This document shows positions 1 through 64,000 of a DNA stretch of 64,000 bases, piece by piece. The position numbers and the translations under genes were made by a program. The stretch comes from Aequorivita aurantiaca (lineage in GTDB: Bacteria; Bacteroidota; Bacteroidia; Flavobacteriales; Flavobacteriaceae). The notes below the pieces were generated by a model, which did no database searches, was not told where the DNA came from, and worked only from the letters and a program-made list of their open reading frames with translations. The stretch is taken from assembly GCF_030410135.1 (NCBI RefSeq), contig NZ_JAUGQQ010000001.1, positions 558,001-622,000 of the forward strand, written 5' to 3'. The first letter of the stretch is position 1. Each line of letters begins with the position of its first letter.

Positions 1-616
1 GATGTACCACGTGGGCATTGATGATTTATATTTAATTCCAACGGCAGAAGTTCCCGTAACAAATATGTTCCGTGGCAATTTGCTAACCCATAGCGAATTG
101 CCCATAACCTGCACCGGATACACTCCGTGCTTTCGAAGAGAAGCTGGAAGTTACGGCGCCCATGTTCGAGGGTTAAACCGATTGCATCAATTTGATAAAG
201 TTGAAATAGTTCGAATTGAACATCCCGATAATTCCTACGCTGCCTTGGACGGAATGGTGGCACATGTAAAAGAAATTCTGCGCGAGCTGAAATTGCCGTA
301 TCGCATTCTTCGACTTTGTGGTGGCGATTTGGGTTTTACCTCTGCCTTGACATATGATTTTGAAGTATTTTCCACGGCACAGGACCGTTGGCTGGAAATT
401 TCTTCGGTTTCGAATTTTGAGACTTTTCAGGCCAATCGATTGAAACTGCGTTTTAAGGACACCGATGGCAAGAATAAACTTGTGCACACGTTGAACGGAA
501 GTGCCTTGGCATTACCAAGGGTTTTGGCGGGTATTCTCGAAAACTATCAAACTGACAAGGGCATCAAAATTCCGGAAGTATTGGTGCCATATTGTGGATT
601 TGATTTTATTGATTGA
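1..616 (+). CDS. serS: Seryl-tRNA synthetase, C-terminal part (5' end outside window)
   Basis: This is the catalytic part of a class II aminoacyl-tRNA synthetase that charges tRNA-Ser with serine in the cytoplasm. About 204 residues are visible, roughly the last half of a protein usually near 420 residues. Class II motif 2 is seen as FRREAGSYG followed by GLNRLHQFDKVE. Motif 3 is seen near the end as NGSALALPRVLAGILE. The reading frame is open to the left edge, so the N-terminal tRNA-binding coiled coil lies outside the window. The stop codon is at 614-616. The gene converges on the PiT gene, with a bidirectional terminator between them. Confidence is high because both motifs and the C-terminus are intact. 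Confidence 0.95.
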   Translation, partial: MYHVGIDDLYLIPTAEVPVTNMFRGNLLTHSELPITCTGYTPCFRREAGSYGAHVRGLNRLHQFDKVEIVRIEHPDNSYAALDGMVAHVKEILRELKLPYRILRLCGGDLGFTSALTYDFEVFSTAQDRWLEISSVSNFETFQANRLKLRFKDTDGKNKLVHTLNGSALALPRVLAGILENYQTDKGIKIPEVLVPYCGFDFID

Positions 617-702
617 TTTTTTTCCTATTCAATTTTACAATGGAAACTCTAATTTGAATAATACGGCTAGTTTTCCTGTGAAAGCGTTGTACATAATTGC
701 AT

Positions 703-736
703 AAAAAAAAGGAGCCGCTTTGGGGCTCCTTTTTTC
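703..736. terminator. Bidirectional intrinsic terminator between serS and the PiT gene
   Basis: The stem GGAGCC (711-716) pairs with GGCTCC (724-729) around a 7-nt loop. A run of eight A precedes it and a run of T follows it, so it can end transcripts coming from either convergent gene. Confidence 0.8.
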
Positions 737-758
737 TGATTTATAGAATGAAGTTTAG

Positions 759-3002
759 TTATGATTTTTTATAACTTGAATAATATTCATCCATCAAATT
801 CATTAATGCCTTCACCAAATCTTTTGTTTCCAGCAAAATACTGAAATATAAGGTAGTGTTTTTAGGGCTCGACTCCTCTGTTCGGGTGCGCGCTATCTGC
901 TTTTCTATCTTATTTGAAAGACTTGTAAAAATTTCCTCCTTTTTTGCCAGTACATTTTTTATGCGCTGGAACTCTTTTTTGTGGAAGATGTCATCGATCT
1001 CATTCAAAAGTTCTTCCAAATGCTGATCTATTTCCTGCAAATCCTTTATTTGATTAAAACGAAGCGCCTTGTGGTTATTATTCACGTGCTTATAACTGGC
1101 CTTCGAAATAAATTCCAAGGATTGCACCACATCCGTTAGATAGCCTAAAATTATAATATAAAAGTTACTGCCGCGAACGCTTGTTTCATCCAGGTTTTTA
1201 ATGAAATAGAAAATGTTGTCGCGCAATTCCTCTACTTCATCGGTTAGTTTGCTTACTCCCTTTTTGCTCTTTTTCAGTTTTTTGGTATCCTGTTTGGCTA
1301 AGCCACGAAGCATATCGCTATAAATTTTATTCGTACGGGAAACCACGTTGCTAATATTTTCGGCACTTTCCTGAATGATGCCTTGTACCGTTTTGCTCTC
1401 TGTTTTCTTTAGTCCGGATTTGTCCAGCTTCACTTTCACTTTGTTTTTATGGGATAGGTAGTTGCGAACCAATAAAAGAATGGCCATTAATAATAGCACG
1501 GCAATCATTGCTCCTCTACCTATATATATAAGATAGGTAAGCGTTCCGGCTGCAGCAAAGGCCACAAATGCTGTAAAAAACCAGCCACCTATAACGTTCA
1601 GTACTCCGGCCACTCGGTAAACAGCGCTTTCGCGACCCCAAGCTCTATCTGCCAAAGATGTTCCCATCGCTACCATAAACGTTACGTAGGTTGTTGAAAG
1701 TGGCAGTTTCATTGAGGTGGCGGTAGCAATCAAAATTCCGGCAACAACAAGGTTTATGGAAGCTCGAATCATATCAAAAGCCGGCAATTCATAAGTTTTA
1801 TGTTTTGGAAGGTTGATTACAGGTTTTTCAAAACGTTTGTCCAATTTTTGTTGAAGAGATTGCGGCACGATGTAATTGAAATAGTTAGAGAGCTGGGTGC
1901 CGGATTTAACCAGAATTCGCGCAAACATGTTCGGATTGAATTTCTCATGCCCTTCTCCCTGTCGTGCAAGATCAATTTCAGTATCGGAAACGGAGCGTGC
2001 TTTTTTCGAAAACCACAGCGTCAGCACCATTATACCACCCGAAAGGAAAAGTAAAAGAGGTTCTGCAGGAACTTGTTGTGCAAGGCTGTCCATGCTGTAT
2101 TCAGTGGCCGCTACTCCCGAGGTGGACCAATCAATATAACTGTGGTATGCCGCCATGGGTACCCCAATAAAATTCACCAGGTCATTCCCCGCAAAAGCGA
2201 GCGCAAGACTAAAAGTTCCCGCAGCAATTACAACAATGAGAATATTCTTTTTGAAAATCATCATAAATAGCTGGGAAAAAACGGTCCAAACAATGAAGCT
2301 AATGCCTATTAACAACCACGTGTCCGCTTCCACTACACCTTTAAAATTATCGTAAAATGGCGTTCCCTTTAAGCCTTTCATCAAAATGAAATAACTTATG
2401 GAAGTAAGGGCAAGACCTCCGAAGATTGCGCCAAAATATTTCATGCGCTGCTCTGCGTGGAAGGTGAAAATAAGTCGGGACAGGTATTGCACAACCATCC
2501 CCACAGTAAAGGCAATACCCACGGAGGCAACAATTCCAAAAATAATATCCGGCACCTTATCTGCATTAATATAATTGACGAGCGCGGAAATGCCTTCGGT
2601 ATCGGAATGTCCTATTTTTATGAGAGCCATAATGACCGCGGCTCCCAAAAGTTCAAAAACTATGGAAACTGTAGTGGAGGTGGGTAATCCAATGGTATTG
2701 AAAAAATCCAGCAACAAAATATCGGTTATCATCACTGCCATGAAAATGATCATAATTTCATCAAAATAGAATTGCGAAGGTTGAAAGATTCCATTTCGCG
2801 CCACTTCCATCATACCACTGGAAAAACTGGCGCCAATAAAAATGCCGAGACTGGCAATAAGCAATATTCCCTTAAAGGGAATTGCTTTGGAACCGATTGC
2901 TGAATTCAAAAAGTTTACCGCGTCATTGCTCACGCCAACCACTAAATCTGCAACGGCAAGTGCCGCAAGGGCAACGATCATTAATAAATAAATATTATCC
3001 AT
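759..3002 (-). CDS. PiT-family inorganic phosphate transporter with C-terminal PhoU-like domain
   Basis: This is an inner-membrane, ion-coupled phosphate permease of the PiT family. The family signature appears twice. The first copy is at about residues 23-41 (GVSNDAVNFLNSAIGSKAI). The second is near residues 428-455 (KLPLSTTYVTFMVAMGTSLADRAW). Hydrophobic segments fill residues 1-515. At 747 residues it is longer than plain PitA (about 500). The extra ~220 residues are a charged, helical, PhoU-like tail. The porin gene lies 77 nt upstream on the same strand, and that gap carries a candidate Pho-box promoter, so the gene probably has its own phosphate-responsive start as well as read-through from the porin. 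The function is clear from the signature; the ion and phosphate kinetics are not. Confidence 0.9.
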   Translation of the reverse strand: MDNIYLLMIVALAALAVADLVVGVSNDAVNFLNSAIGSKAIPFKGILLIASLGIFIGASFSSGMMEVARNGIFQPSQFYFDEIMIIFMAVMITDILLLDFFNTIGLPTSTTVSIVFELLGAAVIMALIKIGHSDTEGISALVNYINADKVPDIIFGIVASVGIAFTVGMVVQYLSRLIFTFHAEQRMKYFGAIFGGLALTSISYFILMKGLKGTPFYDNFKGVVEADTWLLIGISFIVWTVFSQLFMMIFKKNILIVVIAAGTFSLALAFAGNDLVNFIGVPMAAYHSYIDWSTSGVAATEYSMDSLAQQVPAEPLLLFLSGGIMVLTLWFSKKARSVSDTEIDLARQGEGHEKFNPNMFARILVKSGTQLSNYFNYIVPQSLQQKLDKRFEKPVINLPKHKTYELPAFDMIRASINLVVAGILIATATSMKLPLSTTYVTFMVAMGTSLADRAWGRESAVYRVAGVLNVIGGWFFTAFVAFAAAGTLTYLIYIGRGAMIAVLLLMAILLLVRNYLSHKNKVKVKLDKSGLKKTESKTVQGIIQESAENISNVVSRTNKIYSDMLRGLAKQDTKKLKKSKKGVSKLTDEVEELRDNIFYFIKNLDETSVRGSNFYIIILGYLTDVVQSLEFISKASYKHVNNNHKALRFNQIKDLQEIDQHLEELLNEIDDIFHKKEFQRIKNVLAKKEEIFTSLSNKIEKQIARTRTEESSPKNTTLYFSILLETKDLVKALMNLMDEYYSSYKKS

Positions 3003-3024
3003 TTGTCTATTGATTAAGTTGGTG

Positions 3025-3075
3025 CAAATTTCCCATAATAAACAGGATTGATTGTTACCAAATGGTTAAGTGTAT
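3025..3075 (-). promoter_or_regulatory. Candidate Pho-box promoter of the PiT gene
   Basis: Two direct repeats starting GTTA lie at 3054 and 3065 (read on the plus strand), spaced exactly 11 bp. The -7-like TTTG of the minus strand is the complement of CAAA at 3025-3028, exactly 29 bp from the first repeat. The repeats start 52 bp upstream of the start codon. The same geometry is found before the porin and TonB-receptor genes. The assignment to a PhoB-like activator is inferred. Confidence 0.55.
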
Positions 3076-3079
3076 ATTT

Positions 3080-4279
3080 TTAAAAATGCAAATCAAATCC
3101 CAAGCGATATTCTATAAAACTGCTTTCACCCCCTACGGTTGCATAGGTTACATCGGTTTGCACTTTCAACTTATGCCCAACAATATATTTTGAACCGCCC
3201 AGGGTAAATAGATTTTGTGCATCATTATCTGAAAAATTAGTGTCGGGAATAATGGATGTAAACCGTCCGGCAACTTCCCAATTCGACTTAAAAACATAGC
3301 CGGCCTGAAAATTAAATCCCTGCCCGATATATACTTCTTGTTGAGTAAAGGAACCATCGCTATTTTTTGCAAGCGGGTCTTCAGCATCGCGATAGCTATA
3401 TTCCCCCATGACGGAAAATCCGTTGTATTTAAACATTGCATCAATAAAGAGCGTGCTAATGTTGGTTTCGTAAAAACCAATGTCGTTTTCCATATAACTG
3501 CCTTGGTTACTTCGGGTTTTTACGGCATCCACATTAACGTCAAAGGTTGCGCCGATGGAGAGTTTTGGAGTTTTTTCGCGATAAATATCACCGCCAATAT
3601 AGTCGCCCTTTTCAATAAACTTGCCAAATGGAAGAATTTCCACTCGAGTTGTGTATTGCAGACCGCCGAGATTTCCAGTAACCACATTTCTTCCTTCACC
3701 TTGGGACACGGCAAACATTTCTCTTATATGAAAATTTTCGGCGGCCTTAAAATTATGGCGCAATTGGAGGCCCAAATCTCTATCAATGTTGAATAAACTA
3801 TTCATTCGGGAACGGTCTATAAACTGAAGATTTGCTGAAGAAACAACGCGCTCCCTGTTCCCCGGAAGCTTGGTCTGTCCGGCCCAGAGCTCCAAATTTT
3901 TGTAGAAATTCCACATTATTACGGCATCATAAATAATTCTTGGTGCATTACCGGTGAATTCTGATTCGCCCGCCATATCAAAATTTGAAAATCCCAGCTC
4001 AATTTTATACCGCAGTTTTGGAGAATATGCGAATCCGTCAAACTTAAGCCGGGCGCGGCGGATGTTGAAACTTTGGGTACTCTTTCCAAATCGATCCTCT
4101 TCATATTCCCAAAGAGAAAGTGCGCGCATTTGAATTCTTGGCGCAAAACGTACGCTCCACGTGCTGTCCTTGCCAACAAAGTTCAACATTCCCTCGCCGA
4201 ATTTTGGAGTTGTTATTTGCGAATGGGCCGTGGATAGGGAAAATATTAAAATCCCAAATAGAAATATCTTACGGTTCAT
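3080..4279 (-). CDS. Phosphate-selective outer-membrane porin (OprO/OprP-like)
   Basis: This 399-residue protein begins with a signal peptide (MNRKIFLFGILIFSLSTAHS). It continues as alternating amphipathic strands typical of a 16-strand porin and ends in aromatic FDLHF, as outer-membrane barrels do. The pattern resembles the phosphate-selective porin O/P family (PF07396): an early strand with RFAPRIQMRA, then SFNIRRARLKFDG, then an ELWAGQTKLPGNRE segment. Its role would be to let phosphate or polyphosphate cross the outer membrane. It is immediately followed by the PiT transporter on the same strand, so outer- and inner-membrane phosphate uptake are encoded together. Its promoter region carries a candidate Pho box. 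The family call is firm; substrate selectivity is inferred from family and context. Confidence 0.85.
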   Translation of the reverse strand: MNRKIFLFGILIFSLSTAHSQITTPKFGEGMLNFVGKDSTWSVRFAPRIQMRALSLWEYEEDRFGKSTQSFNIRRARLKFDGFAYSPKLRYKIELGFSNFDMAGESEFTGNAPRIIYDAVIMWNFYKNLELWAGQTKLPGNRERVVSSANLQFIDRSRMNSLFNIDRDLGLQLRHNFKAAENFHIREMFAVSQGEGRNVVTGNLGGLQYTTRVEILPFGKFIEKGDYIGGDIYREKTPKLSIGATFDVNVDAVKTRSNQGSYMENDIGFYETNISTLFIDAMFKYNGFSVMGEYSYRDAEDPLAKNSDGSFTQQEVYIGQGFNFQAGYVFKSNWEVAGRFTSIIPDTNFSDNDAQNLFTLGGSKYIVGHKLKVQTDVTYATVGGESSFIEYRLGFDLHF

Positions 4280-4307
4280 TAAAATTCGTTTTTAGTTTTT
4301 GTCGCTG

Positions 4308-4369
4308 CAAAGGACTTACTTTTCGGGAAAATGAATGTTTCCGAAATGTTAAGCAACCTTTCAAACTTC
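4308..4369 (-). promoter_or_regulatory. Candidate Pho-box promoter of the phosphate porin gene
   Basis: Direct repeats with an 11-bp period start at 4337 (GTTT), 4348 (GTTA) and 4359 (TTTC, weak). The -7-like TTTG (complement of CAAA at 4308-4311) is again exactly 29 bp from the first repeat. It is preceded by GTCC rather than TAnn, so the basal promoter should be weak and activator-dependent. The repeats start 58 bp upstream of the porin start codon. Confidence 0.5.
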
Positions 4370-4389
4370 TTATAAATTTATAAAAAAAA

Positions 4390-4412
4390 GGGCTGTCCAA
4401 GAAGAACAGCCC
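4390..4412 (-). terminator. Strong minus-strand intrinsic terminator
   Basis: The stem GGGCTGT (4390-4396) pairs with ACAGCCC (4406-4412) around a 9-nt loop. On the minus strand it is followed by eight T (complement of 4382-4389). There is no T tract on the plus side, so it acts in the minus direction. Confidence 0.8.
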
Positions 4413-4437
4413 ATTTTGGAAATCTAGTCGACAAAAA

Positions 4438-4503
4438 CTAAACGATTTCAACAATTGCCTTTTTATAGGCAAAACAAAGAAAGAATTTAATTTCTTTCAC
4501 CAT
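4438..4503 (-). CDS. Possible 21-residue peptide inside the putative small transcript
   Basis: An ATG at 4503 opens a 22-codon frame ending with TAG at 4438. It reads MVKEIKFFLCFAYKKAIVEI plus V. The peptide is basic at both ends with a hydrophobic centre (FFLCFA). The stop lies 25 nt before the terminator stem, so the ORF fits neatly in the predicted transcript. It is too short to judge coding bias, and two of the RNA hairpins fall inside it, so it may be incidental. Confidence 0.25.
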   Translation of the reverse strand: MVKEIKFFLCFAYKKAIVEIV

Positions 4504-4594
4504 ATAGAATTAGGTTTACCAAATCGTTAAATCATAATATGCATTTCGAAAATGTTCTTTAACAAACTATAAAACAATAGAATAGCGCCTCAAA

Positions 4595-4638
4595 GTTAAT
4601 TTAAGGTTATGAAATAGTTTTCCTGAGGTTAATTTTAT
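4595..4638 (-). promoter_or_regulatory. Four-unit 11-bp direct-repeat array (candidate Pho box)
   Basis: Four repeats start at 4595 (GTTA), 4606 (GTTA), 4617 (GTTT) and 4628 (GTTA), each exactly 11 bp apart, in the same orientation as the arrays before the three phosphate genes. The nearest downstream TTTG (complement of 4563-4566) is 32 bp away rather than 29. A perfect TAnnTTTG (4591-4598) overlaps the first repeat. It lies over 300 bp from the porin start, so it more likely serves a short transcript in between. Confidence 0.45.
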
Positions 4639-4673
4639 TCATTAAGGGAAAACCTTGCACGGCGAAAATAAAA

Positions 4674-4701
4674 GAGTCTCCTGTTTTCGAGAGACCTTTT
4701 T
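4674..4701 (-). terminator. Terminator of the TonB receptor-lipoprotein operon
   Basis: A short stem GTCTC (4676-4680) pairs with GAGAC (4691-4695), flanked by a T-rich run on each strand. It lies 25 bp past the lipoprotein stop codon. The stem is only 5 bp, so it is a moderate call. Confidence 0.5.
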
Positions 4702-4725
4702 AAAAATTGAACGATGCGGGATTGA

Positions 4726-5751
4726 TTAATTATGTATCCAGTCCCAACCAGAAATATCTACCGGAGTTCCGTTGAAGACCTCATCTTCGGGCGTTGATAG
4801 TGGCGTACCGTTAACCACTATATTTTGGAGCGGTCCGTCATCTTTCATATCCACATTGGTGCCATAGCCCGTTAATTGGATATTCGTGAAAGTTCCCCCA
4901 GATTCTTTTTTAAATTGAAATGCGATGCCACTTCCGGGACTGCTAGTGTTGACCGCCGTTAAATTAACAAATGACGGATTGTTATTGTCGCCATCGCCCT
5001 CTATGGCAGTGGAAAAACTAGAGCCATTGTTCAATATATAGGTGTTGGTAATTGTACCGCTCCAACCCTCAGTCCAATCTACGGAGTCATCTTCATTATT
5101 TTCAAAATATAAATTAGTTGCGGAAACAGTTCCGCCGAAAAACTCAATGCCGTCATCGGCACCATCTATCACCGCAACATTTTCGATTTGCGTGCCAGAG
5201 CCTACCGCATAAAGTGTTAAACCATTGTACTGCGATTCGGAATTGATTTGTGCTCCCGCCCCGCGAATTATCAAATATTTAATGGAGCCCGAATTATCGG
5301 CATCATCATTTCCTCCGTAGATTAATCCACCAACTTCCCCGGTAACATTTATACCTTCCGTTGTTGTTGCTTTTCCGCAGAGCAGTAAACCGCCCCAATC
5401 GCCGGTGTTGTTATTTGCAGATCGCATTACGACAGGGTTTGATGAGGTGCCCTGAATATCGATTTTTCCTCCCTGTTCCACGGCAATATAACGATCCGTT
5501 CCTACTTGGGAAATGATAGTGGTTCCTGCAGGAATGGTGAGTTTGGCGCCGGCCTTTACAAGGTATGGACCCGTTAGCGTGTATTGCTCGGAGGCTATTA
5601 AAATTCTATCCGATTGCAATGAGCCGGAGAGTTGTGTGTTTTCAATAGGTTCTTCTTCAGTTGTTGAAAAATCGTCGTCACTGCTACATCCCGAAAGGAA
5701 TAGAGTGCTTATTGTTGCCATTGCCAATGTAAAATTTTTAATGTTTTTCAT
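4726..5751 (-). CDS. Surface lipoprotein with right-handed beta-helix, partner of the TonB receptor
   Basis: This 341-residue lipoprotein has a signal peptide ending in the lipobox LSGC (lipidated Cys at about 22), then an acidic SSDDD stretch typical of surface-exported flavobacterial lipoproteins. The rest is a run of beta-rich turns such as GGLIYGGNDDADNSGSIKYL, FFGGTVSATNLYFENN and WSGTITNTYILNNG, the look of a right-handed parallel beta-helix. It starts 33 bp after the TonB receptor stop, so the two form an operon. The pair resembles a receptor plus surface-capture lipoprotein. Placement beside phosphate porin and PiT genes, with a Pho-box-like site ahead of the operon, suggests binding of a phosphorus-containing ligand, which is inference only. 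No catalytic motif was recognised. Confidence 0.75.
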   Translation of the reverse strand: MKNIKNFTLAMATISTLFLSGCSSDDDFSTTEEEPIENTQLSGSLQSDRILIASEQYTLTGPYLVKAGAKLTIPAGTTIISQVGTDRYIAVEQGGKIDIQGTSSNPVVMRSANNNTGDWGGLLLCGKATTTEGINVTGEVGGLIYGGNDDADNSGSIKYLIIRGAGAQINSESQYNGLTLYAVGSGTQIENVAVIDGADDGIEFFGGTVSATNLYFENNEDDSVDWTEGWSGTITNTYILNNGSSFSTAIEGDGDNNNPSFVNLTAVNTSSPGSGIAFQFKKESGGTFTNIQLTGYGTNVDMKDDGPLQNIVVNGTPLSTPEDEVFNGTPVDISGWDWIHN

Positions 5752-5784
5752 TTTCGTTTTTAGTTTAAGTTAGACATTCGTTGT

Positions 5785-8559
5785 TTAAAAGTTATAATTT
5801 AGGTTTATGCCCAATAGCGCACCTTGGGTGTATGAAAGCACTGTTTCTTCGGTCTCAATTTGCGTGGTGCTTGGCTTTATAAGTTGGGTGCGTTCTATTT
5901 CCGGGTTTAAAATATTTTTCGCTGAAATCCCTATTTTGAAATTCTGTGAGATTTCTTTACTGAGTATCAAATCCAGCGTTATATATCCTTTTTCAATAAT
6001 TGCATCGTTATAATTCACATCGCCCGAAGTTTGAAAAGCAGGCGAGCCAAGAGCATAAATTTTTTCAGAGGAATAATTGCCGGAAATAGTGGCTTCGAAT
6101 GGATTCTGGCTGCCTTTTCGGAAATTCAGCGAGCCGTTTATTATCCAATTCGCGGCTCCTTGAAGGCCGGTTTCGGTGAGACCCTTATACCGGAAAGTTC
6201 GGATTAAATTACCGGCTTCGTTAAAAACTTCTTTTAAATCCTGTTTGTGCCACATTCTTGCAACATTAACATTGAGTTTTAAAAGGGGGTTTTCATCGCT
6301 GGACAAAATATTTACACGCCCTTCCATTTCTAAGCCATAAACCTCGGCTTGGTTCCCCGCATTGAAATAAGAAAAAACCCCCGCAGCACCCCTGTCCAAC
6401 ACTTTATTGATTGGGTTTTCAATTTGTTTGTAAAAGCCTGTAAGGGATAGCAATTGATCTTTTGTGGGAAAGTATTCCCATTTAAGATCGAAATTTCTGT
6501 TTAGGGAAGCTTCAATTTCGGGATTCCCTCGCGTAACTTGGCCAATAGGAGAAACATATTCAAAGGGAGCAATTTCTTTAAATTCGGGAAGGGTAGTGGT
6601 ATAGCTGTTCGCGAAACGAATGTTTTGTTTTTGATTTAGGGCATATTTTAAATTGACCGATGGAAATACCCTACGGTACTCTTTTTCCGTGCTGCCTTTT
6701 CTACCGGGGAAATTGTTGACGTCCCAGTTAACATCAATATTATCACTTTGAAACCTTAAACCGGCCTGCACTGTTATTTTCCCACGAACTCCGGTAACGT
6801 TTGCATATCCCGCTATGGAATTATGGGTTCCGAAATAGATATCGGGCGGAAGCGTGTTTCTTTTTAAAAGACCATTGTTGAAGTTTTGTTGTGTGAATAT
6901 TCCAGACATTTCATCAATGGAGGGCGGGTTGACAGCATTCGTAACTGTTTCTTCCACACCATAAAATTGCGAACCAAAATCACGGGTTTTGTTCCGGAAA
7001 GTGCCACCAATGTTTATGTTGAAAATGTCCTCGTCACCATTTATAATTTTGAGTAAATTGTCCAACCGTCCATTATATTCAATATCTTCAATTTTTTGTA
7101 CACTTTTTCGTTGCTGAAAACCACCATTACGCCCCAGTTGAACCAAGTTTTCATTGAAATTCAATTCATTGCGGATACGGTTTGGTTCGTCAGCATTTAA
7201 AAAATTGTATCCGGCGGCCCAGTTCAAATCATATTTTTCATGTAAAGAGTGCTCGGCAATAAACTGGGTCACGGAAAGTAGGGTTTGCTTGAGGTTTTGG
7301 TCCCGAACAAATTGTGACAAACCTTCCTGCGGATCCGTTTCCTCATAAATAATGGCCTCGCCGGAACGTCCGCCTTCGAAAACTTCGTCCTCAATTTTGT
7401 TTATCAATAAAGTGTTCAATTGAATATTGTGCCTGTCATTAGCCCTAAATCTGAGATTAAATAATCCCGAAGTGGCTATTTCTTTTTTCCACGAAATGGC
7501 ATCTGGAATTATATCGTCCAAAAAGTTGGAACGATATTGTTTAAAAACCCCTTCCTTATATTCATAATCCGTTGTTTGTCCCGCGGTTAAAAGGACGCTC
7601 AATTTATTGCCAATTCTTGTTCCGGCACTGAGGGAATAGGAATTGTTTATTGGGAATTCCGCAGGGTCCGGATCCCAGCTTTGTTTCGTGATTGCCTGAT
7701 ATGTGGGCATACTTTTTTTATAGAAACCGAGCGATACATCTTTAAAATTGGGCGAAACCTTAAAATTCTTGAACACGTCCTCCTTCATAATATTCGTATT
7801 AACGGAACCGCTGACCCCTAAAGTGAGGAGCTTGCTGCCCGAAAGTTGCCCGGTTTTAATGTCAATATTTCCGGCGGCCTGATCAGCAGAAATATTTGGC
7901 GATGTGGTTTTACTAACTTCAATGCTTTCAATAAGTCGGGTGGGGAAGAGATTTAGGTTTATATTCTTTCTTTCAATATTATCCGAAGGAATAGGAAGTC
8001 CATTAAGGGTGGTATATAAATATCGGTCGCCAAGCCCGCGAACGAAAATAGCATCGTTGCCTTCCGATTTGGTAATGCCCGAAATTTTAGAAGTTGCCGC
8101 TGCGGCATCGGAAACGCCCAGTTTTTGCAATTGTTCAGCGCCAATACTTTCCCTGATTTCTACGGCTTTTTTCTGGTCCAATAATAGGGCGACCTCACTC
8201 ACCCTTCGTGTTGTGGTTTTTACAACCACTTCCTCAAGAGCCGCCGCGCTGGCGCTCATGGGCACATTTAAACTTGTAATTTCCTTGGCATTGACGGTAA
8301 CATTCGGAATTTCGACGCTGTTGTAGCCAATAAAACTATAAACTACTGTATAAACGCCGGGTTTTAAATTTTCAATTTTATAAAAACCATCCATAGCTGA
8401 GGTTACGCCAATGGAAGTGCCTTTTAAAACAACATTCGCAAAGGGTAGCGGTTCATTATTATAGTCTGAATCTGTCAGTTTGCCTACAATTGCCCCACTT
8501 TCCTGGGCATAGATTAATGTGGAAAAAAAGAGTAGAAAAAGTTGAAATGTAATCTTCAT
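5785..8559 (-). CDS. TonB-dependent outer-membrane receptor with carboxypeptidase-like N-terminal domain
   Basis: This 924-residue protein has a signal peptide (MKITFQLFLLFFSTLIYAQ), then a carboxypeptidase-regulatory-like domain at about residues 22-105. A plug domain follows, recognisable by IFVRGLGDRYLYTTLNGLPIPS near residues 170-190, then a long 22-strand barrel ending in aromatic NLNYNF. It would import a large or scarce ligand using TonB energy. The receptor is followed by a beta-helix lipoprotein in one operon. A five-unit 11-bp repeat array lies 54 bp upstream of the start codon in the divergent region shared with dgt. The ligand is unknown; the neighbouring phosphate genes make an organophosphate, phosphate complex or nucleic-acid-derived ligand plausible. 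Confidence 0.9.
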   Translation of the reverse strand: MKITFQLFLLFFSTLIYAQESGAIVGKLTDSDYNNEPLPFANVVLKGTSIGVTSAMDGFYKIENLKPGVYTVVYSFIGYNSVEIPNVTVNAKEITSLNVPMSASAAALEEVVVKTTTRRVSEVALLLDQKKAVEIRESIGAEQLQKLGVSDAAAATSKISGITKSEGNDAIFVRGLGDRYLYTTLNGLPIPSDNIERKNINLNLFPTRLIESIEVSKTTSPNISADQAAGNIDIKTGQLSGSKLLTLGVSGSVNTNIMKEDVFKNFKVSPNFKDVSLGFYKKSMPTYQAITKQSWDPDPAEFPINNSYSLSAGTRIGNKLSVLLTAGQTTDYEYKEGVFKQYRSNFLDDIIPDAISWKKEIATSGLFNLRFRANDRHNIQLNTLLINKIEDEVFEGGRSGEAIIYEETDPQEGLSQFVRDQNLKQTLLSVTQFIAEHSLHEKYDLNWAAGYNFLNADEPNRIRNELNFNENLVQLGRNGGFQQRKSVQKIEDIEYNGRLDNLLKIINGDEDIFNINIGGTFRNKTRDFGSQFYGVEETVTNAVNPPSIDEMSGIFTQQNFNNGLLKRNTLPPDIYFGTHNSIAGYANVTGVRGKITVQAGLRFQSDNIDVNWDVNNFPGRKGSTEKEYRRVFPSVNLKYALNQKQNIRFANSYTTTLPEFKEIAPFEYVSPIGQVTRGNPEIEASLNRNFDLKWEYFPTKDQLLSLTGFYKQIENPINKVLDRGAAGVFSYFNAGNQAEVYGLEMEGRVNILSSDENPLLKLNVNVARMWHKQDLKEVFNEAGNLIRTFRYKGLTETGLQGAANWIINGSLNFRKGSQNPFEATISGNYSSEKIYALGSPAFQTSGDVNYNDAIIEKGYITLDLILSKEISQNFKIGISAKNILNPEIERTQLIKPSTTQIETEETVLSYTQGALLGINLNYNF

Positions 8560-8583
8560 TTTTGTCGGTTTGATTTATTGGTG

Positions 8584-8667
8584 CAAAGAAAACTTTCCAA
8601 TGTAAAGTCGGGGTTAAATGGCTATTACCAATTAGTCATTTTAGGGTTATCGGAAGGTTAATTTGAA
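8584..8667 (-). promoter_or_regulatory. Candidate Pho-box promoter of the TonB receptor operon (five repeats)
   Basis: Five direct repeats start at 8613 (GTTA), 8624 (ATTA), 8635 (GTCA), 8646 (GTTA) and 8657 (GTTA), each exactly 11 bp apart. The -7-like TTTG (complement of CAAA at 8584-8587) is 29 bp from the first repeat, as in the porin and PiT promoters. It is preceded by TTTC, not TAnn. An 11-bp direct-repeat period is the known binding pattern of PhoB/OmpR-type winged-helix activators. Confidence 0.6.
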
Positions 8668-8726
8668 TTAAAAAAAATTGTAATCCTGGTATTGAAAATG
8701 GTATCTTGTCGCAAATTTTAAAGAAT

Positions 8727-10061
8727 ATGATGCAATGGGAACAGCTGCTCTCCTTACGGAAGCAGGGCATTAAAAATAAAAGGATCAGAATAGAAGAGAA
8801 CGAAACCCGTTTGGGCTTTGAGGTGGATTATGACCGCGTTATTTTTTCGGCTGCTTTCCGAAGTTTGCAAGACAAAACCCAAGTAATACCACTTTCAAAA
8901 ACCTCATTTGTACACACACGACTCACGCACAGCCTTGAGGTTTCCGTAGTTGGGCGCTCGTTGGGAAGAATTGTGGGCAAGGAAATATTAAAGAAACATC
9001 CGCACTTGCAGAATGTGCACGGTTATCAATTCAATGATTTTGGCGCCATTGTAGCCGCCGCCGCGCTATCTCACGATATTGGAAATCCACCATTTGGGCA
9101 CAGTGGTGAAAAAGCCATCGGCGATTATTTTTTGAATGGAAATGGCCTTCGTTTCAAAAACCAACTTTCCGAAAAGGAATATCAGGATTTAGTGGATTTT
9201 GAAGGAAACGCGAACGGATTCAAAATTTTGACCGAAACAAAAAACGGAGTAGCGGGTGGATTGCGATTGACTTATGCCACACTTGGCGCTTTTATGAAAT
9301 ACCCAAAACAGTCACTTCCCAAAAAACCTTCAGCCCACGTAGCCGATAAAAAATTCGGCGTTTTTCAAAGTGAATTGGATTTTTTTGATGAAGTGGTCAC
9401 GGAACTCGGCCTCTCGAGCCGAAATGAAAATTGCTACGCGCGCCATCCATTAACCTTTTTGGTAGAAGCGGCCGATGATATTTGTTATACCCTAATAGAT
9501 TTTGAGGACGGGATAAATCTCGGTTTAATTGAAGAGGAGATTGCATTGGAATACTTGATCAACCTAGTTCGGGACAACATTCGGAAAGATGTTTATTACA
9601 GCCTGAAAACTTCGCAGGATAGATTGGCCTACTTACGTTCCCTTGCCATAAATACCTTAATTTCTGAGGCTGCTAATATTTTTGTTGGCAATGAAGACGA
9701 AATATTAAAGGGGACTTTTTCGGAAGGCTTGCTTGAAAAGAGCCAATATCGTGCACAGATTGCGGATATTATAAAAATCAGTGTTGAGAAAGTTTACCAA
9801 AGCGCCGAGGTGAGGGAAAAGGAAATCGCTGGTTATACGATACTTTCTACCTTACTCGATGTTTTCACTACGGCTTATGAAAATCATTATCTCGGAAAAG
9901 CCCGTCATTATGACAACCTATTATTGAAAATGTTAGAAGGGGATCTTTCCCAAAAGCCCAATTCGGTTTATGCTTATGTTATGGAATGTTGCAGTTTCAT
10001 TTCAAGACTTACGGATGGAAATGCTCTACAAATTTTCCAGAAAGTAAAAGGAAATTTATAG
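8727..10061 (+). CDS. dgt: Deoxyguanosinetriphosphate triphosphohydrolase (dGTPase)
   Basis: This HD-superfamily enzyme hydrolyses dGTP to deoxyguanosine and triphosphate in the cytoplasm, shaping dNTP pools. The metal-binding HD motif is clear: HTRLTHSLEVS, then ALSHDIGNPPFGHSGE about 50 residues later. Two adjacent ATG codons (8727 and 8730) are the best starts. An in-frame TTG at 8706 would add seven residues that look unlike protein. At about 444 residues it matches the family length. It stands alone on the plus strand, divergent from the TonB receptor operon. A possible promoter, TTG-N21-TATCTTGT, precedes it. Confidence is high for family and activity class. Confidence 0.93.
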   Translation: MMQWEQLLSLRKQGIKNKRIRIEENETRLGFEVDYDRVIFSAAFRSLQDKTQVIPLSKTSFVHTRLTHSLEVSVVGRSLGRIVGKEILKKHPHLQNVHGYQFNDFGAIVAAAALSHDIGNPPFGHSGEKAIGDYFLNGNGLRFKNQLSEKEYQDLVDFEGNANGFKILTETKNGVAGGLRLTYATLGAFMKYPKQSLPKKPSAHVADKKFGVFQSELDFFDEVVTELGLSSRNENCYARHPLTFLVEAADDICYTLIDFEDGINLGLIEEEIALEYLINLVRDNIRKDVYYSLKTSQDRLAYLRSLAINTLISEAANIFVGNEDEILKGTFSEGLLEKSQYRAQIADIIKISVEKVYQSAEVREKEIAGYTILSTLLDVFTTAYENHYLGKARHYDNLLLKMLEGDLSQKPNSVYAYVMECCSFISRLTDGNALQIFQKVKGNL

Positions 10062-10226
10062 TTGTTGCGCTTCAACGAAAGAAAGAATGTTAAAAGTTAA
10101 ACTTAGATAGGTTTAATCACCAATTTTATGATATTTTTATAAATTCTATTTTTAGAAATTTTATATCAAAACAATTTTGGTCAATCATTTCTGATCGTAA
10201 TCACCTAAAAACTTAATTTTTATCTT

Positions 10227-12815
10227 ATGAAAAAAATTTTTTACTTAATTATCATTTTTGCTGTAAACGTATCCTTTGGTCAGGATTACAGCAGTGTGAT
10301 AAAATCGTACCTTCAACAGAACCGAACGCAATTTTCGCTACAGCAGCAGGATATTTCGGATATTTCCATTGCCTCTCAAGGTTCCTCAAAAACCATGAAT
10401 GTGCACAATGTGTATGTTGAACAGCGTCACCAAGGAATTAAAGTTTTCAATTCCGTATCTCCTTTCGTTATTAAGGATGGAGCAGTTTTAAATGCAAAAC
10501 TTTCCTTTACCGAAAATGTAGCGGCTAAGGTTAACAGCAAAACTCCATCCATTTCTGCGGTAATGGCCATTTCAAAAGCGGCAAACGCCTTGGGCTTGGA
10601 CAATCCTTCAAACCTAAATTTGGTGGAAACGGTTTCCGATACTCGTTATATCTTCTCAAACGGAAATATTTCCTTGGAAAACATTCCCGTTGAATTGGTG
10701 TATCAAAAAATGGATGACACTGGCGCCCTAAAATTGGCGTGGGATTTAAGCATATATCTTTTGGATGCCTCTCATTATTATAGTGTTCGTATTGACGCAC
10801 TCACAGGAAATTTATTGGACTCACACGATTGGGTTGTAAGCTGTAATTTCGAAGGCTCGCATTCCCACACCAATACTGGCAGTCTTCTTTTTGCAGATAC
10901 TAAAGTAGAAAATGCTAGCCGTACGCTTGGCGATGGCGCTTCCTACCGTGTTTTTGCTCTTCCGCTAATTGCGCCAAATGATGGTGCCGACCAAATAGTT
11001 TCAGACCCGTCTGATCCTGTGGCGTCTCCATTCGGATGGCATGATTGGGACGGTGTTGCCGGCCCAGAATTTACTGAAACAAAAGGAAACAACGTTTTAG
11101 CTAATGAGGATAGAAACGGAAATAATGGTAACGGCGCAACCGCTGAAGGTGGCCCGACGCTTACTTTCGATTTTCCTTACAACCTTCCTCAAACTCCCGT
11201 TAACTTTTTAGATGCCGCAATCACCAATTTGTTCTATATGAACAACATGATTCACGATATTTTATACCACTACGGTTTTGATGAAGAAAGTGGAAACTTC
11301 CAAAAAAATAATTACGGCAACCCAGGAAACGGTAATGATTTTGTTGTTGCAGATGCCCAGGACGGCAGCGGGATGAACAATGCGAACTTTGGAACTCCTC
11401 CTGATGGTGGCGCGCCAAGAATGCAAATGTATCTTTGGAATGCTCCAGGTAAAATATTGGGAACCTTCCTTACTGTAAACAATGGTCCGTTGGCTGGAGT
11501 TTATTATGCAGCAGATTCGAATTTCGCTCCACCATTGCCAGTTTCCCCTCTAACCGCAGAGCTTGAAGTTATATCTGATAGCAGTGGCGATCCGCACGAC
11601 GGTTGTAACACTATAACAAATGGCGCAGATTTGAATGGTAAAATAGTGGTGATTAGAAGAGGAACCTGTGCCTACAACATTAAAACACTCGCTGCGCAAA
11701 ATGCGGGAGCTATTGCCGTTATTGTTGTGAATGATGTTCCCGGTGATCCACTTGCCATGGGAGGAAACGGATCAGGTATCACGATTCCTGCCGTTATGGT
11801 ATATCAATCGGACGGAGAAGCTCTAATTTCTTCAATATTAAACGGAGATACCATTAACGCCACTTTAGAAGATGACGGTTCTGGAAACGACCCTTTCCAA
11901 AGAGATGGAGATCTTGACAATGTAATTATTGGCCACGAATATGGCCATGGCGTTTCAAACCGATTAACAGGTGGACCAAGCCAAGCCGGTTGTCTTCAAA
12001 ATGAAGAGCAGATGGGTGAAGGTTGGAGTGATTATATTGGACTGATGTTAACCATGAAAGTTGGTGATTCCAGAAACGATTATCGCGGAATAGGAACATA
12101 TGCACTTGGTGAAGGAATCGGCGGAAGAGGTTTAAGAACCAAATATTACAATACAGATTTTGCAGTGAATGATTTCACTTACAATAGTATTAAAACCCAA
12201 GCCGTTCCACATGGAATAGGTTCTGTATGGGCAACAATGTTATGGGATCTAACTTGGGACTTGATAGACCGTTACGGTTTTGATCCAGATGTTAAAAATG
12301 GTACTGGAGGAAATAACATTGCACTTCAATTAGTAATGGATGGAATGAAACTGCAACCATGTAGTCCCGGATTTGTGGATGGCCGTGATGCAATTCTTGA
12401 GGCAGACCAATTGTTGTATGGTGGTGTTAATAGATGTTTGATCTGGAGAGCTTTTGCTAAGAGAGGTCTTGGAGAAAATGCAATCCAAGGAAACACCAAT
12501 AGTAGAGCTGATGGAACTGAAAATTTTGATGTTCCCGCTGGTTGTGAGTTGGGCGTTTCAGATAATGACGCGAACGGAATCAACTTTATTATTTATCCAA
12601 ATCCTTCAAATGGAGAGCTTAGCATCCAATCTAGAATGGATGTTGGAGAAGCCGCAATCTCTATTTTTGATATGAATGGAAGAAAAGTGTTCAATCAAAC
12701 TGTGGAACTTCGTCAAAGCGCCACTATCAATGCTTCTGGACTTACTTCTGGTATTTATTTAATGCAGATTGATAGTGCAGAAAGATCACAGACTACCAAA
12801 TTGATAATCAATTAA
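10227..12815 (+). CDS. Secreted M36 (fungalysin-type) zinc metallopeptidase with PA domain and T9SS sorting domain
   Basis: This 862-residue exoprotease has a signal peptide (MKKIFYLIIIFAVNVSFGQ). An N-terminal propeptide region of the fungalysin/thermolysin kind covers about residues 20-200. The catalytic zinc site is GHEYGHGVSNRLTGGP, with HEYGH at residues 570-574. The third ligand region is GEGWSDYIG about 30 residues later. A protease-associated (PA) domain is inserted at about residues 440-550, just before the active site, marked by IVVIRRGTCAYNIKTLAAQ. The C-terminal ~75 residues form a T9SS sorting domain starting IIYPNPSNGELSIQ and ending in SERSQTTKLIIN. It would digest external protein. 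It is a monocistronic gene with a strong terminator. Confidence 0.93.
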   Translation: MKKIFYLIIIFAVNVSFGQDYSSVIKSYLQQNRTQFSLQQQDISDISIASQGSSKTMNVHNVYVEQRHQGIKVFNSVSPFVIKDGAVLNAKLSFTENVAAKVNSKTPSISAVMAISKAANALGLDNPSNLNLVETVSDTRYIFSNGNISLENIPVELVYQKMDDTGALKLAWDLSIYLLDASHYYSVRIDALTGNLLDSHDWVVSCNFEGSHSHTNTGSLLFADTKVENASRTLGDGASYRVFALPLIAPNDGADQIVSDPSDPVASPFGWHDWDGVAGPEFTETKGNNVLANEDRNGNNGNGATAEGGPTLTFDFPYNLPQTPVNFLDAAITNLFYMNNMIHDILYHYGFDEESGNFQKNNYGNPGNGNDFVVADAQDGSGMNNANFGTPPDGGAPRMQMYLWNAPGKILGTFLTVNNGPLAGVYYAADSNFAPPLPVSPLTAELEVISDSSGDPHDGCNTITNGADLNGKIVVIRRGTCAYNIKTLAAQNAGAIAVIVVNDVPGDPLAMGGNGSGITIPAVMVYQSDGEALISSILNGDTINATLEDDGSGNDPFQRDGDLDNVIIGHEYGHGVSNRLTGGPSQAGCLQNEEQMGEGWSDYIGLMLTMKVGDSRNDYRGIGTYALGEGIGGRGLRTKYYNTDFAVNDFTYNSIKTQAVPHGIGSVWATMLWDLTWDLIDRYGFDPDVKNGTGGNNIALQLVMDGMKLQPCSPGFVDGRDAILEADQLLYGGVNRCLIWRAFAKRGLGENAIQGNTNSRADGTENFDVPAGCELGVSDNDANGINFIIYPNPSNGELSIQSRMDVGEAAISIFDMNGRKVFNQTVELRQSATINASGLTSGIYLMQIDSAERSQTTKLIIN

Positions 12816-12840
12816 TTTTCCATCAAATAAATAAAGTTAA

Positions 12841-12868
12841 AAGAGGCTCAATCGAGCCTCTTTTTTTT
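12841..12868. terminator. Bidirectional terminator between the M36 peptidase gene and dxs
   Basis: A 9-bp stem at 12841-12849 pairs with 12854-12862 around a 4-nt loop. A T run follows on the plus side and an A-rich stretch precedes it, so it can serve both convergent genes. Confidence 0.85.
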
Positions 12869-14645
12869 ATAGGTTTCGTTGAAATATTTCCTTAATTTTT
12901 TCAACTGAAATTCCAGTGATTTCCTGCAATTCTTGAATACTTCCATGCTCGGGAAACATATCGGGAATACCAACAATTTCAATTTTATTTTTATACCCGT
13001 TCGCAGCAGCGAATGAAGCTACGGAGGCGCCAAGACCCCCAACAATAGTGCCTTCTTCAACCGTAATAATTATTTTATGTTTTTTAAAAACCTTGTGTAG
13101 AAGCACTTCGTCAATCGGCTTAAGAAAACGGATATCAATCAAACTAAATTTCTTCCGTTGCTCCAACGGCAAGAGTGCCGTTGCTTCCAGGGCATTTTCT
13201 ATTATTGTGCCAATGGTCAAAACAGCAATATCGGTTCCCTCTGTCAAGATGGTTGCTTTTCCTATTTCAACCAAGTCAAGTGGTTTTTGCCATTCCAGAA
13301 TTTTTCCCCTCCCGCGCGGATAACGTATAAAAATTGGCAAGTCCAACCCTTGCTCAGCGGTGAACATTATATTACGAAGTTCAATTTCATTTCTTGGCGA
13401 GAAAATGATGAGGTTTGGAATACAATTGAGAAATGCCAAATCAAATATACCATGATGTGTGGCGCCGTCTTCCCCTACCAAGCCAGCACGATCCAGACAG
13501 AAAATTACCGGAATTTTTTGTAAACAAACATCGTGAATCACCTGGTCATAGGCCCTTTGCAAAAACGTGGAATAAATATTACAAAATACAACAAACCCCT
13601 GGGTGGCAAGGCCAGCTGCAAAGGTTACCGCATGTTGCTCTGCAATCCCGACATCGAAAGCTCTTTCGGGAAATACTTCCATCATGAATTTTAGGGAACT
13701 TCCCGTTGGCATTGCAGGGGTTATCCCTATTACCTTTTCATTTTTAGAAGCAAGCTCCACAAGCGTTTTTCCAAAAACATCCTGAAATTTTGGAGCAAGA
13801 ATTTCCTTGCTTTTTGGCGCCAAATCACCGGTCAGGGAATCAAATTTCCCCGGGGCGTGATATACAACTTGGTTTTCTTCAGCCTGTCGTAGCCCTTTTC
13901 CCTTTGTGGTTATCAAATGAAGAACTTTTGGGCCGGATACATTTTTAAGTCGTTCCAATGCTGAAATTACGAGCATTAAATTATGGCCGTCAATGGGGCC
14001 GGAATAATTAAAATTTAGGGCCTCAAAAATATTGTCAGCTTCCTTTGCATTATCAAGCTTTACTTTCGTAAAATAGTTTTTCAACGCGCCAACACTGGGG
14101 TCAATTCCAATGGCATTGTCATTTAAAATTACGAGAATATTAGTATCCGTGTCCCCTGCGTGATTGAGAGCTTCGAATGCCATTCCGCTTGCAATGGAGG
14201 CGTCACCTACCACGGCAACATGTTGTTTTGAGAAATCTCCATTTAATTTGGAAGCGATCGCCATTCCTAGTGCTGCTGAAATCGCGGTACTACTGTGTCC
14301 TACTCCAAAAGTATCGTATTTGCTTTCCTCACGTTTGGGAAAACCGCTTATGCCGCCCAATTGTCTATTGGTGTGAAAAATATCTTTTCTGCCTGTGAGG
14401 ATTTTATGGCCATAAGCTTGATGCCCGACATCCCAAACCAAGATATCATCAGGCGTATTGAACACATAATGCAAGGCAATGGTAAGTTCCACCACGCCTA
14501 AACTGGCACCCAAATGGCCTTCCTTTGTGGCCACAATATTTATAATAAATTCACGAAGCTCCTGCGCTAATTGCGGCAATTTTTCCTTCGGAATTTGCCG
14601 TAAGTCAACCGGCGTTTCTATTGTATTTAATATCTTTTCTGACAC
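12867..14645 (-). CDS. dxs: 1-deoxy-D-xylulose-5-phosphate synthase
   Basis: This thiamine-diphosphate enzyme condenses pyruvate and glyceraldehyde 3-phosphate to DXP, the first step of the MEP isoprenoid pathway; DXP also feeds thiamine and pyridoxal synthesis. Hallmarks are DVGHQAYGHKILTGR near the N-terminus, the ThDP motif GDASIASGMAFEALNHAG, and the pyrimidine-domain segment GIAEQHAVTFAAGLATQG. A transketolase C-terminal domain follows with ITVEEGTIVGGLGASV. At 592 residues it is slightly shorter than the E. coli enzyme (620) but complete. It is transcribed alone, divergent from tadA. A TATCTTTA -7-like element lies at 14650-14657. The polyprenyl synthase at 27002 acts further down the same pathway. 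Confidence 0.96.
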   Translation of the reverse strand: MSEKILNTIETPVDLRQIPKEKLPQLAQELREFIINIVATKEGHLGASLGVVELTIALHYVFNTPDDILVWDVGHQAYGHKILTGRKDIFHTNRQLGGISGFPKREESKYDTFGVGHSSTAISAALGMAIASKLNGDFSKQHVAVVGDASIASGMAFEALNHAGDTDTNILVILNDNAIGIDPSVGALKNYFTKVKLDNAKEADNIFEALNFNYSGPIDGHNLMLVISALERLKNVSGPKVLHLITTKGKGLRQAEENQVVYHAPGKFDSLTGDLAPKSKEILAPKFQDVFGKTLVELASKNEKVIGITPAMPTGSSLKFMMEVFPERAFDVGIAEQHAVTFAAGLATQGFVVFCNIYSTFLQRAYDQVIHDVCLQKIPVIFCLDRAGLVGEDGATHHGIFDLAFLNCIPNLIIFSPRNEIELRNIMFTAEQGLDLPIFIRYPRGRGKILEWQKPLDLVEIGKATILTEGTDIAVLTIGTIIENALEATALLPLEQRKKFSLIDIRFLKPIDEVLLHKVFKKHKIIITVEEGTIVGGLGASVASFAAANGYKNKIEIVGIPDMFPEHGSIQELQEITGISVEKIKEIFQRNL

Positions 14646-14736
14646 ACAGTAAAGATACAGTTATTGCGAAATTGTTATTTGGTGAATTCGTTAATTTGTA
14701 TTTTCGTTCCTGCTATTACCAAAAAATTCCTTCAAC

Positions 14737-15192
14737 TTGAAAATAATTGATCCATACGACGATGCTTATTTTATGAAGCGTGCCCTTCAGGAGGCGGAAG
14801 CGGCTTATGAAAAAGGCGAAATTCCCATTGGTGCCGTCATTGTAATTAACAATCAAATAATCGCCCGTTCCCACAATCTTACCGAAACTTTGAACGATGT
14901 TACTGCACATGCCGAGATGCAAGCAATTACGGCAGCTGCCAACTTTTTAGGTGGAAAATATCTAATAAATTGCACGTTATATGTTACCATCGAGCCGTGC
15001 CAAATGTGTGCGGGGGCTCTTTTCTGGAGCCAAATTTCAAAAATTGTTTATGGCGCGCGGGACGAATTGAGGGGTTGTATTTCACTAAATACCAAATTGC
15101 ATCCCAAAACAAACCTTATCGGGGGGATTATGGCAGCGGAGGCATCGCAACTGTTAAAACGGTTTTTTATCGAGAAAAGAAATTTGAATTAA
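14737..15192 (+). CDS. tadA: tRNA-specific adenosine deaminase
   Basis: This zinc deaminase converts adenosine-34 to inosine in the wobble position of tRNA-Arg(ACG). The zinc site is seen as HAE (residues 58-60; Glu60 is the proton shuttle) and PCQMC (Cys88 and Cys91). The start is probably the TTG at 14737, because the resulting N-terminus MKIIDPYDDAYFMKRALQEA keeps the conserved DPYDD-YFM block. The first ATG (14773) would delete it. At 151 residues the length is normal. It is divergent from dxs and ends in a terminator shared with the cold-shock gene. The TTG start is inferred from conservation. Confidence 0.93.
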   Translation: MKIIDPYDDAYFMKRALQEAEAAYEKGEIPIGAVIVINNQIIARSHNLTETLNDVTAHAEMQAITAAANFLGGKYLINCTLYVTIEPCQMCAGALFWSQISKIVYGARDELRGCISLNTKLHPKTNLIGGIMAAEASQLLKRFFIEKRNLN

Positions 15193-15197
15193 AACAA

Positions 15198-15225
15198 AAA
15201 AGCCTTTCTCCAATGAAAGGCTTTT
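15198..15225. terminator. Bidirectional terminator between tadA and the cold-shock gene
   Basis: The stem AAGCCTTTC (15200-15208) pairs with GAAAGGCTT (15215-15223) around a 6-nt loop, with an A run before it and T residues after it. Confidence 0.8.
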
Positions 15226-15245
15226 ACCATCCGTAACGTATATCT

Positions 15246-15443
15246 TTAGTCGTGGATTACGCGAACTTTAGCCGCAACACGTCCTTTTCTTCCTTCTTCT
15301 TCTACATATTCTACTTTGTCGCCTTCATTAATAGCTTCGCCGTTAAGGCCGGTTACGTGTACAAAAATGTCCTTCCCGGTGTCGTCGTTTGTGATAAAAC
15401 CGAAACCTTTTGATTCGTTAAAAAACTTTACTGTTCCTTCCAT
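15246..15443 (-). CDS. Cold-shock domain protein (CspA family)
   Basis: This 65-residue single cold-shock domain is an OB-fold RNA/DNA chaperone. RNP1 is KGFGFI (residues 12-17) and RNP2 is DIFVHV (25-30); the opening MEGTVKFFNESKGFGFI is typical. It acts in the cytoplasm to melt RNA structure. A TACATTTG -7 element lies 30 bp upstream of the start, giving a leader of only about 25 nt, unlike the long leaders of E. coli cold-inducible csp genes. Whether this copy is cold-induced cannot be told. Confidence 0.95.
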   Translation of the reverse strand: MEGTVKFFNESKGFGFITNDDTGKDIFVHVTGLNGEAINEGDKVEYVEEEGRKGRVAAKVRVIHD

Positions 15444-15473
15444 TTTAAAATAAAAAATAAATTAATACTCATA

Positions 15474-15481
15474 CAAATGTA
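15474..15481 (-). promoter_or_regulatory. -7 element of the cold-shock gene
   Basis: TACATTTG on the minus strand is a perfect match to the Bacteroidota TAnnTTTG element, 30 bp before the start codon. No well-spaced -33 TTG was seen. Confidence 0.45.
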
Positions 15482-15529
15482 TAATAAATCTGAATTCAAA
15501 TGTTAAGGAAATCAAAATATTTTAATCGA

Positions 15530-15775
15530 CTATATTTTTTTGTTTTTTTGATAATCGTGCATTTTTTGAATATTTTCCTTGGTTAGCATGTAATCTTTTA
15601 CATTGCGGTTTTTCCATCGATAGTAGATGAAAAGAGGCATCAATACAAAAAATCCGGCCATTAGGCTTATTCCTATTACTAAATTCCCGGTTGCCTCATT
15701 GGTAGCTTTCACGTAGAATCCAATTCCTAAACTGATAAGAATTAAGATGAACAGAATGGTAAGGAAATATTTCAT
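15530..15775 (-). CDS. Small two-helix membrane protein of unknown function
   Basis: This 81-residue protein has two hydrophobic segments, about residues 3-22 (YFLTILFILILISLGIGFYV) and 32-52 (LVIGISLMAGFFVLMPLFIYY). A basic, soluble tail follows (RWKNRNVKDYMLTKENIQKMHDYQKNKKI). No family motif was recognised. It lies 43 bp downstream of the ClC gene on the same strand and may be co-transcribed with it. The start MKYFLT at 15775 is the only reasonable one. It looks like a real gene because of the clean membrane topology and basic tail, but no function can be given. Confidence 0.65.
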   Translation of the reverse strand: MKYFLTILFILILISLGIGFYVKATNEATGNLVIGISLMAGFFVLMPLFIYYRWKNRNVKDYMLTKENIQKMHDYQKNKKI

Positions 15776-15818
15776 ATTTTTTTTAGTTTTAGGTCCACTG
15801 GATATCTTGGGCGTTCTG

Positions 15819-17615
15819 TTATTTTCCGGAAAAATCGATCAGTTTTCTTCGGTACGCTGTTAGTAATTTTGATTTCGAAACAAAGCCGTAATAGGCCCCA
15901 TTCTTAATCACAGGAAGATTCCATGCCGCGGTATCCTGAAATTTTTTCATTACTTCGGTCATTTTATCCTTATCCAGATCAATCAGGCCCGGCGGACTGT
16001 TCATAAACTCTTTTGCCTTAATTTCCTTATAGAGTTTTTGGTCGAACATTACAGGCCGCAAATCATCCAATAGAATTATTCCTTCCAAAGCGTTTGTCTC
16101 CTTGTTTAACACGGGAAAAAGATTTCTCTTTGATTTTATTACAGCTTGGTGCACAATATCGCCGAGATCCATTTCAGGATATATAGCGATAAAATCGCGC
16201 TCGATTACGGTGGTAATGTCCATTAATGTTAATACCGCGTGATCTTTATTATGTGTTATAAGGTCACCTTTTCTTCCCAATTCCATTGCATAAACAGAAT
16301 GGGGAATGAAATGTTTGGTGAGCGAAAAGGAAATGGCTGCAGTAATCATTAGCGGAATAAAAAGTTCATAGCCACCGGTTACTTCCGCAATTAAGAATAT
16401 GGCGGTTAATGGCGCATGAAGCACTCCGGCCATTAAGCCCGTCATTCCAACCAATGTAAAATTACTTTCGGAAACCGGGTTGTTAAGTATTCCAATATTA
16501 TTTAAAATCTTGGCAAAACAGTTGCCCATGAGGCTCCCCATAAAAAGAGTTGGTGCAAAAATTCCGCCCACGCCTCCCGCTCCGAAAGTGAGCGCGCTGG
16601 CAATGATTTTAAAAATTACCAAGCCGGCCAAAAGCAGAATTACCACCCAAATACTGGAAAGATCCAAATTAAAAAAATTGTTCTCCAAGGCGGCTTTGGG
16701 ATTGCCTTGCACGAGATTGTTTATAACATCAAACCCTTCGCCATAAAGAGGCGGGATAAAATATACCAAAATTCCAAGACCGATGCCGCCGATTAACAAA
16801 CGTTTGGTGGGACTTCCTATTTTTTCAAAGAAATCCTGAATTTTGGTGTACATTTTTGTGTAATAAATAGAAACCAGGGATGCCACCAAACCCAATAAAA
16901 TATAGAAAGGAATATCGTTAATTTCGAACTTATCTGAAACTTTGAATGGAAGTAAAATATCGGTTCCCAAAAAAAAATAGGAAGTGGTAATGGCCGAAAC
17001 GGAGGCCAGGAGCAAAGGCACCATGGAAGCCAGGGTAAGGTCCAAACTGAAAACTTCCACCGCAAAAATAATGGCGGCAATGGGTGCTTTAAAAATTGCG
17101 GACATTGCGCCGGCCCCTGCACAACCAATCAATAAGGTGCGCGTGGCTTGATTCATATGAAAAATTCGGGAAAGATTGGAACTTAAAGCGGCTCCCGTTG
17201 CCACCGTGGGACCCTCGAGACCCACCGACCCCCCAAAACCAACGGTAATGGGTGCCGTAATCAAACTGCCGAACATTTGGAACGGCCGCATAAGGCCCTT
17301 ACGTTTGGAAATCGCAAATAAAGTGGAAGGTATTCCATGGCTTACCTTGTGACGGATTATTAGCCGCATTATAAGCATTACTATAGTGAGGCCAATAAGT
17401 GGGAAAATAAAATAGAAGGCTGTTTGATAATGGGCAATTAAATTTCCCTCTAAAAGCTGTTGGATTAAATGAGTGAAATTTTTGAGAATTACCGCGCCTG
17501 TTCCGGCGAGCAGACCCACCACTATGCTTAAAATTAGCACGAATTGTTTGTGGGAAATATGTCTAATTCTCCAAATAAGAAACCGCGTAAGTAAATTCCG
17601 TTTTTGTGTTGGCAT
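15819..17615 (-). CDS. ClC-family chloride channel/antiporter with C-terminal CBS domains
   Basis: This 598-residue ClC protein moves chloride or another small anion across the inner membrane. Selectivity-filter motifs are SHGIP (residues 92-96, in place of the classical GSGIP), GLEGP (132-136, carrying the gating glutamate, E134) and GGVGGIFAPTLF further on. The gating glutamate favours a proton-coupled antiporter over a passive channel. About ten hydrophobic helices are followed by a CBS pair from about residue 450 to the end, likely nucleotide-sensing. The ATG at 17615 is only 16 bp past the hairpin that should end aspS transcription, so the promoter is unclear. The small membrane protein gene follows on the same strand. 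Confidence 0.9.
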   Translation of the reverse strand: MPTQKRNLLTRFLIWRIRHISHKQFVLILSIVVGLLAGTGAVILKNFTHLIQQLLEGNLIAHYQTAFYFIFPLIGLTIVMLIMRLIIRHKVSHGIPSTLFAISKRKGLMRPFQMFGSLITAPITVGFGGSVGLEGPTVATGAALSSNLSRIFHMNQATRTLLIGCAGAGAMSAIFKAPIAAIIFAVEVFSLDLTLASMVPLLLASVSAITTSYFFLGTDILLPFKVSDKFEINDIPFYILLGLVASLVSIYYTKMYTKIQDFFEKIGSPTKRLLIGGIGLGILVYFIPPLYGEGFDVINNLVQGNPKAALENNFFNLDLSSIWVVILLLAGLVIFKIIASALTFGAGGVGGIFAPTLFMGSLMGNCFAKILNNIGILNNPVSESNFTLVGMTGLMAGVLHAPLTAIFLIAEVTGGYELFIPLMITAAISFSLTKHFIPHSVYAMELGRKGDLITHNKDHAVLTLMDITTVIERDFIAIYPEMDLGDIVHQAVIKSKRNLFPVLNKETNALEGIILLDDLRPVMFDQKLYKEIKAKEFMNSPPGLIDLDKDKMTEVMKKFQDTAAWNLPVIKNGAYYGFVSKSKLLTAYRRKLIDFSGK

Positions 17616-17630
17616 CTTTAAAGCTATTAA

Positions 17631-17654
17631 AAAATCCCGCTTTAACGGGATTTT
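17631..17654 (-). terminator. Terminator of aspS, just upstream of the ClC gene
   Basis: The stem 17631-17639 pairs with 17646-17654 (AAAATCCCG / CGGGATTTT) around a 6-nt loop. It lies directly after the aspS stop and directly before the ClC start codon. Confidence 0.7.
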
Positions 17655-17657
17655 TCA

Positions 17658-19430
17658 TTAGGATTTTATAACAACATTTAAATGTAGCTCATCCAATTGC
17701 TTATGGTCAATGGGCGCGGGCGCATCGATCATAACATCACGGCCGGAATTGTTTTTTGGGAATGCAATAAAATCGCGGATGGTTTCCTGTCCTCCCAAAA
17801 TGGCAACTAGTCTGTCCAGACCAAAAGCAATTCCCCCGTGCGGTGGTGCGCCGTATTGGAAGGCATCCATTAAAAATCCGAACTGCGCTTTTGCTTCTTC
17901 GGGTGTGAAACCTAAATAATCAAACATTAACGCCTGTGTTTTTTTGTCGTGAATACGAATTGATCCCCCGCCGATTTCATTTCCATTTAAAACTAAATCG
18001 TAAGCATTTGCTTTTACTTCGCCGGGATTTGTGTCCAATAGCTCCAATTGTCCCGGTTTTGGGGAAGTGAACGGATGGTGCATGGCGTGATAACGGTTTG
18101 TTTCCTCGTCCCATTCCAAAAGTGGAAAATCAACAACCCAAAGTGGGGCGAATTCATTGCTTTTTCTTAAACCGAGTTGTTCTGCCAAGTACATTCTCAA
18201 TGCGCTCAATTGGGTTTGTGTTTTATTTTTTTGCCCGGCCATTATCAGCATTAAATCTCCAGGTTTTGAATTGCATTTTTCAGCCCATTGCTTTAAAATT
18301 TCCTCACCAAAGAATTTATCGATTGAGGATTTTAACGTTCCGTCTGCATTATATTTTACCCAAATCAATCCTGTAGCACCAATCTGTGGGCGCTTTACCC
18401 AATCTACCAAAGCATCTATTTGCTTTCGGGTATATTCGGCACAGCCTTCTACATTAATGGCAACTACCAATTCTGCATTGTCAAAAACAGGAAATCCTTT
18501 AGGTTCAAAAGTTCCCACAACTCCCCCTTCGGTAGTTAGGGGGCAAAACTCCATTCCGAAACGAATATCCGGTTTATCATTTCCGTATTTTTCCATTGCT
18601 TCGTCATACGTCATTCTTGGAAACTCTGAAATCTCAACGCCGTTTATTTCTTTCAATAAATGTTTTGTCAACCCTTCAAAAGCGTTCAAAATATCCTCCT
18701 GTTCCACAAAGGCCATTTCGCAGTCAATTTGTGTGAATTCCGGCTGGCGGTCTGCGCGCAAATCCTCATCACGGAAGCATTTTACTATTTGGAAATATTT
18801 ATCCATTCCGCCAACCATCAACAATTGCTTAAACGTTTGCGGACTCTGCGGAAGTGCATAAAACTGTCCTTCATTCATTCGGGATGGCACTACAAAATCG
18901 CGTGCGCCTTCCGGAGTGGATTTTATTAAATACGGAGTTTCAACCTCAATAAATCCTTCCTTCGAAAGATAATTGCGAACCGCCATCGCAACTTTTGAGC
19001 GGAAAATAAGATTATCTCGAACCGGTTTTCTGCGAATGTCGAGGTATCTATATTTCATTCGCAAATCCTCGCCGCCGTCGGTGTCGTCCTCAATGGTGAA
19101 GGGCGGGGTTTCGGATTGATTCAGAATAGTCAATTCAGAAACCAAAATTTCTACATCGCCGGTGGGCATGTTTGCGTTTTTGGACTCGCGCTCAATGACA
19201 GTTCCTTTTACTTGGATTACAAATTCGCGGCCAAGTTTTGTGGCTTTTTCAATTACCTCCTTTGAAGTTCTTTCCTCATCAAAAATAAGCTGGGTGATGC
19301 CGTAGCGGTCCCGAAGGTCCACCCAAACCATAAAACCTTTGTTGCGGATTTTTTGTACCCATCCTGCGAGGGTTACTTCTTTATTAATGTGTGCCGCGCG
19401 AAGTTGGCCGTTGTTGTGCGTTCTGTACAT
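17658..19430 (-). CDS. aspS: Aspartyl-tRNA synthetase
   Basis: This class II synthetase charges tRNA-Asp in the cytoplasm. An OB-fold anticodon-binding domain is at the N-terminus ([20 protein letters not shown]). Class II motif 2 is [18 protein letters not shown], and motif 3 is [15 protein letters not shown] near the C-terminus. A GAD insertion domain of the bacterial type lies between, giving 590 residues, the normal bacterial length. Whether it is discriminating or non-discriminating cannot be settled by eye, but a separate AsnS at 43495 makes a discriminating enzyme likely. A TAAATTTG -7 element lies 25 bp before the start. Confidence 0.97.
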
Positions 19431-19455
19431 TTTCTTCTGAGAAAAATTTAGGTGG

Positions 19456-19463
19456 CAAATTTA
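19456..19463 (-). promoter_or_regulatory. -7 element of aspS
   Basis: TAAATTTG on the minus strand perfectly matches TAnnTTTG and lies 25 bp before the start codon. No clear -33 was found. Confidence 0.45.
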
Positions 19464-19520
19464 ATAAGTAATAAATGAATAGTTGTGAATTGATGGGATT
19501 ATTATAATTTGAATAATAAA

Positions 19521-19544
19521 AAACCCTTTCTATTGAAAGGGTTT
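19521..19544 (-). terminator. Terminator of the RND efflux operon
   Basis: A 10-bp stem (19521-19530 with 19535-19544) around a 4-nt loop lies 10 bp past the permease stop, with a T-rich tail on the minus strand. Confidence 0.8.
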
Positions 19545-19554
19545 TTGTCAATGC

Positions 19555-22500
19555 TTATTCTGAAATCTGCTTCAACCGTGCTTTTTTCTGCTTTTCATCT
19601 GCAAACCTAATTTTCGCCCTGTTCAATAAATAGAACATTGTGGGCACAATTACCAACGTCAGGAATGTGGCAAAAGTAAGCCCGAAAATGATGGTCCACG
19701 ATAGCGGACCCCAGAAAATGGTATTGTCGCCACCAATATAAATCTGCGGATCAAACTCGGTAAATAGCGTAAAAAAGTTGAGGTTGAAACCAATAGCTAA
19801 CGGAATCAATCCCAAAATAGTAGTTATTGCCGTCAACAATACTGGGCGCAAACGGTTTTTTCCTGCCGCTATTATCAGCTCTCGGTAATCTTCGCGCGTG
19901 AGCAATTGTTCCTGTGGAATGCCGAGTTCTTCTTTTCTGCGGTCAATCAGTAATTGGGTATAATCTATAAGTACGATGGCGTTGTTCACCACAATTCCCG
20001 CGAGGGCAATGATACCCATCATCGTCATAATTACCACAAAATCCATTTGGAAAATAACCAACCCGAAGAGCACGCCAATAAAACTTAGCACAATGGCCAC
20101 AAAAATGATAAACGGTTTTGAAATGGAATTGAACTGCGCCACAATAATCAAAAGAATTAATGACATTGCAATTACCAATGCCATGGAAAGGAATGCCAAG
20201 TTTTTGGCTTGTTCTTCCTGTTCGCCCGTAAAGTCATACGAAATATCCTGCGGCATTTCATAAGTTTTCATTGATCCTTCGATTTTTTGGACAATTTCAG
20301 TTGGGTTGAAACCTTCCAAAACATTGGAATAAATGGTGATTACCCTATCCAGATTTTTTCTTTTTATGGAACTGAACGTTGCGATATTCTTGGTGGTTAC
20401 TAAAGAGGAAATTGGGATTGTTTTTAGATTTCCGTTGGTGTCCCTAAACGTAATATTTTGGTTGAAAAGCGCGCTTTGGTTATAACGATTTTCATCGCCA
20501 AATCGAACGAAAATATCAAAATCGTCATCGCCTTCCTTGTATGTTGAAGCGTCAAAACCGTAGATAGCGCTTCGCAAAGCTTGCCCAACCTGAGACGTGC
20601 TTACACCGAGTTCGCCCGCTTTTTTTCGGTCTACATAAACTTCCATTTCGGGTTTATTCTGGTTTACGTCCAGCTTCAATTCCTCAATTCCGGGAATGGA
20701 AAGGCTATTTATGTACGTCCGAACTTTTTCGGCTTCACTTAAAAGTTCGTCATAATCCTCGCCTTTCAATTCAAGATTAATGGCGTAACCGGCCGGAGGG
20801 CCGTTGGCATCCTTATCCACAATTACACTCACGCCGGGATAGCCCTGCACCGCCTGTCGCATTTCGGTCAAAACATCGGCGCTGCTTATCTTGTCGCCAT
20901 CTTCATTATAGCGATATTTATATTCGCGAAAAAGCACAGTAACCTTACCCTTGTTGGGCATTTCATTTGAGGATGCGCCGTCTGTTTGTGGATTTCCGGC
21001 ACCTTCACCTACTTGTGAAATGATGGACTCCGCCATAAAATTATATGGCTTTCCATCTTTTTCATATTGATATTTTCCCAATACATCAAACACTTGTTGC
21101 TCGATGGTTTTGGTCATTTCGTTGGTTTTTTCAATGTCCGTTCCCTCGGGATATTCAATATAAACAATAGCTTGATTTGGCTGGTTCTCCGGGAAGAAAA
21201 GTACGTTCGGAGTGGCAATGCCGAATACTATAAATGAAAGAATCAATAATCCAAAAGTTCCAAATACAAATTGATAGGCTCTACCTCCTTTTAAAGCAAA
21301 CTCCAAAAATTTATGATATCTTTTTTCAAATGCCGGTAAATATTTGTACTGGAATTTACGAGATGCCGGGGTTAGAACGTATTTGAAAAACCAAAGCAAG
21401 ATTGCCACGAAAACGAAAAGGTTTCCAAAGCCGGTAAGCGCTTTTGGACTTCCAACAAAACCGAGAATCAGAAACAGAACTCCAAGCGCCAAAAGGCCCA
21501 ACCCTCTTTTTAATAGATAGGTTTTTTCACGGTTTCGCCAACCTCTATAGCACCAAAAAATCGCTAATAGTGTAACTATTGCTCCCAGTATTTGAAAAAT
21601 AATATGCGTTTCGGTAAGTCCTGAAATAATCAGCAATATCCCAAAAATTAGGAGCGCGCTACTAAGTTTTATCAAATCGGAGCGCTTCAGTTCGCCTTCT
21701 TCGGTTTTCATAAAGGCCGAGGTGAGCATCGCATTCATCACCAGTGCTATTAATAGGGAGGAAAACAAGACTGTGGCAAGGGTAAGCGGGAAAAATATCA
21801 TAAATTTTCCCATAATTCCCGGCCAAAAACCGAGCGGTAAAAAAGCCGCAATGGTGGTAGCAGTGGATGCAATAATTGGCCACGCGATTTCACCGACGCC
21901 TTGTTTTGCAGCTTCTAGTCGCGGCACGCCTTCATCCATCAAACGGTACACGTTTTCAACTACCACAATTCCGTTGTCCACGAGCATCCCCAAGCCCATT
22001 ACCGTCGCGAAAAGTACCATTGTATTTAGGGTGATGTTCATTCCCAAGAAATCTCCCAAAATAGGAAGCAGCATAAAATTCAATAAAATTGAAAGTGGAA
22101 TGGCAATACCCACAAAAAGTGCATTTCGGAAACCCAGGAAGAACATTAAAACCCCAACCACGAGCAATACCCCGAAAATGATACTATTCTCAAGTTCGGC
22201 AACCTGTGCCTCGGTACGGGTAGATTCGTCACTGGTTATGGAAATTTCAAGATTATCTGGAAGATATTCGCCTTTTGCTTCGTCTATTAAAACTTTGATT
22301 TTTTCCATGGCGACAATCTGGTTTTCGCCACTTTTTTTCTTTATGCTCAGCATCACCACCGGCTCGCCATATTCGCGGGCGTAGGTGGTTCGATCCTTTT
22401 CCCTAAAATTGATATTGGCAATGTCACGAAGCAAAACAACGCCACCGTCTTCTTTCACCACAACATTTTGAAGGTCCTCTGGCGCTTCAATTTCACCGAT

Positions 22501-23229
22501 TACACGAATGTTTCTGCGCAGCCCGTTTTCAATTACGTTTCCGCCGGAAATGGTTACATTTTCATTCTGAATAGCGGCAATAATCTGGTTTATGGTGGCG
22601 TTTGCGGCGGTCATTTTGTAAACATCCACGGCTATTTCAACCTCCTTGTCCTGCACGCCCAAAAGCGTTGCTTCCTTTATTTCCGGCAAATCCTCAATTT
22701 CATCCTGTAAATCCTCGGCATAATCCTTCAGTTGTTGGGAAGGGTAATCGCCACGCAGGTTTATTTGCGCAATGGGCATTATTTCAGAAATATTTAGATC
22801 GAAAGCGTTCGGTTCTACCTTCGCTCCTCCGTCAATTGTGGGCCAATCCTGTTGTGCCTTTACGGCGTCAATCTTGTCCTTTACCTTTATTTTTGCGGCT
22901 TCGGGAGTGATGTCTTCCTCAAATTCCACGGTAATCATGGAATAATCCTGAAGTGAGTTTGAAGTAATTTTCGTTACTCCGGTAATATCATTCAATTCCT
23001 CTTCGAGCGGTTTTGTAATCAATTTTTCAACATCTTCCGCCGCATTTCCGGGGAAAACCGAACTCACGTAAATTTTTGATTCAATAACCTCCGGAAAGGA
23101 TTCCCTTGGAAGATTCATATAACTCATCAATCCGCCGATGAGCACGATGGCAATGAGCACAAAGACCGTCATGCGGTTTTCGATGGCCCAGTTTGAAACG
23201 CCGAAATATTTTTTCTTAGTTTGTTCCAT
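19555..23229 (-). CDS. RND (AcrB-type) efflux permease with an extra membrane insert
   Basis: This inner-membrane, proton-driven pump subunit works with an adaptor and a TolC-type channel. The N-terminus and TM1 (NRMTVFVLIAIVLIGGLMSYMNLPRESFPE) are typical. The central helix motif GMLVDNGIVVVENVYRLMDEG and the second-half VVNNAIVLIDYTQ are present. At 1224 residues it is about 180 longer than AcrB. The excess comes mostly from a segment near residues 515-630 with about four additional hydrophobic helices placed between the normal sixth and seventh helices. The gene overlaps the adaptor gene by 14 bp, showing translational coupling. Substrate is unknown; TetR control suggests a drug-like or toxic compound. 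Confidence 0.93.
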   Translation of the reverse strand: MEQTKKKYFGVSNWAIENRMTVFVLIAIVLIGGLMSYMNLPRESFPEVIESKIYVSSVFPGNAAEDVEKLITKPLEEELNDITGVTKITSNSLQDYSMITVEFEEDITPEAAKIKVKDKIDAVKAQQDWPTIDGGAKVEPNAFDLNISEIMPIAQINLRGDYPSQQLKDYAEDLQDEIEDLPEIKEATLLGVQDKEVEIAVDVYKMTAANATINQIIAAIQNENVTISGGNVIENGLRRNIRVIGEIEAPEDLQNVVVKEDGGVVLLRDIANINFREKDRTTYAREYGEPVVMLSIKKKSGENQIVAMEKIKVLIDEAKGEYLPDNLEISITSDESTRTEAQVAELENSIIFGVLLVVGVLMFFLGFRNALFVGIAIPLSILLNFMLLPILGDFLGMNITLNTMVLFATVMGLGMLVDNGIVVVENVYRLMDEGVPRLEAAKQGVGEIAWPIIASTATTIAAFLPLGFWPGIMGKFMIFFPLTLATVLFSSLLIALVMNAMLTSAFMKTEEGELKRSDLIKLSSALLIFGILLIISGLTETHIIFQILGAIVTLLAIFWCYRGWRNREKTYLLKRGLGLLALGVLFLILGFVGSPKALTGFGNLFVFVAILLWFFKYVLTPASRKFQYKYLPAFEKRYHKFLEFALKGGRAYQFVFGTFGLLILSFIVFGIATPNVLFFPENQPNQAIVYIEYPEGTDIEKTNEMTKTIEQQVFDVLGKYQYEKDGKPYNFMAESIISQVGEGAGNPQTDGASSNEMPNKGKVTVLFREYKYRYNEDGDKISSADVLTEMRQAVQGYPGVSVIVDKDANGPPAGYAINLELKGEDYDELLSEAEKVRTYINSLSIPGIEELKLDVNQNKPEMEVYVDRKKAGELGVSTSQVGQALRSAIYGFDASTYKEGDDDFDIFVRFGDENRYNQSALFNQNITFRDTNGNLKTIPISSLVTTKNIATFSSIKRKNLDRVITIYSNVLEGFNPTEIVQKIEGSMKTYEMPQDISYDFTGEQEEQAKNLAFLSMALVIAMSLILLIIVAQFNSISKPFIIFVAIVLSFIGVLFGLVIFQMDFVVIMTMMGIIALAGIVVNNAIVLIDYTQLLIDRRKEELGIPQEQLLTREDYRELIIAAGKNRLRPVLLTAITTILGLIPLAIGFNLNFFTLFTEFDPQIYIGGDNTIFWGPLSWTIIFGLTFATFLTLVIVPTMFYLLNRAKIRFADEKQKKARLKQISE

Positions 23230-24409
23230 TAGGAAGGTTGTTTGTGGTTTCTTTGATTTTTACGGCAGAACCATCATTTAGCGTAAGCGCGCCTTCATTC
23301 ACAATAGTTTCGCCGGGTTTTAGTCCGGAAATAACTTCTACCATGCCTTCATATTTTTTTCCAGTTTCTATTTGTTTACGAACAGCTTTAGCTTCATCAG
23401 CAACTCTTTCGGTTAACACAAAAACATATTTATCGCCTTTGCTGTTTTCCTGAATGGCGTTTGCAGGGATGAGTTGGGCATTTTCTTGGCTGTAGTCATT
23501 AATCTCGAGCTTGGCTACCAAATTTGGCTTTATTGCTTTGTCCTTATTGGGAACATCAATTTCAATCTGGAAGGTGCGGTTGTTTGGATTTATGTAATTG
23601 CCTACGTTTTTCACTTGGCCTTCCACAACTTTATTTATGGCCGGAAAAGTCATTTTCACTGAAGTTCCTTTTGCAATACTTCCTAAATAAGCTTCCGGTA
23701 CGGAGGCTTTTACATACATATCGCCAAGTGCAACAATTCGCATTAACGGTTGGCCACCGGGACCTACCACGGTTCCTTGTTCCGTTATAATTTCATCAAT
23801 GGTTCCAGAAAATGGCGCCCTAACCGTAGTTCTGCCCACTTGGGCGCGCATTTGGTCCACCGAACTTTTGGCGGCTTCCATATTTGCTTTTGCCTGTAAG
23901 TACTGAATTTCACTACCTATTTTTTGATTCCAAAGACGCTCCTGTCGCTCAAAGGTAGTTTTTGCCAAATCGTATTGCGTTTCCATTTGAGCCAGTTGGT
24001 TTGAAAGTCCACCGTCGTCAATGCGGGCAAGGGTTTGGCCTTTGCTAACCTTGTCGCCTTCGTTCACCAAAACACGTGTAAGCACCCCTTGGTATTCGGG
24101 ATAAATCAAAAGATTTTGATCAGTCTCCACATTTCCTTGGATGTCAATGAAATGTTGAAATAAAGTGTCTTTTAAGGTGAAAGTTGTTACCAGTGGATAT
24201 TTTTTCAAAGTATCTTTTTCGGTAATGGCTTTTTCCAGTCGGCCCAAGACTTGAGCAATGCTGTCATAGGACTTCAACACCTGTTCTTTCTTTGCCTTCA
24301 TTGCGGAAAGGTCGCCGGATTCAATAACGGCTTCAACGGAGCCGGGGTCTTTTTGGCCGCAACTTACCATTATTAAACCTGCAAATAATATTGTGATTGT
24401 AGTTTTCAT
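23216..24409 (-). CDS. Periplasmic adaptor (membrane fusion) lipoprotein of RND pump
   Basis: This 397-residue HlyD/AcrA-type adaptor begins with a lipoprotein signal peptide; the lipobox is VSCG with Cys17. An N-terminal helical region (about 25-60) is followed by the lipoyl-like half (GVLTRVLVNEGDKVSKGQTLARIDD), a coiled-coil hairpin (about 130-170), the second lipoyl half (VRAPFSGTIDEIITEQG) and beta-barrel and membrane-proximal domains. It bridges the permease and the TolC-like channel in the periplasm. It sits between the four-helix-bundle gene (20 bp upstream) and the permease (14-bp overlap). Confidence 0.93.
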   Translation of the reverse strand: MKTTITILFAGLIMVSCGQKDPGSVEAVIESGDLSAMKAKKEQVLKSYDSIAQVLGRLEKAITEKDTLKKYPLVTTFTLKDTLFQHFIDIQGNVETDQNLLIYPEYQGVLTRVLVNEGDKVSKGQTLARIDDGGLSNQLAQMETQYDLAKTTFERQERLWNQKIGSEIQYLQAKANMEAAKSSVDQMRAQVGRTTVRAPFSGTIDEIITEQGTVVGPGGQPLMRIVALGDMYVKASVPEAYLGSIAKGTSVKMTFPAINKVVEGQVKNVGNYINPNNRTFQIEIDVPNKDKAIKPNLVAKLEINDYSQENAQLIPANAIQENSKGDKYVFVLTERVADEAKAVRKQIETGKKYEGMVEVISGLKPGETIVNEGALTLNDGSAVKIKETTNNLPNGTN

Positions 24410-24429
24410 TAGTTTAGAAGTTGAAAAGT

Positions 24430-24807
24430 TTATGAGTTTAAAGTTGATTGTGTATACTTTTTGTTGACCTGATTTTTACAAAGACCATCCGGCATTGCTG
24501 CTATTTCTGAAATGTCTTCCGTATATTTTGATATTCTTCTTCTGAAATTTTTTGATAGACTTAATTGGTTTAAAAGTTCCAAAACTGAACCATAGTAAAT
24601 CTCGGTAAATCGGGATTTATCTTTATATGAATATCTGTCCGTTACCTCAGCAATATTTGACGAAATTGAAATAGAAGCTCGCTGCATCTGACTTGTAATC
24701 CCAATTTTTTCTTCTACGTCAAAATATTTGGAGCATTTATAATTGTTTATTGAAAGTCGTCGCGCCTTTTGCCGAACCTGTAATTTTTCAAATGAAAATA
24801 TTCTCAT
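24430..24807 (-). CDS. Four-helix-bundle protein (23S rRNA intervening-sequence family), locally frame-scrambled
   Basis: This 125-residue protein resembles the small four-helix-bundle family first seen in 23S rRNA intervening sequences (TIGR02436-like). Family-like stretches are KLQVRQKARRLSINNYKCSKYF, ITSQMQRASISISSNIAE and YGSVLELLNQL. The function of the family is not established. It sits inside the efflux operon, between the TolC-like and adaptor genes. The segment around residues 86-98 reads KNFRRRISKYTE in frame. The shifted frame over the same bases reads ISEEEYQNIRK, which is what this family normally has there, and the normal frame resumes at DISEIAAM. Two compensating single-base indels (near 24553 and 24516) are therefore likely, either real or sequencing errors. 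Confidence 0.75.
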   Translation of the reverse strand: MRIFSFEKLQVRQKARRLSINNYKCSKYFDVEEKIGITSQMQRASISISSNIAEVTDRYSYKDKSRFTEIYYGSVLELLNQLSLSKNFRRRISKYTEDISEIAAMPDGLCKNQVNKKYTQSTLNS

Positions 24808-24861
24808 CGTTTCAATTTTTCTAAATTTTTGACCTAATAAACGTTTAAACCCTTCAACTTT

Positions 24862-26241
24862 TTAATATTTTCCCTTTATTTCCTCCGAAGAAATGCGGAG
24901 CTGGGGAATATTTAAAATCGTTTCCAAGTTTGCCTTTTCGTTAATAATGTCCAGCATTGACTGAAAATACTGCTGTTGGGCGGTATAAAGTTGGGTTTGC
25001 GATTGCCTCAAATCGAAACTGGATGAAAGGCCTTCCATAAATTTTATCTGGTTCTTGTTTTCAACCCGCTCTGCCAATTGCAGGTTTTTTTTGGCATTTT
25101 CATATTTTTCAATTGCAAAAAGGTAATTGCTCCGTGCAGTGGTTAGATCCAGTTTTATTTGTTGTTTTGTTTGTTCAAAATCTGTTTCGGCCTGGTCCAG
25201 CGCAATTTCTGATCGTTGGGTGCGGGCGCTCCGCATTCCGCTGCTGAATATTGGCACATTTAAGCTTACGCCCAATACAGATGATTGATACCATTTTTGG
25301 TCACCGTTTAAGAAAGTGAAGTCATTGTCATTTGCTGAGGTGCCATAGTTCACAAATGCGGAAAGGCTTGGAAGGAATTTGCTTCTTTCCAGCCTCATTT
25401 CAAAATAACGCTGTTGCACCAGATTGTTGGCAATTTTATAATCTACGTTCTCTTCCATGGTCAATGCGGCGTCCAATAAGGAAAGACTAATATTTTTGTC
25501 AGCAAGTTCATTTAACGAATCGGTTAAGATTACGGGTGCTTCCACATCAATGCCCAAGGAAAGGTTGAACATTTGTTTTGCAATGGATTGACTGCGGCGT
25601 ACGTTGTTCAATTGGGTGTCCAGGTCTAAAAGTGTGATTTCCAACTGTTCAACGTTTTCTTCTTCCGTAAGACCGTTTTCGAAAACTTTGCGCGTTTCAT
25701 TGAGGTTATTTTCCAGAGTTGCTTTGTTCTTTTCGAAAATATCCACCAATTCCTGAGCCAACAAAACGCTTCCGTAGGCATTGACTACGCCTCTTCTAAC
25801 CTCTAAACGGGTTTTTTCATTTGCGTTTTCGGAATAATCCAAAAATGCCTTTGCCGCCTTTAGACCTACCAAATAGCTTCCATCAAAAATCAATTGGTTC
25901 AACGTTGCCACGGCGTTTGCGTTTTGTCTTGTTCCGAAGGTAACCGGAACAAATGTGCCAGCCTCGCCACTTCCGAACTCTGCAGGTATAAGGGTTACGG
26001 GCTGTTTTAAATTATTGTTGTACGATATATTTCCATCAATCTGTGGCAAGCCGGTTGCGGTTGTTTCCCACTTTTGTTGCAGGGCTTTTGCTATATCGCG
26101 TCGGGCATTTATGGAGGCGTAATTGCTGTCCAGTGCAAAAGTTACGGCTTCTTCCAAGCTAAATGAGTAATTTTTTGGTTGTTGAGAAAAACCAAAGGTT
26201 ACGCTTAAAATTAAACTGAAGGTTGCGAGTGTTTTAATCAT
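24862..26241 (-). CDS. TolC-family outer-membrane efflux channel
   Basis: This 459-residue protein has a signal peptide (MIKTLATFSLILSVTFGFSQ) and two outer-membrane-efflux (OEP) repeats rich in long amphipathic helices. Recognisable segments are YSFSLEEAVTFALDSNY at the start of the first repeat and VSLNVPIFSSG (from GVSLNVPIFSSGMRSA) before the final coiled coil with SSFDLRQSQTQLYTAQQQYFQSML. It forms the trimeric exit duct for the RND pump. It overlaps the end of tetR by 8 bp and is the first structural gene of the operon. Confidence 0.93.
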   Translation of the reverse strand: MIKTLATFSLILSVTFGFSQQPKNYSFSLEEAVTFALDSNYASINARRDIAKALQQKWETTATGLPQIDGNISYNNNLKQPVTLIPAEFGSGEAGTFVPVTFGTRQNANAVATLNQLIFDGSYLVGLKAAKAFLDYSENANEKTRLEVRRGVVNAYGSVLLAQELVDIFEKNKATLENNLNETRKVFENGLTEEENVEQLEITLLDLDTQLNNVRRSQSIAKQMFNLSLGIDVEAPVILTDSLNELADKNISLSLLDAALTMEENVDYKIANNLVQQRYFEMRLERSKFLPSLSAFVNYGTSANDNDFTFLNGDQKWYQSSVLGVSLNVPIFSSGMRSARTQRSEIALDQAETDFEQTKQQIKLDLTTARSNYLFAIEKYENAKKNLQLAERVENKNQIKFMEGLSSSFDLRQSQTQLYTAQQQYFQSMLDIINEKANLETILNIPQLRISSEEIKGKY

Positions 26242-26845
26242 TTGTGTGGTGCTCTTTGATGAATTTTTTTAGGGTTAGAAAACCTTCGGCAGTAACTATG
26301 CCCCGAAGATGGTATTCAAGATATTCCTCTGTGACGAATTTTACGGGAAATTTACTTTTTGGAAATAAGCTCTGATCCTTTATTCCATGAATGCCCAAAA
26401 AGTAGAGCCTTGCCACAAAATCTGGATCCAAATTTCTTCGGTATAACCCTTGTTCGATGCCTTTTTTTACGTTTTTCCGGGTGCAATCCATCATTTTTTC
26501 GAATTGGCTTTGGTGCAATTTTTGGCTGATTTCCGGATAGTATTTTTGCAATTGGTATTGTGGCGAGGATTGGTCATCTTCAAGCCTGCGTAAAATAAAT
26601 TTCTTTATTTCGAAAAGTTCCTCGATCGGGTTTTGATCCAACGAACAAATTTCATCAATACCGGTGGTAATGCTGTCCATAACGCAAAAGGTACATTCCT
26701 TTACTAATGCCGTTTTGTTTTTAAAATGAGTATAAATGGTCTTTTTGGAAATGGCCATTTCATTGGCAATATCATCCATGGTAACGCTCTTAAAACCTAA
26801 TTTTAAGAATAGATCCGTGGCCTTTTGAATAATTTTATTTTTCAT
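26234..26845 (-). CDS. TetR-family transcriptional repressor of the efflux operon
   Basis: This 203-residue regulator has an N-terminal helix-turn-helix (about residues 5-50: KIIQKATDLFLKLGFKSVTMDDIANEMAISKKTIYTHFKNK is classical TetR). A variable ligand-binding C-terminal domain follows. The ATG at 26845 is preferred over the TTG at 26857, because the latter overlaps the -7 element. The gene leads the operon, and its promoter overlaps a 10-bp inverted repeat, so self-repression is likely. The ligand is unknown. The leader between -7 and ATG is only 9 bp, so the message may be nearly leaderless. Confidence 0.92.
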   Translation of the reverse strand: MKNKIIQKATDLFLKLGFKSVTMDDIANEMAISKKTIYTHFKNKTALVKECTFCVMDSITTGIDEICSLDQNPIEELFEIKKFILRRLEDDQSSPQYQLQKYYPEISQKLHQSQFEKMMDCTRKNVKKGIEQGLYRRNLDPDFVARLYFLGIHGIKDQSLFPKSKFPVKFVTEEYLEYHLRGIVTAEGFLTLKKFIKEHHTND

Positions 26846-26854
26846 AATGGAGGG

Positions 26855-26896
26855 CAAAGGTATGTCGCGGAAACTTTTAAAACAAAAAAAGTTTCC
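26855..26896 (-). promoter_or_regulatory. Promoter and palindromic operator of the tetR-efflux operon
   Basis: The -7 element TACCTTTG (complement of 26855-26862) is a perfect match. A TTG lies 20 bp upstream of it. An inverted repeat with 10-bp arms (26869-26878 and 26887-26896, arm GGAAACTTTT, 8-bp spacer) spans the -33 region, exactly where a TetR dimer would block RNA polymerase. Confidence 0.7.
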
Positions 26897-27001
26897 AAAG
26901 TTTTATTTTTATTAACATAAGCTTAACGGTACAGGCATTTTGAAACAGAATCGTGTGGCCTTTTGCCAAGCTTGTTTTACTTTAGCCGAAATTTTTGCAC
27001 C

Positions 27002-27976
27002 ATGGAAATTCTGAAAAAATACAACTCTGTTCTTCAAGATTCTCTGGCCGATGCCATTGCCATTGAAGAGCCACACCAGTTATATGACCCAATAAAGTAC
27101 ATACTCGCCTTAGGGGGAAAGCGCATCAGACCTGCGCTTACGTTGATGACTTGTGATTTTTTCGGAAAAGATTTTAAAACAGCAATCAATGCCGCCCTGG
27201 CTATTGAGCTATTCCATAATTTTTCTTTGATCCATGATGATATAATGGACAATGCACCCATACGAAGAGGAAAAAAGACAGTGCACGAAAAATGGGATGT
27301 GAACACCGCAATCCTATCCGGCGATGCGATGCTTATTTTGGCCTATCAGTTTTTTGAAAATTATGAGCCGAAAATTTTTCAAGAACTTGCCAGGTTATTC
27401 AGCCGGACCGCTTTACAGGTATGCGAAGGGCAACAACATGATATGGATTTTGAAACCCGCGACAATGTTACCATGACCGAATATATACATATGATTGATC
27501 ACAAAACTGCGGTTCTATTGGGCGCAGCAATGAAAATGGGAGCAATTGTGGCTGAAGCCCGGGATATTGATAAAAATAAAATCTATGAATTTGGAAGAAA
27601 CTTGGGTATCGCATTTCAGTTACAGGATGACTATCTCGATGTTTTCGGGAATCCCGAAACTTTCGGAAAGCAGGTTGGCGGTGATATTATTTCCAACAAA
27701 AAAACTATTTTGTATTTAATGGCCATTCAGAAGGGTACCGTAGCGGAAGCTGAGGAATTGGAGCATCTTTTCAGCATAAATCCGAAGAATCCTGAGGACA
27801 AAATAGCAACCGTTCGTGAAATCTTTCTTTCATCTGGGGCCGCCCAGGCCACACGAACCGAAATTGAAAAATACAGCGTGAAAGCTTTTGCCCTGTTGCA
27901 GGAAATAGACATAACGGAGGAAAGGAAAACTATGTTCCGTAATTTTGGAAACAGTTTAATGCAAAGAAATGTTTAG
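27002..27976 (+). CDS. Polyprenyl (isoprenyl) diphosphate synthase
   Basis: This trans-prenyltransferase elongates allylic diphosphates with isopentenyl diphosphate. GGKRIRP (residues 38-44) binds IPP. The first aspartate-rich motif is DDIMD (79-83) and the second is DDYLD (209-213). The ATG at 27002 is chosen because the peptide from the earlier in-frame start (PSLFYFSRNFC) does not look like this family. At 324 residues it fits both farnesyl/geranylgeranyl synthases and longer-chain quinone-tail synthases; a phenylalanine five residues before the first motif hints at a shorter product, which is weak evidence. It is divergent from tetR and separated from sucA by 303 bp. Confidence 0.9.
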   Translation: MEILKKYNSVLQDSLADAIAIEEPHQLYDPIKYILALGGKRIRPALTLMTCDFFGKDFKTAINAALAIELFHNFSLIHDDIMDNAPIRRGKKTVHEKWDVNTAILSGDAMLILAYQFFENYEPKIFQELARLFSRTALQVCEGQQHDMDFETRDNVTMTEYIHMIDHKTAVLLGAAMKMGAIVAEARDIDKNKIYEFGRNLGIAFQLQDDYLDVFGNPETFGKQVGGDIISNKKTILYLMAIQKGTVAEAEELEHLFSINPKNPEDKIATVREIFLSSGAAQATRTEIEKYSVKAFALLQEIDITEERKTMFRNFGNSLMQRNV

Positions 27977-28279
27977 CGAATTCATCAATATAAGGCCGCA
28001 AAAGCAATAGGGTAAAGGCGAGGGAAAACCTCAATACATTTCAGTTAATGGGTTTATCGCCGTCCAATAATTTCTGGATTCAGCACTCTCGAATTCCGTA
28101 CTAAAAAAGAGGGATAATAATTTGCAAAATTACTTTGTCAACATGCATAAATCCAGACATTATCATTATGAATACTTTAAGATTTTCGAATTATAAATAT
28201 ATATGTTGAACACGGGTAGTTTGGGTAATTGTTGTATTTTTGTACCGTTTTATAAATAAGACCCATTTGTATATTTATC
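27977..28279 (+). other. Intergenic region before sucA
   Basis: No convincing ORF, RNA or strong terminator was found in these 303 bp. The only recognisable element is a perfect -7 match, TATTTTTG at 28235-28242, about 37 bp before the sucA start codon. No correctly spaced -33 was seen. Confidence 0.5.
28235..28242 (+). promoter_or_regulatory. -7 element of sucA
   Basis: TATTTTTG matches TAnnTTTG exactly and lies 37 bp before the sucA start, giving a leader of about 30 nt. Confidence 0.45.
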
Positions 28280-31051
28280 ATGGATAAATTTTCATTCTTA
28301 AACGCGATCCATCCTTCCCAAATCGCGGAACTTTACGAGAAATATTTACAATACCCAGATAGCGTTGAGCCAAGTTGGCGCGCATTTTTCCAAGGCTTTG
28401 ACTTTGGTTCGGAGAATAGTGCGCAGGAATTTTTCGGTGTTAATGAAGCTGCAGAGGCCCCAGAACTTCCAGAAGGCGCCAATTGTGAAGATGTTATTAA
28501 GGAATTTCAGGTTATAAGATTAATCGATGGTTACCGAACCCGTGGCCATCTCTTCACAAAAACAAATCCAGTTCGTGAACGCAGGCGGTATACACCAACA
28601 TTAGCTTTGGAAAATTTCGGCCTATCACAACACGATCTGAAGGCCACCTTTCGTGCGGGTGAAATTATTGGTATAGGAGAAACCACGCTGGAAGAAATCA
28701 TAAAACACCTGGAAAGTATTTATTGCGACTCCATCGGAATTGAATATATGTACATTCGTAAACCGGATGAAATTCAATGGATTCAACAGAAACTTAATGT
28801 AAACGATAATCAGCCTAACTTTTCCACCGAACATAAAAAACATATCCTTAAAAAATTAAACGAAGCCGTAGCTTTTGAAAGTTTTCTTCACACAAAATAT
28901 GTTGGGCAAAAGCGGTTTTCGTTGGAAGGCGGTGAAAGCCTGATTCCTGCCTTGGACAGCCTAATTGAGAATGCAGCGGAAAAAGGCGTAAAGGAATTTG
29001 TGATGGGAATGGCCCACAGAGGTCGATTGAGCACATTAACCAATATTTTCGGAAAAAGCGCTAAGGATATTTTCAGCGAATTTGACGGAAAGGATTATGC
29101 TCAGGACATCTTTGACGGTGATGTGAAATATCACTTGGGTTGGACCTCAAAAAGAAAAACCCAGTCCGGAAAAGAAATTAACCTAAATATTGCTCCAAAC
29201 CCTTCCCATTTGGAAACGGTGGGAGCAATTGTTGAGGGAATTACAAGAGCAAAACAGGACGATCATCATAAAGAAGAGCCAAATAGGGTCCTTCCAATTA
29301 TTGTTCATGGAGACGCAGCAATAGCCGGTCAGGGTATTGTTTATGAAATAATACAGATGGCACAGCTCGATGGATATAAAACACAAGGGACCATCCATAT
29401 TGTAGTTAATAATCAAATTGGCTTTACCACAAACTACTTGGATGCACGCTCCTCAATTTATTGTACTGATGTTGGAAAAGTTACCCTTTCGCCCATATTG
29501 CACGTAAATGCTGATGATGTTGAGGCAGTAGTCCATGCAATGAACTTTGCCTTGGATTTCAGAATGGAGTTTGCTCGCGATGTTTTTATCGATCTTTTGG
29601 GCTACAGAAAATACGGCCACAACGAAGGGGATGAGCCACGTTTCACGCAGCCTAAACTGTACAAGGCAATTGCCAAACACGACAACCCGAGTGATATTTA
29701 TGCCAAAAAACTTATTGCCCAAGGCATTATAGATGAAGGCTATACCGATAAATTAGAGCAGGAATACAAAAACAAATTAGAGGAAAATCTCGAAATTTCA
29801 AGAAAAGAGGATAAGACCACAATCACACCGTTCATGAAGGATGAGTGGGAAGGTTACGACTATGCTGAAGAAGATAAGATGATGACGGCCGTCGATACCA
29901 CTTTTGATCAAGACAAACTGGATGAAATTGCCGAAGTTATCACTAAGCTGCCAGAAGATAAAAAATTCCTCAAAAAAATAGCCAAACTGGTGGAGGCAAG
30001 ACACACCATGTATTTTGAAGACAACAAGTTGGATTGGGCCATGGGAGAACTTTTGGCTTATGGCTCTTTATTAAAGGAAGGACACGACGTTCGGATGAGC
30101 GGCCAGGACGTGGAACGGGGAACCTTTTCGCACCGTCATGCGGTTATAAAAGTTGAGGACAGTGAGGAAGAAGTGATTTTGCTGAACAATTTGAAAGGAG
30201 AACAAGGAAATTTTTATATATACAATTCATTGTTATCGGAATATGGAGTAGTTGGGTTTGATTATGGATATGCAATGGCCAGCCCCAATTCGCTCACTTT
30301 ATGGGAGGCACAATTTGGTGATTTCAGCAATGGGGCCCAAATTATGATTGATCAATATATTTCAGCGGCTGAAGATAAATGGAAACTTCAAAATGGATTA
30401 GTGCTGTTATTGCCCCACGGTTATGAGGGGCAAGGCGCGGAACATTCATCTGCAAGAATGGAGCGCTATCTTCAATTGTGCGCCTCGGACAACATGTTTG
30501 TGGCCGATGTTACCACTCCAGCAAACTTTTTTCACCTGCTTAGAAGACAATTGAAAACGGACTATCGCAAGCCATTGATTGTTTTTACCCCAAAAAGCTT
30601 GTTGCGCCATTCAAAGGTGGTTTCAACAAAAGAAGAAATGGCAAATGGCACCTTCCAAATGGTAATAGATGACGCAGACGCAAAAGTTGCCAAAGTAAAA
30701 TCCCTGGTATTCGTTACGGGCAAATTCTATTATGACCTAATTGAAAAAAGAGAAGAGTTGGATAGATATGATATCGCCTTCGTGCGCGTAGAACAGTTGT
30801 TCCCACTACCCACCGAAGCAATGAAAAAAATCATCAAAAAGTATAAAAACGCAGATGATGTGGTTTGGGCACAGGAAGAGCCCAAAAATATGGGTGCCTA
30901 TTCCCACATATTAATGCATTTTGAAGAATCAAAGAATTTTAGAGTCTGTAGCAGAAAAATGTATGCTGCGCCTGCCGCCGGAAGCACGGTCAGGTCCAAA
31001 GCACGTCATGCAAAAGTGATTGAAAGTGTTTTTGATAAGACTATGGAGTAA
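28280..31051 (+). CDS. sucA: 2-oxoglutarate dehydrogenase E1 component
   Basis: This thiamine-diphosphate enzyme decarboxylates 2-oxoglutarate and passes the succinyl group to the E2 lipoyl arm in the TCA cycle. The N-terminal E2-binding segment (SFLNAIHPSQIAELYEKYLQ ... PSWRAFFQGF) is typical. Active-site stretches include VMGMAHRGRLSTLTNIFGK, HGDAAIAGQGIVYEI and NNQIGFTT. The C-terminal transketolase-like half has LLPHGYEGQGAEHSSARMERYLQ. Length (923) is normal. sucB follows 145 bp downstream on the same strand and they very likely share a transcript; E3 (lpd) is not in the window. Confidence 0.97.
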   Translation: MDKFSFLNAIHPSQIAELYEKYLQYPDSVEPSWRAFFQGFDFGSENSAQEFFGVNEAAEAPELPEGANCEDVIKEFQVIRLIDGYRTRGHLFTKTNPVRERRRYTPTLALENFGLSQHDLKATFRAGEIIGIGETTLEEIIKHLESIYCDSIGIEYMYIRKPDEIQWIQQKLNVNDNQPNFSTEHKKHILKKLNEAVAFESFLHTKYVGQKRFSLEGGESLIPALDSLIENAAEKGVKEFVMGMAHRGRLSTLTNIFGKSAKDIFSEFDGKDYAQDIFDGDVKYHLGWTSKRKTQSGKEINLNIAPNPSHLETVGAIVEGITRAKQDDHHKEEPNRVLPIIVHGDAAIAGQGIVYEIIQMAQLDGYKTQGTIHIVVNNQIGFTTNYLDARSSIYCTDVGKVTLSPILHVNADDVEAVVHAMNFALDFRMEFARDVFIDLLGYRKYGHNEGDEPRFTQPKLYKAIAKHDNPSDIYAKKLIAQGIIDEGYTDKLEQEYKNKLEENLEISRKEDKTTITPFMKDEWEGYDYAEEDKMMTAVDTTFDQDKLDEIAEVITKLPEDKKFLKKIAKLVEARHTMYFEDNKLDWAMGELLAYGSLLKEGHDVRMSGQDVERGTFSHRHAVIKVEDSEEEVILLNNLKGEQGNFYIYNSLLSEYGVVGFDYGYAMASPNSLTLWEAQFGDFSNGAQIMIDQYISAAEDKWKLQNGLVLLLPHGYEGQGAEHSSARMERYLQLCASDNMFVADVTTPANFFHLLRRQLKTDYRKPLIVFTPKSLLRHSKVVSTKEEMANGTFQMVIDDADAKVAKVKSLVFVTGKFYYDLIEKREELDRYDIAFVRVEQLFPLPTEAMKKIIKKYKNADDVVWAQEEPKNMGAYSHILMHFEESKNFRVCSRKMYAAPAAGSTVRSKARHAKVIESVFDKTME

Positions 31052-31196
31052 ATTTCTTTACGGAAAATCATTAATTTTAAGGCTCCCTTTTTAAGATGAA
31101 AGAATAAAGCGCAAATCACAAAAAGTATATTGAAAGACCGCCACGAAAAACACGCAATTAAAATAGTGACCCCACGGTTGCAAAAAAGATAAAATT

Positions 31197-32522
31197 ATGG
31201 CATTAGAAATGAAAGTCCCCTCTCCGGGAGAATCCATCACAGAAGTTGAAATAGCCTCCTGGCTTGTAAAGGATGGCGATTATGTTGAAAAGGATCAAGC
31301 AATAGCCGAAGTGGATAGCGATAAAGCAACCCTTGAGCTTCCAGCGGAGGCAAGCGGCATCATCACCCTAAAAGCAGAAGAAGGAGATACCGTTGCCGTT
31401 GGTGATGTGGTTTGCATTATTGACACCGATGCGAAAAAACCCGGTGGGCAAGATGATGAAACAGAAACCTATAAAAAACCCGGCGATGAGAGTGGCGGGG
31501 AAAACGCCGCACCAGATTTAGATAAGGCGAAAGCAAAGGAAACAGAGAAAAAGGAAAAGAAGGAAGAGCCGAAAAAAGCAGAAGCTGAAAAACAAACTCC
31601 TTCAAAATCTTCTACGCCCAATCAGGAGCAGGATAAAAAAACATACGCAACAGGTTCGGCTTCACCCGCCGCAAAGAAAATCCTAGACGAAAAAGGAATG
31701 GATTCCAAAGATGTAAAAGGAAGTGGCCGCGACGGTAGAATAACAAAAGAAGATGCTGCCAGCGCAACCCCGTCAATGGGAACGCCAGGTAAAGGTAGTC
31801 GCGGTAGCGAACGCAAAAAACTTTCTATGCTTCGCCGGAAGGTAGCGGAGCGATTGGTAACTGCAAAAAATGAAACGGCAATGCTCACCACTTTTAATGA
31901 AGTGGATATGACCGCAATTTTTTCACTTCGCAATCAATACAAAGAACAGTTTAAGGAAAAGCACGGGGTGGGCCTTGGGTTTATGTCCTTCTTTACCATG
32001 GCTGTGGTGCGGGCACTTGATCTTTTCCCAGATGTGAATTCCATGATTGATGGCGATTACATGATTACCTATGATTTTAAGGATATATCAATAGCAGTTT
32101 CGGGTCCCAAAGGCTTAATGGTTCCGGTTATCAGAAATGCTGAGAATTTAAGTTTTAGAGGAGTGGAAGATGAAGTAAAGCGACTTGCAATTAGGGCTCG
32201 CGATGGCCAGATTACTGTGGATGAGATGACCGGTGGCACCTTTACTATTTCCAATGGAGGAGTTTTTGGGAGCATGCTCTCTACCCCAATTATCAATCCT
32301 CCTCAATCGGCAATTTTAGGAATGCATAACATTGTGGATCGAGCAATTGTTCGCGATGGTGGAATAGTGGTTGCGCCAATAATGTACGTAGCCCTTTCAT
32401 ATGATCATAGAATTATCGATGGACGGGAATCCGTCGGGTTTTTAGTGGCTGTGAAGGAAGCCTTGGAAAGTCCTGAAGAATTACTTATGAATAATGATGT
32501 TAAGAAGGCCTTAGAGCTATAA
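31197..32522 (+). CDS. sucB: 2-oxoglutarate dehydrogenase E2 (dihydrolipoyllysine succinyltransferase)
   Basis: This is the core of the 2-oxoglutarate dehydrogenase complex. A lipoyl domain (about 2-78) carries the lipoylated lysine Lys43 in EVDSDKATLELP. A long charged linker rich in K, E and P (about 80-145) acts as the swinging arm. The E1/E3-binding domain follows (SPAAKKILDEKGMDSKDVKGSGRDGRITKEDA). The catalytic acyltransferase domain ends with YDHRIIDGRESVGFL, containing the His-Asp-Gly active site. At 441 residues it is complete. The catalytic-core type fits succinyltransferase rather than acetyltransferase because of the neighbouring sucA. Confidence 0.96.
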   Translation: MALEMKVPSPGESITEVEIASWLVKDGDYVEKDQAIAEVDSDKATLELPAEASGIITLKAEEGDTVAVGDVVCIIDTDAKKPGGQDDETETYKKPGDESGGENAAPDLDKAKAKETEKKEKKEEPKKAEAEKQTPSKSSTPNQEQDKKTYATGSASPAAKKILDEKGMDSKDVKGSGRDGRITKEDAASATPSMGTPGKGSRGSERKKLSMLRRKVAERLVTAKNETAMLTTFNEVDMTAIFSLRNQYKEQFKEKHGVGLGFMSFFTMAVVRALDLFPDVNSMIDGDYMITYDFKDISIAVSGPKGLMVPVIRNAENLSFRGVEDEVKRLAIRARDGQITVDEMTGGTFTISNGGVFGSMLSTPIINPPQSAILGMHNIVDRAIVRDGGIVVAPIMYVALSYDHRIIDGRESVGFLVAVKEALESPEELLMNNDVKKALEL

Positions 32523-32540
32523 ACCAAAATACGAAATAAA

Positions 32541-32568
32541 AAATCCGGCAAGTGCCGGATTTTTTTTG
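32541..32568 (+). terminator. Terminator of sucAB
   Basis: The stem ATCCGGC (32543-32549) pairs with GCCGGAT (32554-32560) around a 4-nt loop, followed by a run of T. It lies about 20 bp past the sucB stop. Confidence 0.85.
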
Positions 32569-32588
32569 GTTAGCTAGGAAACATCTTA

Positions 32589-32732
32589 TCAGCTAAAAAA
32601 AATAGTATTAATCAAATTGAGCAACAAAACCAATACTACTGAAACAGTAATTACTATAACTCCTGGTTTATAAGAAGTTGTAGTATTGTTGTAATCCTTC
32701 TCTTTTTCTTCTATATAAACTGTTTCTTTCAT
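32589..32732 (-). CDS. Small single-span membrane protein, 47 residues
   Basis: An ATG at 32732 opens a 47-codon frame ending with TGA at 32589. The first 23 residues are polar and charged (MKETVYIEEKEKDYNNTTTS then YKPG). They are followed by one clean transmembrane helix (VIVITVSVVLVLLLNLINTIFF) and a serine at the end. The sharp polar-then-hydrophobic layout supports a real micro-protein. It lies downstream of the LuxR-type response regulator on the same strand, with a palindrome between them (32768-32783). No family was recognised. It could be a separately transcribed small membrane protein or a tail gene of the kinase-regulator operon. Confidence 0.55.
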   Translation of the reverse strand: MKETVYIEEKEKDYNNTTTSYKPGVIVITVSVVLVLLLNLINTIFFS

Positions 32733-32767
32733 AATGTAAATATCCGGCTTTATATAGAATTATCAAA

Positions 32768-32783
32768 TACGTGGTAACACGTA
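32768..32783. promoter_or_regulatory. Palindrome between the response-regulator gene and the small membrane protein gene
   Basis: TACGTG (32768-32773) and CACGTA (32778-32783) form a perfect inverted repeat around GTAA. It lies 26 bp past the response-regulator stop and 36 bp before the small ORF, and has no T tract, so an operator is more likely than a terminator. This is inference. Confidence 0.4.
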
Positions 32784-32808
32784 AATTTATTCCGCCATAA
32801 ATATTTCT

Positions 32809-33447
32809 CTATAGCAGTTTTTCATGATGCTCTTTTGCCCAGATAAGTAGACTGTTGGTTTTAGGCTCGATATTAAGTTTGGTAATTATATTGCTTCTGT
32901 GTTTTTCAACGGTTCGATAGGATATGAAAAGCTGTGAGGCTATTTCTTTATTGGTTTTGTCCTGCGCTATTAATTTTAAAATCTTTTTTTCCGAAGGGGT
33001 AAGCGTATTCAATTCCCCGTCATCAACAAAAACAACACCTATCAATTCCTTTATTTTTTCGCTAAAGAAAGGATTGCCTTCGGTTACTGTCTTGATGCAA
33101 TTCTCGATCTCTTCAAGCGCAAATTCCTTTAGGATATACCCGAATATATTTAGTTCCTGTGCTTTTTGATAGAGGTCTTTTTCTTTATGGAGGGTTATCA
33201 AAACAATTTTGGTCTGAATGTCCAGGCCTTTGCATTGTTGGGCAATTTCAAGGCCGGACATATATGGCATTTGAATGTCCAAAATCGCGATATCCGGCTT
33301 TTTTTTGGCAATGAGGTTATATGCCTCACGGCCGTCCTTGCCACTCCCTAACAAGTTGTAGCCTTTTTCAATTAAAAAGTCGCTGAGGCCTTTCAATAAT
33401 AAGGGGTGGTCGTCTGCAATAATGATGGATGGTGTAGTGTTGTTCAT
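32809..33447 (-). CDS. NarL/FixJ-type response regulator
   Basis: This 212-residue two-component regulator has a receiver domain with acidic pocket residues Asp12 and Asp13 and the phospho-acceptor Asp57 (PDIAILDIQMPYMSG). A LuxR-type helix-turn-helix lies at about residues 145-205 (LTPSEKKILKLIAQDKTNKEIASQLFISYRTVEKHRSNI). Its start overlaps the end of the sensor-kinase gene by 4 bp, so the two are translationally coupled and are cognate partners. Targets are unknown. The neighbouring small membrane protein gene is a candidate because a palindrome precedes it. Confidence 0.93.
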   Translation of the reverse strand: MNNTTPSIIIADDHPLLLKGLSDFLIEKGYNLLGSGKDGREAYNLIAKKKPDIAILDIQMPYMSGLEIAQQCKGLDIQTKIVLITLHKEKDLYQKAQELNIFGYILKEFALEEIENCIKTVTEGNPFFSEKIKELIGVVFVDDGELNTLTPSEKKILKLIAQDKTNKEIASQLFISYRTVEKHRSNIITKLNIEPKTNSLLIWAKEHHEKLL

Positions 33448-35453
33448 AATGGAAATTGAAATTCTATCACGGTGCCGGTGTCCTTTTTAGAAATTACTTT
33501 CATTTGACCTTTGAGGAATTTGGTTCTTTCTAATAACGTTTTTAGCCCCAATGATTTTACGTCCTGATATTTTTCTGAAAAATCAAATCCCACGCCATTG
33601 TCCCGAATGGAAATGAGGATATTGTTAGTGAATTTTTTCACGGAAACCTTTCCCGCCTCGGCGTTCGCGTGTTTTAGTATATTGCTCAAACTTTCCTGGA
33701 TGATGCGATAGATGTTTACTTCATCTTCCTTGGAGAATATGTTGTCAATGTTGTCTATTTCTGCCGAAATGAAAAGCGTGGTGTTCTCATCTATCATATT
33801 TATGGTGTATTCAATCGCTTTTGTGATGCCGAGCTCTTGAAGTTGAAAAGGGTGCAAGTCCCGGGAAATTGCGCGAACCTCTTCAATGGTATGGTCCACC
33901 AATTGTTTGGAATCTTCATCACCGCTGGCCATAAGCTTGTTTTTTATAACTAATAACTGTTGCCCGATACCGTCGTGCAGATCTTTCGAAATTCTACGAC
34001 GCTCACTTTCTTGGGAAATTAATAGTTCTTGGCTAAATTTTTCCTGTAGAATTTTGTTGCTTCTTAAATGGCGCTGATTGCGGAAAAGCAGGATCAACCC
34101 GAAGCCCAAGAGTATGGCTATGCCGCCAAAGAGCATTGCTTTTTTAAAACTTTCGTTATCCTTTTCGAGCAAGCTTATATTGGTGGATTTTTCAACCAGT
34201 TCCTTTTCTTTTTTCTCAGTTTCATAAAGAGTTTGGTAATAGGCTAAGGCATTAGCGGTACTTCGGTTATAAATAGAATCCTTGATAGCGTTGGAGGCTT
34301 GGTTGTTTTCCACGCTTTTTTTGAATTCTCCCATATCAAAATATAGTTCTGCCAAAAAGGAATAGGAACTCATTATTTCATCCTCAAGGCCTAAAGTTTT
34401 GGCAGCGGCAAGTTTTTCTTCGGCAAGCGCCAATGCTTCGTCCAGTTTTCCGGTGGTTTGCAGATATTTAGCCTTTCCGCCCAAATAATTCAGTGTTGCG
34501 GACGGATTTCCCGCAAGGTCATATTCTAAACTTTCAATTAGTTCCAAGTGTTTTTTTGCTTCAATTAGCTGGTTGTGCTCACAATAATATTCGATCAATC
34601 TGGAATGTATACCTATGAATAATGATTGGTTGGTGTTGTTCTTTTCAAAATTTTTATCGGCTATAAGCAATGATTTATATTCTAATTCGCGTTTCCCCAT
34701 TTTTTTATAATCCAGTGCCTGATTATAATATTCATTAGCTAGAAATCTGTTTAATCCCAAAGCCTTCATTTTTTTGATAAGTGCCTTGCGCTCTGCTTTT
34801 GCCTTTTCATAGAAACCATTCATGCTGAACATGCTGATGATGCCTTGCTGGGCATACACCATATAATCATATTCCTCTTTGTCCTCATAAATTTTGAATG
34901 CTTTTGTAAAATCATCTCCCGCCAAAACAAACCTTCCCAAATTTGAATATGCCTGCCCTCTGAAAAGATAGGTGTCCGCAATGTTAAGGGAGTCATTTTT
35001 TGAAAAATTTTCCAGCGCCATGTTATAGTCTTCTATGGCTTTTTTAAAATCTACTTTCGTATTGGCCTTGCCACGTTTAATATAAAGACCGCCCAACAAT
35101 AGGCTGTCCTTGATTTTATATTTTCGGGCCAGCACACTATTTATTATTGTAATTGCATTTAACGGGTCATTGGCATAGGTAGTTAGCGGAAACTGAAGGT
35201 TCATCGCTTTTTTGGCCGCGGCTTCAATGCTATCCATTTCTTGGGCTAGTGCAATATACTGCATACTATATTTTATAAAAGCAGCAGTGTCAGTTTTAAA
35301 AGTAAGGGATAACAAACTATCCAGAGCTTGCAGACTTTCTGTTTCGTTTTTGGCTGAAACCAATTTTTTTTGATAAAACGAAATGTCCTGACAATTTCCA
35401 GAAGAGGTGGAAAAGAATATAATTAATAATAAAAGTCCTATATTTTTTAGCAC
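33444..35453 (-). CDS. Sensor histidine kinase with TPR sensor region (DesK/NarX class)
   Basis: This 669-residue kinase has a signal-like N-terminus (LKNIGLLLLIIFFSTSSGNC). A long helical TPR-repeat sensor region covers about residues 20-430, with one transmembrane helix near 438-457 (MLFGGIAILLGFGLILLF). A HisKA_3 dimerisation segment follows, with the phospho-accepting His in ERRRISKDLHDGIGQQL. The HATPase domain has IRDNGVGFDF and SLGLKTLLERTKFL. The start codon is GTG. The Cys at the end of the signal segment (SGNC) could be a lipobox. It passes phosphate to the adjacent NarL-type regulator. The stimulus is unknown; TPR sensors of this kind are frequent in Bacteroidota. Confidence 0.92.
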   Translation of the reverse strand: MLKNIGLLLLIIFFSTSSGNCQDISFYQKKLVSAKNETESLQALDSLLSLTFKTDTAAFIKYSMQYIALAQEMDSIEAAAKKAMNLQFPLTTYANDPLNAITIINSVLARKYKIKDSLLLGGLYIKRGKANTKVDFKKAIEDYNMALENFSKNDSLNIADTYLFRGQAYSNLGRFVLAGDDFTKAFKIYEDKEEYDYMVYAQQGIISMFSMNGFYEKAKAERKALIKKMKALGLNRFLANEYYNQALDYKKMGKRELEYKSLLIADKNFEKNNTNQSLFIGIHSRLIEYYCEHNQLIEAKKHLELIESLEYDLAGNPSATLNYLGGKAKYLQTTGKLDEALALAEEKLAAAKTLGLEDEIMSSYSFLAELYFDMGEFKKSVENNQASNAIKDSIYNRSTANALAYYQTLYETEKKEKELVEKSTNISLLEKDNESFKKAMLFGGIAILLGFGLILLFRNQRHLRSNKILQEKFSQELLISQESERRRISKDLHDGIGQQLLVIKNKLMASGDEDSKQLVDHTIEEVRAISRDLHPFQLQELGITKAIEYTINMIDENTTLFISAEIDNIDNIFSKEDEVNIYRIIQESLSNILKHANAEAGKVSVKKFTNNILISIRDNGVGFDFSEKYQDVKSLGLKTLLERTKFLKGQMKVISKKDTGTVIEFQFPL

Positions 35454-35523
35454 AAAGGAAACATTTCAGATGAAGTTAAAAGTACTTAATTTATTGTAAA
35501 TAAACCATATCAACAGCTCCAAT

Positions 35524-35958
35524 CTATTTTATATAGAAGCAATTTCGGCCATAATCGATTACGGCCCGATGGTGTTTCAAAAAATCTGCGCCAATAATTC
35601 CGTGAACAGGACCTTCATTTACCTGCGCCAATGCCTCATTAACATGGGAAAGATCAAAAAGCACAAAATCCATGTTTTTTATTTCCCAATGTTGAATCTT
35701 AAAAGCGTTGTTCCGGGATAGCATTGTTTCCATATTTATAGCCCCTGCACCGGCTGCTTTTATAATGCTCTCTTCACTAATCAACAGAAAATGTGCGCTA
35801 TGCTTGAAACCGACACAGCTGGTGGAGGCCCCGGTGTCCAAAATAAAATCGCCCAAAACTTGGTTTATTTTTGCCGAAAAAAGATAATGTCCCGTGGCTA
35901 ATTTTTTAAGGGGAATTCGGAAGAAGCCTTGTTTTTCAAGAAAATTGCGTAACTGCAT
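35524..35958 (-). CDS. Retropepsin-like (clan AA) aspartic protease
   Basis: This 144-residue single-domain aspartic protease has its active-site triad at residues 41-43 (FILDTGASTSCVG) and the later Ile-Ile-Gly-Ala flap-end motif at IIGADFLKHHRAVIDY. Such one-domain proteins must dimerise to form the catalytic site. The ATG at 35958 is preferred; the frame extends further upstream but would overlap the divergent tatD gene and gives a cysteine-rich peptide unlike the family. There is no clear signal peptide, so a cytoplasmic location is likely. The physiological substrate is unknown. It is divergent from tatD with a 49-bp gap. Confidence 0.8.
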   Translation of the reverse strand: MQLRNFLEKQGFFRIPLKKLATGHYLFSAKINQVLGDFILDTGASTSCVGFKHSAHFLLISEESIIKAAGAGAINMETMLSRNNAFKIQHWEIKNMDFVLFDLSHVNEALAQVNEGPVHGIIGADFLKHHRAVIDYGRNCFYIK

Positions 35959-35961
35959 CAA

Positions 35962-36001
35962 TATTTTTGTGTAAAGATAGCAAACAAAATAAGTAGCTTT
36001 G
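35962..36001 (+). promoter_or_regulatory. Two candidate -7 elements for tatD-ansA
   Basis: Perfect TAnnTTTG matches occur at 35962-35969 (TATTTTTG) and 35994-36001 (TAGCTTTG). The second lies just 6 bp before the tatD ATG, which would make the message leaderless or nearly so. Which one is used cannot be decided. Confidence 0.4.
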
Positions 36002-36007
36002 CACCCA

Positions 36008-36772
36008 ATGTTGACCGACACACATACACATTTATATAGCAACGCATTTGATGGGGACCGCAATGAAATGATGAACCGGGCCCTAAACGCGGGAATCACC
36101 CGGTTTTTTGTCCCGGCTATTGATTCCACTTATACGCAAGCAATGTATTCGCTGGAAAGGGAGTATCCAAAAAATGTATTTTTAATGATGGGTCTGCACC
36201 CAACTTCGGTTAAGGAAAATTTTGAGGAAGAGCTGGCCCATGTGGAGCTGCAGTTCCAAGCCCGAAGGTTTTACGCGGTGGGGGAAATTGGAATAGACCT
36301 ATATTGGGATAGCACCACTTTGGAAATTCAGAAAATTGCCTTTAAAAAACAGATTCAACTGGCAAAAAAATACAAACTCCCCATTGTGATCCATTGCCGG
36401 AATGCCTTCGATGAAATTTTTGAGGTTCTGGAAACCGAAAAAGCAAACGACCTTTTTGGCATCTTTCACTGTTTCACCGGAACATTCGAACAGGCAGAGC
36501 GGGCCATATCCTATAATATGAAATTAGGTATTGGCGGCGTAATTACTTTTAAAAATGGAAAAATTGATACTTTTTTAGAAAAAATTCCATTAGAGCATAT
36601 TGTTCTGGAAACCGATTCGCCTTATCTGGCGCCTGTACCGTATCGGGGAAAACGCAATGAGAGCAGCTATATGGCATTAATTTCTCAGAAGGTTGGAGAA
36701 ATTTATGGTATCTCCCATAATGAATTGGCACGCATAACCACAGAAAATTCCAAGTCCGTTTTTGGAATATAG
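36008..36772 (+). CDS. TatD-family metal-dependent hydrolase
   Basis: This 254-residue TIM-barrel amidohydrolase relative is a metal-dependent DNase of the TatD/YcfH/YjjV group. Metal ligands are visible in order: DTHTH (residues 4-8), the Glu of AVGEIGID, IHCR, FHCF and the Asp of ETDSPYLAPVPYRGK. The ATG at 36008 gives the normal N-terminus MLTDTHTHLYS; the upstream in-frame TTG at 35999 would add three residues. Likely roles are DNA repair or RNA/DNA quality control. ansA follows 8 bp downstream on the same strand, so they are co-transcribed. Confidence 0.92.
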   Translation: MLTDTHTHLYSNAFDGDRNEMMNRALNAGITRFFVPAIDSTYTQAMYSLEREYPKNVFLMMGLHPTSVKENFEEELAHVELQFQARRFYAVGEIGIDLYWDSTTLEIQKIAFKKQIQLAKKYKLPIVIHCRNAFDEIFEVLETEKANDLFGIFHCFTGTFEQAERAISYNMKLGIGGVITFKNGKIDTFLEKIPLEHIVLETDSPYLAPVPYRGKRNESSYMALISQKVGEIYGISHNELARITTENSKSVFGI

Positions 36773-36780
36773 ATAGTTTA

Positions 36781-37815
36781 ATGATTATGAAAAAAAAACC
36801 CAACATTTTACTCATTTACACCGGAGGCACCATCGGAATGATCAAGGATTTTGAAACGGGAGCACTTCGCAATTTCAACTTTAATGAGTTGTTGAGCTAC
36901 ATTCCCGAACTTAAATTGTTGGACTGCAACATTACTACCACTTCTTTTACAAATCCGATTGATAGTTCCAATATGAACCCCAAATATTGGATGGATATTG
37001 CCAAAATTATTGAATCCAATTATGAAAGGATGGATGGATTTGTAGTGCTTCATGGCAGCGATACTATGAGCTATACCGCTTCCGCATTAAGTTTTATGTT
37101 GGAAAATTTGAGTAAACCCGTAATTTTTACGGGCTCGCAACTACCCATTGGTGATTTGCGTACGGACGCGAAAGAAAATTTGATTACTTCCATCCAGATT
37201 GCCTCGCTTCAGGAAAAAGGCGTTTCAAGAATCGCAGAGGTCGGTCTTTATTTTGAATACAAACTATATCGGGCCAACCGTACCACAAAGATCAATGCGG
37301 AGCATTTTGAGGCCTTTGCCTCTCTCAATTACCCTGAATTGGTACAGAGCGGCGTAAATTTAGTGGTTAACGATGAATCGCTTTACAAACCAAATCGAAA
37401 AAAGAAACTAAAGGTGCATACGAATTTGGAAAGTAATATAGTATTGATAAAGATGTTTCCGGGGATGGATGAAAAAACTATAGAATATCTTTTTGATTTT
37501 CCCGATATGAAAGGATTGGTGCTTGAAACATATGGCAGTGGTAATGTTACGAATGCCCAATGGTTTATTAGTTCCCTAAAAAAGGTTATAAAAAAAGGCA
37601 TACCTGTTATCAATGTTACCCAATGTAGTGGCGGAAGCGTAAACATGGGATTATATGAAACTAGCACAGAACTCAAAAAAATGGGCGTAATCAGTGCAAA
37701 TGATTGTACCACAGAAGCGGCACTGGCAAAACTGATGTATTTGTTGGGACAGAAAATTACCGCTAACAGCTTCAAAACCATATTTGAAACCTCCCTGCGT
37801 GGAGAAATGCGATAA
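36781..37815 (+). CDS. ansA: Type I (cytoplasmic) L-asparaginase
   Basis: This 344-residue enzyme hydrolyses asparagine to aspartate and ammonia. The catalytic threonines are in LIYTGGTIGM (Thr14 and Thr17). The second active-site block is VLHGSDTMSYTASALSFML with the conserved Thr/Asp pair. There is no signal peptide, consistent with the low-affinity cytoplasmic type. An alternative start two codons in (36787) is possible. It is translated in operon with tatD. Together with the isoaspartyl peptidase at 60709, the window has two unrelated asparagine-degrading enzymes. Confidence 0.93.
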   Translation: MIMKKKPNILLIYTGGTIGMIKDFETGALRNFNFNELLSYIPELKLLDCNITTTSFTNPIDSSNMNPKYWMDIAKIIESNYERMDGFVVLHGSDTMSYTASALSFMLENLSKPVIFTGSQLPIGDLRTDAKENLITSIQIASLQEKGVSRIAEVGLYFEYKLYRANRTTKINAEHFEAFASLNYPELVQSGVNLVVNDESLYKPNRKKKLKVHTNLESNIVLIKMFPGMDEKTIEYLFDFPDMKGLVLETYGSGNVTNAQWFISSLKKVIKKGIPVINVTQCSGGSVNMGLYETSTELKKMGVISANDCTTEAALAKLMYLLGQKITANSFKTIFETSLRGEMR

Positions 37816-37930
37816 ATTTACCTGCTAAATTATTTTATGGCGTTATTTTTTTTGTGATATTTGGCACTCGTTTTATAAAAATGCCGTTCCGTCCCTAAAG
37901 GGTGTCATTTTCTAGAGATTTTTTGAAATG

Positions 37931-37938
37931 TACATTTG
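37931..37938 (+). promoter_or_regulatory. -7 element of tRNA-Ser
   Basis: TACATTTG matches TAnnTTTG exactly and lies 29 bp before the mature tRNA start. Confidence 0.5.
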
Positions 37939-37967
37939 CACCTTTTAGGGTTGGGGCGTAAAATTTT

Positions 37968-38055
37968 AGAGAGGTGGCCGAGTGGTCGAAGGCGCACGCC
38001 TGGAAAGTGTGTATACGCCACAAGCGTATCGAGGGTTCGAATCCCTTCCTCTCTG
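37968..38055 (+). tRNA. tRNA-Ser (anticodon GGA)
   Basis: The acceptor stem AGAGAGG (37968-37974) pairs with CCTCTCT (38048-38054), and the discriminator is G at 38055, as in tRNA-Ser. The anticodon loop CTGGAAA gives anticodon GGA at 38002-38004. There is a long variable arm (about 38012-38030) and a TpsiC arm with GGTTCGAATCC, both typical of class II tRNAs. CCA is not encoded. It reads UCC and UCU codons. Confidence 0.97.
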
Positions 38056-38106
38056 CAATAAATCGAAAGCCTATTATCACACCCATAGCGAGTGTACTTA
38101 ATATTC

Positions 38107-38138
38107 TTGTAGATTTACTAAATTATTTTATATCTTTA
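38107..38138 (+). promoter_or_regulatory. Candidate promoter of the exbB operon
   Basis: TTG (38107-38109) is followed after 21 bp by TATCTTTA (38131-38138), one base off the TAnnTTTG consensus. The start codon is 36 bp further on. Confidence 0.4.
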
Positions 38139-38174
38139 AACCTTTAACTAAAAACAAACTTTAAGTCGATAGCA

Positions 38175-38984
38175 ATGAAAAAATTATTTTCTATTCTGGC
38201 GCTTGCCGCAATCGTTTTTGCAGGCACTTTAAACGCAAATGCTGCAACAGCGCAAACAATGCCAACCAGTTCACAAGCCTTGGTAACAGCAGCTACATTC
38301 ACCATTATTCAAGATGAAGCGGCTCCCGCTGCCGATACAGATAAGGGGTTTCATCAAGAATTGAAGGAACGTTTTGTTGAAGGTGGTCCTGGATTTATGG
38401 GAATCGTGCTTTTGTGTCTTATTCTAGGTTTGGCTATTGCTATTGAAAGAATTATTTATCTTAACCTCTCTACAACAAACACACAGAAATTAGCGCAAGA
38501 TGTTGAAGATGCCCTGAACAGTGGTGGAATTGACGCAGCCAAAGAAGTGTGCCGTAACACTAAAGGCCCCGTGGCCTCCATTTATTATCAAGGTTTAGAT
38601 CGTGCCCACGAAGGTATTGACATTGCTGAAAAGGCGGTTGTAGCATACGGAGGCGTGCAGATGGGTCAACTTGAAAAAAATGTATCCTGGATATCCCTTT
38701 TCATCGCTTTGGCTCCAATGCTTGGTTTCATGGGAACTGTAATCGGGATGATTATTGCTTTCGATAAAATTCAGGCAGCTGGTGATATGAACCCATCACT
38801 TGTAGCAGGAGGTATTAAAGTGGCTCTTCTAACTACGGTATTTGGTTTGATTGTTGCCATCATCCTTCAAATTTTCTACAATTATATTATTGCTAAAATT
38901 GATAGCATCGTTAATAGTATGGAAGATGCTTCCATAACATTAATTGATATGCTGTTCGACTACAAACAAAAAAACAAAATCTAA
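38175..38984 (+). CDS. ExbB/TolQ/MotA-type proton channel
   Basis: This 269-residue inner-membrane protein has an N-terminal signal-like segment (MKKLFSILALAAIVFAGTLNANA) and a short periplasmic stretch. The first channel helix is at about 73-93 (FMGIVLLCLILGLAIAIERII). The MotA/TolQ/ExbB domain has two further helices (WISLFIALAPMLGFMGTVIGMIIAF and GGIKVALLTTVFGLIVAIILQIFYNYI). Together with ExbD proteins it would convert proton flux into work on TonB-like or TolA-like partners. It is the first gene of a four-gene operon with a small membrane protein and two ExbD proteins. Confidence 0.92.
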   Translation: MKKLFSILALAAIVFAGTLNANAATAQTMPTSSQALVTAATFTIIQDEAAPAADTDKGFHQELKERFVEGGPGFMGIVLLCLILGLAIAIERIIYLNLSTTNTQKLAQDVEDALNSGGIDAAKEVCRNTKGPVASIYYQGLDRAHEGIDIAEKAVVAYGGVQMGQLEKNVSWISLFIALAPMLGFMGTVIGMIIAFDKIQAAGDMNPSLVAGGIKVALLTTVFGLIVAIILQIFYNYIIAKIDSIVNSMEDASITLIDMLFDYKQKNKI

Positions 38985-38996
38985 ACAAACCACAAG

Positions 38997-39422
38997 ATGG
39001 CATTACATAAAATTTTAAAAATAGTAGCGTTGCTTCTTAGCGTTGCAGGGATTATATTTCTTGCAATGATCATCGTAAAAGGTGATGAGGCTGTAACCGC
39101 TACAGGTGAAGGTGTTGATGGGTTCCTATATGTGGCATATATAACGTTTGCTATTATTGTAGTATTTGTATTATTTTTTGTACTGAAAGGAATTTTCGCC
39201 GGAAATATAAAGAACACATTGATTTCAGTAGGGGCTTTTTTACTTGTAATAGTGGTAGCATATGTATTGGCCGATAGTTCGCCAATGGAAATGCAAGAGG
39301 GTGAAATGCTTTCTGAAAGCGGCTCAAAATGGGTTGGAACTGGTTTAATTGCATTCTATATACTGGCAGTATTGGCAGTAGGCGCTATGGTTTTTAGCGG
39401 AATTAAAAAAATAACAAAATAA
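38997..39422 (+). CDS. Four-helix membrane protein of the ExbB/ExbD operon
   Basis: This 141-residue protein has hydrophobic segments at about residues 7-27, 43-66, 73-90 and 112-134, so four transmembrane helices with an acidic loop (DSSPMEMQEGEMLSESGSK) before the last. No known domain was recognised. The gene starts 12 bp after exbB and its TAA overlaps the ATG of the first exbD (TAATG), so it is translationally coupled and probably part of the same complex. Function is unknown; an accessory subunit of the proton-channel motor is the simplest reading. Confidence 0.8.
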   Translation: MALHKILKIVALLLSVAGIIFLAMIIVKGDEAVTATGEGVDGFLYVAYITFAIIVVFVLFFVLKGIFAGNIKNTLISVGAFLLVIVVAYVLADSSPMEMQEGEMLSESGSKWVGTGLIAFYILAVLAVGAMVFSGIKKITK

Positions 39423-40051
39423 TGGCAAGAAGAGCAACACCTGAAGTAAATGCAGGGTCGATGGCTGACATCGCTTTCCTCTTGCTTATCTTTTTCTTGG
39501 TGACTACCACCATAGAAAAGGACAAGGGTATAGCACGGCAGTTACCGCCCAAAGAACCGCCAACGGACGAACAGGTAAAGATTAAGGAGAAAAACCTTTT
39601 TATCGTTAATGTTAATCGAAGCGATCAGTTACTCGTTGAAGAAAAATTAATGGAGCTTAAGGATTTACGCGAAGCAGCCATTGCATTTCTTGACAACGGA
39701 GGAGCACCAGCTGGTTCCCCCGAATACTGCAACTACTGTAAGGGTAAAAGAAATCCAGAGTCGTCGGACAATCCTGACAAAGCGGTTATATCCGTTCAAA
39801 ATGACCGCCTCACCTCCTATAAAATGTACATAGCCGTTCAAAATGAACTTGTTGCTGCTTATAATTTTTTAAGGGACCGGGAATCAGAACGTCTATATGG
39901 CTGGAAATTTACCGAAATGACAAAGGATCTTGATGAAGGAAAAATAAAAGGTGAAACTGCCAAAGAAGCTTTGCAGGAAAAATTGGAGACTATTCAAAAA
40001 TTATTCCCACAGAAACTTTCAGAAGCAGAACCTAAAAAATCGGGACAATAA
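39422..40051 (+). CDS. ExbD/TolR-family protein with cysteine-containing periplasmic insert
   Basis: This 209-residue protein has one N-terminal transmembrane helix (SMADIAFLLLIFFLVTTTI) with the channel-facing aspartate (Asp18) characteristic of ExbD/TolR. The periplasmic part is longer than usual (ExbD is about 140 residues). It contains an insert with a CxxC pair (PEYCNYCKGKR) and a long helical tail (AVQNELVAAYNFLRDRESERLYGWKF and onward). The pair could bind metal or form a disulfide. It overlaps the preceding gene by 1 bp and the second exbD starts 10 bp after it. Confidence 0.9.
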   Translation: MARRATPEVNAGSMADIAFLLLIFFLVTTTIEKDKGIARQLPPKEPPTDEQVKIKEKNLFIVNVNRSDQLLVEEKLMELKDLREAAIAFLDNGGAPAGSPEYCNYCKGKRNPESSDNPDKAVISVQNDRLTSYKMYIAVQNELVAAYNFLRDRESERLYGWKFTEMTKDLDEGKIKGETAKEALQEKLETIQKLFPQKLSEAEPKKSGQ

Positions 40052-40061
40052 TATTAAGAAT

Positions 40062-40535
40062 ATGTCAAAATTCACAAAGAAAAAAAGCAGCGAATTGCCA
40101 GCAATTTCTACAGCATCCCTTCCGGATATTGTATTTATGTTACTATTCTTTTTTATGGTGGTAACCGTATTGCGTGATGACAATTTGCTGGTTCAAAACA
40201 AACTGCCGAAAGCTGATCAGGTAGAAAAATTGAAAAAGGATCGATCAGTTTATATTTATGCCGGAAAGCCAAGTTCAAGATATCAGGACAAATATGGTTC
40301 AGAAGCTAAAATACAAATTGGGGATAAGTACACGGACCTTTCCAATATTAAGTTTGCACTCACCGAAGCGCGCCAAAAATTGTTGCCTGAACTACAGGAC
40401 AAAGTAATGGTTGCGCTAAAAGTTGATGAGAAAACAAATACTGGAATGGTCACGGACATTAAACAGGAATTGCGGGATCTAAATATGTTGAAAATAATTT
40501 ACATCACCACTCCTGGAAATGAAGTAACGCAATAA
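40062..40535 (+). CDS. Second ExbD/TolR-family protein
   Basis: This 157-residue protein starts MSKFTKKKSSELPAIS and has a single transmembrane helix (SLPDIVFMLLFFFMVVTVL) with the conserved aspartate at residue 22. A periplasmic domain of normal ExbD type follows. The open frame extends upstream to 39951, but that overlaps the first exbD and the peptide is lysine/arginine/asparagine-rich noise, so the ATG at 40062 is chosen. Two unequal ExbD proteins per ExbB are common in Bacteroidota and suggest a hetero-dimeric stator or plug. Confidence 0.92.
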   Translation: MSKFTKKKSSELPAISTASLPDIVFMLLFFFMVVTVLRDDNLLVQNKLPKADQVEKLKKDRSVYIYAGKPSSRYQDKYGSEAKIQIGDKYTDLSNIKFALTEARQKLLPELQDKVMVALKVDEKTNTGMVTDIKQELRDLNMLKIIYITTPGNEVTQ

Positions 40536-40558
40536 GCGATTTGAAAAATAATTCATAG

Positions 40559-40596
40559 CGCCTTGACCTATCTTTTTAGGCTCAAGGCGTTTTTTT
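40559..40596 (+). terminator. Terminator of the exbB-exbD operon
   Basis: CGCCTTGA (40559-40566) pairs with TCAAGGCG (40582-40589), extended by an inner CCTA/TAGG stem and followed by seven T. Confidence 0.85.
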
Positions 40597-40637
40597 ATTC
40601 GCATTATTTTTAAAAAATTACATATATCTTTACGGGC

Positions 40638-41342
40638 ATGCAAAGGATATTAAAATTTTTTCTACCAATATTTTTAATCTTTCCGGTCTGTACAATATTA
40701 TCGCAGGATACAATTCAGCGTGCTACTGTCGATTCTTTGTATAGGGAGGACCAGTTTTATGTCGGTATCACCTACAATGCCCTTTTGGACATGCCCGATG
40801 GCGTAAACGCGCGAGGTCTTTCCGGTGGAATTCAATTTGGTTTTCTTAGGGATATTCCATTAAATAACCGGCGAAATATAGCCTTGGCAATAGGTGCGGG
40901 AATTGCTCTCGATCAATTTGGTGAAAATCTCTTTATTGGCGAAACTAATGATGATGAAACTATTTTTAGAGTTTTGGATGAAAATGTAGATTATAATCGT
41001 AATCGTTTCAATATGGCTATTATTGAAGCCCCACTGGAATTCAGATGGAGAACTTCCACACCTTCAACCTATAAATTTTGGCGGGTGTATGCTGGGTTTA
41101 GAGTTGGCTATGCATATTGGTACAAGGCAACTTTTAAACAGTCCGGCAATAATGTGAACCAAACTAAAATAGCTGAATTTGATCCGCTACGGCTCTCTAC
41201 AACCTTAAGTTTTGGATATAGCACTTTTAATTTGTTTGCCTCCTACAGCATCAATCCTTTCTTCAAAAATGCTGAAACCATTGATGGTGCTGTGGTTGAG
41301 TATAGAACACTAAAACTCGGGTTGATGTTTTATATTCTATAG
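40638..41342 (+). CDS. Outer-membrane beta-barrel protein (small porin-like)
   Basis: This 234-residue protein has a signal peptide (MQRILKFFLPIFLIFPVCTILSQ). Alternating strands follow, such as QFYVGITYNALLD, GLSGGIQFGFLRDI and FWRVYAGFRVGYAYWYKA, ending in GLMFYIL, typical of an 8-strand barrel. It resembles the broad PorT/OMP_b-brl group, but the specific T9SS PorT assignment is not supported by context. It follows the exb operon after a terminator and has a near-consensus -7 (TATCTTTA) about 10 bp before its start. Its last codons overlap by 6 bp the convergent PAP2-like gene. Confidence 0.75.
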   Translation: MQRILKFFLPIFLIFPVCTILSQDTIQRATVDSLYREDQFYVGITYNALLDMPDGVNARGLSGGIQFGFLRDIPLNNRRNIALAIGAGIALDQFGENLFIGETNDDETIFRVLDENVDYNRNRFNMAIIEAPLEFRWRTSTPSTYKFWRVYAGFRVGYAYWYKATFKQSGNNVNQTKIAEFDPLRLSTTLSFGYSTFNLFASYSINPFFKNAETIDGAVVEYRTLKLGLMFYIL

Positions 41343-41942
41343 CCAGAAATTAAAAAGAATAAACTGTGGGATGATGCCCAAAAGGAACCCAGCTCCTAGC
41401 TCTGGATAAGTGTGTGAATCCTTATTAAGCCTAGAGGAAGCTACCCAGCCGTTTACAAAAAGAAAAAAGCTTATGGAAATTAGCAAGTTTATCTTAAAAT
41501 GGGCACTCAAGCCCACAATGAACATTAATATTCCAGCTACTCCCATTTGATGCAAACTTACCTTCAACTTAAAGAATACCATTATTAATGCGCTGAAGGC
41601 AGAGAAAAGAATGCCGACAAAAAAATAATACAGCTCCGCATCTTCGTATGGATCAAACACCATTTTTAGAATGAGCAGTAATAAAATGCACTGAATCATT
41701 AATGGAAATTTGCGCTCTTTTACTTCCTTTAAATAAATAGTTTCAACCACCTTTAAATTTTTCAAAAGGAAAAAGATTACAATGGGAATTAAGAGTGTTA
41801 TAATGGCAATAGCAAAAAATTCTACACGGATTAATTGTGGGTCTACGTATTTTGGTGTGACACTGTAATAGAGAAAAGTGCCCAACAAAGGCATCAACAA
41901 AGGGTGAAAAATATAAGATGCAGCTTTTAGAAATAGGTTCAT
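41337..41942 (-). CDS. Membrane protein with degenerate PAP2-type phosphatase motifs
   Basis: This 201-residue protein has about six hydrophobic helices. Three short motifs mirror those of PAP2 phosphatases: KERKFP (compare K-x6-R-P), KVSLHQMG (compare PSGH) and SRLNKDSHTYPE (SR-x5-H-x3-D/E). The third fits well, the first two loosely, so activity on lipid or polyprenyl phosphates is possible but unproven. The ATG at 41942 shares one base with the rpoN stop (TGATG), so the gene is translationally coupled to rpoN. It converges on the beta-barrel gene with a 6-bp overlap. Confidence 0.7.
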   Translation of the reverse strand: MNLFLKAASYIFHPLLMPLLGTFLYYSVTPKYVDPQLIRVEFFAIAIITLLIPIVIFFLLKNLKVVETIYLKEVKERKFPLMIQCILLLLILKMVFDPYEDAELYYFFVGILFSAFSALIMVFFKLKVSLHQMGVAGILMFIVGLSAHFKINLLISISFFLFVNGWVASSRLNKDSHTYPELGAGFLLGIIPQFILFNFWL

Positions 41943-43405
41943 CAAATTTCCTTTCGTAGTCTTGCCACCGGCAAATCCAGTTGTTCTCTATATTTTGCGA
42001 TGGTCCGTCGTGCAATGGGATATCCTTTTTCCAACAGGATTTTGGCCAATTTATCGTCCGTAAGCGGTTTGCGTTTGTTCTCTTCGGAAATAGTTATTTC
42101 AAGAATTTTTTTGATTTCCTTAGTTGAAACGTCCTCGCCTTGGTCATTTTTCATGGATTCGCTGAAAAAGTCCTTAATCAGTTTTGTGCCGTAAGGTGTG
42201 TCAACATATTTACTATTAGCCACGCGTGAAACGGTGGACACGTCCATATTAATTTTGTCCGCAATATCTTTTAGGATCATTGGCCTGAGTTTTCGTTCAT
42301 CCCCACTCAAAAAGTATTCTTCTTGGTAATGCATAATGGCATTCATTGTAACGAAAAGGGTTTGTTGCCGTTGTTTTATGGCATCGATGAACCATTTTGC
42401 GGCATCCAATTTTTGTTTAATGAAAAGCACGGCATCCTTCTGTGCTTTAGATTTTTCCTTAGCCTCTTTGTAGCCTTTCAGCATATTGGTGTAATCATGG
42501 CTCACGTGAAGTTCAGGAGCATTTCGTCCGTTTAAGGTTAAATCCAATTCGCCGTCAATAATTTTTATTGCAAAATCTGGAACAACGTGCTCCACTATTC
42601 TTGTGTTTCCGGAATAGGTGCCACCTGGTTTTGGATTTAAACCTTCGATTTCATGAATGGCATCCCGCAATTGATCTTCGGAAACGTCGAATTTTTGTAT
42701 GAGTTTTTTGTAATGCTTTTTGCTGAACTGATCGAAGGAATCTTCAATGATATTTATGGCCAAGGTAACCGAGGGCGTAGGTTCTTTCCGCTCAAGCTGA
42801 AGCAGGAGGCACTCTTGCAAATCACGAGCCGCAACGCCTGCGGGATCTAATTCCTGAACTATTTTAAGGACTTTTTCAACCTTGTCTTCAGTAGTGTAGA
42901 CGTTCTGGGTGAAAGCCAAATCATCAACAATGTCTTGAATTTCCCTTCTTATGTAGCCACTTTCATCCACACTACCAACTAGAAATTGCGCAATTTCTTC
43001 TTCCTCCTCATCAAGCCGATAGGTGCTTAGTTGTTGCATTAAATATTGTGTAAAGGAGGTTCCGGCGGCATAAGGCATTTGCCTTTCTTCATCGTCAGCG
43101 CTATAGTTGTTCGCGGAAAGTTTATAACTCGGTATTTCATCATCGCTTAAGTAATCATCAACGTTTATATCGGTTTCAATCACTTCATTGCCTTCGTCAA
43201 AATTCTCATCAAACTGATCATTGTTAAACTCATCATCAAAATTTTCACTTTCTTCTTTTCCGCCTTCCAGTGCCGGATTTTCTTCCAATTCCTGGGCAAT
43301 TCGTTGTTCAAATGCTTGTGTGGGCAATTGAATCATCTTCATCAACTGTATTTGTTGAGGAGATAATTTTTGGGAAAGTTTAAAGCTTAATTGTTGTTTT
43401 AACAT
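41942..43405 (-). CDS. rpoN: RNA polymerase sigma-54 factor
   Basis: This 487-residue alternative sigma factor needs AAA+ enhancer-binding activators. Region I begins QQLSFKLSQKLSPQQIQLMKMIQLP. Region II is an acidic, Asn/Asp-rich stretch (about residues 45-95). The core-binding region follows. The RpoN box is at the C-terminus as ARRTIAKYREQL. Length is typical. No sigma-54 promoter (GG-N10-GC) was recognised with confidence in the window. It is followed by a coupled PAP2-like membrane gene. Confidence 0.96.
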   Translation of the reverse strand: MLKQQLSFKLSQKLSPQQIQLMKMIQLPTQAFEQRIAQELEENPALEGGKEESENFDDEFNNDQFDENFDEGNEVIETDINVDDYLSDDEIPSYKLSANNYSADDEERQMPYAAGTSFTQYLMQQLSTYRLDEEEEEIAQFLVGSVDESGYIRREIQDIVDDLAFTQNVYTTEDKVEKVLKIVQELDPAGVAARDLQECLLLQLERKEPTPSVTLAINIIEDSFDQFSKKHYKKLIQKFDVSEDQLRDAIHEIEGLNPKPGGTYSGNTRIVEHVVPDFAIKIIDGELDLTLNGRNAPELHVSHDYTNMLKGYKEAKEKSKAQKDAVLFIKQKLDAAKWFIDAIKQRQQTLFVTMNAIMHYQEEYFLSGDERKLRPMILKDIADKINMDVSTVSRVANSKYVDTPYGTKLIKDFFSESMKNDQGEDVSTKEIKKILEITISEENKRKPLTDDKLAKILLEKGYPIARRTIAKYREQLDLPVARLRKEI

Positions 43406-43431
43406 GATTAATTTTACTTCTTCATAAAGTT

Positions 43432-43470
43432 AAAAAAAACCAGCTACTAAAATAGTTAAGTAGCCAGTTT
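43432..43470 (-). terminator. Terminator of asnS
   Basis: GCTACT (43443-43448) pairs with AGTAGC (43459-43464), extended by weaker pairs. On the minus strand it ends in a run of eight T (complement of 43432-43439). Confidence 0.7.
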
Positions 43471-43494
43471 TAATACAATCTTATGTTTTAAAAT

Positions 43495-44943
43495 TTAGAA
43501 CTCTGCGTTGCCGGGAGTCCTTGGATAAGGAATAACATCACGAATGTTGGACATGCCGGTAGTGAACTGTACCAAACGTTCAAACCCAAGTCCGAAACCA
43601 CTGTGCACGGCTGTTCCGAACTTTCGCAGATCCAGATACCAGTACAATTCTTCTTTGTCAATATTCATGGTTTTCATTTTTTCCAGGAGCACATCATAGC
43701 GTTCCTCCCGCTGCGAACCGCCAACAATTTCACCAATGCCCGGAAATAGCACGTCCATTGCTCGAACAGTTTTTCCATCGTCATTTAGGCGCATATAAAA
43801 TGATTTTATATTTGCCGGATAATCGAAAAGGATAACAGGGGTTTTGAAATGTTTTTCAACCAAAAATCGCTCGTGTTCGCTTTGTAGATCCGCACCCCAA
43901 TCCTCAATTATATATTTGAACTTCTTCTTTTTGTTGGGGGCTGAATTTTTCAAAATATCAATAGCCTCGGTGTAACTTACTCGTTTAAAGTTATTTTCAA
44001 GTATAAAATGTAACTTCTCACGAAGTTTCATCTCACTACGTTCCGCCTGAGGTTTTGTCTTATCTTCTTCCAACAATCGATTTTCGAGAAATTCAATATC
44101 ATCCGCACAGTTTTCCAAGGCATAGTTTATTACGTATTTTATAAAATCCTCAGCCAGATCCATGTTGGCGTCCAAATCGTTAAATGCTACTTCCGGTTCT
44201 ATCATCCAAAATTCTGCGAGGTGGCGGCTTGTGTTGGAATTCTCGGCCCTAAAAGTTGGTCCGAAGGTATATACTTTGCCAAGGGCCATGGCATAAGTTT
44301 CGGCTTCAAGTTGCCCACTTACTGTGAGATTGGCCTCTTTTTCAAAAAAATCTTCCTTAAAATTTACGTTCCCTTTTTCATCGAGTGGCGGGTTTCTGGC
44401 ATCTAGTGCGGTAACCCTGAACATTTCGCCGGCACCTTCGGCATCGCTGCCGGTTATAATGGGTGAATGCATATAGTTGAACCCGTTTTTCTGAAAATAT
44501 TGGTGAACCGCAAAAGCCAGTTTTGATCGGGTTCGCATTACGGCGCCAAAGGTATTGGTTCGAATTCGCAAATGGGCCTGCTCACGAAGGGTTTCGAGTG
44601 AGTGCTTTTTGGGAGAAAGAATGGTGAGTTTTACGTCCTCCGGATTTGCTTCGCCCAAAATGGTCAATTTTGAAACTTGTATTTCAATATTCTGACCTTG
44701 GCCCTGGCTTTCCACCAACGTTCCTTTCACTTCTATTGCGGCGCCAACGTTTACTTTTTTAAGCAATTCTTCGCTAAAATTTTCAAAATCTACAACGCAT
44801 TGCAGGGTTTTGATTGTGGAACCGTCATTCAGGGCTATAAACCTGTTACTTCTGAAGGAGCGTACCCAACCGCGAACTGTTACCTCCACATGGGTCTTTT
44901 CGCTTTTCAACAATTTAGCTATTGTTTTGTCTTGCATGGTCAT
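43495..44943 (-). CDS. asnS: Asparaginyl-tRNA synthetase
   Basis: This class II synthetase charges tRNA-Asn directly. An N-terminal OB-fold has [22 protein letters not shown]. Class II motif 2 is [25 protein letters not shown], and motif 3 is [17 protein letters not shown]. The [12 protein letters not shown] segment separates it from AspS, which has [11 protein letters not shown]. Length 482 is typical for bacterial AsnS. Its presence implies asparagine for translation does not depend on the transamidation route. A TATATTTG -7 element lies just 13 bp before the start codon. Confidence 0.96.
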
Positions 44944-44956
44944 TTTTTAAGAGGAG

Positions 44957-44964
44957 CAAATATA
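44957..44964 (-). promoter_or_regulatory. -7 element of asnS
   Basis: TATATTTG on the minus strand matches TAnnTTTG exactly, 13 bp before the start codon, implying a very short leader. Confidence 0.45.
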
Positions 44965-45049
44965 CTTCAAAATATTTCCAAAAAAGAAAATACCAAATTC
45001 CAAAAAACGCAAATGGGCCATAAAAAATGCCCGAACAAAGAATGAAGAA

Positions 45050-47437
45050 TTACAAATCCTCTTCCTCGTCCGTCAAGATTTCCATTGCCGGTTTTTTCAT
45101 CGTTTCTTTATTGGCGATACTTTTTTCCAACGAAAGAAGGAGGACGGGCAGCAACAGCAAATTGGACAACATTGCGAAAAGCAATGTGATGGAAACCAAT
45201 GCTCCCAAGGCAACCGTGCCGCCAAAACTGGAAATGGTGAATACGGAAAAGCCGAAGAAAAGAACAATGGAAGTATAGAACATACTCACGGTGCTTTCCC
45301 GCAGTGCCGCGTAGACCGATTTTTTTATTTTCCAATTATTGGCGATGAGTTCCTGCCGGTATTTGGCCAAAAAGTGAATGGTGTCATCCACGGAAATTCC
45401 GAAGGCAATGCTAAAAACCAGAATTGTGGAAGGTTTTATCGGCACGCCCACAAACCCCATTACCCCGGCTGTAATGATTAACGGGAGGAGATTGGGAATT
45501 AGCGAAACCAAAATCATTTTAAAGCTTCTGAACATCCAGGCCATAAATATTGCAATTAGGCAAATGGCCAGCGAAAGTGAAAGAATTAAATTGTTCACTA
45601 AATAATGTGTTCCTTTTTGAAATACCAAGGCTTTGCCCGTAACCGAAACATTATAGCGCTCCGGCGGAAAAACTTTGTTTATTTCATTGTGAAGGTTTTC
45701 CTCTATGCGGTCAAACCTGTCTGGTTTGGTATCTTTCATGAAAGTAGTAATGCGTGCAAATTGACCCGTACTATCCACATAGCTGCTCAATAGGTTGGCA
45801 TTGGTGCCGCTGCTTTTGGCGTAGCTTAAAATGAAATTTTTTTCTTGGCTGTTCGGAAGCTGATAGTATTCTGGATTGCCGTTGTAATAGGCTTGTTTTG
45901 AATATTTCACCAGTTCAACAACGGATAGCGGCTTCGCAAACTCAGGGATTTCCTTAATATGGTCCTGTAGTTCATCTATGCGTTTTAGGGTGGAAAGACT
46001 CATGACGCCTTTTTTCTTTTTGGTGTCCACCATAATTTCCAGAGGCATAATGCCTTCATATTCCCTCTCAAAAAAGCGGATATCATCAAAGAAGCCAGTA
46101 TTCTTCGGCATATCCTCAATTATGCTTCCCGAAATTTTAATGTTGAAAATACCAATTATGCTCGTGCAGAGTAAAAGCACGGCAACAATATAAATAGTGA
46201 TGCGCCGGTCGCGAACCATGCGTTCTATCCAGAGTACAAATTGGTTGATCCATATTCTGTTCAAATGCTTTAGGTGCTTCTCCTTCGGCACAGGCATATA
46301 ACTGTAAATAATGGGAATAATGAGCAGACTCAACAAAAAGATGGCCACAATGTTGATGGAGGCCACAATACCAAATTCACTTAAAAGCTCGCTTTTCACC
46401 AAAATAAAAGTGGCAAAACCGGAAGCAGTGGTGAGATTGGTCATTAGCGTTGCGTTTCCAATTTTGGTAATTACCCGCTGTAAAGATTTTGCCTGATTTC
46501 CGTGAAGTCTAATTTCCTGTTGGTATTTGTTTATAAGGAAAATGCAGTTGGGGATTCCAATTACAATGATAAGTGGCGGAATGAGTGCCGTAAGTACAGT
46601 AATTTCATAATGCATCAGTCCCAAGAACCCGAAGGACCACATAACTCCAATTATAACTGTGACCATGGAAATTATCGTAGCCCGGACGGAACGGAAGAAG
46701 AAAAAGAAAATGAGGGAAGTAACAAACAGCGCCGCACCAATAAACAGGCCTATTTCATCAATGATGCTCTGGGAATTGAGGGTGCGGATGTATGGCATTC
46801 CGGAGGTATAAACTGTTATGCCAGTTTCGGACTCAAATTTTTTGATCAATGGTATTAAATCCTCTATCACAAAATCCTTTCGGGCTGCCGTGTTCACAAT
46901 TTCCTTTTTCATGTAAATTGCCGAGCGAATGCTTTGTTTGTCGGGGCTGTAGATTAGGCCGTCATAAAACGGAAGCTTGTTGAACAGTTCGTCCTTGTAT
47001 TGTGCAAGCGATGCATCAGTAAAAACCGAATCCTGAATGAATGGCACGAGTACAAAACCTGTGGTATCCGTCTTTTTTTCAAGCTTTTTAAGGTTTCCCA
47101 CAGAAAGGGTTAATTCCACTTCATTGAATTTTTCAATGTCCTGCGTTAGCTTGTTCCATGCCGCAAAATTCTTTGGTGTAAAAAGTGATGAATCTTTTAC
47201 ACCCATTACAATTAAATTGCCCTCTTCCCCGAAGTGTGATAGAAATTGGTCATATTCCAGATTGATGGGATGGTCGTCCGGAAGCAGATTTGCCTCGGTA
47301 TAAGTGAAGCGCATGTTTTTCCACTGCAGTGCCAGTAGGATGGTAATGCTTAAAATAACCAATAAAATCCAGGTGCGGTTGCGTAGTATAAAGCGCGCAA
47401 CCCAACCCCAAAAACCAATGCTGAAAAGTTTGTTCAA
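45050..47437 (-). CDS. MMPL/RND-superfamily transporter, sterol-sensing-domain type
   Basis: This 795-residue inner-membrane protein has two repeats of one helix, a large periplasmic domain and five helices (12 in total). A typical first helix is ILLVILSITILLALQW, then SFGFLGLMHYEITVLTALIPPLIIVIGIPN and, in the second half, LLPLIITAGVMGFVGVPIKPSTILVFSIAFGISVDDTIHF. The GISVDD segment matches the proton-relay region of MMPL/HpnN-like exporters. There is no adaptor gene next to it, unlike the pump at 19555, so it may work alone, perhaps on lipids. Substrate unknown. Confidence 0.85.
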   Translation of the reverse strand: MNKLFSIGFWGWVARFILRNRTWILLVILSITILLALQWKNMRFTYTEANLLPDDHPINLEYDQFLSHFGEEGNLIVMGVKDSSLFTPKNFAAWNKLTQDIEKFNEVELTLSVGNLKKLEKKTDTTGFVLVPFIQDSVFTDASLAQYKDELFNKLPFYDGLIYSPDKQSIRSAIYMKKEIVNTAARKDFVIEDLIPLIKKFESETGITVYTSGMPYIRTLNSQSIIDEIGLFIGAALFVTSLIFFFFFRSVRATIISMVTVIIGVMWSFGFLGLMHYEITVLTALIPPLIIVIGIPNCIFLINKYQQEIRLHGNQAKSLQRVITKIGNATLMTNLTTASGFATFILVKSELLSEFGIVASINIVAIFLLSLLIIPIIYSYMPVPKEKHLKHLNRIWINQFVLWIERMVRDRRITIYIVAVLLLCTSIIGIFNIKISGSIIEDMPKNTGFFDDIRFFEREYEGIMPLEIMVDTKKKKGVMSLSTLKRIDELQDHIKEIPEFAKPLSVVELVKYSKQAYYNGNPEYYQLPNSQEKNFILSYAKSSGTNANLLSSYVDSTGQFARITTFMKDTKPDRFDRIEENLHNEINKVFPPERYNVSVTGKALVFQKGTHYLVNNLILSLSLAICLIAIFMAWMFRSFKMILVSLIPNLLPLIITAGVMGFVGVPIKPSTILVFSIAFGISVDDTIHFLAKYRQELIANNWKIKKSVYAALRESTVSMFYTSIVLFFGFSVFTISSFGGTVALGALVSITLLFAMLSNLLLLPVLLLSLEKSIANKETMKKPAMEILTDEEEDL

Positions 47438-47470
47438 AACAATTTTTTTATAGTATCAACAAAGGTAAGT

Positions 47471-47508
47471 ATTCCCAATTAGTAGGGCATTTTTTTTTTT
47501 TTGGGAAT
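47471..47508. repeat. Inverted repeat with a 13-T run
   Basis: ATTCCCAA (47471-47478) and TTGGGAAT (47501-47508) flank a spacer that includes thirteen consecutive T (47490-47502). It lies between the beta-barrel gene and the MMPL gene. It could be a weak terminator for the beta-barrel gene, and the T run is length-unstable in principle. Confidence 0.4.
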
Positions 47509-47546
47509 TTGGATACAACATTCAGCAAAAGGCCAATGCGAACTGC

Positions 47547-48830
47547 CTACAGCTTCAGATTGAATGTAAACTTAAAGGAAATATTATCCTCTAAATCCGG
47601 TAAATTATAAAAACCATAACGGTATGCAAAGCTAAGCCCGAAACCAAGGGCAATCTTGTTGAGTTCAAAACCGGCTTCGTTGTAAAAATGGTCCAGCTGG
47701 TTAAAGGAAATTCCAAAGTGATCTTCCGGATTGCTCATTTCGCCAATAGCGTGCCGTGATAGCAAGACCAATTCTGGTTTCCAATTTTTTGCGAGCTTAA
47801 ATCTTCTAAACGTATGCTTCAATTGGAACATCGCCAGTTTATCGGAATAGAATTCCCCAAAATACATGGTTTCAAAACTCTGCACCCCCGCCACCGAAAA
47901 TCTATTGAAAAGCCTTTCCTTAGTGGGTTGGTTGGGAAACGCATGGAATAAATGAGTTAACGGAACATCCCCATTGGCAAGCACTCCCTGCAATAAAAAA
48001 CTGGTTCGGGACAAATTTTTCCTTTCAATATCGTAGTCCAATTTTAACCCAAACTTCGCATAATTGAAATCACTTCCTGCAATTCCCTTAAACCCTTTAG
48101 TAATTTGGGCGCTCACTTTTGGCAAAACATCCGTGGCCACTTTCTTTCCATCGGAATTCACAATGGAATCAGTCCGCAATTTCACACGAAAAGCCAGAAT
48201 TGCTTCTGCGAGCTGGTATTCGTTATAGCCCCTGCCGTCATTAATGAAATAATATTCCTCGAAATTGCCAACATCGGAATGTTGTACCCGTAGCTCGGTG
48301 AGAATTTTTGGCGAAAGTTCGCTTTGTATGTTGGCCTGCCACTTGGTGTATTTATAAAACTGAATAATATTTAGCAATCGCGGTTCAAAAAGAGAATAAA
48401 ATCTGGCGTCGGTCAAGAAATCATACGTGCCTATTTCTTTGATATCATCAACATAATAAAGGCTTACCCAAGCTTTTTTCTCTTTATTTAAAAGAGCGCT
48501 CCCGCCCAGGCTATATTTAAATGTTTGGTCTTTAAACCCGTATGCCACATAGCCGCCAAGGTTGTAGTTCTCAAATAATTTTTCATTGGTAACCCCACCG
48601 ATTCCCAATCGTAATCCTTCGTGTATATTGTATTTAAATAATGTTTTGAGATCTATGTCGAAAAAACCAACGGGAAGATAACCGGTGGTGAACGGATGTC
48701 CTTTTTTCTCGGAAAAGTCAGCGATTGTTTTTTTTATTCCTGAAACAGAATCCTTCTCCGTTCCATTGGTTTCTTGCCCAAAAGCCGAAATTGTTATCAG
48801 CAATGAAAGAAGAAATATTAGTATACGCAT
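47547..48830 (-). CDS. Outer-membrane beta-barrel protein, resembles the barrel half of DUF5686 proteins
   Basis: This 427-residue protein has a signal peptide (MRILIFLLSLLITISAFGQ). Barrel-like strands include GLRLGIGGVTNEKLFENYNLGGYVAYGFKD, then FKYSLGGSALLN and onward, ending in aromatic/hydrophobic FKFTFNLKL. The first strands look like the C-terminal barrel of the DUF5686 family. That family is about 800 residues with a carboxypeptidase-like N-terminal domain, which is missing here. It may be a short version or a distinct barrel family. No neighbouring operon is obvious; frr lies downstream on the same strand after a terminator. Confidence 0.7.
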   Translation of the reverse strand: MRILIFLLSLLITISAFGQETNGTEKDSVSGIKKTIADFSEKKGHPFTTGYLPVGFFDIDLKTLFKYNIHEGLRLGIGGVTNEKLFENYNLGGYVAYGFKDQTFKYSLGGSALLNKEKKAWVSLYYVDDIKEIGTYDFLTDARFYSLFEPRLLNIIQFYKYTKWQANIQSELSPKILTELRVQHSDVGNFEEYYFINDGRGYNEYQLAEAILAFRVKLRTDSIVNSDGKKVATDVLPKVSAQITKGFKGIAGSDFNYAKFGLKLDYDIERKNLSRTSFLLQGVLANGDVPLTHLFHAFPNQPTKERLFNRFSVAGVQSFETMYFGEFYSDKLAMFQLKHTFRRFKLAKNWKPELVLLSRHAIGEMSNPEDHFGISFNQLDHFYNEAGFELNKIALGFGLSFAYRYGFYNLPDLEDNISFKFTFNLKL

Positions 48831-48865
48831 AAGATTATTGGGAAGTTTCTTTTGGTTTAAAAGTA

Positions 48866-48892
48866 AAAAGAAAGCGGCATAGTAGCCGCTTT
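48866..48892 (-). terminator. Terminator of pyrH-frr
   Basis: AAAGCGGC (48871-48878) pairs with GCCGCTTT (48885-48892) around a 6-nt loop, followed on the minus strand by a T-rich tail. It lies 30 bp past the frr stop. Confidence 0.8.
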
Positions 48893-48921
48893 ATTGTATA
48901 TAGTTTAACGAAAACAGAAGT

Positions 48922-49476
48922 TTAGACTGTCATTATTTCTTTTTCTTTTTTCGCTAAAATCTCATCGATTTTTTTAATATGTTGATTGGTCATTTCCTGA
49001 ATATCCTCTTCCAGACTTTTCTTCAAATCTTCCGAAATTTCCAAACCTTTAAGCTCATTGTTGGCGTTTTTCCGGTCATTGCGGACTCCAATTTTTGCTT
49101 CCTCGGCAGCGGCTTTGGCTTGTTTTGCTAAATCCCTTCGGCGTTCCTCCGTTAATGGCGGAACTGAAATAATAACACTTTCACCATTGTTCATGGGGTT
49201 AAAACCAATGTTGGCCAAATGGATGCCGCGCTCAATTTCTGGAATCATGTTTTTCTCCCACGGTTGTATGGTAATAGTCATTCCATCAGGAGTGCTCACG
49301 TTTGCCACTTGGCTCAGGGGCGTTTGGCTTCCATAATAATCCACCATAACGCTTCCAACCATTGCCGGTGACGCTTTGCCGGCGCGAATGTTCACCAATT
49401 CTTTTTCAAGATGTTTTATGGCATTGCCCATTGCTTCTTTGGCGCCATCAATTAAAAAATCTATTTCGTCTTCCAT
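48922..49476 (-). CDS. frr: Ribosome recycling factor
   Basis: This 184-residue factor splits post-termination ribosomes together with EF-G. Typical segments are LVNIRAGKASPAMVGSVMVDYYGSQTPLSQVANVS, IQPWEKNMIPEIERGI and VPPLTEERRRDLAKQAK. Length is normal. It is the last gene of pyrH-frr, 101 bp after pyrH, and is followed by a terminator. Confidence 0.97.
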   Translation of the reverse strand: MEDEIDFLIDGAKEAMGNAIKHLEKELVNIRAGKASPAMVGSVMVDYYGSQTPLSQVANVSTPDGMTITIQPWEKNMIPEIERGIHLANIGFNPMNNGESVIISVPPLTEERRRDLAKQAKAAAEEAKIGVRNDRKNANNELKGLEISEDLKKSLEEDIQEMTNQHIKKIDEILAKKEKEIMTV

Positions 49477-49577
49477 AACATGCCCGAATTTCGACTCCGC
49501 TCAATATAAACTGCGGCGGGTACCTTTTAATTAAACTTAATTTTTATATTTATTTTTTCCCATTGGGAGTAAGGGGA

Positions 49578-50285
49578 CTACAAATTCACTTTTGTCCCGA
49601 TCTTTTCTCCGGAAACCACTTTCAACAAATTTCCTTTTGTGTTCATATCAAAAACTATAATTGGTAATTCATTTTCCTGGCTAAGGGTGAAGGCGGTCGT
49701 GTCCATGACCTTCAGGCCTTTCTGCAACACATCTTCAAAACTGATAAAATCGAATTTTGTTGCAAGCTTGTCTTTTTCGGGATCGCTGGTATAAATTCCG
49801 TCCACGCGGGTTCCTTTTAAAATAACATCTGCGCCTATTTCTATGGCGCGTAGAACTGCAGCCGAATCAGTAGTAAAATAAGGATTTCCCGTTCCTCCGC
49901 CGAAAATAACAACGCGTCCTTTTTCCAAATGGCGAATGGCTTTTCTTCGGATAAAAGGCTCGGCAACTTCATTTATGTTTATGGCGCTTTGCAACCGTGT
50001 GGCAACTTCCTCATTCTCCAACGCGCTTTGCAATGCCAATCCATTTATAACGGTTGCAAGCATGCCCATGTGGTCCCCCTGCACTCTGTCCATGCCACTG
50101 CTGGCACCGGAAAGACCTCTAAAAATATTTCCGCCACCTATAACGATGGCAACTTCCACACCTTTGTTGATAATCTGTTTTATTTCGTGTGCATATTCTT
50201 TAAGCCGAACGGGATCTATACCATATTGTTGGTCACCCATCAAGGCTTCACCGGAAAGTTTTAAAAGAATTCTTTTGTAGTACAT
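49578..50285 (-). CDS. pyrH: Uridylate (UMP) kinase
   Basis: This 235-residue amino-acid-kinase-fold enzyme phosphorylates UMP to UDP. The ATP-binding start is [22 protein letters not shown] and [18 protein letters not shown] are the UMP-binding and catalytic segments. It functions as a hexamer regulated by GTP and UTP in known homologues. It is separated from its usual partner tsf by a secreted peptidase gene on the other strand. A TATTTTTG -7 lies 17 bp before the start. Confidence 0.97.
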
Positions 50286-50302
50286 GTCCTTTTTTTACAG
50301 CG

Positions 50303-50310
50303 CAAAAATA
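50303..50310 (-). promoter_or_regulatory. -7 element of pyrH-frr
   Basis: TATTTTTG on the minus strand matches TAnnTTTG exactly, 17 bp before the pyrH start. It gives pyrH-frr a promoter separate from rplM-rpsI-rpsB-tsf. Confidence 0.5.
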
Positions 50311-50463
50311 AAGAAAATTATTGATGCGATGTGAGAATTGGAAAAAAGTAGTTCAGAAGTAGTCGTTCTCCAAATGGCCATAACCGGATTTTTTTTGATG
50401 ACATTTTCCAAAGCATTCCGATTCCTAAGTAGTGATTCAATTAACCTTTTAAAAACCATCAAA

Positions 50464-51858
50464 ATGAAAATACAATTACTTTTTTTATTATTGGGCGGTT
50501 CATATTTTATGACAGCTCAAAACCTGGATTTACAAGCTCCCGCAAGTTCCGTTACTTTTCATCCCGTTTCCTTGCCGAAAACGGAATGTATATCCGATGC
50601 GCAACGAGCCGAGATTTGGCAGGAAATAGATTATAACAAGCCTGCTATTCTTAAAAAAAACCCGAATGTTTATGAACATCGCGGGGCGCATCCTTTATTT
50701 ATACTGCCGTTTAAACCCAAACAAGGTTTTAGCGATTATGGGTACTATTCCCTGTTTAACCAAGTGGATCATAACATAACGCCTAACGGAAATTTGCTGG
50801 ATTACAATTGTGGGCAAAGAACCTATGATCAAGCTAACAGCAATCACAAAGGCACTGATTATGTAGTATGGCCGTATCCATGGAAAAAAATGGATGAGAA
50901 TGTCATGGAAATAATTGCCGCTGCCGCTGGAACCATTGAAGTTAAAAGAGATGGCAATTTTGACCGCGGCTGTGAAAATAACGGAAATAACAATTGGAAT
51001 GGAATACAACTAATCCATGCTGATGGTTCCCGAACATTTTATTGGCATTTTAAAGATGGTTCACTAACGTCTAAAGAGGTGGGCGATACGGTAGAAGTGG
51101 GAGAATTTTTAGGCCATGCCGGTAGCTCGGGTAGCAGTGACATACCCCACTTGCATTTTGAGGTTTATGATGCTAGCGTTTCTAGAATAGACCCCTATGC
51201 TGGGCCTTGCAATAATTTGAATGCAGATAGCTGGTGGATTGATCAGCCGGATTATTTTGTTCCCGAAATATTAACGCTCTCCACCCATAACTCAGACAAT
51301 TTTGACTCAGAGTGTGGCGTAGCTGAAAATACCTATGAGGAACTGAATTTTGAAAATGGAGAAACCATCAGATTCCGAATATTTTATCGCGATCTCCAAT
51401 TAAATTCCAATACCCATATCACAGTTAGAAAACCGGACAACAGCATTCTTTATGAGTATGACTTTGATTCCCCTTGGCCAGATTACACAGCGGCGTGGGC
51501 ACAATGGAATTTCCCAGTGGATGCTTCTTGGCCAACCGGAGTATATACCGTTTCGGCGGATTTTGGCGGTAATTCCTATGAAACTATCTTTGGGGTACGA
51601 ACTAATTTAGGTCTTGAAGATTTAACTCAAAACGAAATAGTGCTATATCCAAACCCAACTTCGAAAACCATATTTGTTGAAGCCAGTTCGCAAATTGATA
51701 AGATTCAAATTTTTGACTTAACTGGGAGGAAAGTTTTAGAAATTCCCTCTTTGGGTAAAAAGGCAGAATTGAATTTGGGTTATTTAACAACCGGAATCTA
51801 TATGGCAGTTATTTCTTCCGAAGGAAAAAAGGCAGTTAAGAAGATTGTGAAAGAATAA
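50464..51858 (+). CDS. Secreted M23-family (LytM) peptidase with T9SS sorting domain
   Basis: This 464-residue protein has a signal peptide (MKIQLLFLLLGGSYFMTAQ). The ATG at 50464 is preferred over an earlier in-frame TTG because only it begins directly with a signal peptide. The peptidase core carries HKGTDYVVWPYPW (HxxxD zinc ligands), a YWHFKDGS segment, and the HLHFEVYD motif. Known M23 enzymes cut peptidoglycan cross-bridges or glycine-rich proteins. Beyond about residue 290 lies a beta-sandwich-like region, then a T9SS C-terminal domain starting IVLYPNPTSKTIFVEASS. It lies between tsf and pyrH on the opposite strand. Confidence 0.92.
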   Translation: MKIQLLFLLLGGSYFMTAQNLDLQAPASSVTFHPVSLPKTECISDAQRAEIWQEIDYNKPAILKKNPNVYEHRGAHPLFILPFKPKQGFSDYGYYSLFNQVDHNITPNGNLLDYNCGQRTYDQANSNHKGTDYVVWPYPWKKMDENVMEIIAAAAGTIEVKRDGNFDRGCENNGNNNWNGIQLIHADGSRTFYWHFKDGSLTSKEVGDTVEVGEFLGHAGSSGSSDIPHLHFEVYDASVSRIDPYAGPCNNLNADSWWIDQPDYFVPEILTLSTHNSDNFDSECGVAENTYEELNFENGETIRFRIFYRDLQLNSNTHITVRKPDNSILYEYDFDSPWPDYTAAWAQWNFPVDASWPTGVYTVSADFGGNSYETIFGVRTNLGLEDLTQNEIVLYPNPTSKTIFVEASSQIDKIQIFDLTGRKVLEIPSLGKKAELNLGYLTTGIYMAVISSEGKKAVKKIVKE

Positions 51859-51880
51859 CTCTTGAAATAATACCATAAAA

Positions 51881-51908
51881 AAAGAGGCTGAAATTAATCA
51901 GCCTCTTT
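51881..51908. terminator. Bidirectional terminator between the M23 peptidase gene and tsf
   Basis: An 11-bp stem (51881-51891 with 51898-51908) around a 6-nt loop is flanked by A-rich sequence on the left and TTTTG on the right. Confidence 0.85.
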
Positions 51909-51930
51909 TGTTTTAAATATGTTGAAAAGC

Positions 51931-52896
51931 TTATGCCAAAGAAACTCTCTTAAAGCCAACAACCTCAACATCGCCATACGTTTTTACGTAATCTGCAACG
52001 TTCTTTTTGTCGTCTTTAATAAAATTTTGGTCAAGCAACGCTTTTTCGTGATCCATTGTAGTATTGTCGCTAATAAAACGCTCAATTTTTCCTGGAAGGA
52101 TTTTATCCCAAATTTGCTCTGGCTTGCCTTCAGCTTTCAATTCCGCTTTTGCGTCAGCTTCAGCCTGCGCCAAAACTTCTGGAGTCAATTGTGCTCTTGA
52201 AATGTACTTAGGAACGTTTTTAAGTGTCTTGCCCAAACGGCCAAGCTCAATGTTTTCCTTTTCAATTTCAGCAATTCTTGCCTCAGTTTCTGATTCAATA
52301 AAAGCTGGGTCAAAATCTTTGTACGAAAGGGTAGAAGCGCCCATTGAAGCCACTTGCATCGATACATCCTTCGCCAATTCCTCAGCGTTGTTCACAGATT
52401 TTGAAAGACCTGTTAACGCAGCAATTTTGTTACCGTGAACGTAGGAACCAACGAATGGAGCTTCCAAAATTTCGTAGCCACCAATCTCGATTTTTTCACC
52501 AATTACACCAGTTTGTTCAGTTAATTTCTCCGCAACGGTAATGCCATCAAACTTTGAATTCAAAAATTCTTCTTTTGAAGAAGTGTTCAATGCAATCTCG
52601 GCCATTTTGTTTGCCATTTCAACGAAAGAATCATTTTTAGCAACAAAATCCGTTTCGCAGTTCAAGGAAATAGCCACTCCTTTAGTGTTATCACTATTCA
52701 CTTTTGCTGTTGCAACACCTTCGCTGGAATCGCGGTCTGCTCTTTTTTCGGCAATCTTCTGTCCTTTTTTTCTAAGGATGGTGATTGCTTCTTCCATATT
52801 TCCGTCTGCCTCTACCAATGCCTTTTTACAGTCCATCATTCCGGCGCCGGTGGCTTGTCTAAGTTTATTTACTTCTGCGGCTGTTATGTTTGCCAT
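51931..52896 (-). CDS. tsf: Elongation factor Ts
   Basis: This 321-residue nucleotide-exchange factor recycles EF-Tu-GDP. The N-terminal UBA-like domain is AAEVNKLRQATGAGMMDCKKALVEADGNMEEAI. The conserved EF-Tu contact TDFVAKNDSF is present. A dimerisation/insertion region spans about 150-270, and the C-terminus has VADYVKTYG. It lies 98 bp after rpsB and probably shares its transcript. It ends in a terminator shared with the M23 gene. Confidence 0.97.
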   Translation of the reverse strand: MANITAAEVNKLRQATGAGMMDCKKALVEADGNMEEAITILRKKGQKIAEKRADRDSSEGVATAKVNSDNTKGVAISLNCETDFVAKNDSFVEMANKMAEIALNTSSKEEFLNSKFDGITVAEKLTEQTGVIGEKIEIGGYEILEAPFVGSYVHGNKIAALTGLSKSVNNAEELAKDVSMQVASMGASTLSYKDFDPAFIESETEARIAEIEKENIELGRLGKTLKNVPKYISRAQLTPEVLAQAEADAKAELKAEGKPEQIWDKILPGKIERFISDNTTMDHEKALLDQNFIKDDKKNVADYVKTYGDVEVVGFKRVSLA

Positions 52897-52994
52897 TTTT
52901 TTAAATTTTAAAAGTTTAAGATTAAAAAAAGTCGTTCAATATGTTTTCAGTAAAGAAAAGAACCAAACGACTTTTAAATTTTAAGATACCGTTA

Positions 52995-53879
52995 TTATTC
53001 TTCTTCGTTAAGAACTTCCTTTTTCGATTTTTGACGAACAGGCTGCTTTGCTTCCTCCATTGCCTCAACATCTTCTCCATCTGTGGAAGGAACTTCTACG
53101 TTAGTTCGTGCTCTTTTGCCATCAGTTCTCGGAGTTTTCGCTTTCTTTGCCATTCCTTCTTCCTCGTCCTCATCTTCTTCCTTGCCCGATTTTCTTTCGG
53201 AAAGACCTTCAATAATGGCTTCGGAAACAAAGCCCATAACGCTTTCAATAGATTTTGAAGCGTCATCATTACTTGGAATTACATAATCAATAGATCGTGG
53301 ATCGCTGTTAGTGTCAACCATTGCGAAAATTGGGATATTAAGTTTTAGTGCTTCAGCAACCGCAATATGCTCACGGGTGGTGTCAACAATAAAAAGTGCT
53401 GCGGGAAGACGGCTCATATCAGAAATGGAACCTAGGTTCTTTTCCAATTTTGCGCGAAGACGATCAACGGCCAAACGCTCTTTCTTTGAAAGGGTGTTGA
53501 AAGTTCCGTCCTGCTTCATTCTATCTATAGAAGCCATTTTCTTTACGGCCTTACGGATAGTTACAAAGTTGGTAAGCATACCACCGGGCCATCTTTCAGT
53601 GATGTAGGGCATGTTCGCGTTCTTTGCTTTTTCAGCAACAATGTCTTTCGCCTGTTTTTTGGTAGCTACAAAAAGGATTTTGCGTCCACTGGCTGCAATT
53701 TTTTTAAGGGCTTCATTGGCCTCTTGGATTTTTGCAGCGGTTTTGTAAAGGTTGATAATGTGGATCCCGTTGCGCTCCATATAGATATAAGGCGCCATGT
53801 TCGGGTTCCATTTGCGGGTAAGGTGGCCAAAATGCACACCAGCTTCAAGTAAGTCTTTTACTTCTACTTTTTTTGCCAT
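52995..53879 (-). CDS. rpsB: 30S ribosomal protein S2 with charged C-terminal extension
   Basis: The protein begins KVEVKDLLEAGVHFGHLTRKWNP, the standard S2 start. It continues with YIYMERNGIHIINLYKT, RWPGGMLTNF and IPIFAMVDTNSDP. At 294 residues it is about 50 longer than E. coli S2 (241). The extra tail (from about residue 232) is a low-complexity alternation of acidic and basic residues with repeated T-D-G/E units. It is preceded by a 199-bp gap with strong secondary structure after rpsI. The tail is common in Bacteroidota, but its role is not known to me. Confidence 0.96.
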   Translation of the reverse strand: MAKKVEVKDLLEAGVHFGHLTRKWNPNMAPYIYMERNGIHIINLYKTAAKIQEANEALKKIAASGRKILFVATKKQAKDIVAEKAKNANMPYITERWPGGMLTNFVTIRKAVKKMASIDRMKQDGTFNTLSKKERLAVDRLRAKLEKNLGSISDMSRLPAALFIVDTTREHIAVAEALKLNIPIFAMVDTNSDPRSIDYVIPSNDDASKSIESVMGFVSEAIIEGLSERKSGKEEDEDEEEGMAKKAKTPRTDGKRARTNVEVPSTDGEDVEAMEEAKQPVRQKSKKEVLNEEE

Positions 53880-53950
53880 TTTTGTTTTAGTTTACGTTCT
53901 GTGAAAGGATAGCAACCGTTTCTAAAAATGAATTTGGTTTAGATGCTAAA

Positions 53951-53974
53951 CTAACTCCCGAATTTTTCGAGTTA
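53951..53974 (-). promoter_or_regulatory. Hairpin in the rpsB leader
   Basis: TAACT pairs with AGTTA at the two ends, with an inner CGAA/TTCG stem capped by a TTT loop. It lies about 75 bp before the rpsB start and could be part of an S2 autoregulatory leader. This is inference. Confidence 0.3.
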
Positions 53975-54012
53975 ACAGCTTTTTAATTAATAATGAATAT
54001 GAACTTGGTTTT

Positions 54013-54077
54013 AAATTATTGGTTACTGAGTTATTAATTGTTTGTAATAACCCAGTAACACAATAACCCAATAATTT
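54013..54077 (-). repeat. Large imperfect inverted repeat between rpsI and rpsB
   Basis: The left arm (about 54013-54036, containing ATTATTGG, TTACTG and GTTATTA) pairs with the right arm (about 54044-54077, containing TAATAACCCAGTAA and CCAATAATT). The stem starts 2 bp past the rpsI stop. The right arm contains near-tandem units of the type AATAACCCA. A processing site or attenuator is possible; there is no T tract for a simple terminator. Confidence 0.5.
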
Positions 54078-54078
54078 A

Positions 54079-54465
54079 TTAACGTTTAGAGAACTGGAAT
54101 TTCTTACGGGCTTTTTTCTGTCCGAATTTCTTGCGTTCTACCATTCTTGGATCTCGTGTAAGCAAACCTTCTGGTTTCAAGATTCCGCGGTTTTCGTCAT
54201 TTAAAGTGCACATAGCGCGGGAAATGGCAAGGCGAATTGCTTCGGCCTGTCCTGTAATTCCACCGCCAAACACGTTTACGGTGATGTCGAAAGTTTTTTC
54301 GTTATCTGTAAGTGTTAAGGGTTGTTTCACTTTATACTGAAGGGTTCCCGTTGGAAAATAATTTTCTAACTCACGCTTGTTGATGGTGATGTTTCCTTTA
54401 CCTTCTTTAAGGTACACACGTGCAACAGCGGTTTTTCTTCTGCCTATTTTGTGGATGGTTTCCAT
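54079..54465 (-). CDS. rpsI: 30S ribosomal protein S9
   Basis: This 128-residue protein has GRRKTAVARVYLKEGKGNITIN at the start, GGGITGQAEAIRLAISRAM in the middle, and the basic tail KKFGQKKARKKFQFSKR that reaches the P-site tRNA. It overlaps the rplM stop by one base (TAATG), so translation is coupled to rplM. Confidence 0.98.
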   Translation of the reverse strand: METIHKIGRRKTAVARVYLKEGKGNITINKRELENYFPTGTLQYKVKQPLTLTDNEKTFDITVNVFGGGITGQAEAIRLAISRAMCTLNDENRGILKPEGLLTRDPRMVERKKFGQKKARKKFQFSKR

Positions 54466-54923
54466 TATTTGCTGTTGTTAATAAGGTTAATAGTTCGAGG
54501 TTTTTGAGCTTCCTGTCCGTGGTTTGCATCAGCATACACTTTCAGGTTTCTGAACATTTCTGCTCCCAATTTGTTTTTTGGAAGCATCCCTTTTACAGCT
54601 TTTTCAATAAGCCTTGCAGGATCTTTTTTGTACATCTCCGTAGCGGTAAGGCTGCGTTGTCCACCAGGATAGCCCGTGTGGCGGATGTACGTTTTGTCGT
54701 TCCATTTGTTTCCGGTTAGGTTTACCTTGCCGGCATTAATAATAATTACGTTATCACCACAATCTACGTGAGGGGTGAAACTTGGCTTGTGCTTTCCGCG
54801 CAGCAATACTGCAACTTGGGTAGCAAGACGACCCAATGCCTGGCCGTCCGCATCTACTAGCAACCATTCTTTTACAACGGTATTCTTGTTAGCAGATACT
54901 GTTTTGTAACTTAATGTATCCAT
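54465..54923 (-). CDS. rplM: 50S ribosomal protein L13
   Basis: This 152-residue protein carries [45 protein letters not shown] and [20 protein letters not shown], both diagnostic of L13. It is the first gene of rplM-rpsI-rpsB-tsf and has a well-formed promoter 78 bp upstream. Confidence 0.98.
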
Positions 54924-55001
54924 TTAGTTTTTTGTCAAAAAGGTTAATAAAATCATTGTTTTCTCACCCTCAAACAAAACAGATTTTGTCTAAGAGGGGT
55001 G

Positions 55002-55031
55002 CAAATGTAAGGTTATTTATTTGAAAAGCAA
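55002..55031 (-). promoter_or_regulatory. Promoter of the rplM-rpsI-rpsB-tsf operon
   Basis: On the minus strand TTG (complement of 55029-55031) is followed after 19 bp by TACATTTG (complement of 55002-55009). Both elements and the spacing match the Bacteroidota -33/-7 consensus, making this the best basal promoter in the window. Confidence 0.75.
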
Positions 55032-55115
55032 GAGGTGGGAAATAAATTTTGTTGTGAAAAAGACTTAAGACCGCTTCGCTGAAAGACGTAGGATAAAGGA
55101 CTGTTTCGTTTTCCT

Positions 55116-55131
55116 CCCGATAACTATCGGG
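55116..55131. repeat. CCCGAT-AACT-ATCGGG palindrome
   Basis: A 6-bp perfect inverted repeat with a 4-nt loop, 16 bp past the T9SS propeller gene's stop on the minus strand. It may act as a weak terminator or be one copy of a dispersed intergenic palindrome. Confidence 0.45.
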
Positions 55132-55146
55132 ATCGTTTTCAAAAGC

Positions 55147-56706
55147 TTATTCTTTCACAAACTTTTTCAACGCCACATTTTTCCCGGAATACAATTGAAT
55201 ATAATAAACGCCTAAAGCTAGGCTTGAAACATCCACTGTTGGGGAAACGGTTTCAACATCCAGTTGTCGCACTAGGCTGCCCAAAATGCTGTATATATTT
55301 ATTTTGTCAATAATTTTGTCTTGGCTATTAACCTGCAATATATTTTTTACGGGGTTTGGATAAATTGATATTGTAGAAGCAAAAACATTTTCATTTATCC
55401 CTAGGGTCGCGTCGTGTTTTATGATCCAGTAATCAAATCCCCCTCTAGAATTTTCAGTCTTATCTCCCGAAATATCTGAATTGGAATATCCAACCGTTAA
55501 AAAATCTCCATCACTCGTTTGAATTGAATTTCCGCCATGTTCGGATCCTCCACCACCAATTGTATTTTGCCATTCAATGATGCCTACATTATTAATTTTA
55601 ACAACCCAAAAATCTGAACCTCCAATGGAATTCTCTGTTTTATCGCCAGATATATCGGAATTTGAATTTCCAGATAAAAAATAACCCCCGTCGTTGCTTT
55701 CAGCGATTGAATGAATATTTTCATTGACTGCACCTCCAATTGTATTTTGCCAAATAATATTTCCAGTTTCATCTAATTTCAAAACCCAATAATCAAAAGA
55801 TCCATTTATTGCGTCTTCGGTTTTGTCGCCAACAGCATCAGAATTTGAACCTCCAGCCACAATATAACCACCATCTGTAGTTGATTTTATTTTAGGATAT
55901 AAGTCTATTTTATCCCCGCTTATAATTCTATCCCAAACCTGATTTCCAGAAGCATCTATTTTTAGTATCCAAAAGGGATCTAATGGGTTACCGCTAATGT
56001 CTAAATTTGAACTTATAATAAAACCCCCATCATTAGTTTTGTCTAGGCCATAAACTGTAACTGCATTTTCAATATTGTATGCATTTTGCCACATAATTGC
56101 TCCAGATGAATCTAATTTTAGAACCCAAGCATCAGAAAAACCTTGCCGCGCTACCGTACGGTCACCAGATATAGGAGAATGGGAATGACCGGCCAATAAA
56201 TAACCTCCGTCATTTGTTTTTACTAGTGAACCCAGTCTATCATATTCGTTACCACCAAATGTTTTTTGCCATTCTATATTTCCATTGGAGTTTAATTTCA
56301 AGATCCAGTAATCATCATCTCCTCTAGAATTTTCAGTTTTATCACCAGAAATGTCCGACTTAGAAACTCCCCCAATAATAAACCCGCCTTCACTAGTCTG
56401 AAGGGCTGAAACAAGGACGTCATCGGCACTACCGCCATAAGTTTTCTGCCAGAGGATATTACCATTATTATCTAGTTTTAGTACCCAAAAGTCTTGTCCT
56501 CCTCTAGAATCTTCAGTCTTTTCTCCAGAGATATTTGAATCTGAAGTTCCGCCAATAAAAATTCCACCATCCGTGGTTTCTATTATGGACCATAAAAGTT
56601 CTGTGCCACTGCCACCAATAGTTTTTTGCCATTGAATGTGTGGGTCTTGGGCGTTAATGGTAAGTAAAGAAAGCAATAGTGCTAAAAGAGTAGTCGTAGT
56701 TTTCAT
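55147..56706 (-). CDS. Secreted seven-repeat beta-propeller protein with T9SS sorting domain
   Basis: This 519-residue protein has a signal peptide (MKTTTTLLALLLSLLTINAQ). Seven repeats of about 52-62 residues follow, each with the pattern WQKTIGG ... T-x-DGG-[FY] ... SDISGDKTENSRGG-x-D-[FY]-W-[IV]-[LV]-K-[LI]. Seven such units strongly suggest a seven-bladed beta-propeller. The fourth repeat is shortened. The C-terminal ~75 residues are a T9SS sorting domain (ISIYPNPVKNILQVN ... GVYYIQLYSGKNVALKKFVKE). It is probably exposed on or released from the cell surface; ligand unknown. A relic with a near-identical C-terminal domain lies just upstream. Confidence 0.88.
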   Translation of the reverse strand: MKTTTTLLALLLSLLTINAQDPHIQWQKTIGGSGTELLWSIIETTDGGIFIGGTSDSNISGEKTEDSRGGQDFWVLKLDNNGNILWQKTYGGSADDVLVSALQTSEGGFIIGGVSKSDISGDKTENSRGDDDYWILKLNSNGNIEWQKTFGGNEYDRLGSLVKTNDGGYLLAGHSHSPISGDRTVARQGFSDAWVLKLDSSGAIMWQNAYNIENAVTVYGLDKTNDGGFIISSNLDISGNPLDPFWILKIDASGNQVWDRIISGDKIDLYPKIKSTTDGGYIVAGGSNSDAVGDKTEDAINGSFDYWVLKLDETGNIIWQNTIGGAVNENIHSIAESNDGGYFLSGNSNSDISGDKTENSIGGSDFWVVKINNVGIIEWQNTIGGGGSEHGGNSIQTSDGDFLTVGYSNSDISGDKTENSRGGFDYWIIKHDATLGINENVFASTISIYPNPVKNILQVNSQDKIIDKINIYSILGSLVRQLDVETVSPTVDVSSLALGVYYIQLYSGKNVALKKFVKE

Positions 56707-56791
56707 AATAATGGAATTTAAATTTAACCTACTATCAGTTAGTAAGATACAATTTTTTTAAATGAAAAATCCTAAAGTTTGAATTAAAAAA

Positions 56792-57015
56792 TTAATCCTT
56801 CACAAACTTTTTCAACGCCACATTTTTCCCGGAATACAGTTGAATATAATAAACGCCTGAAGCCAAGTTGGAAACATCCACGGTAGGGGAAACGGTTTCA
56901 ACATTCAGTTGCAACACTTTGCTGCCCGTCATGGTGTAAATGTTTACTTGGTCTATTGTTGTCCTGGGCATTTATTATAAATACGGAATAAAGCTAAAAG
57001 CGTAATTTTTTTCAT
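56792..57015 (-). pseudogene. Decayed T9SS-cargo gene: signal-peptide start joined to an orphan sorting domain
   Basis: The part nearest the stop (56792-56971) encodes 59 residues ending NVALKKFVKD and is almost the same as the sorting domain of the neighbouring propeller gene, at both DNA and protein level. Just upstream, in a different frame, an ATG at 57015 begins a signal-peptide-like start (MKKITLLALFRIYNK). In a third frame the bases encode INAQD, the usual cleavage-site end of such signal peptides. So the head and tail of a T9SS cargo remain with the middle deleted and frames broken. The 59-residue frame by itself has an ATG but no export signal. Confidence 0.75.
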
Positions 57016-57199
57016 CTCAAATAGAATGAATTTAATTGCATAAAATAATGAATTTCTTCTTCCGAAAAAACAAAAAGTTAAGAGTTTCTTAATTTCCCTA
57101 TAAAACTATCCTAAATGTTACTTAAGCATTTAATAAATAGTTACGCTACAAATCTCGGAATTATTTCATTTGACATTCCTAACAGTAAACTTTAATATT
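57016..57199 (+). other. Intergenic region upstream of the lipoprotein gene
   Basis: No ORF, RNA structure or clear promoter was recognised in this AT-rich stretch. Confidence 0.4.
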
Positions 57200-57670
57200 A
57201 TGAAACGATTAATGAGTGTATTATGTATGGCGATTTTGTTCGCATCATGTTCTTCCGATGATGATTCTTCTTCTTCTGAAATCAATCTCGAAGGTTCTTG
57301 GACCTTGACCCAAGCAAATTTGGGCGCGCCTGTGGATTTTAATAATGACGGTACCGCCGACCCTAATTTTATTGTTGAAGTACCCTGCTTTGAGGGTGAT
57401 ATAACCTTCAACGCAAATGGATCATTTACGCAAAACTTCAGTAGGGTGGAAGCCGAGGAAGTTAACGGTGAAATAGTTTATGTATGTAATGGTACCGTAA
57501 CAAATGCCGGTAGTTATGAATTAAACGGAAACCAGTTGACTACCACTATAAACACGGCCACTGGGCCCGAAGTTAACACTACCACTATTAATTTGAACAA
57601 TAATGTTTTAAAAGCAACATTTGACTATGAGGAGTATGGCGATATTGAATTTGTTTACCAAAAAGATTAA
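57200..57670 (+). CDS. Lipocalin-like surface lipoprotein
   Basis: This 156-residue lipoprotein has a lipobox FASC (Cys17) followed by SSDDDSSSSE, an acidic tether typical of flavobacterial lipoproteins. The rest looks like a small lipocalin-like beta-barrel: EGSWTLTQANLGAPVDFNNDGT at the start, ITFNANGSFTQNF, then GSYELNGNQLTTT and a final FDYEEYGDIEFVYQ. The ATG at 57200 is preferred over the in-frame 57170 start because it begins directly with the signal peptide. No operon partner. Function unknown. Confidence 0.75.
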   Translation: MKRLMSVLCMAILFASCSSDDDSSSSEINLEGSWTLTQANLGAPVDFNNDGTADPNFIVEVPCFEGDITFNANGSFTQNFSRVEAEEVNGEIVYVCNGTVTNAGSYELNGNQLTTTINTATGPEVNTTTINLNNNVLKATFDYEEYGDIEFVYQKD

Positions 57671-57697
57671 AATAATTTCTTTTTAAAGAATATGAAA

Positions 57698-57727
57698 ATG
57701 ACGTTTCAAGAGAAACGTCATTTTTTT
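57698..57727. terminator. Bidirectional terminator between the lipoprotein gene and polA
   Basis: The stem ATGACGTTTC (57698-57707) pairs with GAAACGTCAT (57712-57721) around AAGA, followed by seven T; A residues precede the stem for the minus direction. Confidence 0.9.
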
Positions 57728-57767
57728 ATGTAGATATGTGAACCGCACTATGAGAAATTGAAAATTA

Positions 57768-60608
57768 TCAATGCGCCTCCAACCAATTCTCCCCAAAGCC
57801 CAAATCAACATCCAGCGGCACGGTTAGCTTATAAGCATTTTCCATTTCGTGTTTTACCATCGTTTTTAATTTTTCCAGTTCGGGTTTGAAGGCATCAAAA
57901 ACAAGTTCATCGTGTACTTGAAGCAACATCTTGCTTTTGTAGTTTTCTTCGGAAAGTTTTTGGTGGATATTAATCATCGCTATTTTAATAATATCCGCAG
58001 CACTTCCTTGAATTGGGGCATTTACGGCATTTCGTTCCGCGGCACCGCGCACCACTTGGTTGCTTCCATTGATGTCCTTTAAATAACGTCTTCGGCCCAT
58101 AACCGTTTCCACATAGCCATTTTCACGCGCAAACTGAATTTGTTCGCTTATGTAATTCCGGAGTTTTGGGTAGGTTTTATAATACGTCTCAATCAAATCT
58201 TTCGCCTCGCCTCGGGAAAGATCGGTTTGGTTGCTCAATCCGAAAGCGGAAACGCCGTAAACAATCCCGAAATTCACCGTTTTTGCATTGCTTCGTTGCT
58301 CGCGCGTCACTTCATCTATCGGCACATTAAAAACTTTTGAAGCCGTGGAAGCGTGAATATCCTCTCCTTTTCTGAAAGCTTCAATCATCGTATCTTCTTC
58401 GCTTAGTGCAGCAATAATGCGCAATTCTATTTGTGAATAATCCGCCGCCATCAAAACATAATCTTCGTTTCGAGGAATAAATGCTTTCCGAACTTCGCGT
58501 CCACGCTCGGTTCTAATTGGTATATTTTGAAGATTTGGATTATTGCTACTCAAACGTCCCGTTGCAGCCACAGTTTGCATATAATCTGTATGCACGCGGC
58601 CGGTCGATTTTTCAACCTGCCCAGGAAGCGCATCCACATAAGTGCTTTTCAATTTTGAAAGTCCGCGGTATTCCAGTACATCGCGGATAATTTTGTGGTC
58701 TTTTGCCAAAAATGAAAGTACATCTTCCGCCGTGGAATATTGCCCGGTTTTGGTTTTTTTCGGTTTATCGATCAACTTCATTTTTTCGAAAAGAATTTCG
58801 CCCAATTGTTTTGGGGAGGCGATATTGAAAGTCTCGCCAGCCTCTTCGTAAATGTGTTGTTCAAGCTGAAGGATATCCTTATCCAATTCCTTGGAAAGTT
58901 TTTTCAGAAAATCCTCGTCGAGATTGATGCCTTCCAATTCCATATCGGCCAAAACCCGGAGCAGTGGCACTTCAATTTCATCAAAAAGTTTTTGGGTATT
59001 GGCCTCACCCAATTCGTTCACAAAATGTTCCTTTAATTGAAACGTAACATCGGCATCCTCAACGGCATATTCGGTCTGTTTTTCAATCGGCACGTCACGC
59101 ATACTTAATTGATTTTTACCCTTTTTGCCAATAAGCGCTTCGATGGAAACGGGAGTATAATTCAGGTAGGTTTCGCTCAAAACGTCCATATTATGGCGCA
59201 TATCGGGGTTTATTAAATAGTGCGCGAGCATGGTATCAAAAAGTTTCCCTTTTACATTTACGTGATATTTTGCCAGCATTTTGAAATCATATTTCAAATT
59301 CTGTCCGATTTTCTCAATAGTTTCATCCTCAAAAAAGGGTCGCAATTCCTCAATTAAAAGCTGGGCATCGAGTTTGTTTTCTGGGAATGGCACATAAAAT
59401 CCCTTCCCTTTTTCCCAAGAAAACGCAATGCCAACCAGTTCCGCTTCAATGCAATTTATGCTTGTAGTTTCCGTATCAAAACACACACTTTTCTGTTTCA
59501 TCAAATTCTGAAGAAACAATTTTCTGCCCATTCCGGGTTGAACGGTTTGATAAAAATGTTCGGTATTTTCAATGGTTGCCCGACTGTTGAAACTTTTTAT
59601 TTCTGTGGCAGTTTCATTGTCGCCGCCAAAAAGTGAAAACTGTCCGCTGCCCGCCGAAGTTGCGGTGGCCCGTTTTGCCGTTTCCGAATTCGAAATCTGT
59701 GTAACCCTTTCCGTAGTGCCTTCCTCAGAAAACAATTTCAAAAACTGCTCCTTCAGTCTGCGGAATTCCAACTCCTCAAAAATCTGCTGCACTTTTTCGC
59801 CATCGGGCATCGATAGTTCGTAATCCTTTTCATTAAATGTAACGTCGCAAGTGGTGCAAATGGTAGCGAGCTTTTTAGAAAGCAAACCCAGTTCTGCGTT
59901 GGCTTCAACTTTCGCCTTCATCGCACCTTTCAGCTTATCGGTATTTGCCAAAAGATTCTCCATAGAGCCAAATTCAGCAATAAATTTCATAGCCGTCTTT
60001 TCGCCAACGCCGGGCAATCCGGGAATATTATCGCTGGCATCGCCCATCATTCCCAAATAATCAATTACCTGCTCTGGGCGTTCCACTCCGAAACGTTTCT
60101 GCACCTCCGGTATGCCCCAAATTTCAATGGCATTGCCCATTCGCGCGGGGCGGTACATAAAAATATTTTCAGAAACCAACTGCCCAAAATCCTTATCGGG
60201 CGTAACCATAAAAACTTGGTACCCCTGTTTTTCGGCCTGTTGCGCGAGAGTTCCTATAATATCGTCAGCCTCCAAACCCGAAAGTTCAACGCAGGGAATG
60301 TGCATTGCCTTTATTATTTCCTGAATAATTGGGATGGATTGGCGAATAACGTCGGGCGTTTCGTTGCGGTTTGCTTTGTATTCCGCAAAAAGTTCAGTTC
60401 GTTCCGCGCTGCCATCCTTGTCAAAACACACGGCCAAATGGTCGGGACGCTCGCGGCGGATAACATCAAAAAGGGAATTCATAAATCCCAAAATGGCCGA
60501 GGTATCCTGCCCTTTACTGTTTATGGTTGGATTTTTTATAAATGCGAAATAGCCACGGAAGATTAGGGCGTAGGCATCGAGAAGGAAAAGTCGTTTTTGG
60601 GTGGACAT
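57768..60608 (-). CDS. polA: DNA polymerase I
   Basis: This 946-residue replication and repair polymerase removes RNA primers and fills gaps. The N-terminal 5'-3' exonuclease domain (about 1-300) has YALIFRGYFAF, GLEADDIIGTLA and TPDKDFGQLV. The 3'-5' exonuclease domain (about 370-550) keeps its metal-binding acids (CFDTETTSIN), so proofreading is likely active, unlike in some relatives. The polymerase domain has motif A (LMAADYSQIELRIIAAL), motif B (RSNAKTVNFGIVYG) and motif C (LLQVHDELVFDA). A TAGTTTTG -7 lies 22 bp before the start. Confidence 0.98.
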   Translation of the reverse strand: MSTQKRLFLLDAYALIFRGYFAFIKNPTINSKGQDTSAILGFMNSLFDVIRRERPDHLAVCFDKDGSAERTELFAEYKANRNETPDVIRQSIPIIQEIIKAMHIPCVELSGLEADDIIGTLAQQAEKQGYQVFMVTPDKDFGQLVSENIFMYRPARMGNAIEIWGIPEVQKRFGVERPEQVIDYLGMMGDASDNIPGLPGVGEKTAMKFIAEFGSMENLLANTDKLKGAMKAKVEANAELGLLSKKLATICTTCDVTFNEKDYELSMPDGEKVQQIFEELEFRRLKEQFLKLFSEEGTTERVTQISNSETAKRATATSAGSGQFSLFGGDNETATEIKSFNSRATIENTEHFYQTVQPGMGRKLFLQNLMKQKSVCFDTETTSINCIEAELVGIAFSWEKGKGFYVPFPENKLDAQLLIEELRPFFEDETIEKIGQNLKYDFKMLAKYHVNVKGKLFDTMLAHYLINPDMRHNMDVLSETYLNYTPVSIEALIGKKGKNQLSMRDVPIEKQTEYAVEDADVTFQLKEHFVNELGEANTQKLFDEIEVPLLRVLADMELEGINLDEDFLKKLSKELDKDILQLEQHIYEEAGETFNIASPKQLGEILFEKMKLIDKPKKTKTGQYSTAEDVLSFLAKDHKIIRDVLEYRGLSKLKSTYVDALPGQVEKSTGRVHTDYMQTVAATGRLSSNNPNLQNIPIRTERGREVRKAFIPRNEDYVLMAADYSQIELRIIAALSEEDTMIEAFRKGEDIHASTASKVFNVPIDEVTREQRSNAKTVNFGIVYGVSAFGLSNQTDLSRGEAKDLIETYYKTYPKLRNYISEQIQFARENGYVETVMGRRRYLKDINGSNQVVRGAAERNAVNAPIQGSAADIIKIAMINIHQKLSEENYKSKMLLQVHDELVFDAFKPELEKLKTMVKHEMENAYKLTVPLDVDLGFGENWLEAH

Positions 60609-60630
60609 GAATGAATTTTTAGACGAGTTT

Positions 60631-60638
60631 CAAAACTA
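60631..60638 (-). promoter_or_regulatory. -7 element of polA
   Basis: TAGTTTTG on the minus strand matches TAnnTTTG exactly, 22 bp before the polA start. Confidence 0.45.
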
Positions 60639-60653
60639 CAAAACTTCTGCCGT

Positions 60654-60694
60654 GGGGCGAAATTAATTGGATTGCAATTCGTATTTTTCGCCCC
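60654..60694 (+). promoter_or_regulatory. Inverted repeat over the isoaspartyl peptidase promoter
   Basis: GGGGCGAAA (60654-60662) and TTTCGCCCC (60686-60694) are perfect 9-bp arms separated by 23 bp. The right arm overlaps a near-consensus -7 (TATTTTTC, 60682-60689), and the start codon is 14 bp further on. It is a candidate operator for a dimeric regulator or a cruciform. Confidence 0.4.
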
Positions 60695-60708
60695 TAAAAT
60701 AATTCCGA

Positions 60709-61641
60709 ATGAAAAAATTTTCAATGGTAATCCACGGCGGCGCCGGCACACTTGTGAAAGGCTTGATGACTCCCGAAAAAGAAGAGCAATATAAAGCCGC
60801 TTTAAACGAAGCCTTGGAAAAAGGATATGCCATTTTGGAGAATGGCGGAAGTGCCTTGGATGCGGTTGAAACTGCCGTAAATTATTTGGAAGATTCCCCG
60901 CTTTTTAACGCCGGAAGGGGAAGCGTTTTCACCAATGATGGCACCCATGAAATGGACGCAGCTATTATGGATGGCAAGACTTTGGATGCTGGCGCGGTTT
61001 CCTTAATTTCGGGAATTAAGAATCCGGTGTCATTGGCGCGTGCTATTATGGAAAAAACCGACCACGTTTTTTTGGCCGGAGATGGCGCAATGCGTTTCGC
61101 AAAAAGTTTGGATTACAAATTGGAAACCCCAGAATATTTTTATGACGAACACCGCTACCAGCAATGGCAAAACATAAAGGACAGCGATAAATTTCAGTTG
61201 GACCACAGTCTGAAAAAGGAAGGCAAATTCGGAACGGTGGGTGCCGTGGCCTGCGATAAAAATGGAAACATTGCCGCCGCAACTTCAACCGGCGGAATGA
61301 CCAATAAAAAATGGGGAAGAATTGGTGACAGCCCAATGATTGGCGCCGGAAACTACGCCAATAACAAAACTTGCGCGGTAAGTTGCACGGGCAGCGGCGA
61401 ATTTTTCATTCGTGGCGTGGTGGCTTACGACGTTTCCTGTTTGATGGAATATAAAGGAATGACTTTGGAAGAAGCAGCTTCCGAGGTAATTAACAAACGC
61501 GTTTTGGAAATTGGTGGCGATGGCGGCCTAATTGCCGTCGATTCTGATGGAAATATTGCAATGCCGTTCAATACCGAGGGAATGTACCGAGCCTTTAAAA
61601 CTTCCGAAGGAAAAAAAGAAATTGGGATTTATAAAGATTAA
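60709..61641 (+). CDS. Isoaspartyl peptidase / plant-type L-asparaginase
   Basis: This 310-residue N-terminal-nucleophile hydrolase matures by self-cleavage before a threonine. The cleavage site and nucleophile are Thr176 in GKFGTVGAVA. VIHGGAGT at the start and FNAGRGSVFTNDGTHEMDA are typical of the family. It cleaves beta-aspartyl dipeptides, including the beta-Asp-Arg released from cyanophycin by cyanophycinase, whose gene lies 52 bp away on the opposite strand, followed by cphA. This context supports a role in completing cyanophycin breakdown. It is divergent from polA. Confidence 0.95.
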   Translation: MKKFSMVIHGGAGTLVKGLMTPEKEEQYKAALNEALEKGYAILENGGSALDAVETAVNYLEDSPLFNAGRGSVFTNDGTHEMDAAIMDGKTLDAGAVSLISGIKNPVSLARAIMEKTDHVFLAGDGAMRFAKSLDYKLETPEYFYDEHRYQQWQNIKDSDKFQLDHSLKKEGKFGTVGAVACDKNGNIAAATSTGGMTNKKWGRIGDSPMIGAGNYANNKTCAVSCTGSGEFFIRGVVAYDVSCLMEYKGMTLEEAASEVINKRVLEIGGDGGLIAVDSDGNIAMPFNTEGMYRAFKTSEGKKEIGIYKD

Positions 61642-61656
61642 ATTAACTCGATTTAT

Positions 61657-61691
61657 AGCCTAAAGCCTAAAGCCTAAAGCCTACAGCCTAT
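61657..61691. repeat. Heptamer tandem repeat between the peptidase and cyanophycinase genes
   Basis: The unit AGCCTAA occurs three times in a row from 61657, followed by AGCCTAC and AGCCTAT, so five units with a 7-bp period. It lies just before the cyanophycinase stop (61694). Confidence 0.8.
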
Positions 61692-61693
61692 AG

Positions 61694-62566
61694 CTACAAA
61701 GCCTGCGCATCCGTCATTTGAATGTGCATAGGGGAAATCTTGATCTTGTTCTTCTTTATGTCCAGTTTGTCGCCATTGGCGAGAATATGGGTTTTTAGAT
61801 TGGTAAGTGACATCGGGGAACCTTCCACAACTACATTTTGATTGTTGTGCTTCAATTTTCGGGGGTCAAAAAGAATGACCATTCCGGAACCAATCACTTC
61901 CGCCATATTGCAATTTTTTATTACCAAACCAGTATCTTCCGCCAAACCGATGCCTATCATTTCGGGGAAACGCGCAACGGCTTCGGCAAGCCTTCCAAAG
62001 CGGCCACGACGAATAAAATGCGAATCGATAATCAGGTTTGGGATAAAACCCATTCCTTCGCCCATCAACACGGCTCCTTTTGTAAATGCTTCTTTAATGC
62101 CCCCGCCTTTTATCATTTCCTGGCTCATACACATAGCTCCAGCGCTGGTTCCGGCAATTACGAAATTATCGTCTTCGTAACGTTGCTTAATAATTTTATG
62201 CAATAAACTTCCGCCAATATATTGTACGATTTTGGATTGGTCGCCGCCTGTAAACATAACGCAATCGGCTTTTTTTATCAAATCCAGATTTTTCTTTTCT
62301 TCGGAATCCTCACGATTTCGGATGTCCATGATATGAACATTTTCGCAGCCCAACTTTCCAAAAGCGTTCAAATAATTTTGGCTCACTTCATTAGGAATGC
62401 TTGATGCTGTTGGAATCACAATTATCATAGCATCCTTGCCTCCGCTTTCCCGAACTACGCGCGAAAGAATCCCTTCCTGAATATATTCCAGCGTATAAAT
62501 TTCGCTTTGTTCAATGCCTTTATCTTCATTTCCACCTATGGGGATCAGTGTGCCTTTTACGCTCAT
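61694..62566 (-). CDS. cphB: Cyanophycinase
   Basis: This 290-residue serine-type exopeptidase (family S51) cuts cyanophycin to beta-Asp-Arg dipeptides. The nucleophile is Ser141 in IAGTSAGAM. IPIGGNEDKG at the start and MFTGGDQSKIVQYI are typical; the His/Glu partners lie downstream (GLAEDTGLVI). There is no signal peptide, consistent with an intracellular enzyme. It is divergent from cphA with a 96-bp gap and convergent with the isoaspartyl peptidase. A TATTTTTG -7 lies 20 bp before its start. Confidence 0.93.
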   Translation of the reverse strand: MSVKGTLIPIGGNEDKGIEQSEIYTLEYIQEGILSRVVRESGGKDAMIIVIPTASSIPNEVSQNYLNAFGKLGCENVHIMDIRNREDSEEKKNLDLIKKADCVMFTGGDQSKIVQYIGGSLLHKIIKQRYEDDNFVIAGTSAGAMCMSQEMIKGGGIKEAFTKGAVLMGEGMGFIPNLIIDSHFIRRGRFGRLAEAVARFPEMIGIGLAEDTGLVIKNCNMAEVIGSGMVILFDPRKLKHNNQNVVVEGSPMSLTNLKTHILANGDKLDIKKNKIKISPMHIQMTDAQAL

Positions 62567-62586
62567 GAATTTATTTTATTTGCCCG

Positions 62587-62594
62587 CAAAAATA
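62587..62594 (-). promoter_or_regulatory. -7 element of the cyanophycinase gene
   Basis: TATTTTTG on the minus strand matches TAnnTTTG exactly, 20 bp before the start codon. Confidence 0.45.
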
Positions 62595-62662
62595 CAGCAA
62601 TTGTTATAAAAATTAATCATATATTTAACAAATTCGATCCTAATATAAAAATTCACCATCCT

Positions 62663-64000
62663 ATGAGAATACGCGAAATCAATGCCATGCGAGGGCCAAA
62701 TTACTGGTCCGTACGCCGCCATAAATTAATTGTAATGGTTTTGGATTTGGAAGAAATGGAAGAGCTTCCCACCAATAAAGTTGATGGTTTTTTGGACCGA
62801 TTGAAAATGATGTTTCCAAGCATGTACAGCCATCGATGCAGCGTGGGCGAGCCGGGCGGATTTTTCCAAAGAGTGGAGGAAGGCACGTGGATGGGCCACG
62901 TTATTGAGCACATCGCGCTTGATATTCAAACCTTGGCGGGAATGGACACCGGCTTCGGAAGAACGCGTGGTTATGGCGAAAAAGGTGTATATAATGTGGT
63001 GTTCAGCTATATCGAAGAAAATGTTGGGCGCTATGCCGCAAAGGCTTCGGTTGATATTTGCAGGGCGATTATTTCTGGCGAAAATTACAATCTTGAGGAT
63101 GATATTCAAAAAATGCGGGAGCTTCGCGAAGAGGAACGTCTTGGCCCAAGCACAGGTTCCATCGTTGAGGAAGCCGAAGCGCGCGGAATTCCGTGGATTC
63201 GGTTAAATAAATATTCCCTTTGCCAATTGGGTTACGGCGCAAACCAAAAAAGAATACAGGCTACCGTTACTTCGGAAACAAGCAGCATCGGGGTGGAATT
63301 GGCGTGTGATAAAGAAGACACCAAATTTCTTTTGGAACAGGCTGAAGTTGAGGTGCCACGGGGCGATATCATCAGTCGCGAAAGCAGTTTGGAGGAAGCC
63401 TGTAAATATGTGGGTTTTCCTTTGGTAGTTAAACCCGTGGACGGAAATCACGGCCGCGGAATTACCGTGAATATCAAAAACTATGAAGATGCGTTGGTAG
63501 CTTTTCGCGCAGCTAAAAATGTGGCTTCAAAAATTATTATCGAAAAATATATCACCGGCGAAGATTATAGATTGCTTGTTATAAACAATGTTTTGGTCGC
63601 CGCCGCAAAGCGAAGTCCGGCGCATGTAATTGGCGATGGAAAATCGACTATAAAGGAATTGGTGGATGAGGTAAATAAAGACACGCGCCGCGGTTACGGC
63701 CACGAAAATGTACTTACGCAGATTACAATTAATGACCTCACTAAAACCATTCTGAAAACAAAAGGATACACCGAAGAATCAATTCCTAAGGAAGGCGAAA
63801 GAGTGATATTAAAAGATACCGCAAATCTCAGCACCGGCGGTACCGCTGAAGATGTTACCGATATAGTGCATCCATCCAACGTCTCCATGGCGGAACGTAT
63901 TTCCAAAATTATCGACCTCGACATCTGCGGAATTGATATTATGACAACCGATATCAGTCAACCATTGCACGAAACCGGCGGAGCCGTTCTCGAAGTGAAT
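62663..64000 (+). CDS. cphA: Cyanophycin synthetase, N-terminal part (3' end outside window)
   Basis: The ATG at 62663 opens a frame that runs to the window edge, 446 codons without a stop. The enzyme builds multi-L-arginyl-poly-L-aspartate from Asp, Arg and ATP. The N-terminal domain begins MRIREINAMRGPNYWSVRRH and has HVIEHIALDIQTLAGMDTGFGRTRG. The ATP-grasp domain (from about residue 210) has FPLVVKPVDGNHGRGITVNI and IIEKYITGEDYRLLVINN. The C-terminal Mur-ligase-like domain that adds arginine lies outside the window. Full-length proteins are about 875 residues. It is divergent from cyanophycinase, which degrades its product. Confidence 0.95.
   Translation, partial: MRIREINAMRGPNYWSVRRHKLIVMVLDLEEMEELPTNKVDGFLDRLKMMFPSMYSHRCSVGEPGGFFQRVEEGTWMGHVIEHIALDIQTLAGMDTGFGRTRGYGEKGVYNVVFSYIEENVGRYAAKASVDICRAIISGENYNLEDDIQKMRELREEERLGPSTGSIVEEAEARGIPWIRLNKYSLCQLGYGANQKRIQATVTSETSSIGVELACDKEDTKFLLEQAEVEVPRGDIISRESSLEEACKYVGFPLVVKPVDGNHGRGITVNIKNYEDALVAFRAAKNVASKIIIEKYITGEDYRLLVINNVLVAAAKRSPAHVIGDGKSTIKELVDEVNKDTRRGYGHENVLTQITINDLTKTILKTKGYTEESIPKEGERVILKDTANLSTGGTAEDVTDIVHPSNVSMAERISKIIDLDICGIDIMTTDISQPLHETGGAVLEVN

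Follow-up and report, generated by a model that had tools for sequence, protein, structure and literature searches.

Which regulator controls phosphate entry in Aequorivita aurantiaca, and where on the DNA does it act? The question is raised by a window of 64,000 nucleotides, the whole stretch of DNA that was analysed from the 3.09-Mb host genome. In this window, the genes of a PiT-type transporter, a phosphate-selective porin and a TonB-dependent receptor are each preceded by short direct repeats. The genes and promoter parts concerned are listed below.

759..3002, minus strand: PiT-type phosphate transporter gene (PF01384 PHO4, E 1.1e-26)
3025..3028, minus strand (CAAA on plus): TTTG of the PiT -7 element (from the sequence and 84 orthologous sites)
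3054..3058, minus strand: PiT candidate Pho-box unit GTAAC, TAAC start 29 nt upstream of TTTG (register conserved)
3065..3069, minus strand: PiT candidate Pho-box unit TTAAC, TAAC start 40 nt upstream of TTTG (register conserved)
3080..4279, minus strand: phosphate-selective porin O/P gene (PF07396, E 2.7e-9)
4308..4311, minus strand (CAAA on plus): TTTG of the porin -7 element (from the sequence; 29 porin promoters read)
4337..4341, minus strand: porin candidate Pho-box unit GAAAC, departing from TAAC (from the sequence; 29 porin promoters read)
4348..4352, minus strand: porin candidate Pho-box unit TTAAC, 11 bp further up than GAAAC (from the sequence; 29 porin promoters read)
4726..5751, minus strand: FII-type lipoprotein gene, immediately 3' of the receptor gene (without Pfam match)
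5785..8559, minus strand: TonB-dependent receptor gene (PF07715, PF14905, PF13715; 50 related loci)
8584..8587, minus strand (CAAA on plus): TTTG of the receptor -7 element (from the sequence)
8602..8606, minus strand: receptor unit TTTAC, offset 18, the sixth unit (from the sequence; TTTAC here in several orthologues)
8613..8661, minus strand: receptor candidate Pho-box array, with TTAAC at 8613, GTAAT at 8624, a weak unit at 8635, ATAAC at 8646 and TTAAC at 8657 (from the sequence)

The first-pass annotation had described repeats with an exact 11-bp period before the three genes, the nearest one 29 bp from a TTTG. The coordinates and the period were borne out by a check of the sequence, the gene strand being minus. 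The 29-nt distance from repeat to TTTG is exact before the PiT, porin and receptor genes, and so are the distances to the start codon of 52 (PiT), 58 (porin) and 54 bp (receptor). In the PiT and receptor promoters, the unit at this distance contains TAAC, with its T at exactly 29 nt from the TTTG; the porin promoter has GAAAC there. Two descriptions were revised. The porin units at 4337 and 4348 stand, and the one called weak at 4359 is a poor unit; the five units noted before the receptor gene are present, together with the TTTAC unit, which had been overlooked. At least two direct repeats with an 11-bp period were found, as in a PHO box.

The promoters were scored by the number of letters matching TAAC-N7-TAAC-N25-TTTG (maximum 12). 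With 12, 11 and 11 letters matched, the three promoters take the first three ranks among the 44 upstream regions of the window (150 bp each, from 45 genes; one region was too short to be used). These scores were attained by 0, 1 and 0 of 3000 order-1 Markov resamples. Loose searches of the host genome showed no such excess: the 15-letter form with up to two mismatches gave 21 matches vs 21 for the control, and TTAAC-N6-TTAAC with one mismatch gave 256 vs 923, an uninformative result. Five matches with zero or one mismatch were found in this genome, before PiT, porin and moxR and at two sites without an ORF start within 160 bp. An exact two-unit box also lies about 93 bp before a CarboxypepD_reg/DUF5686 gene (G000:C22:503760-503804, L043); it may be due to chance.

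The PiT gene was matched in 118 of 120 Flavobacteriaceae genomes, with 119 genera sampled. Its upstream DNA was read in 109 of these 118 genomes, partial or unfetched regions being excluded. A box scoring at least 11/12 at period 11 and gap 25 is present in 84 of the 109 promoters, 74 of them at 12/12. Control geometries were found in far fewer promoters (0-11 for other periods, at most 20 for period 11 with other gaps). The register was also determined by anchoring on nothing but the start-codon-proximal TTTGC, which is present in 76 of the 109 promoters. An exact TAAC was found at offset 40 in 65/76 and at offset 29 in 62/76, whereas off-phase offsets averaged 0.49 exact TAAC. The letters of TTTG are kept in 100, 100, 99 and 95% of the 84 orthologous sites, respectively. 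The box is missing from 25/109 PiT promoters. In three of these genomes (G006, G021, and G066), the porin gene just upstream is nevertheless preceded by a box of 10/12.

The receptor sample comprises 50 loci (20 Flavobacteriaceae-type, 27 Chryseobacterium, and 3 Bacteroidales), and all 50 contain an FII-like ORF. The nearest matches to the receptor of the window share 73-78% identity (Aequorivita). A box of at least 11/12 precedes the receptor gene in 20/20 Flavobacteriaceae-type loci, although some of these receptors are only about one third identical to that of the window. As the true starts may lie later, the first 60 nt of the ORF were included in this count; an earlier count gave 16/20. 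The register was not found in 27/27 Chryseobacterium and 3/3 Bacteroidales promoters, the extended reading included. TTAA-type repeats outside the 29/40 register were seen in Chryseobacterium receptor promoters (e.g. L076 and L080); the box may occupy another position in this lineage.

The porin sample comprises 29 promoters, including that of the window, of genes with at least 50% identity to the window porin. The score is at least 11/12 in 17 and at least 10/12 in 28 of them, and the match ends 25-37 nt ahead of the start codon. The units lie at offsets 40, 29, and often 18, the last being the place of the receptor's TTTAC unit. A GAAAC unit was counted by eye in 20/29 porin promoters and is thus a conserved variant, not a sign of decay. 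Conservation in related species, on which the first-pass annotation had made its proposal depend, is thus strong within the family for PiT, receptor and porin promoters.

The exact pattern TAACN7TAACN25TTTGC has 247 matches in the 120 Flavobacteriaceae genomes vs 33 for the reversed pattern. Among the 150 matches listed of these 247, 54 are before moxR, 41 before PiT, and 20 on PiT's strand 1-11 kb upstream of it, where the window has the porin and receptor genes. Another 35 were classed as other, including moxR-type matches in G079 and G089 and three matches that directly adjoin phoB in divergent orientation (G030, G086, and G087). Six Flavobacterium-type genomes (five assigned to Flavobacterium by name, and a MAG whose name gives no more than Bacteroidia) have 13 exact matches, namely 5 before PiT, 4 before receptors, 1 before moxR and 3 elsewhere. 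One-mismatch matches in these six genomes include those before an FII and an Endonuclease_1 gene. Their total is barely above the control (111 vs 87), so that single weak matches prove little. The whole-phylum search covered 198 genomes, and its figures were summed for 49 of them. The 19 genomes of the same family have 46 matches vs 10 for the control; the 30 other genomes of the order and class have 19 vs 16, without overall enrichment. Outside the family, 11 loci with the exact pattern were read; the gene that follows is a PHO4 gene in two of them (a weak match in one), a porin O/P gene in one, and a receptor gene in another two.

The expectation that the motif would precede other phosphate genes held in part. 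It was found before FII, DUF47/PhoU_div and Endonuclease_1 genes, but only one of five phoA/phoX promoters, from a congener (G027), reaches 11/12, and the host's own phoA has 10. These values were obtained from later, signal-peptide-like start codons picked by eye; from the first start codons, none of the phoA/phoX promoters reaches 11/12. The two sites upstream of phoA in the host and the congener (L346 and L347; 10/12 and 11/12) are in the same register if a later start codon is taken. Among the phoB promoters, 37/38 score at most 10, and the host's own scores 8. Two individual sites were also seen: a PhoU_div/DUF47 gene preceded by an exact box (L370, G150), and a one-mismatch box preceding an Endonuclease_1 gene of Flavobacterium jejuense (L208, G124). 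Two Endonuclease_1 proteins (pf04231) of Flavobacterium johnsoniae, Fjoh_4721 and 4723, are phosphate-induced (PMC8115612). The box therefore stands before phosphate-acquisition genes in several species, and moxR has the geometry too.

Published expression data bear on the same genes. On phosphate depletion in F. johnsoniae, the fold changes are 8.0 for the receptor Fjoh_0545 and 9.9 for the FII protein Fjoh_0546, apparently on a log2 scale, and 3.1 for PhoB (PMC8115612, Table 1). PitA is absent from this induction table, and OprP (Fjoh_0542) is without induction in the same paper.

The host genome encodes only three PF00486 proteins. Their best models are PhoB, KdpE and RprY; all three score below the NCBIfam cut-offs and were named PhoB-like, KdpE-like and RprY-like. 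The PhoB-like protein has 216.2 and 210.4 bits vs equivalog cut-offs of 296.2 (TIGR02154) and 270 (NF053854), its two best models, hence the name; the RprY-like protein has 284.1 of 370. The PhoB-like gene (G000:C11:42479-43156) adjoins the gene of a PhoR-like kinase, which is under the cut-offs of all models shown. In the host genome, phoBR lies away from the receptor pair on the same contig. In eight Flavobacteriaceae-type loci (L065, L067-L071, L074, and L091), including three MAGs whose names go no further than Flavobacteriaceae or a higher rank, phoBR adjoins the receptor-lipoprotein pair in divergent orientation, and it does so in 27 Chryseobacterium loci too. The gene order Fjoh_0541-0546 matches this arrangement (PMC8115612). 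The PhoB-like gene thus has both an adjacent PhoR-type kinase and synteny with a published Flavobacterium phoBR. The PiT box is present in 1/5 PhoB-less genomes vs 83/104 others (p 0.0096), but this co-occurrence was given little weight because it is confounded with genome size; among genomes of at most 2.6 Mb, the values are 1/5 vs 5/12.

The promoter core suggests how such a regulator might act. In Flavobacterium psychrophilum, TAnnTTTG, the -7 element of sigma-A promoters, occupies -12 to -5 (PMC9723704). On this scale TTTG starts at about -8, and the TAAC units at about -48, -37, and -26. The statement that none of the three promoters has the TA of the -7 element needs qualification, since in the 84 orthologous PiT promoters it is the T of TA that is commonly replaced (by G in 79%), whereas the A is conserved in 99%. 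At the corresponding place, CAA is found before moxR, and mostly TTTC before the receptor gene. The position of the box is fixed by the 25-nt gap to TTTG, which would place it over the -35/-33 region.

Escherichia coli PhoB replaces the -35 contact. A comparable mechanism can be proposed for the window. Such a Pho box would be built from NTAACATTNNN-type units of 11 bp, between two and six in number, which are read on the gene strand and lie on one face of the helix. At low phosphate, the phosphorylated PhoB-like response regulator would bind these units head to tail. The middle unit, with TAAC 29 nt upstream of TTTG (about -37), would occupy or overlap the -33 region; as this unit sits where the -33 element would be, the regulator is expected to contact RNA polymerase there. 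It would thereby replace the -33 contact at activator-dependent promoters and compensate for both the missing -33 and a -7 element (TAnnTTTG) without TA. Phosphate entry would then be switched on at the outer membrane (the porin, and the TonB receptor with its lipoprotein) and at the inner membrane (PiT). Sequence, spacing, conservation, the genes concerned and the presence and synteny of the regulator are observations; binding by the PhoB-like protein, activation and polymerase contact are predictions for the three promoters.

Taken together, the same arrangement before the same genes in many genera indicates that the repeats are very probably the landing site of the phosphate-starvation switch. 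We read them as the probable Pho box of the host and of the Flavobacteriaceae, to which a PhoB-like regulator would bind in place of the -33 contact, with a probability of about 0.8. The regulator proposed by the first-pass annotation remains putative and gains support from conservation, gene content and the published induction of the receptor-lipoprotein pair.

The moxR gene complicates this assignment. In the host itself, moxR of the Bat operon is preceded by two perfect units and a TTTGCA, spaced in the same way (G000:C11:294873-294919, L031). The moxR promoters were read in 50 of the 120 genomes, and the moxR/Bat promoter has the box geometry in 39 of the 50. Because moxR/Bat combines this geometry with a different consensus, PhoB cannot be assigned from the geometry alone. 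The consensus is TTTTTAACCAATTnTTAACAG for moxR vs ATAACATTTAGRTAACATT for PiT. Positions are numbered from the first TAAC, its T being 0. At position 6, all 84 PiT sites have T, and 95% of the 39 moxR sites have A. At positions 10 and -1, every one of the 39 moxR sites has T; the PiT sites have G or A at position 10 in 80% and A at position -1 in 81%. The moxR/Bat box is probably read by RprY, so that one geometry with two consensus sequences would serve two sets of genes.

A broader reading can be formulated from these differences. In the Flavobacteriaceae, the TAAC units 40 and 29 nt upstream of a TA-less TTTG may form a shared platform on which at least two OmpR-type activators dock, the PhoB-like protein for phosphate and RprY for moxR/Bat. 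A few bases within or beside the units would discriminate between them (position 6 T vs A, position 10 R vs T), and the activator would stand in for the -33 contact as well as for the TA half of the -7 element. We put this reading forward tentatively, at slightly less than even odds. If it is true, one polymerase geometry would serve separate stress regulons, and cross-talk would be possible.

Alternatively, all of the boxes might be RprY sites, the phosphate link reflecting envelope transport genes rather than phosphate sensing. RprY, a second OmpR-type regulator that is widespread, shows stronger conservation than PhoB among the family genomes and probably also reads TTAAC repeats; the shared geometry of the moxR promoter points in the same direction. 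In Riemerella anatipestifer, 'PhoP' binds an ArcA-like motif with the core TTTAACA and activates moxR (PMC9603813). The translated qPCR primers of the Riemerella 'PhoPR' fit RprX/RprY best in three of four cases, the fourth being ambiguous, and 'PhoP' was therefore taken as RprY. From this comparison, the 'PhoPR' of PMC5399024 and PMC9603813 appears to be an RprXY orthologue, and not the phosphate PhoBR. However, the PiT sites do not have the moxR-type consensus, differing at positions -1, 6, and 10. All five PhoB-less genomes keep an RprY match of at least 72% identity, but the PiT box is missing from four of them. A moxR box without a PiT box was found in six small genomes (G004, G020, G052, G058, G065, and G095), which fits two regulators. 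The reported 8-fold increase of pstS in the Riemerella double mutant (PMC5399024) also argues against RprY as the reader of the phosphate boxes. The moxR box and RprY do not go together perfectly: in G010, G025, G094, and G119 the PiT box is present and the moxR box is missing at 11/12, and G058 has an 11/12 moxR match despite no close RprY match. On balance, this alternative seems unlikely. A TTAAC-N6-TTAAC repeat was also observed between coaE and rprXY (G000:C22:518172-518187, L016), in inverse orientation to rprXY; it is possibly an RprY autoregulatory site.

The repeats might also be an activator-free upstream promoter or curvature element that is conserved along with the transport genes. 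Helix-phased A-/T-rich units could bend DNA, and PiT, the gene they would accompany, is nearly universal in the family. An exact TAAC is nevertheless kept while its flanks vary, the number of units differs from gene to gene, and the F. johnsoniae receptor homologue is strongly phosphate-induced (PMC8115612), which makes this explanation improbable. Chance similarity in A+T-rich promoters would agree with the mismatch-tolerant counts in the host and the six Flavobacterium-type genomes, but was rejected in view of the conserved exact register in PiT and receptor promoters, the ranking in the window and the excess of the exact pattern.

For the candidate Pho box, several known systems offer a comparison. 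The E. coli PHO box also consists of 11-nt direct repeats before phosphate genes, which PhoB binds head to tail (PMC4415409). The E. coli unit is CTGTCAT, however, whereas the units here are TAACATT-like, the -7 element is of the Bacteroidota TTTG type, and binding is a prediction here. The boxes of Bacillus subtilis PhoP and cyanobacterial SphR have TTAACA-like units every 11 bp, but belong to other phyla with other promoter cores. Within the same phylum, the PhoB of Bacteroides fragilis PhoRB (BF1576) was shown by EMSA to bind a 512-bp pst promoter fragment; its target is pst, and no box is defined in the accessible part of that paper (PMC3547664). The Riemerella 'PhoPR' system is likewise OmpR-type and activates moxR-Bat, but its core matches the moxR-type box rather than the phosphate boxes, as expected of a probable RprXY orthologue. 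In E. coli ArcA boxes, two to five direct repeats likewise follow each other, mostly at 11 bp, but no conserved location at activated promoters was found for them (PMC3798270), whereas the boxes here have one. A defined Pho box for the Flavobacteriaceae or other Bacteroidota was not found in a search of the open-access literature.

The Flavobacteriaceae are major degraders of organic matter, and their phosphate response has so far been known from expression data. The suggested identity of Riemerella 'PhoP' with RprY would change the interpretation of its published binding data. A base-level rule of the form TAAC-N7-TAAC-N25-TTTG, with a TAACATT-like unit, would allow the prediction of the phosphate regulon in uncultured genomes and would also uncover new phosphate genes, such as those of FII lipoproteins. 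Moreover, it would allow activator action to be tested at the unusual TAnnTTTG promoters of this phylum.
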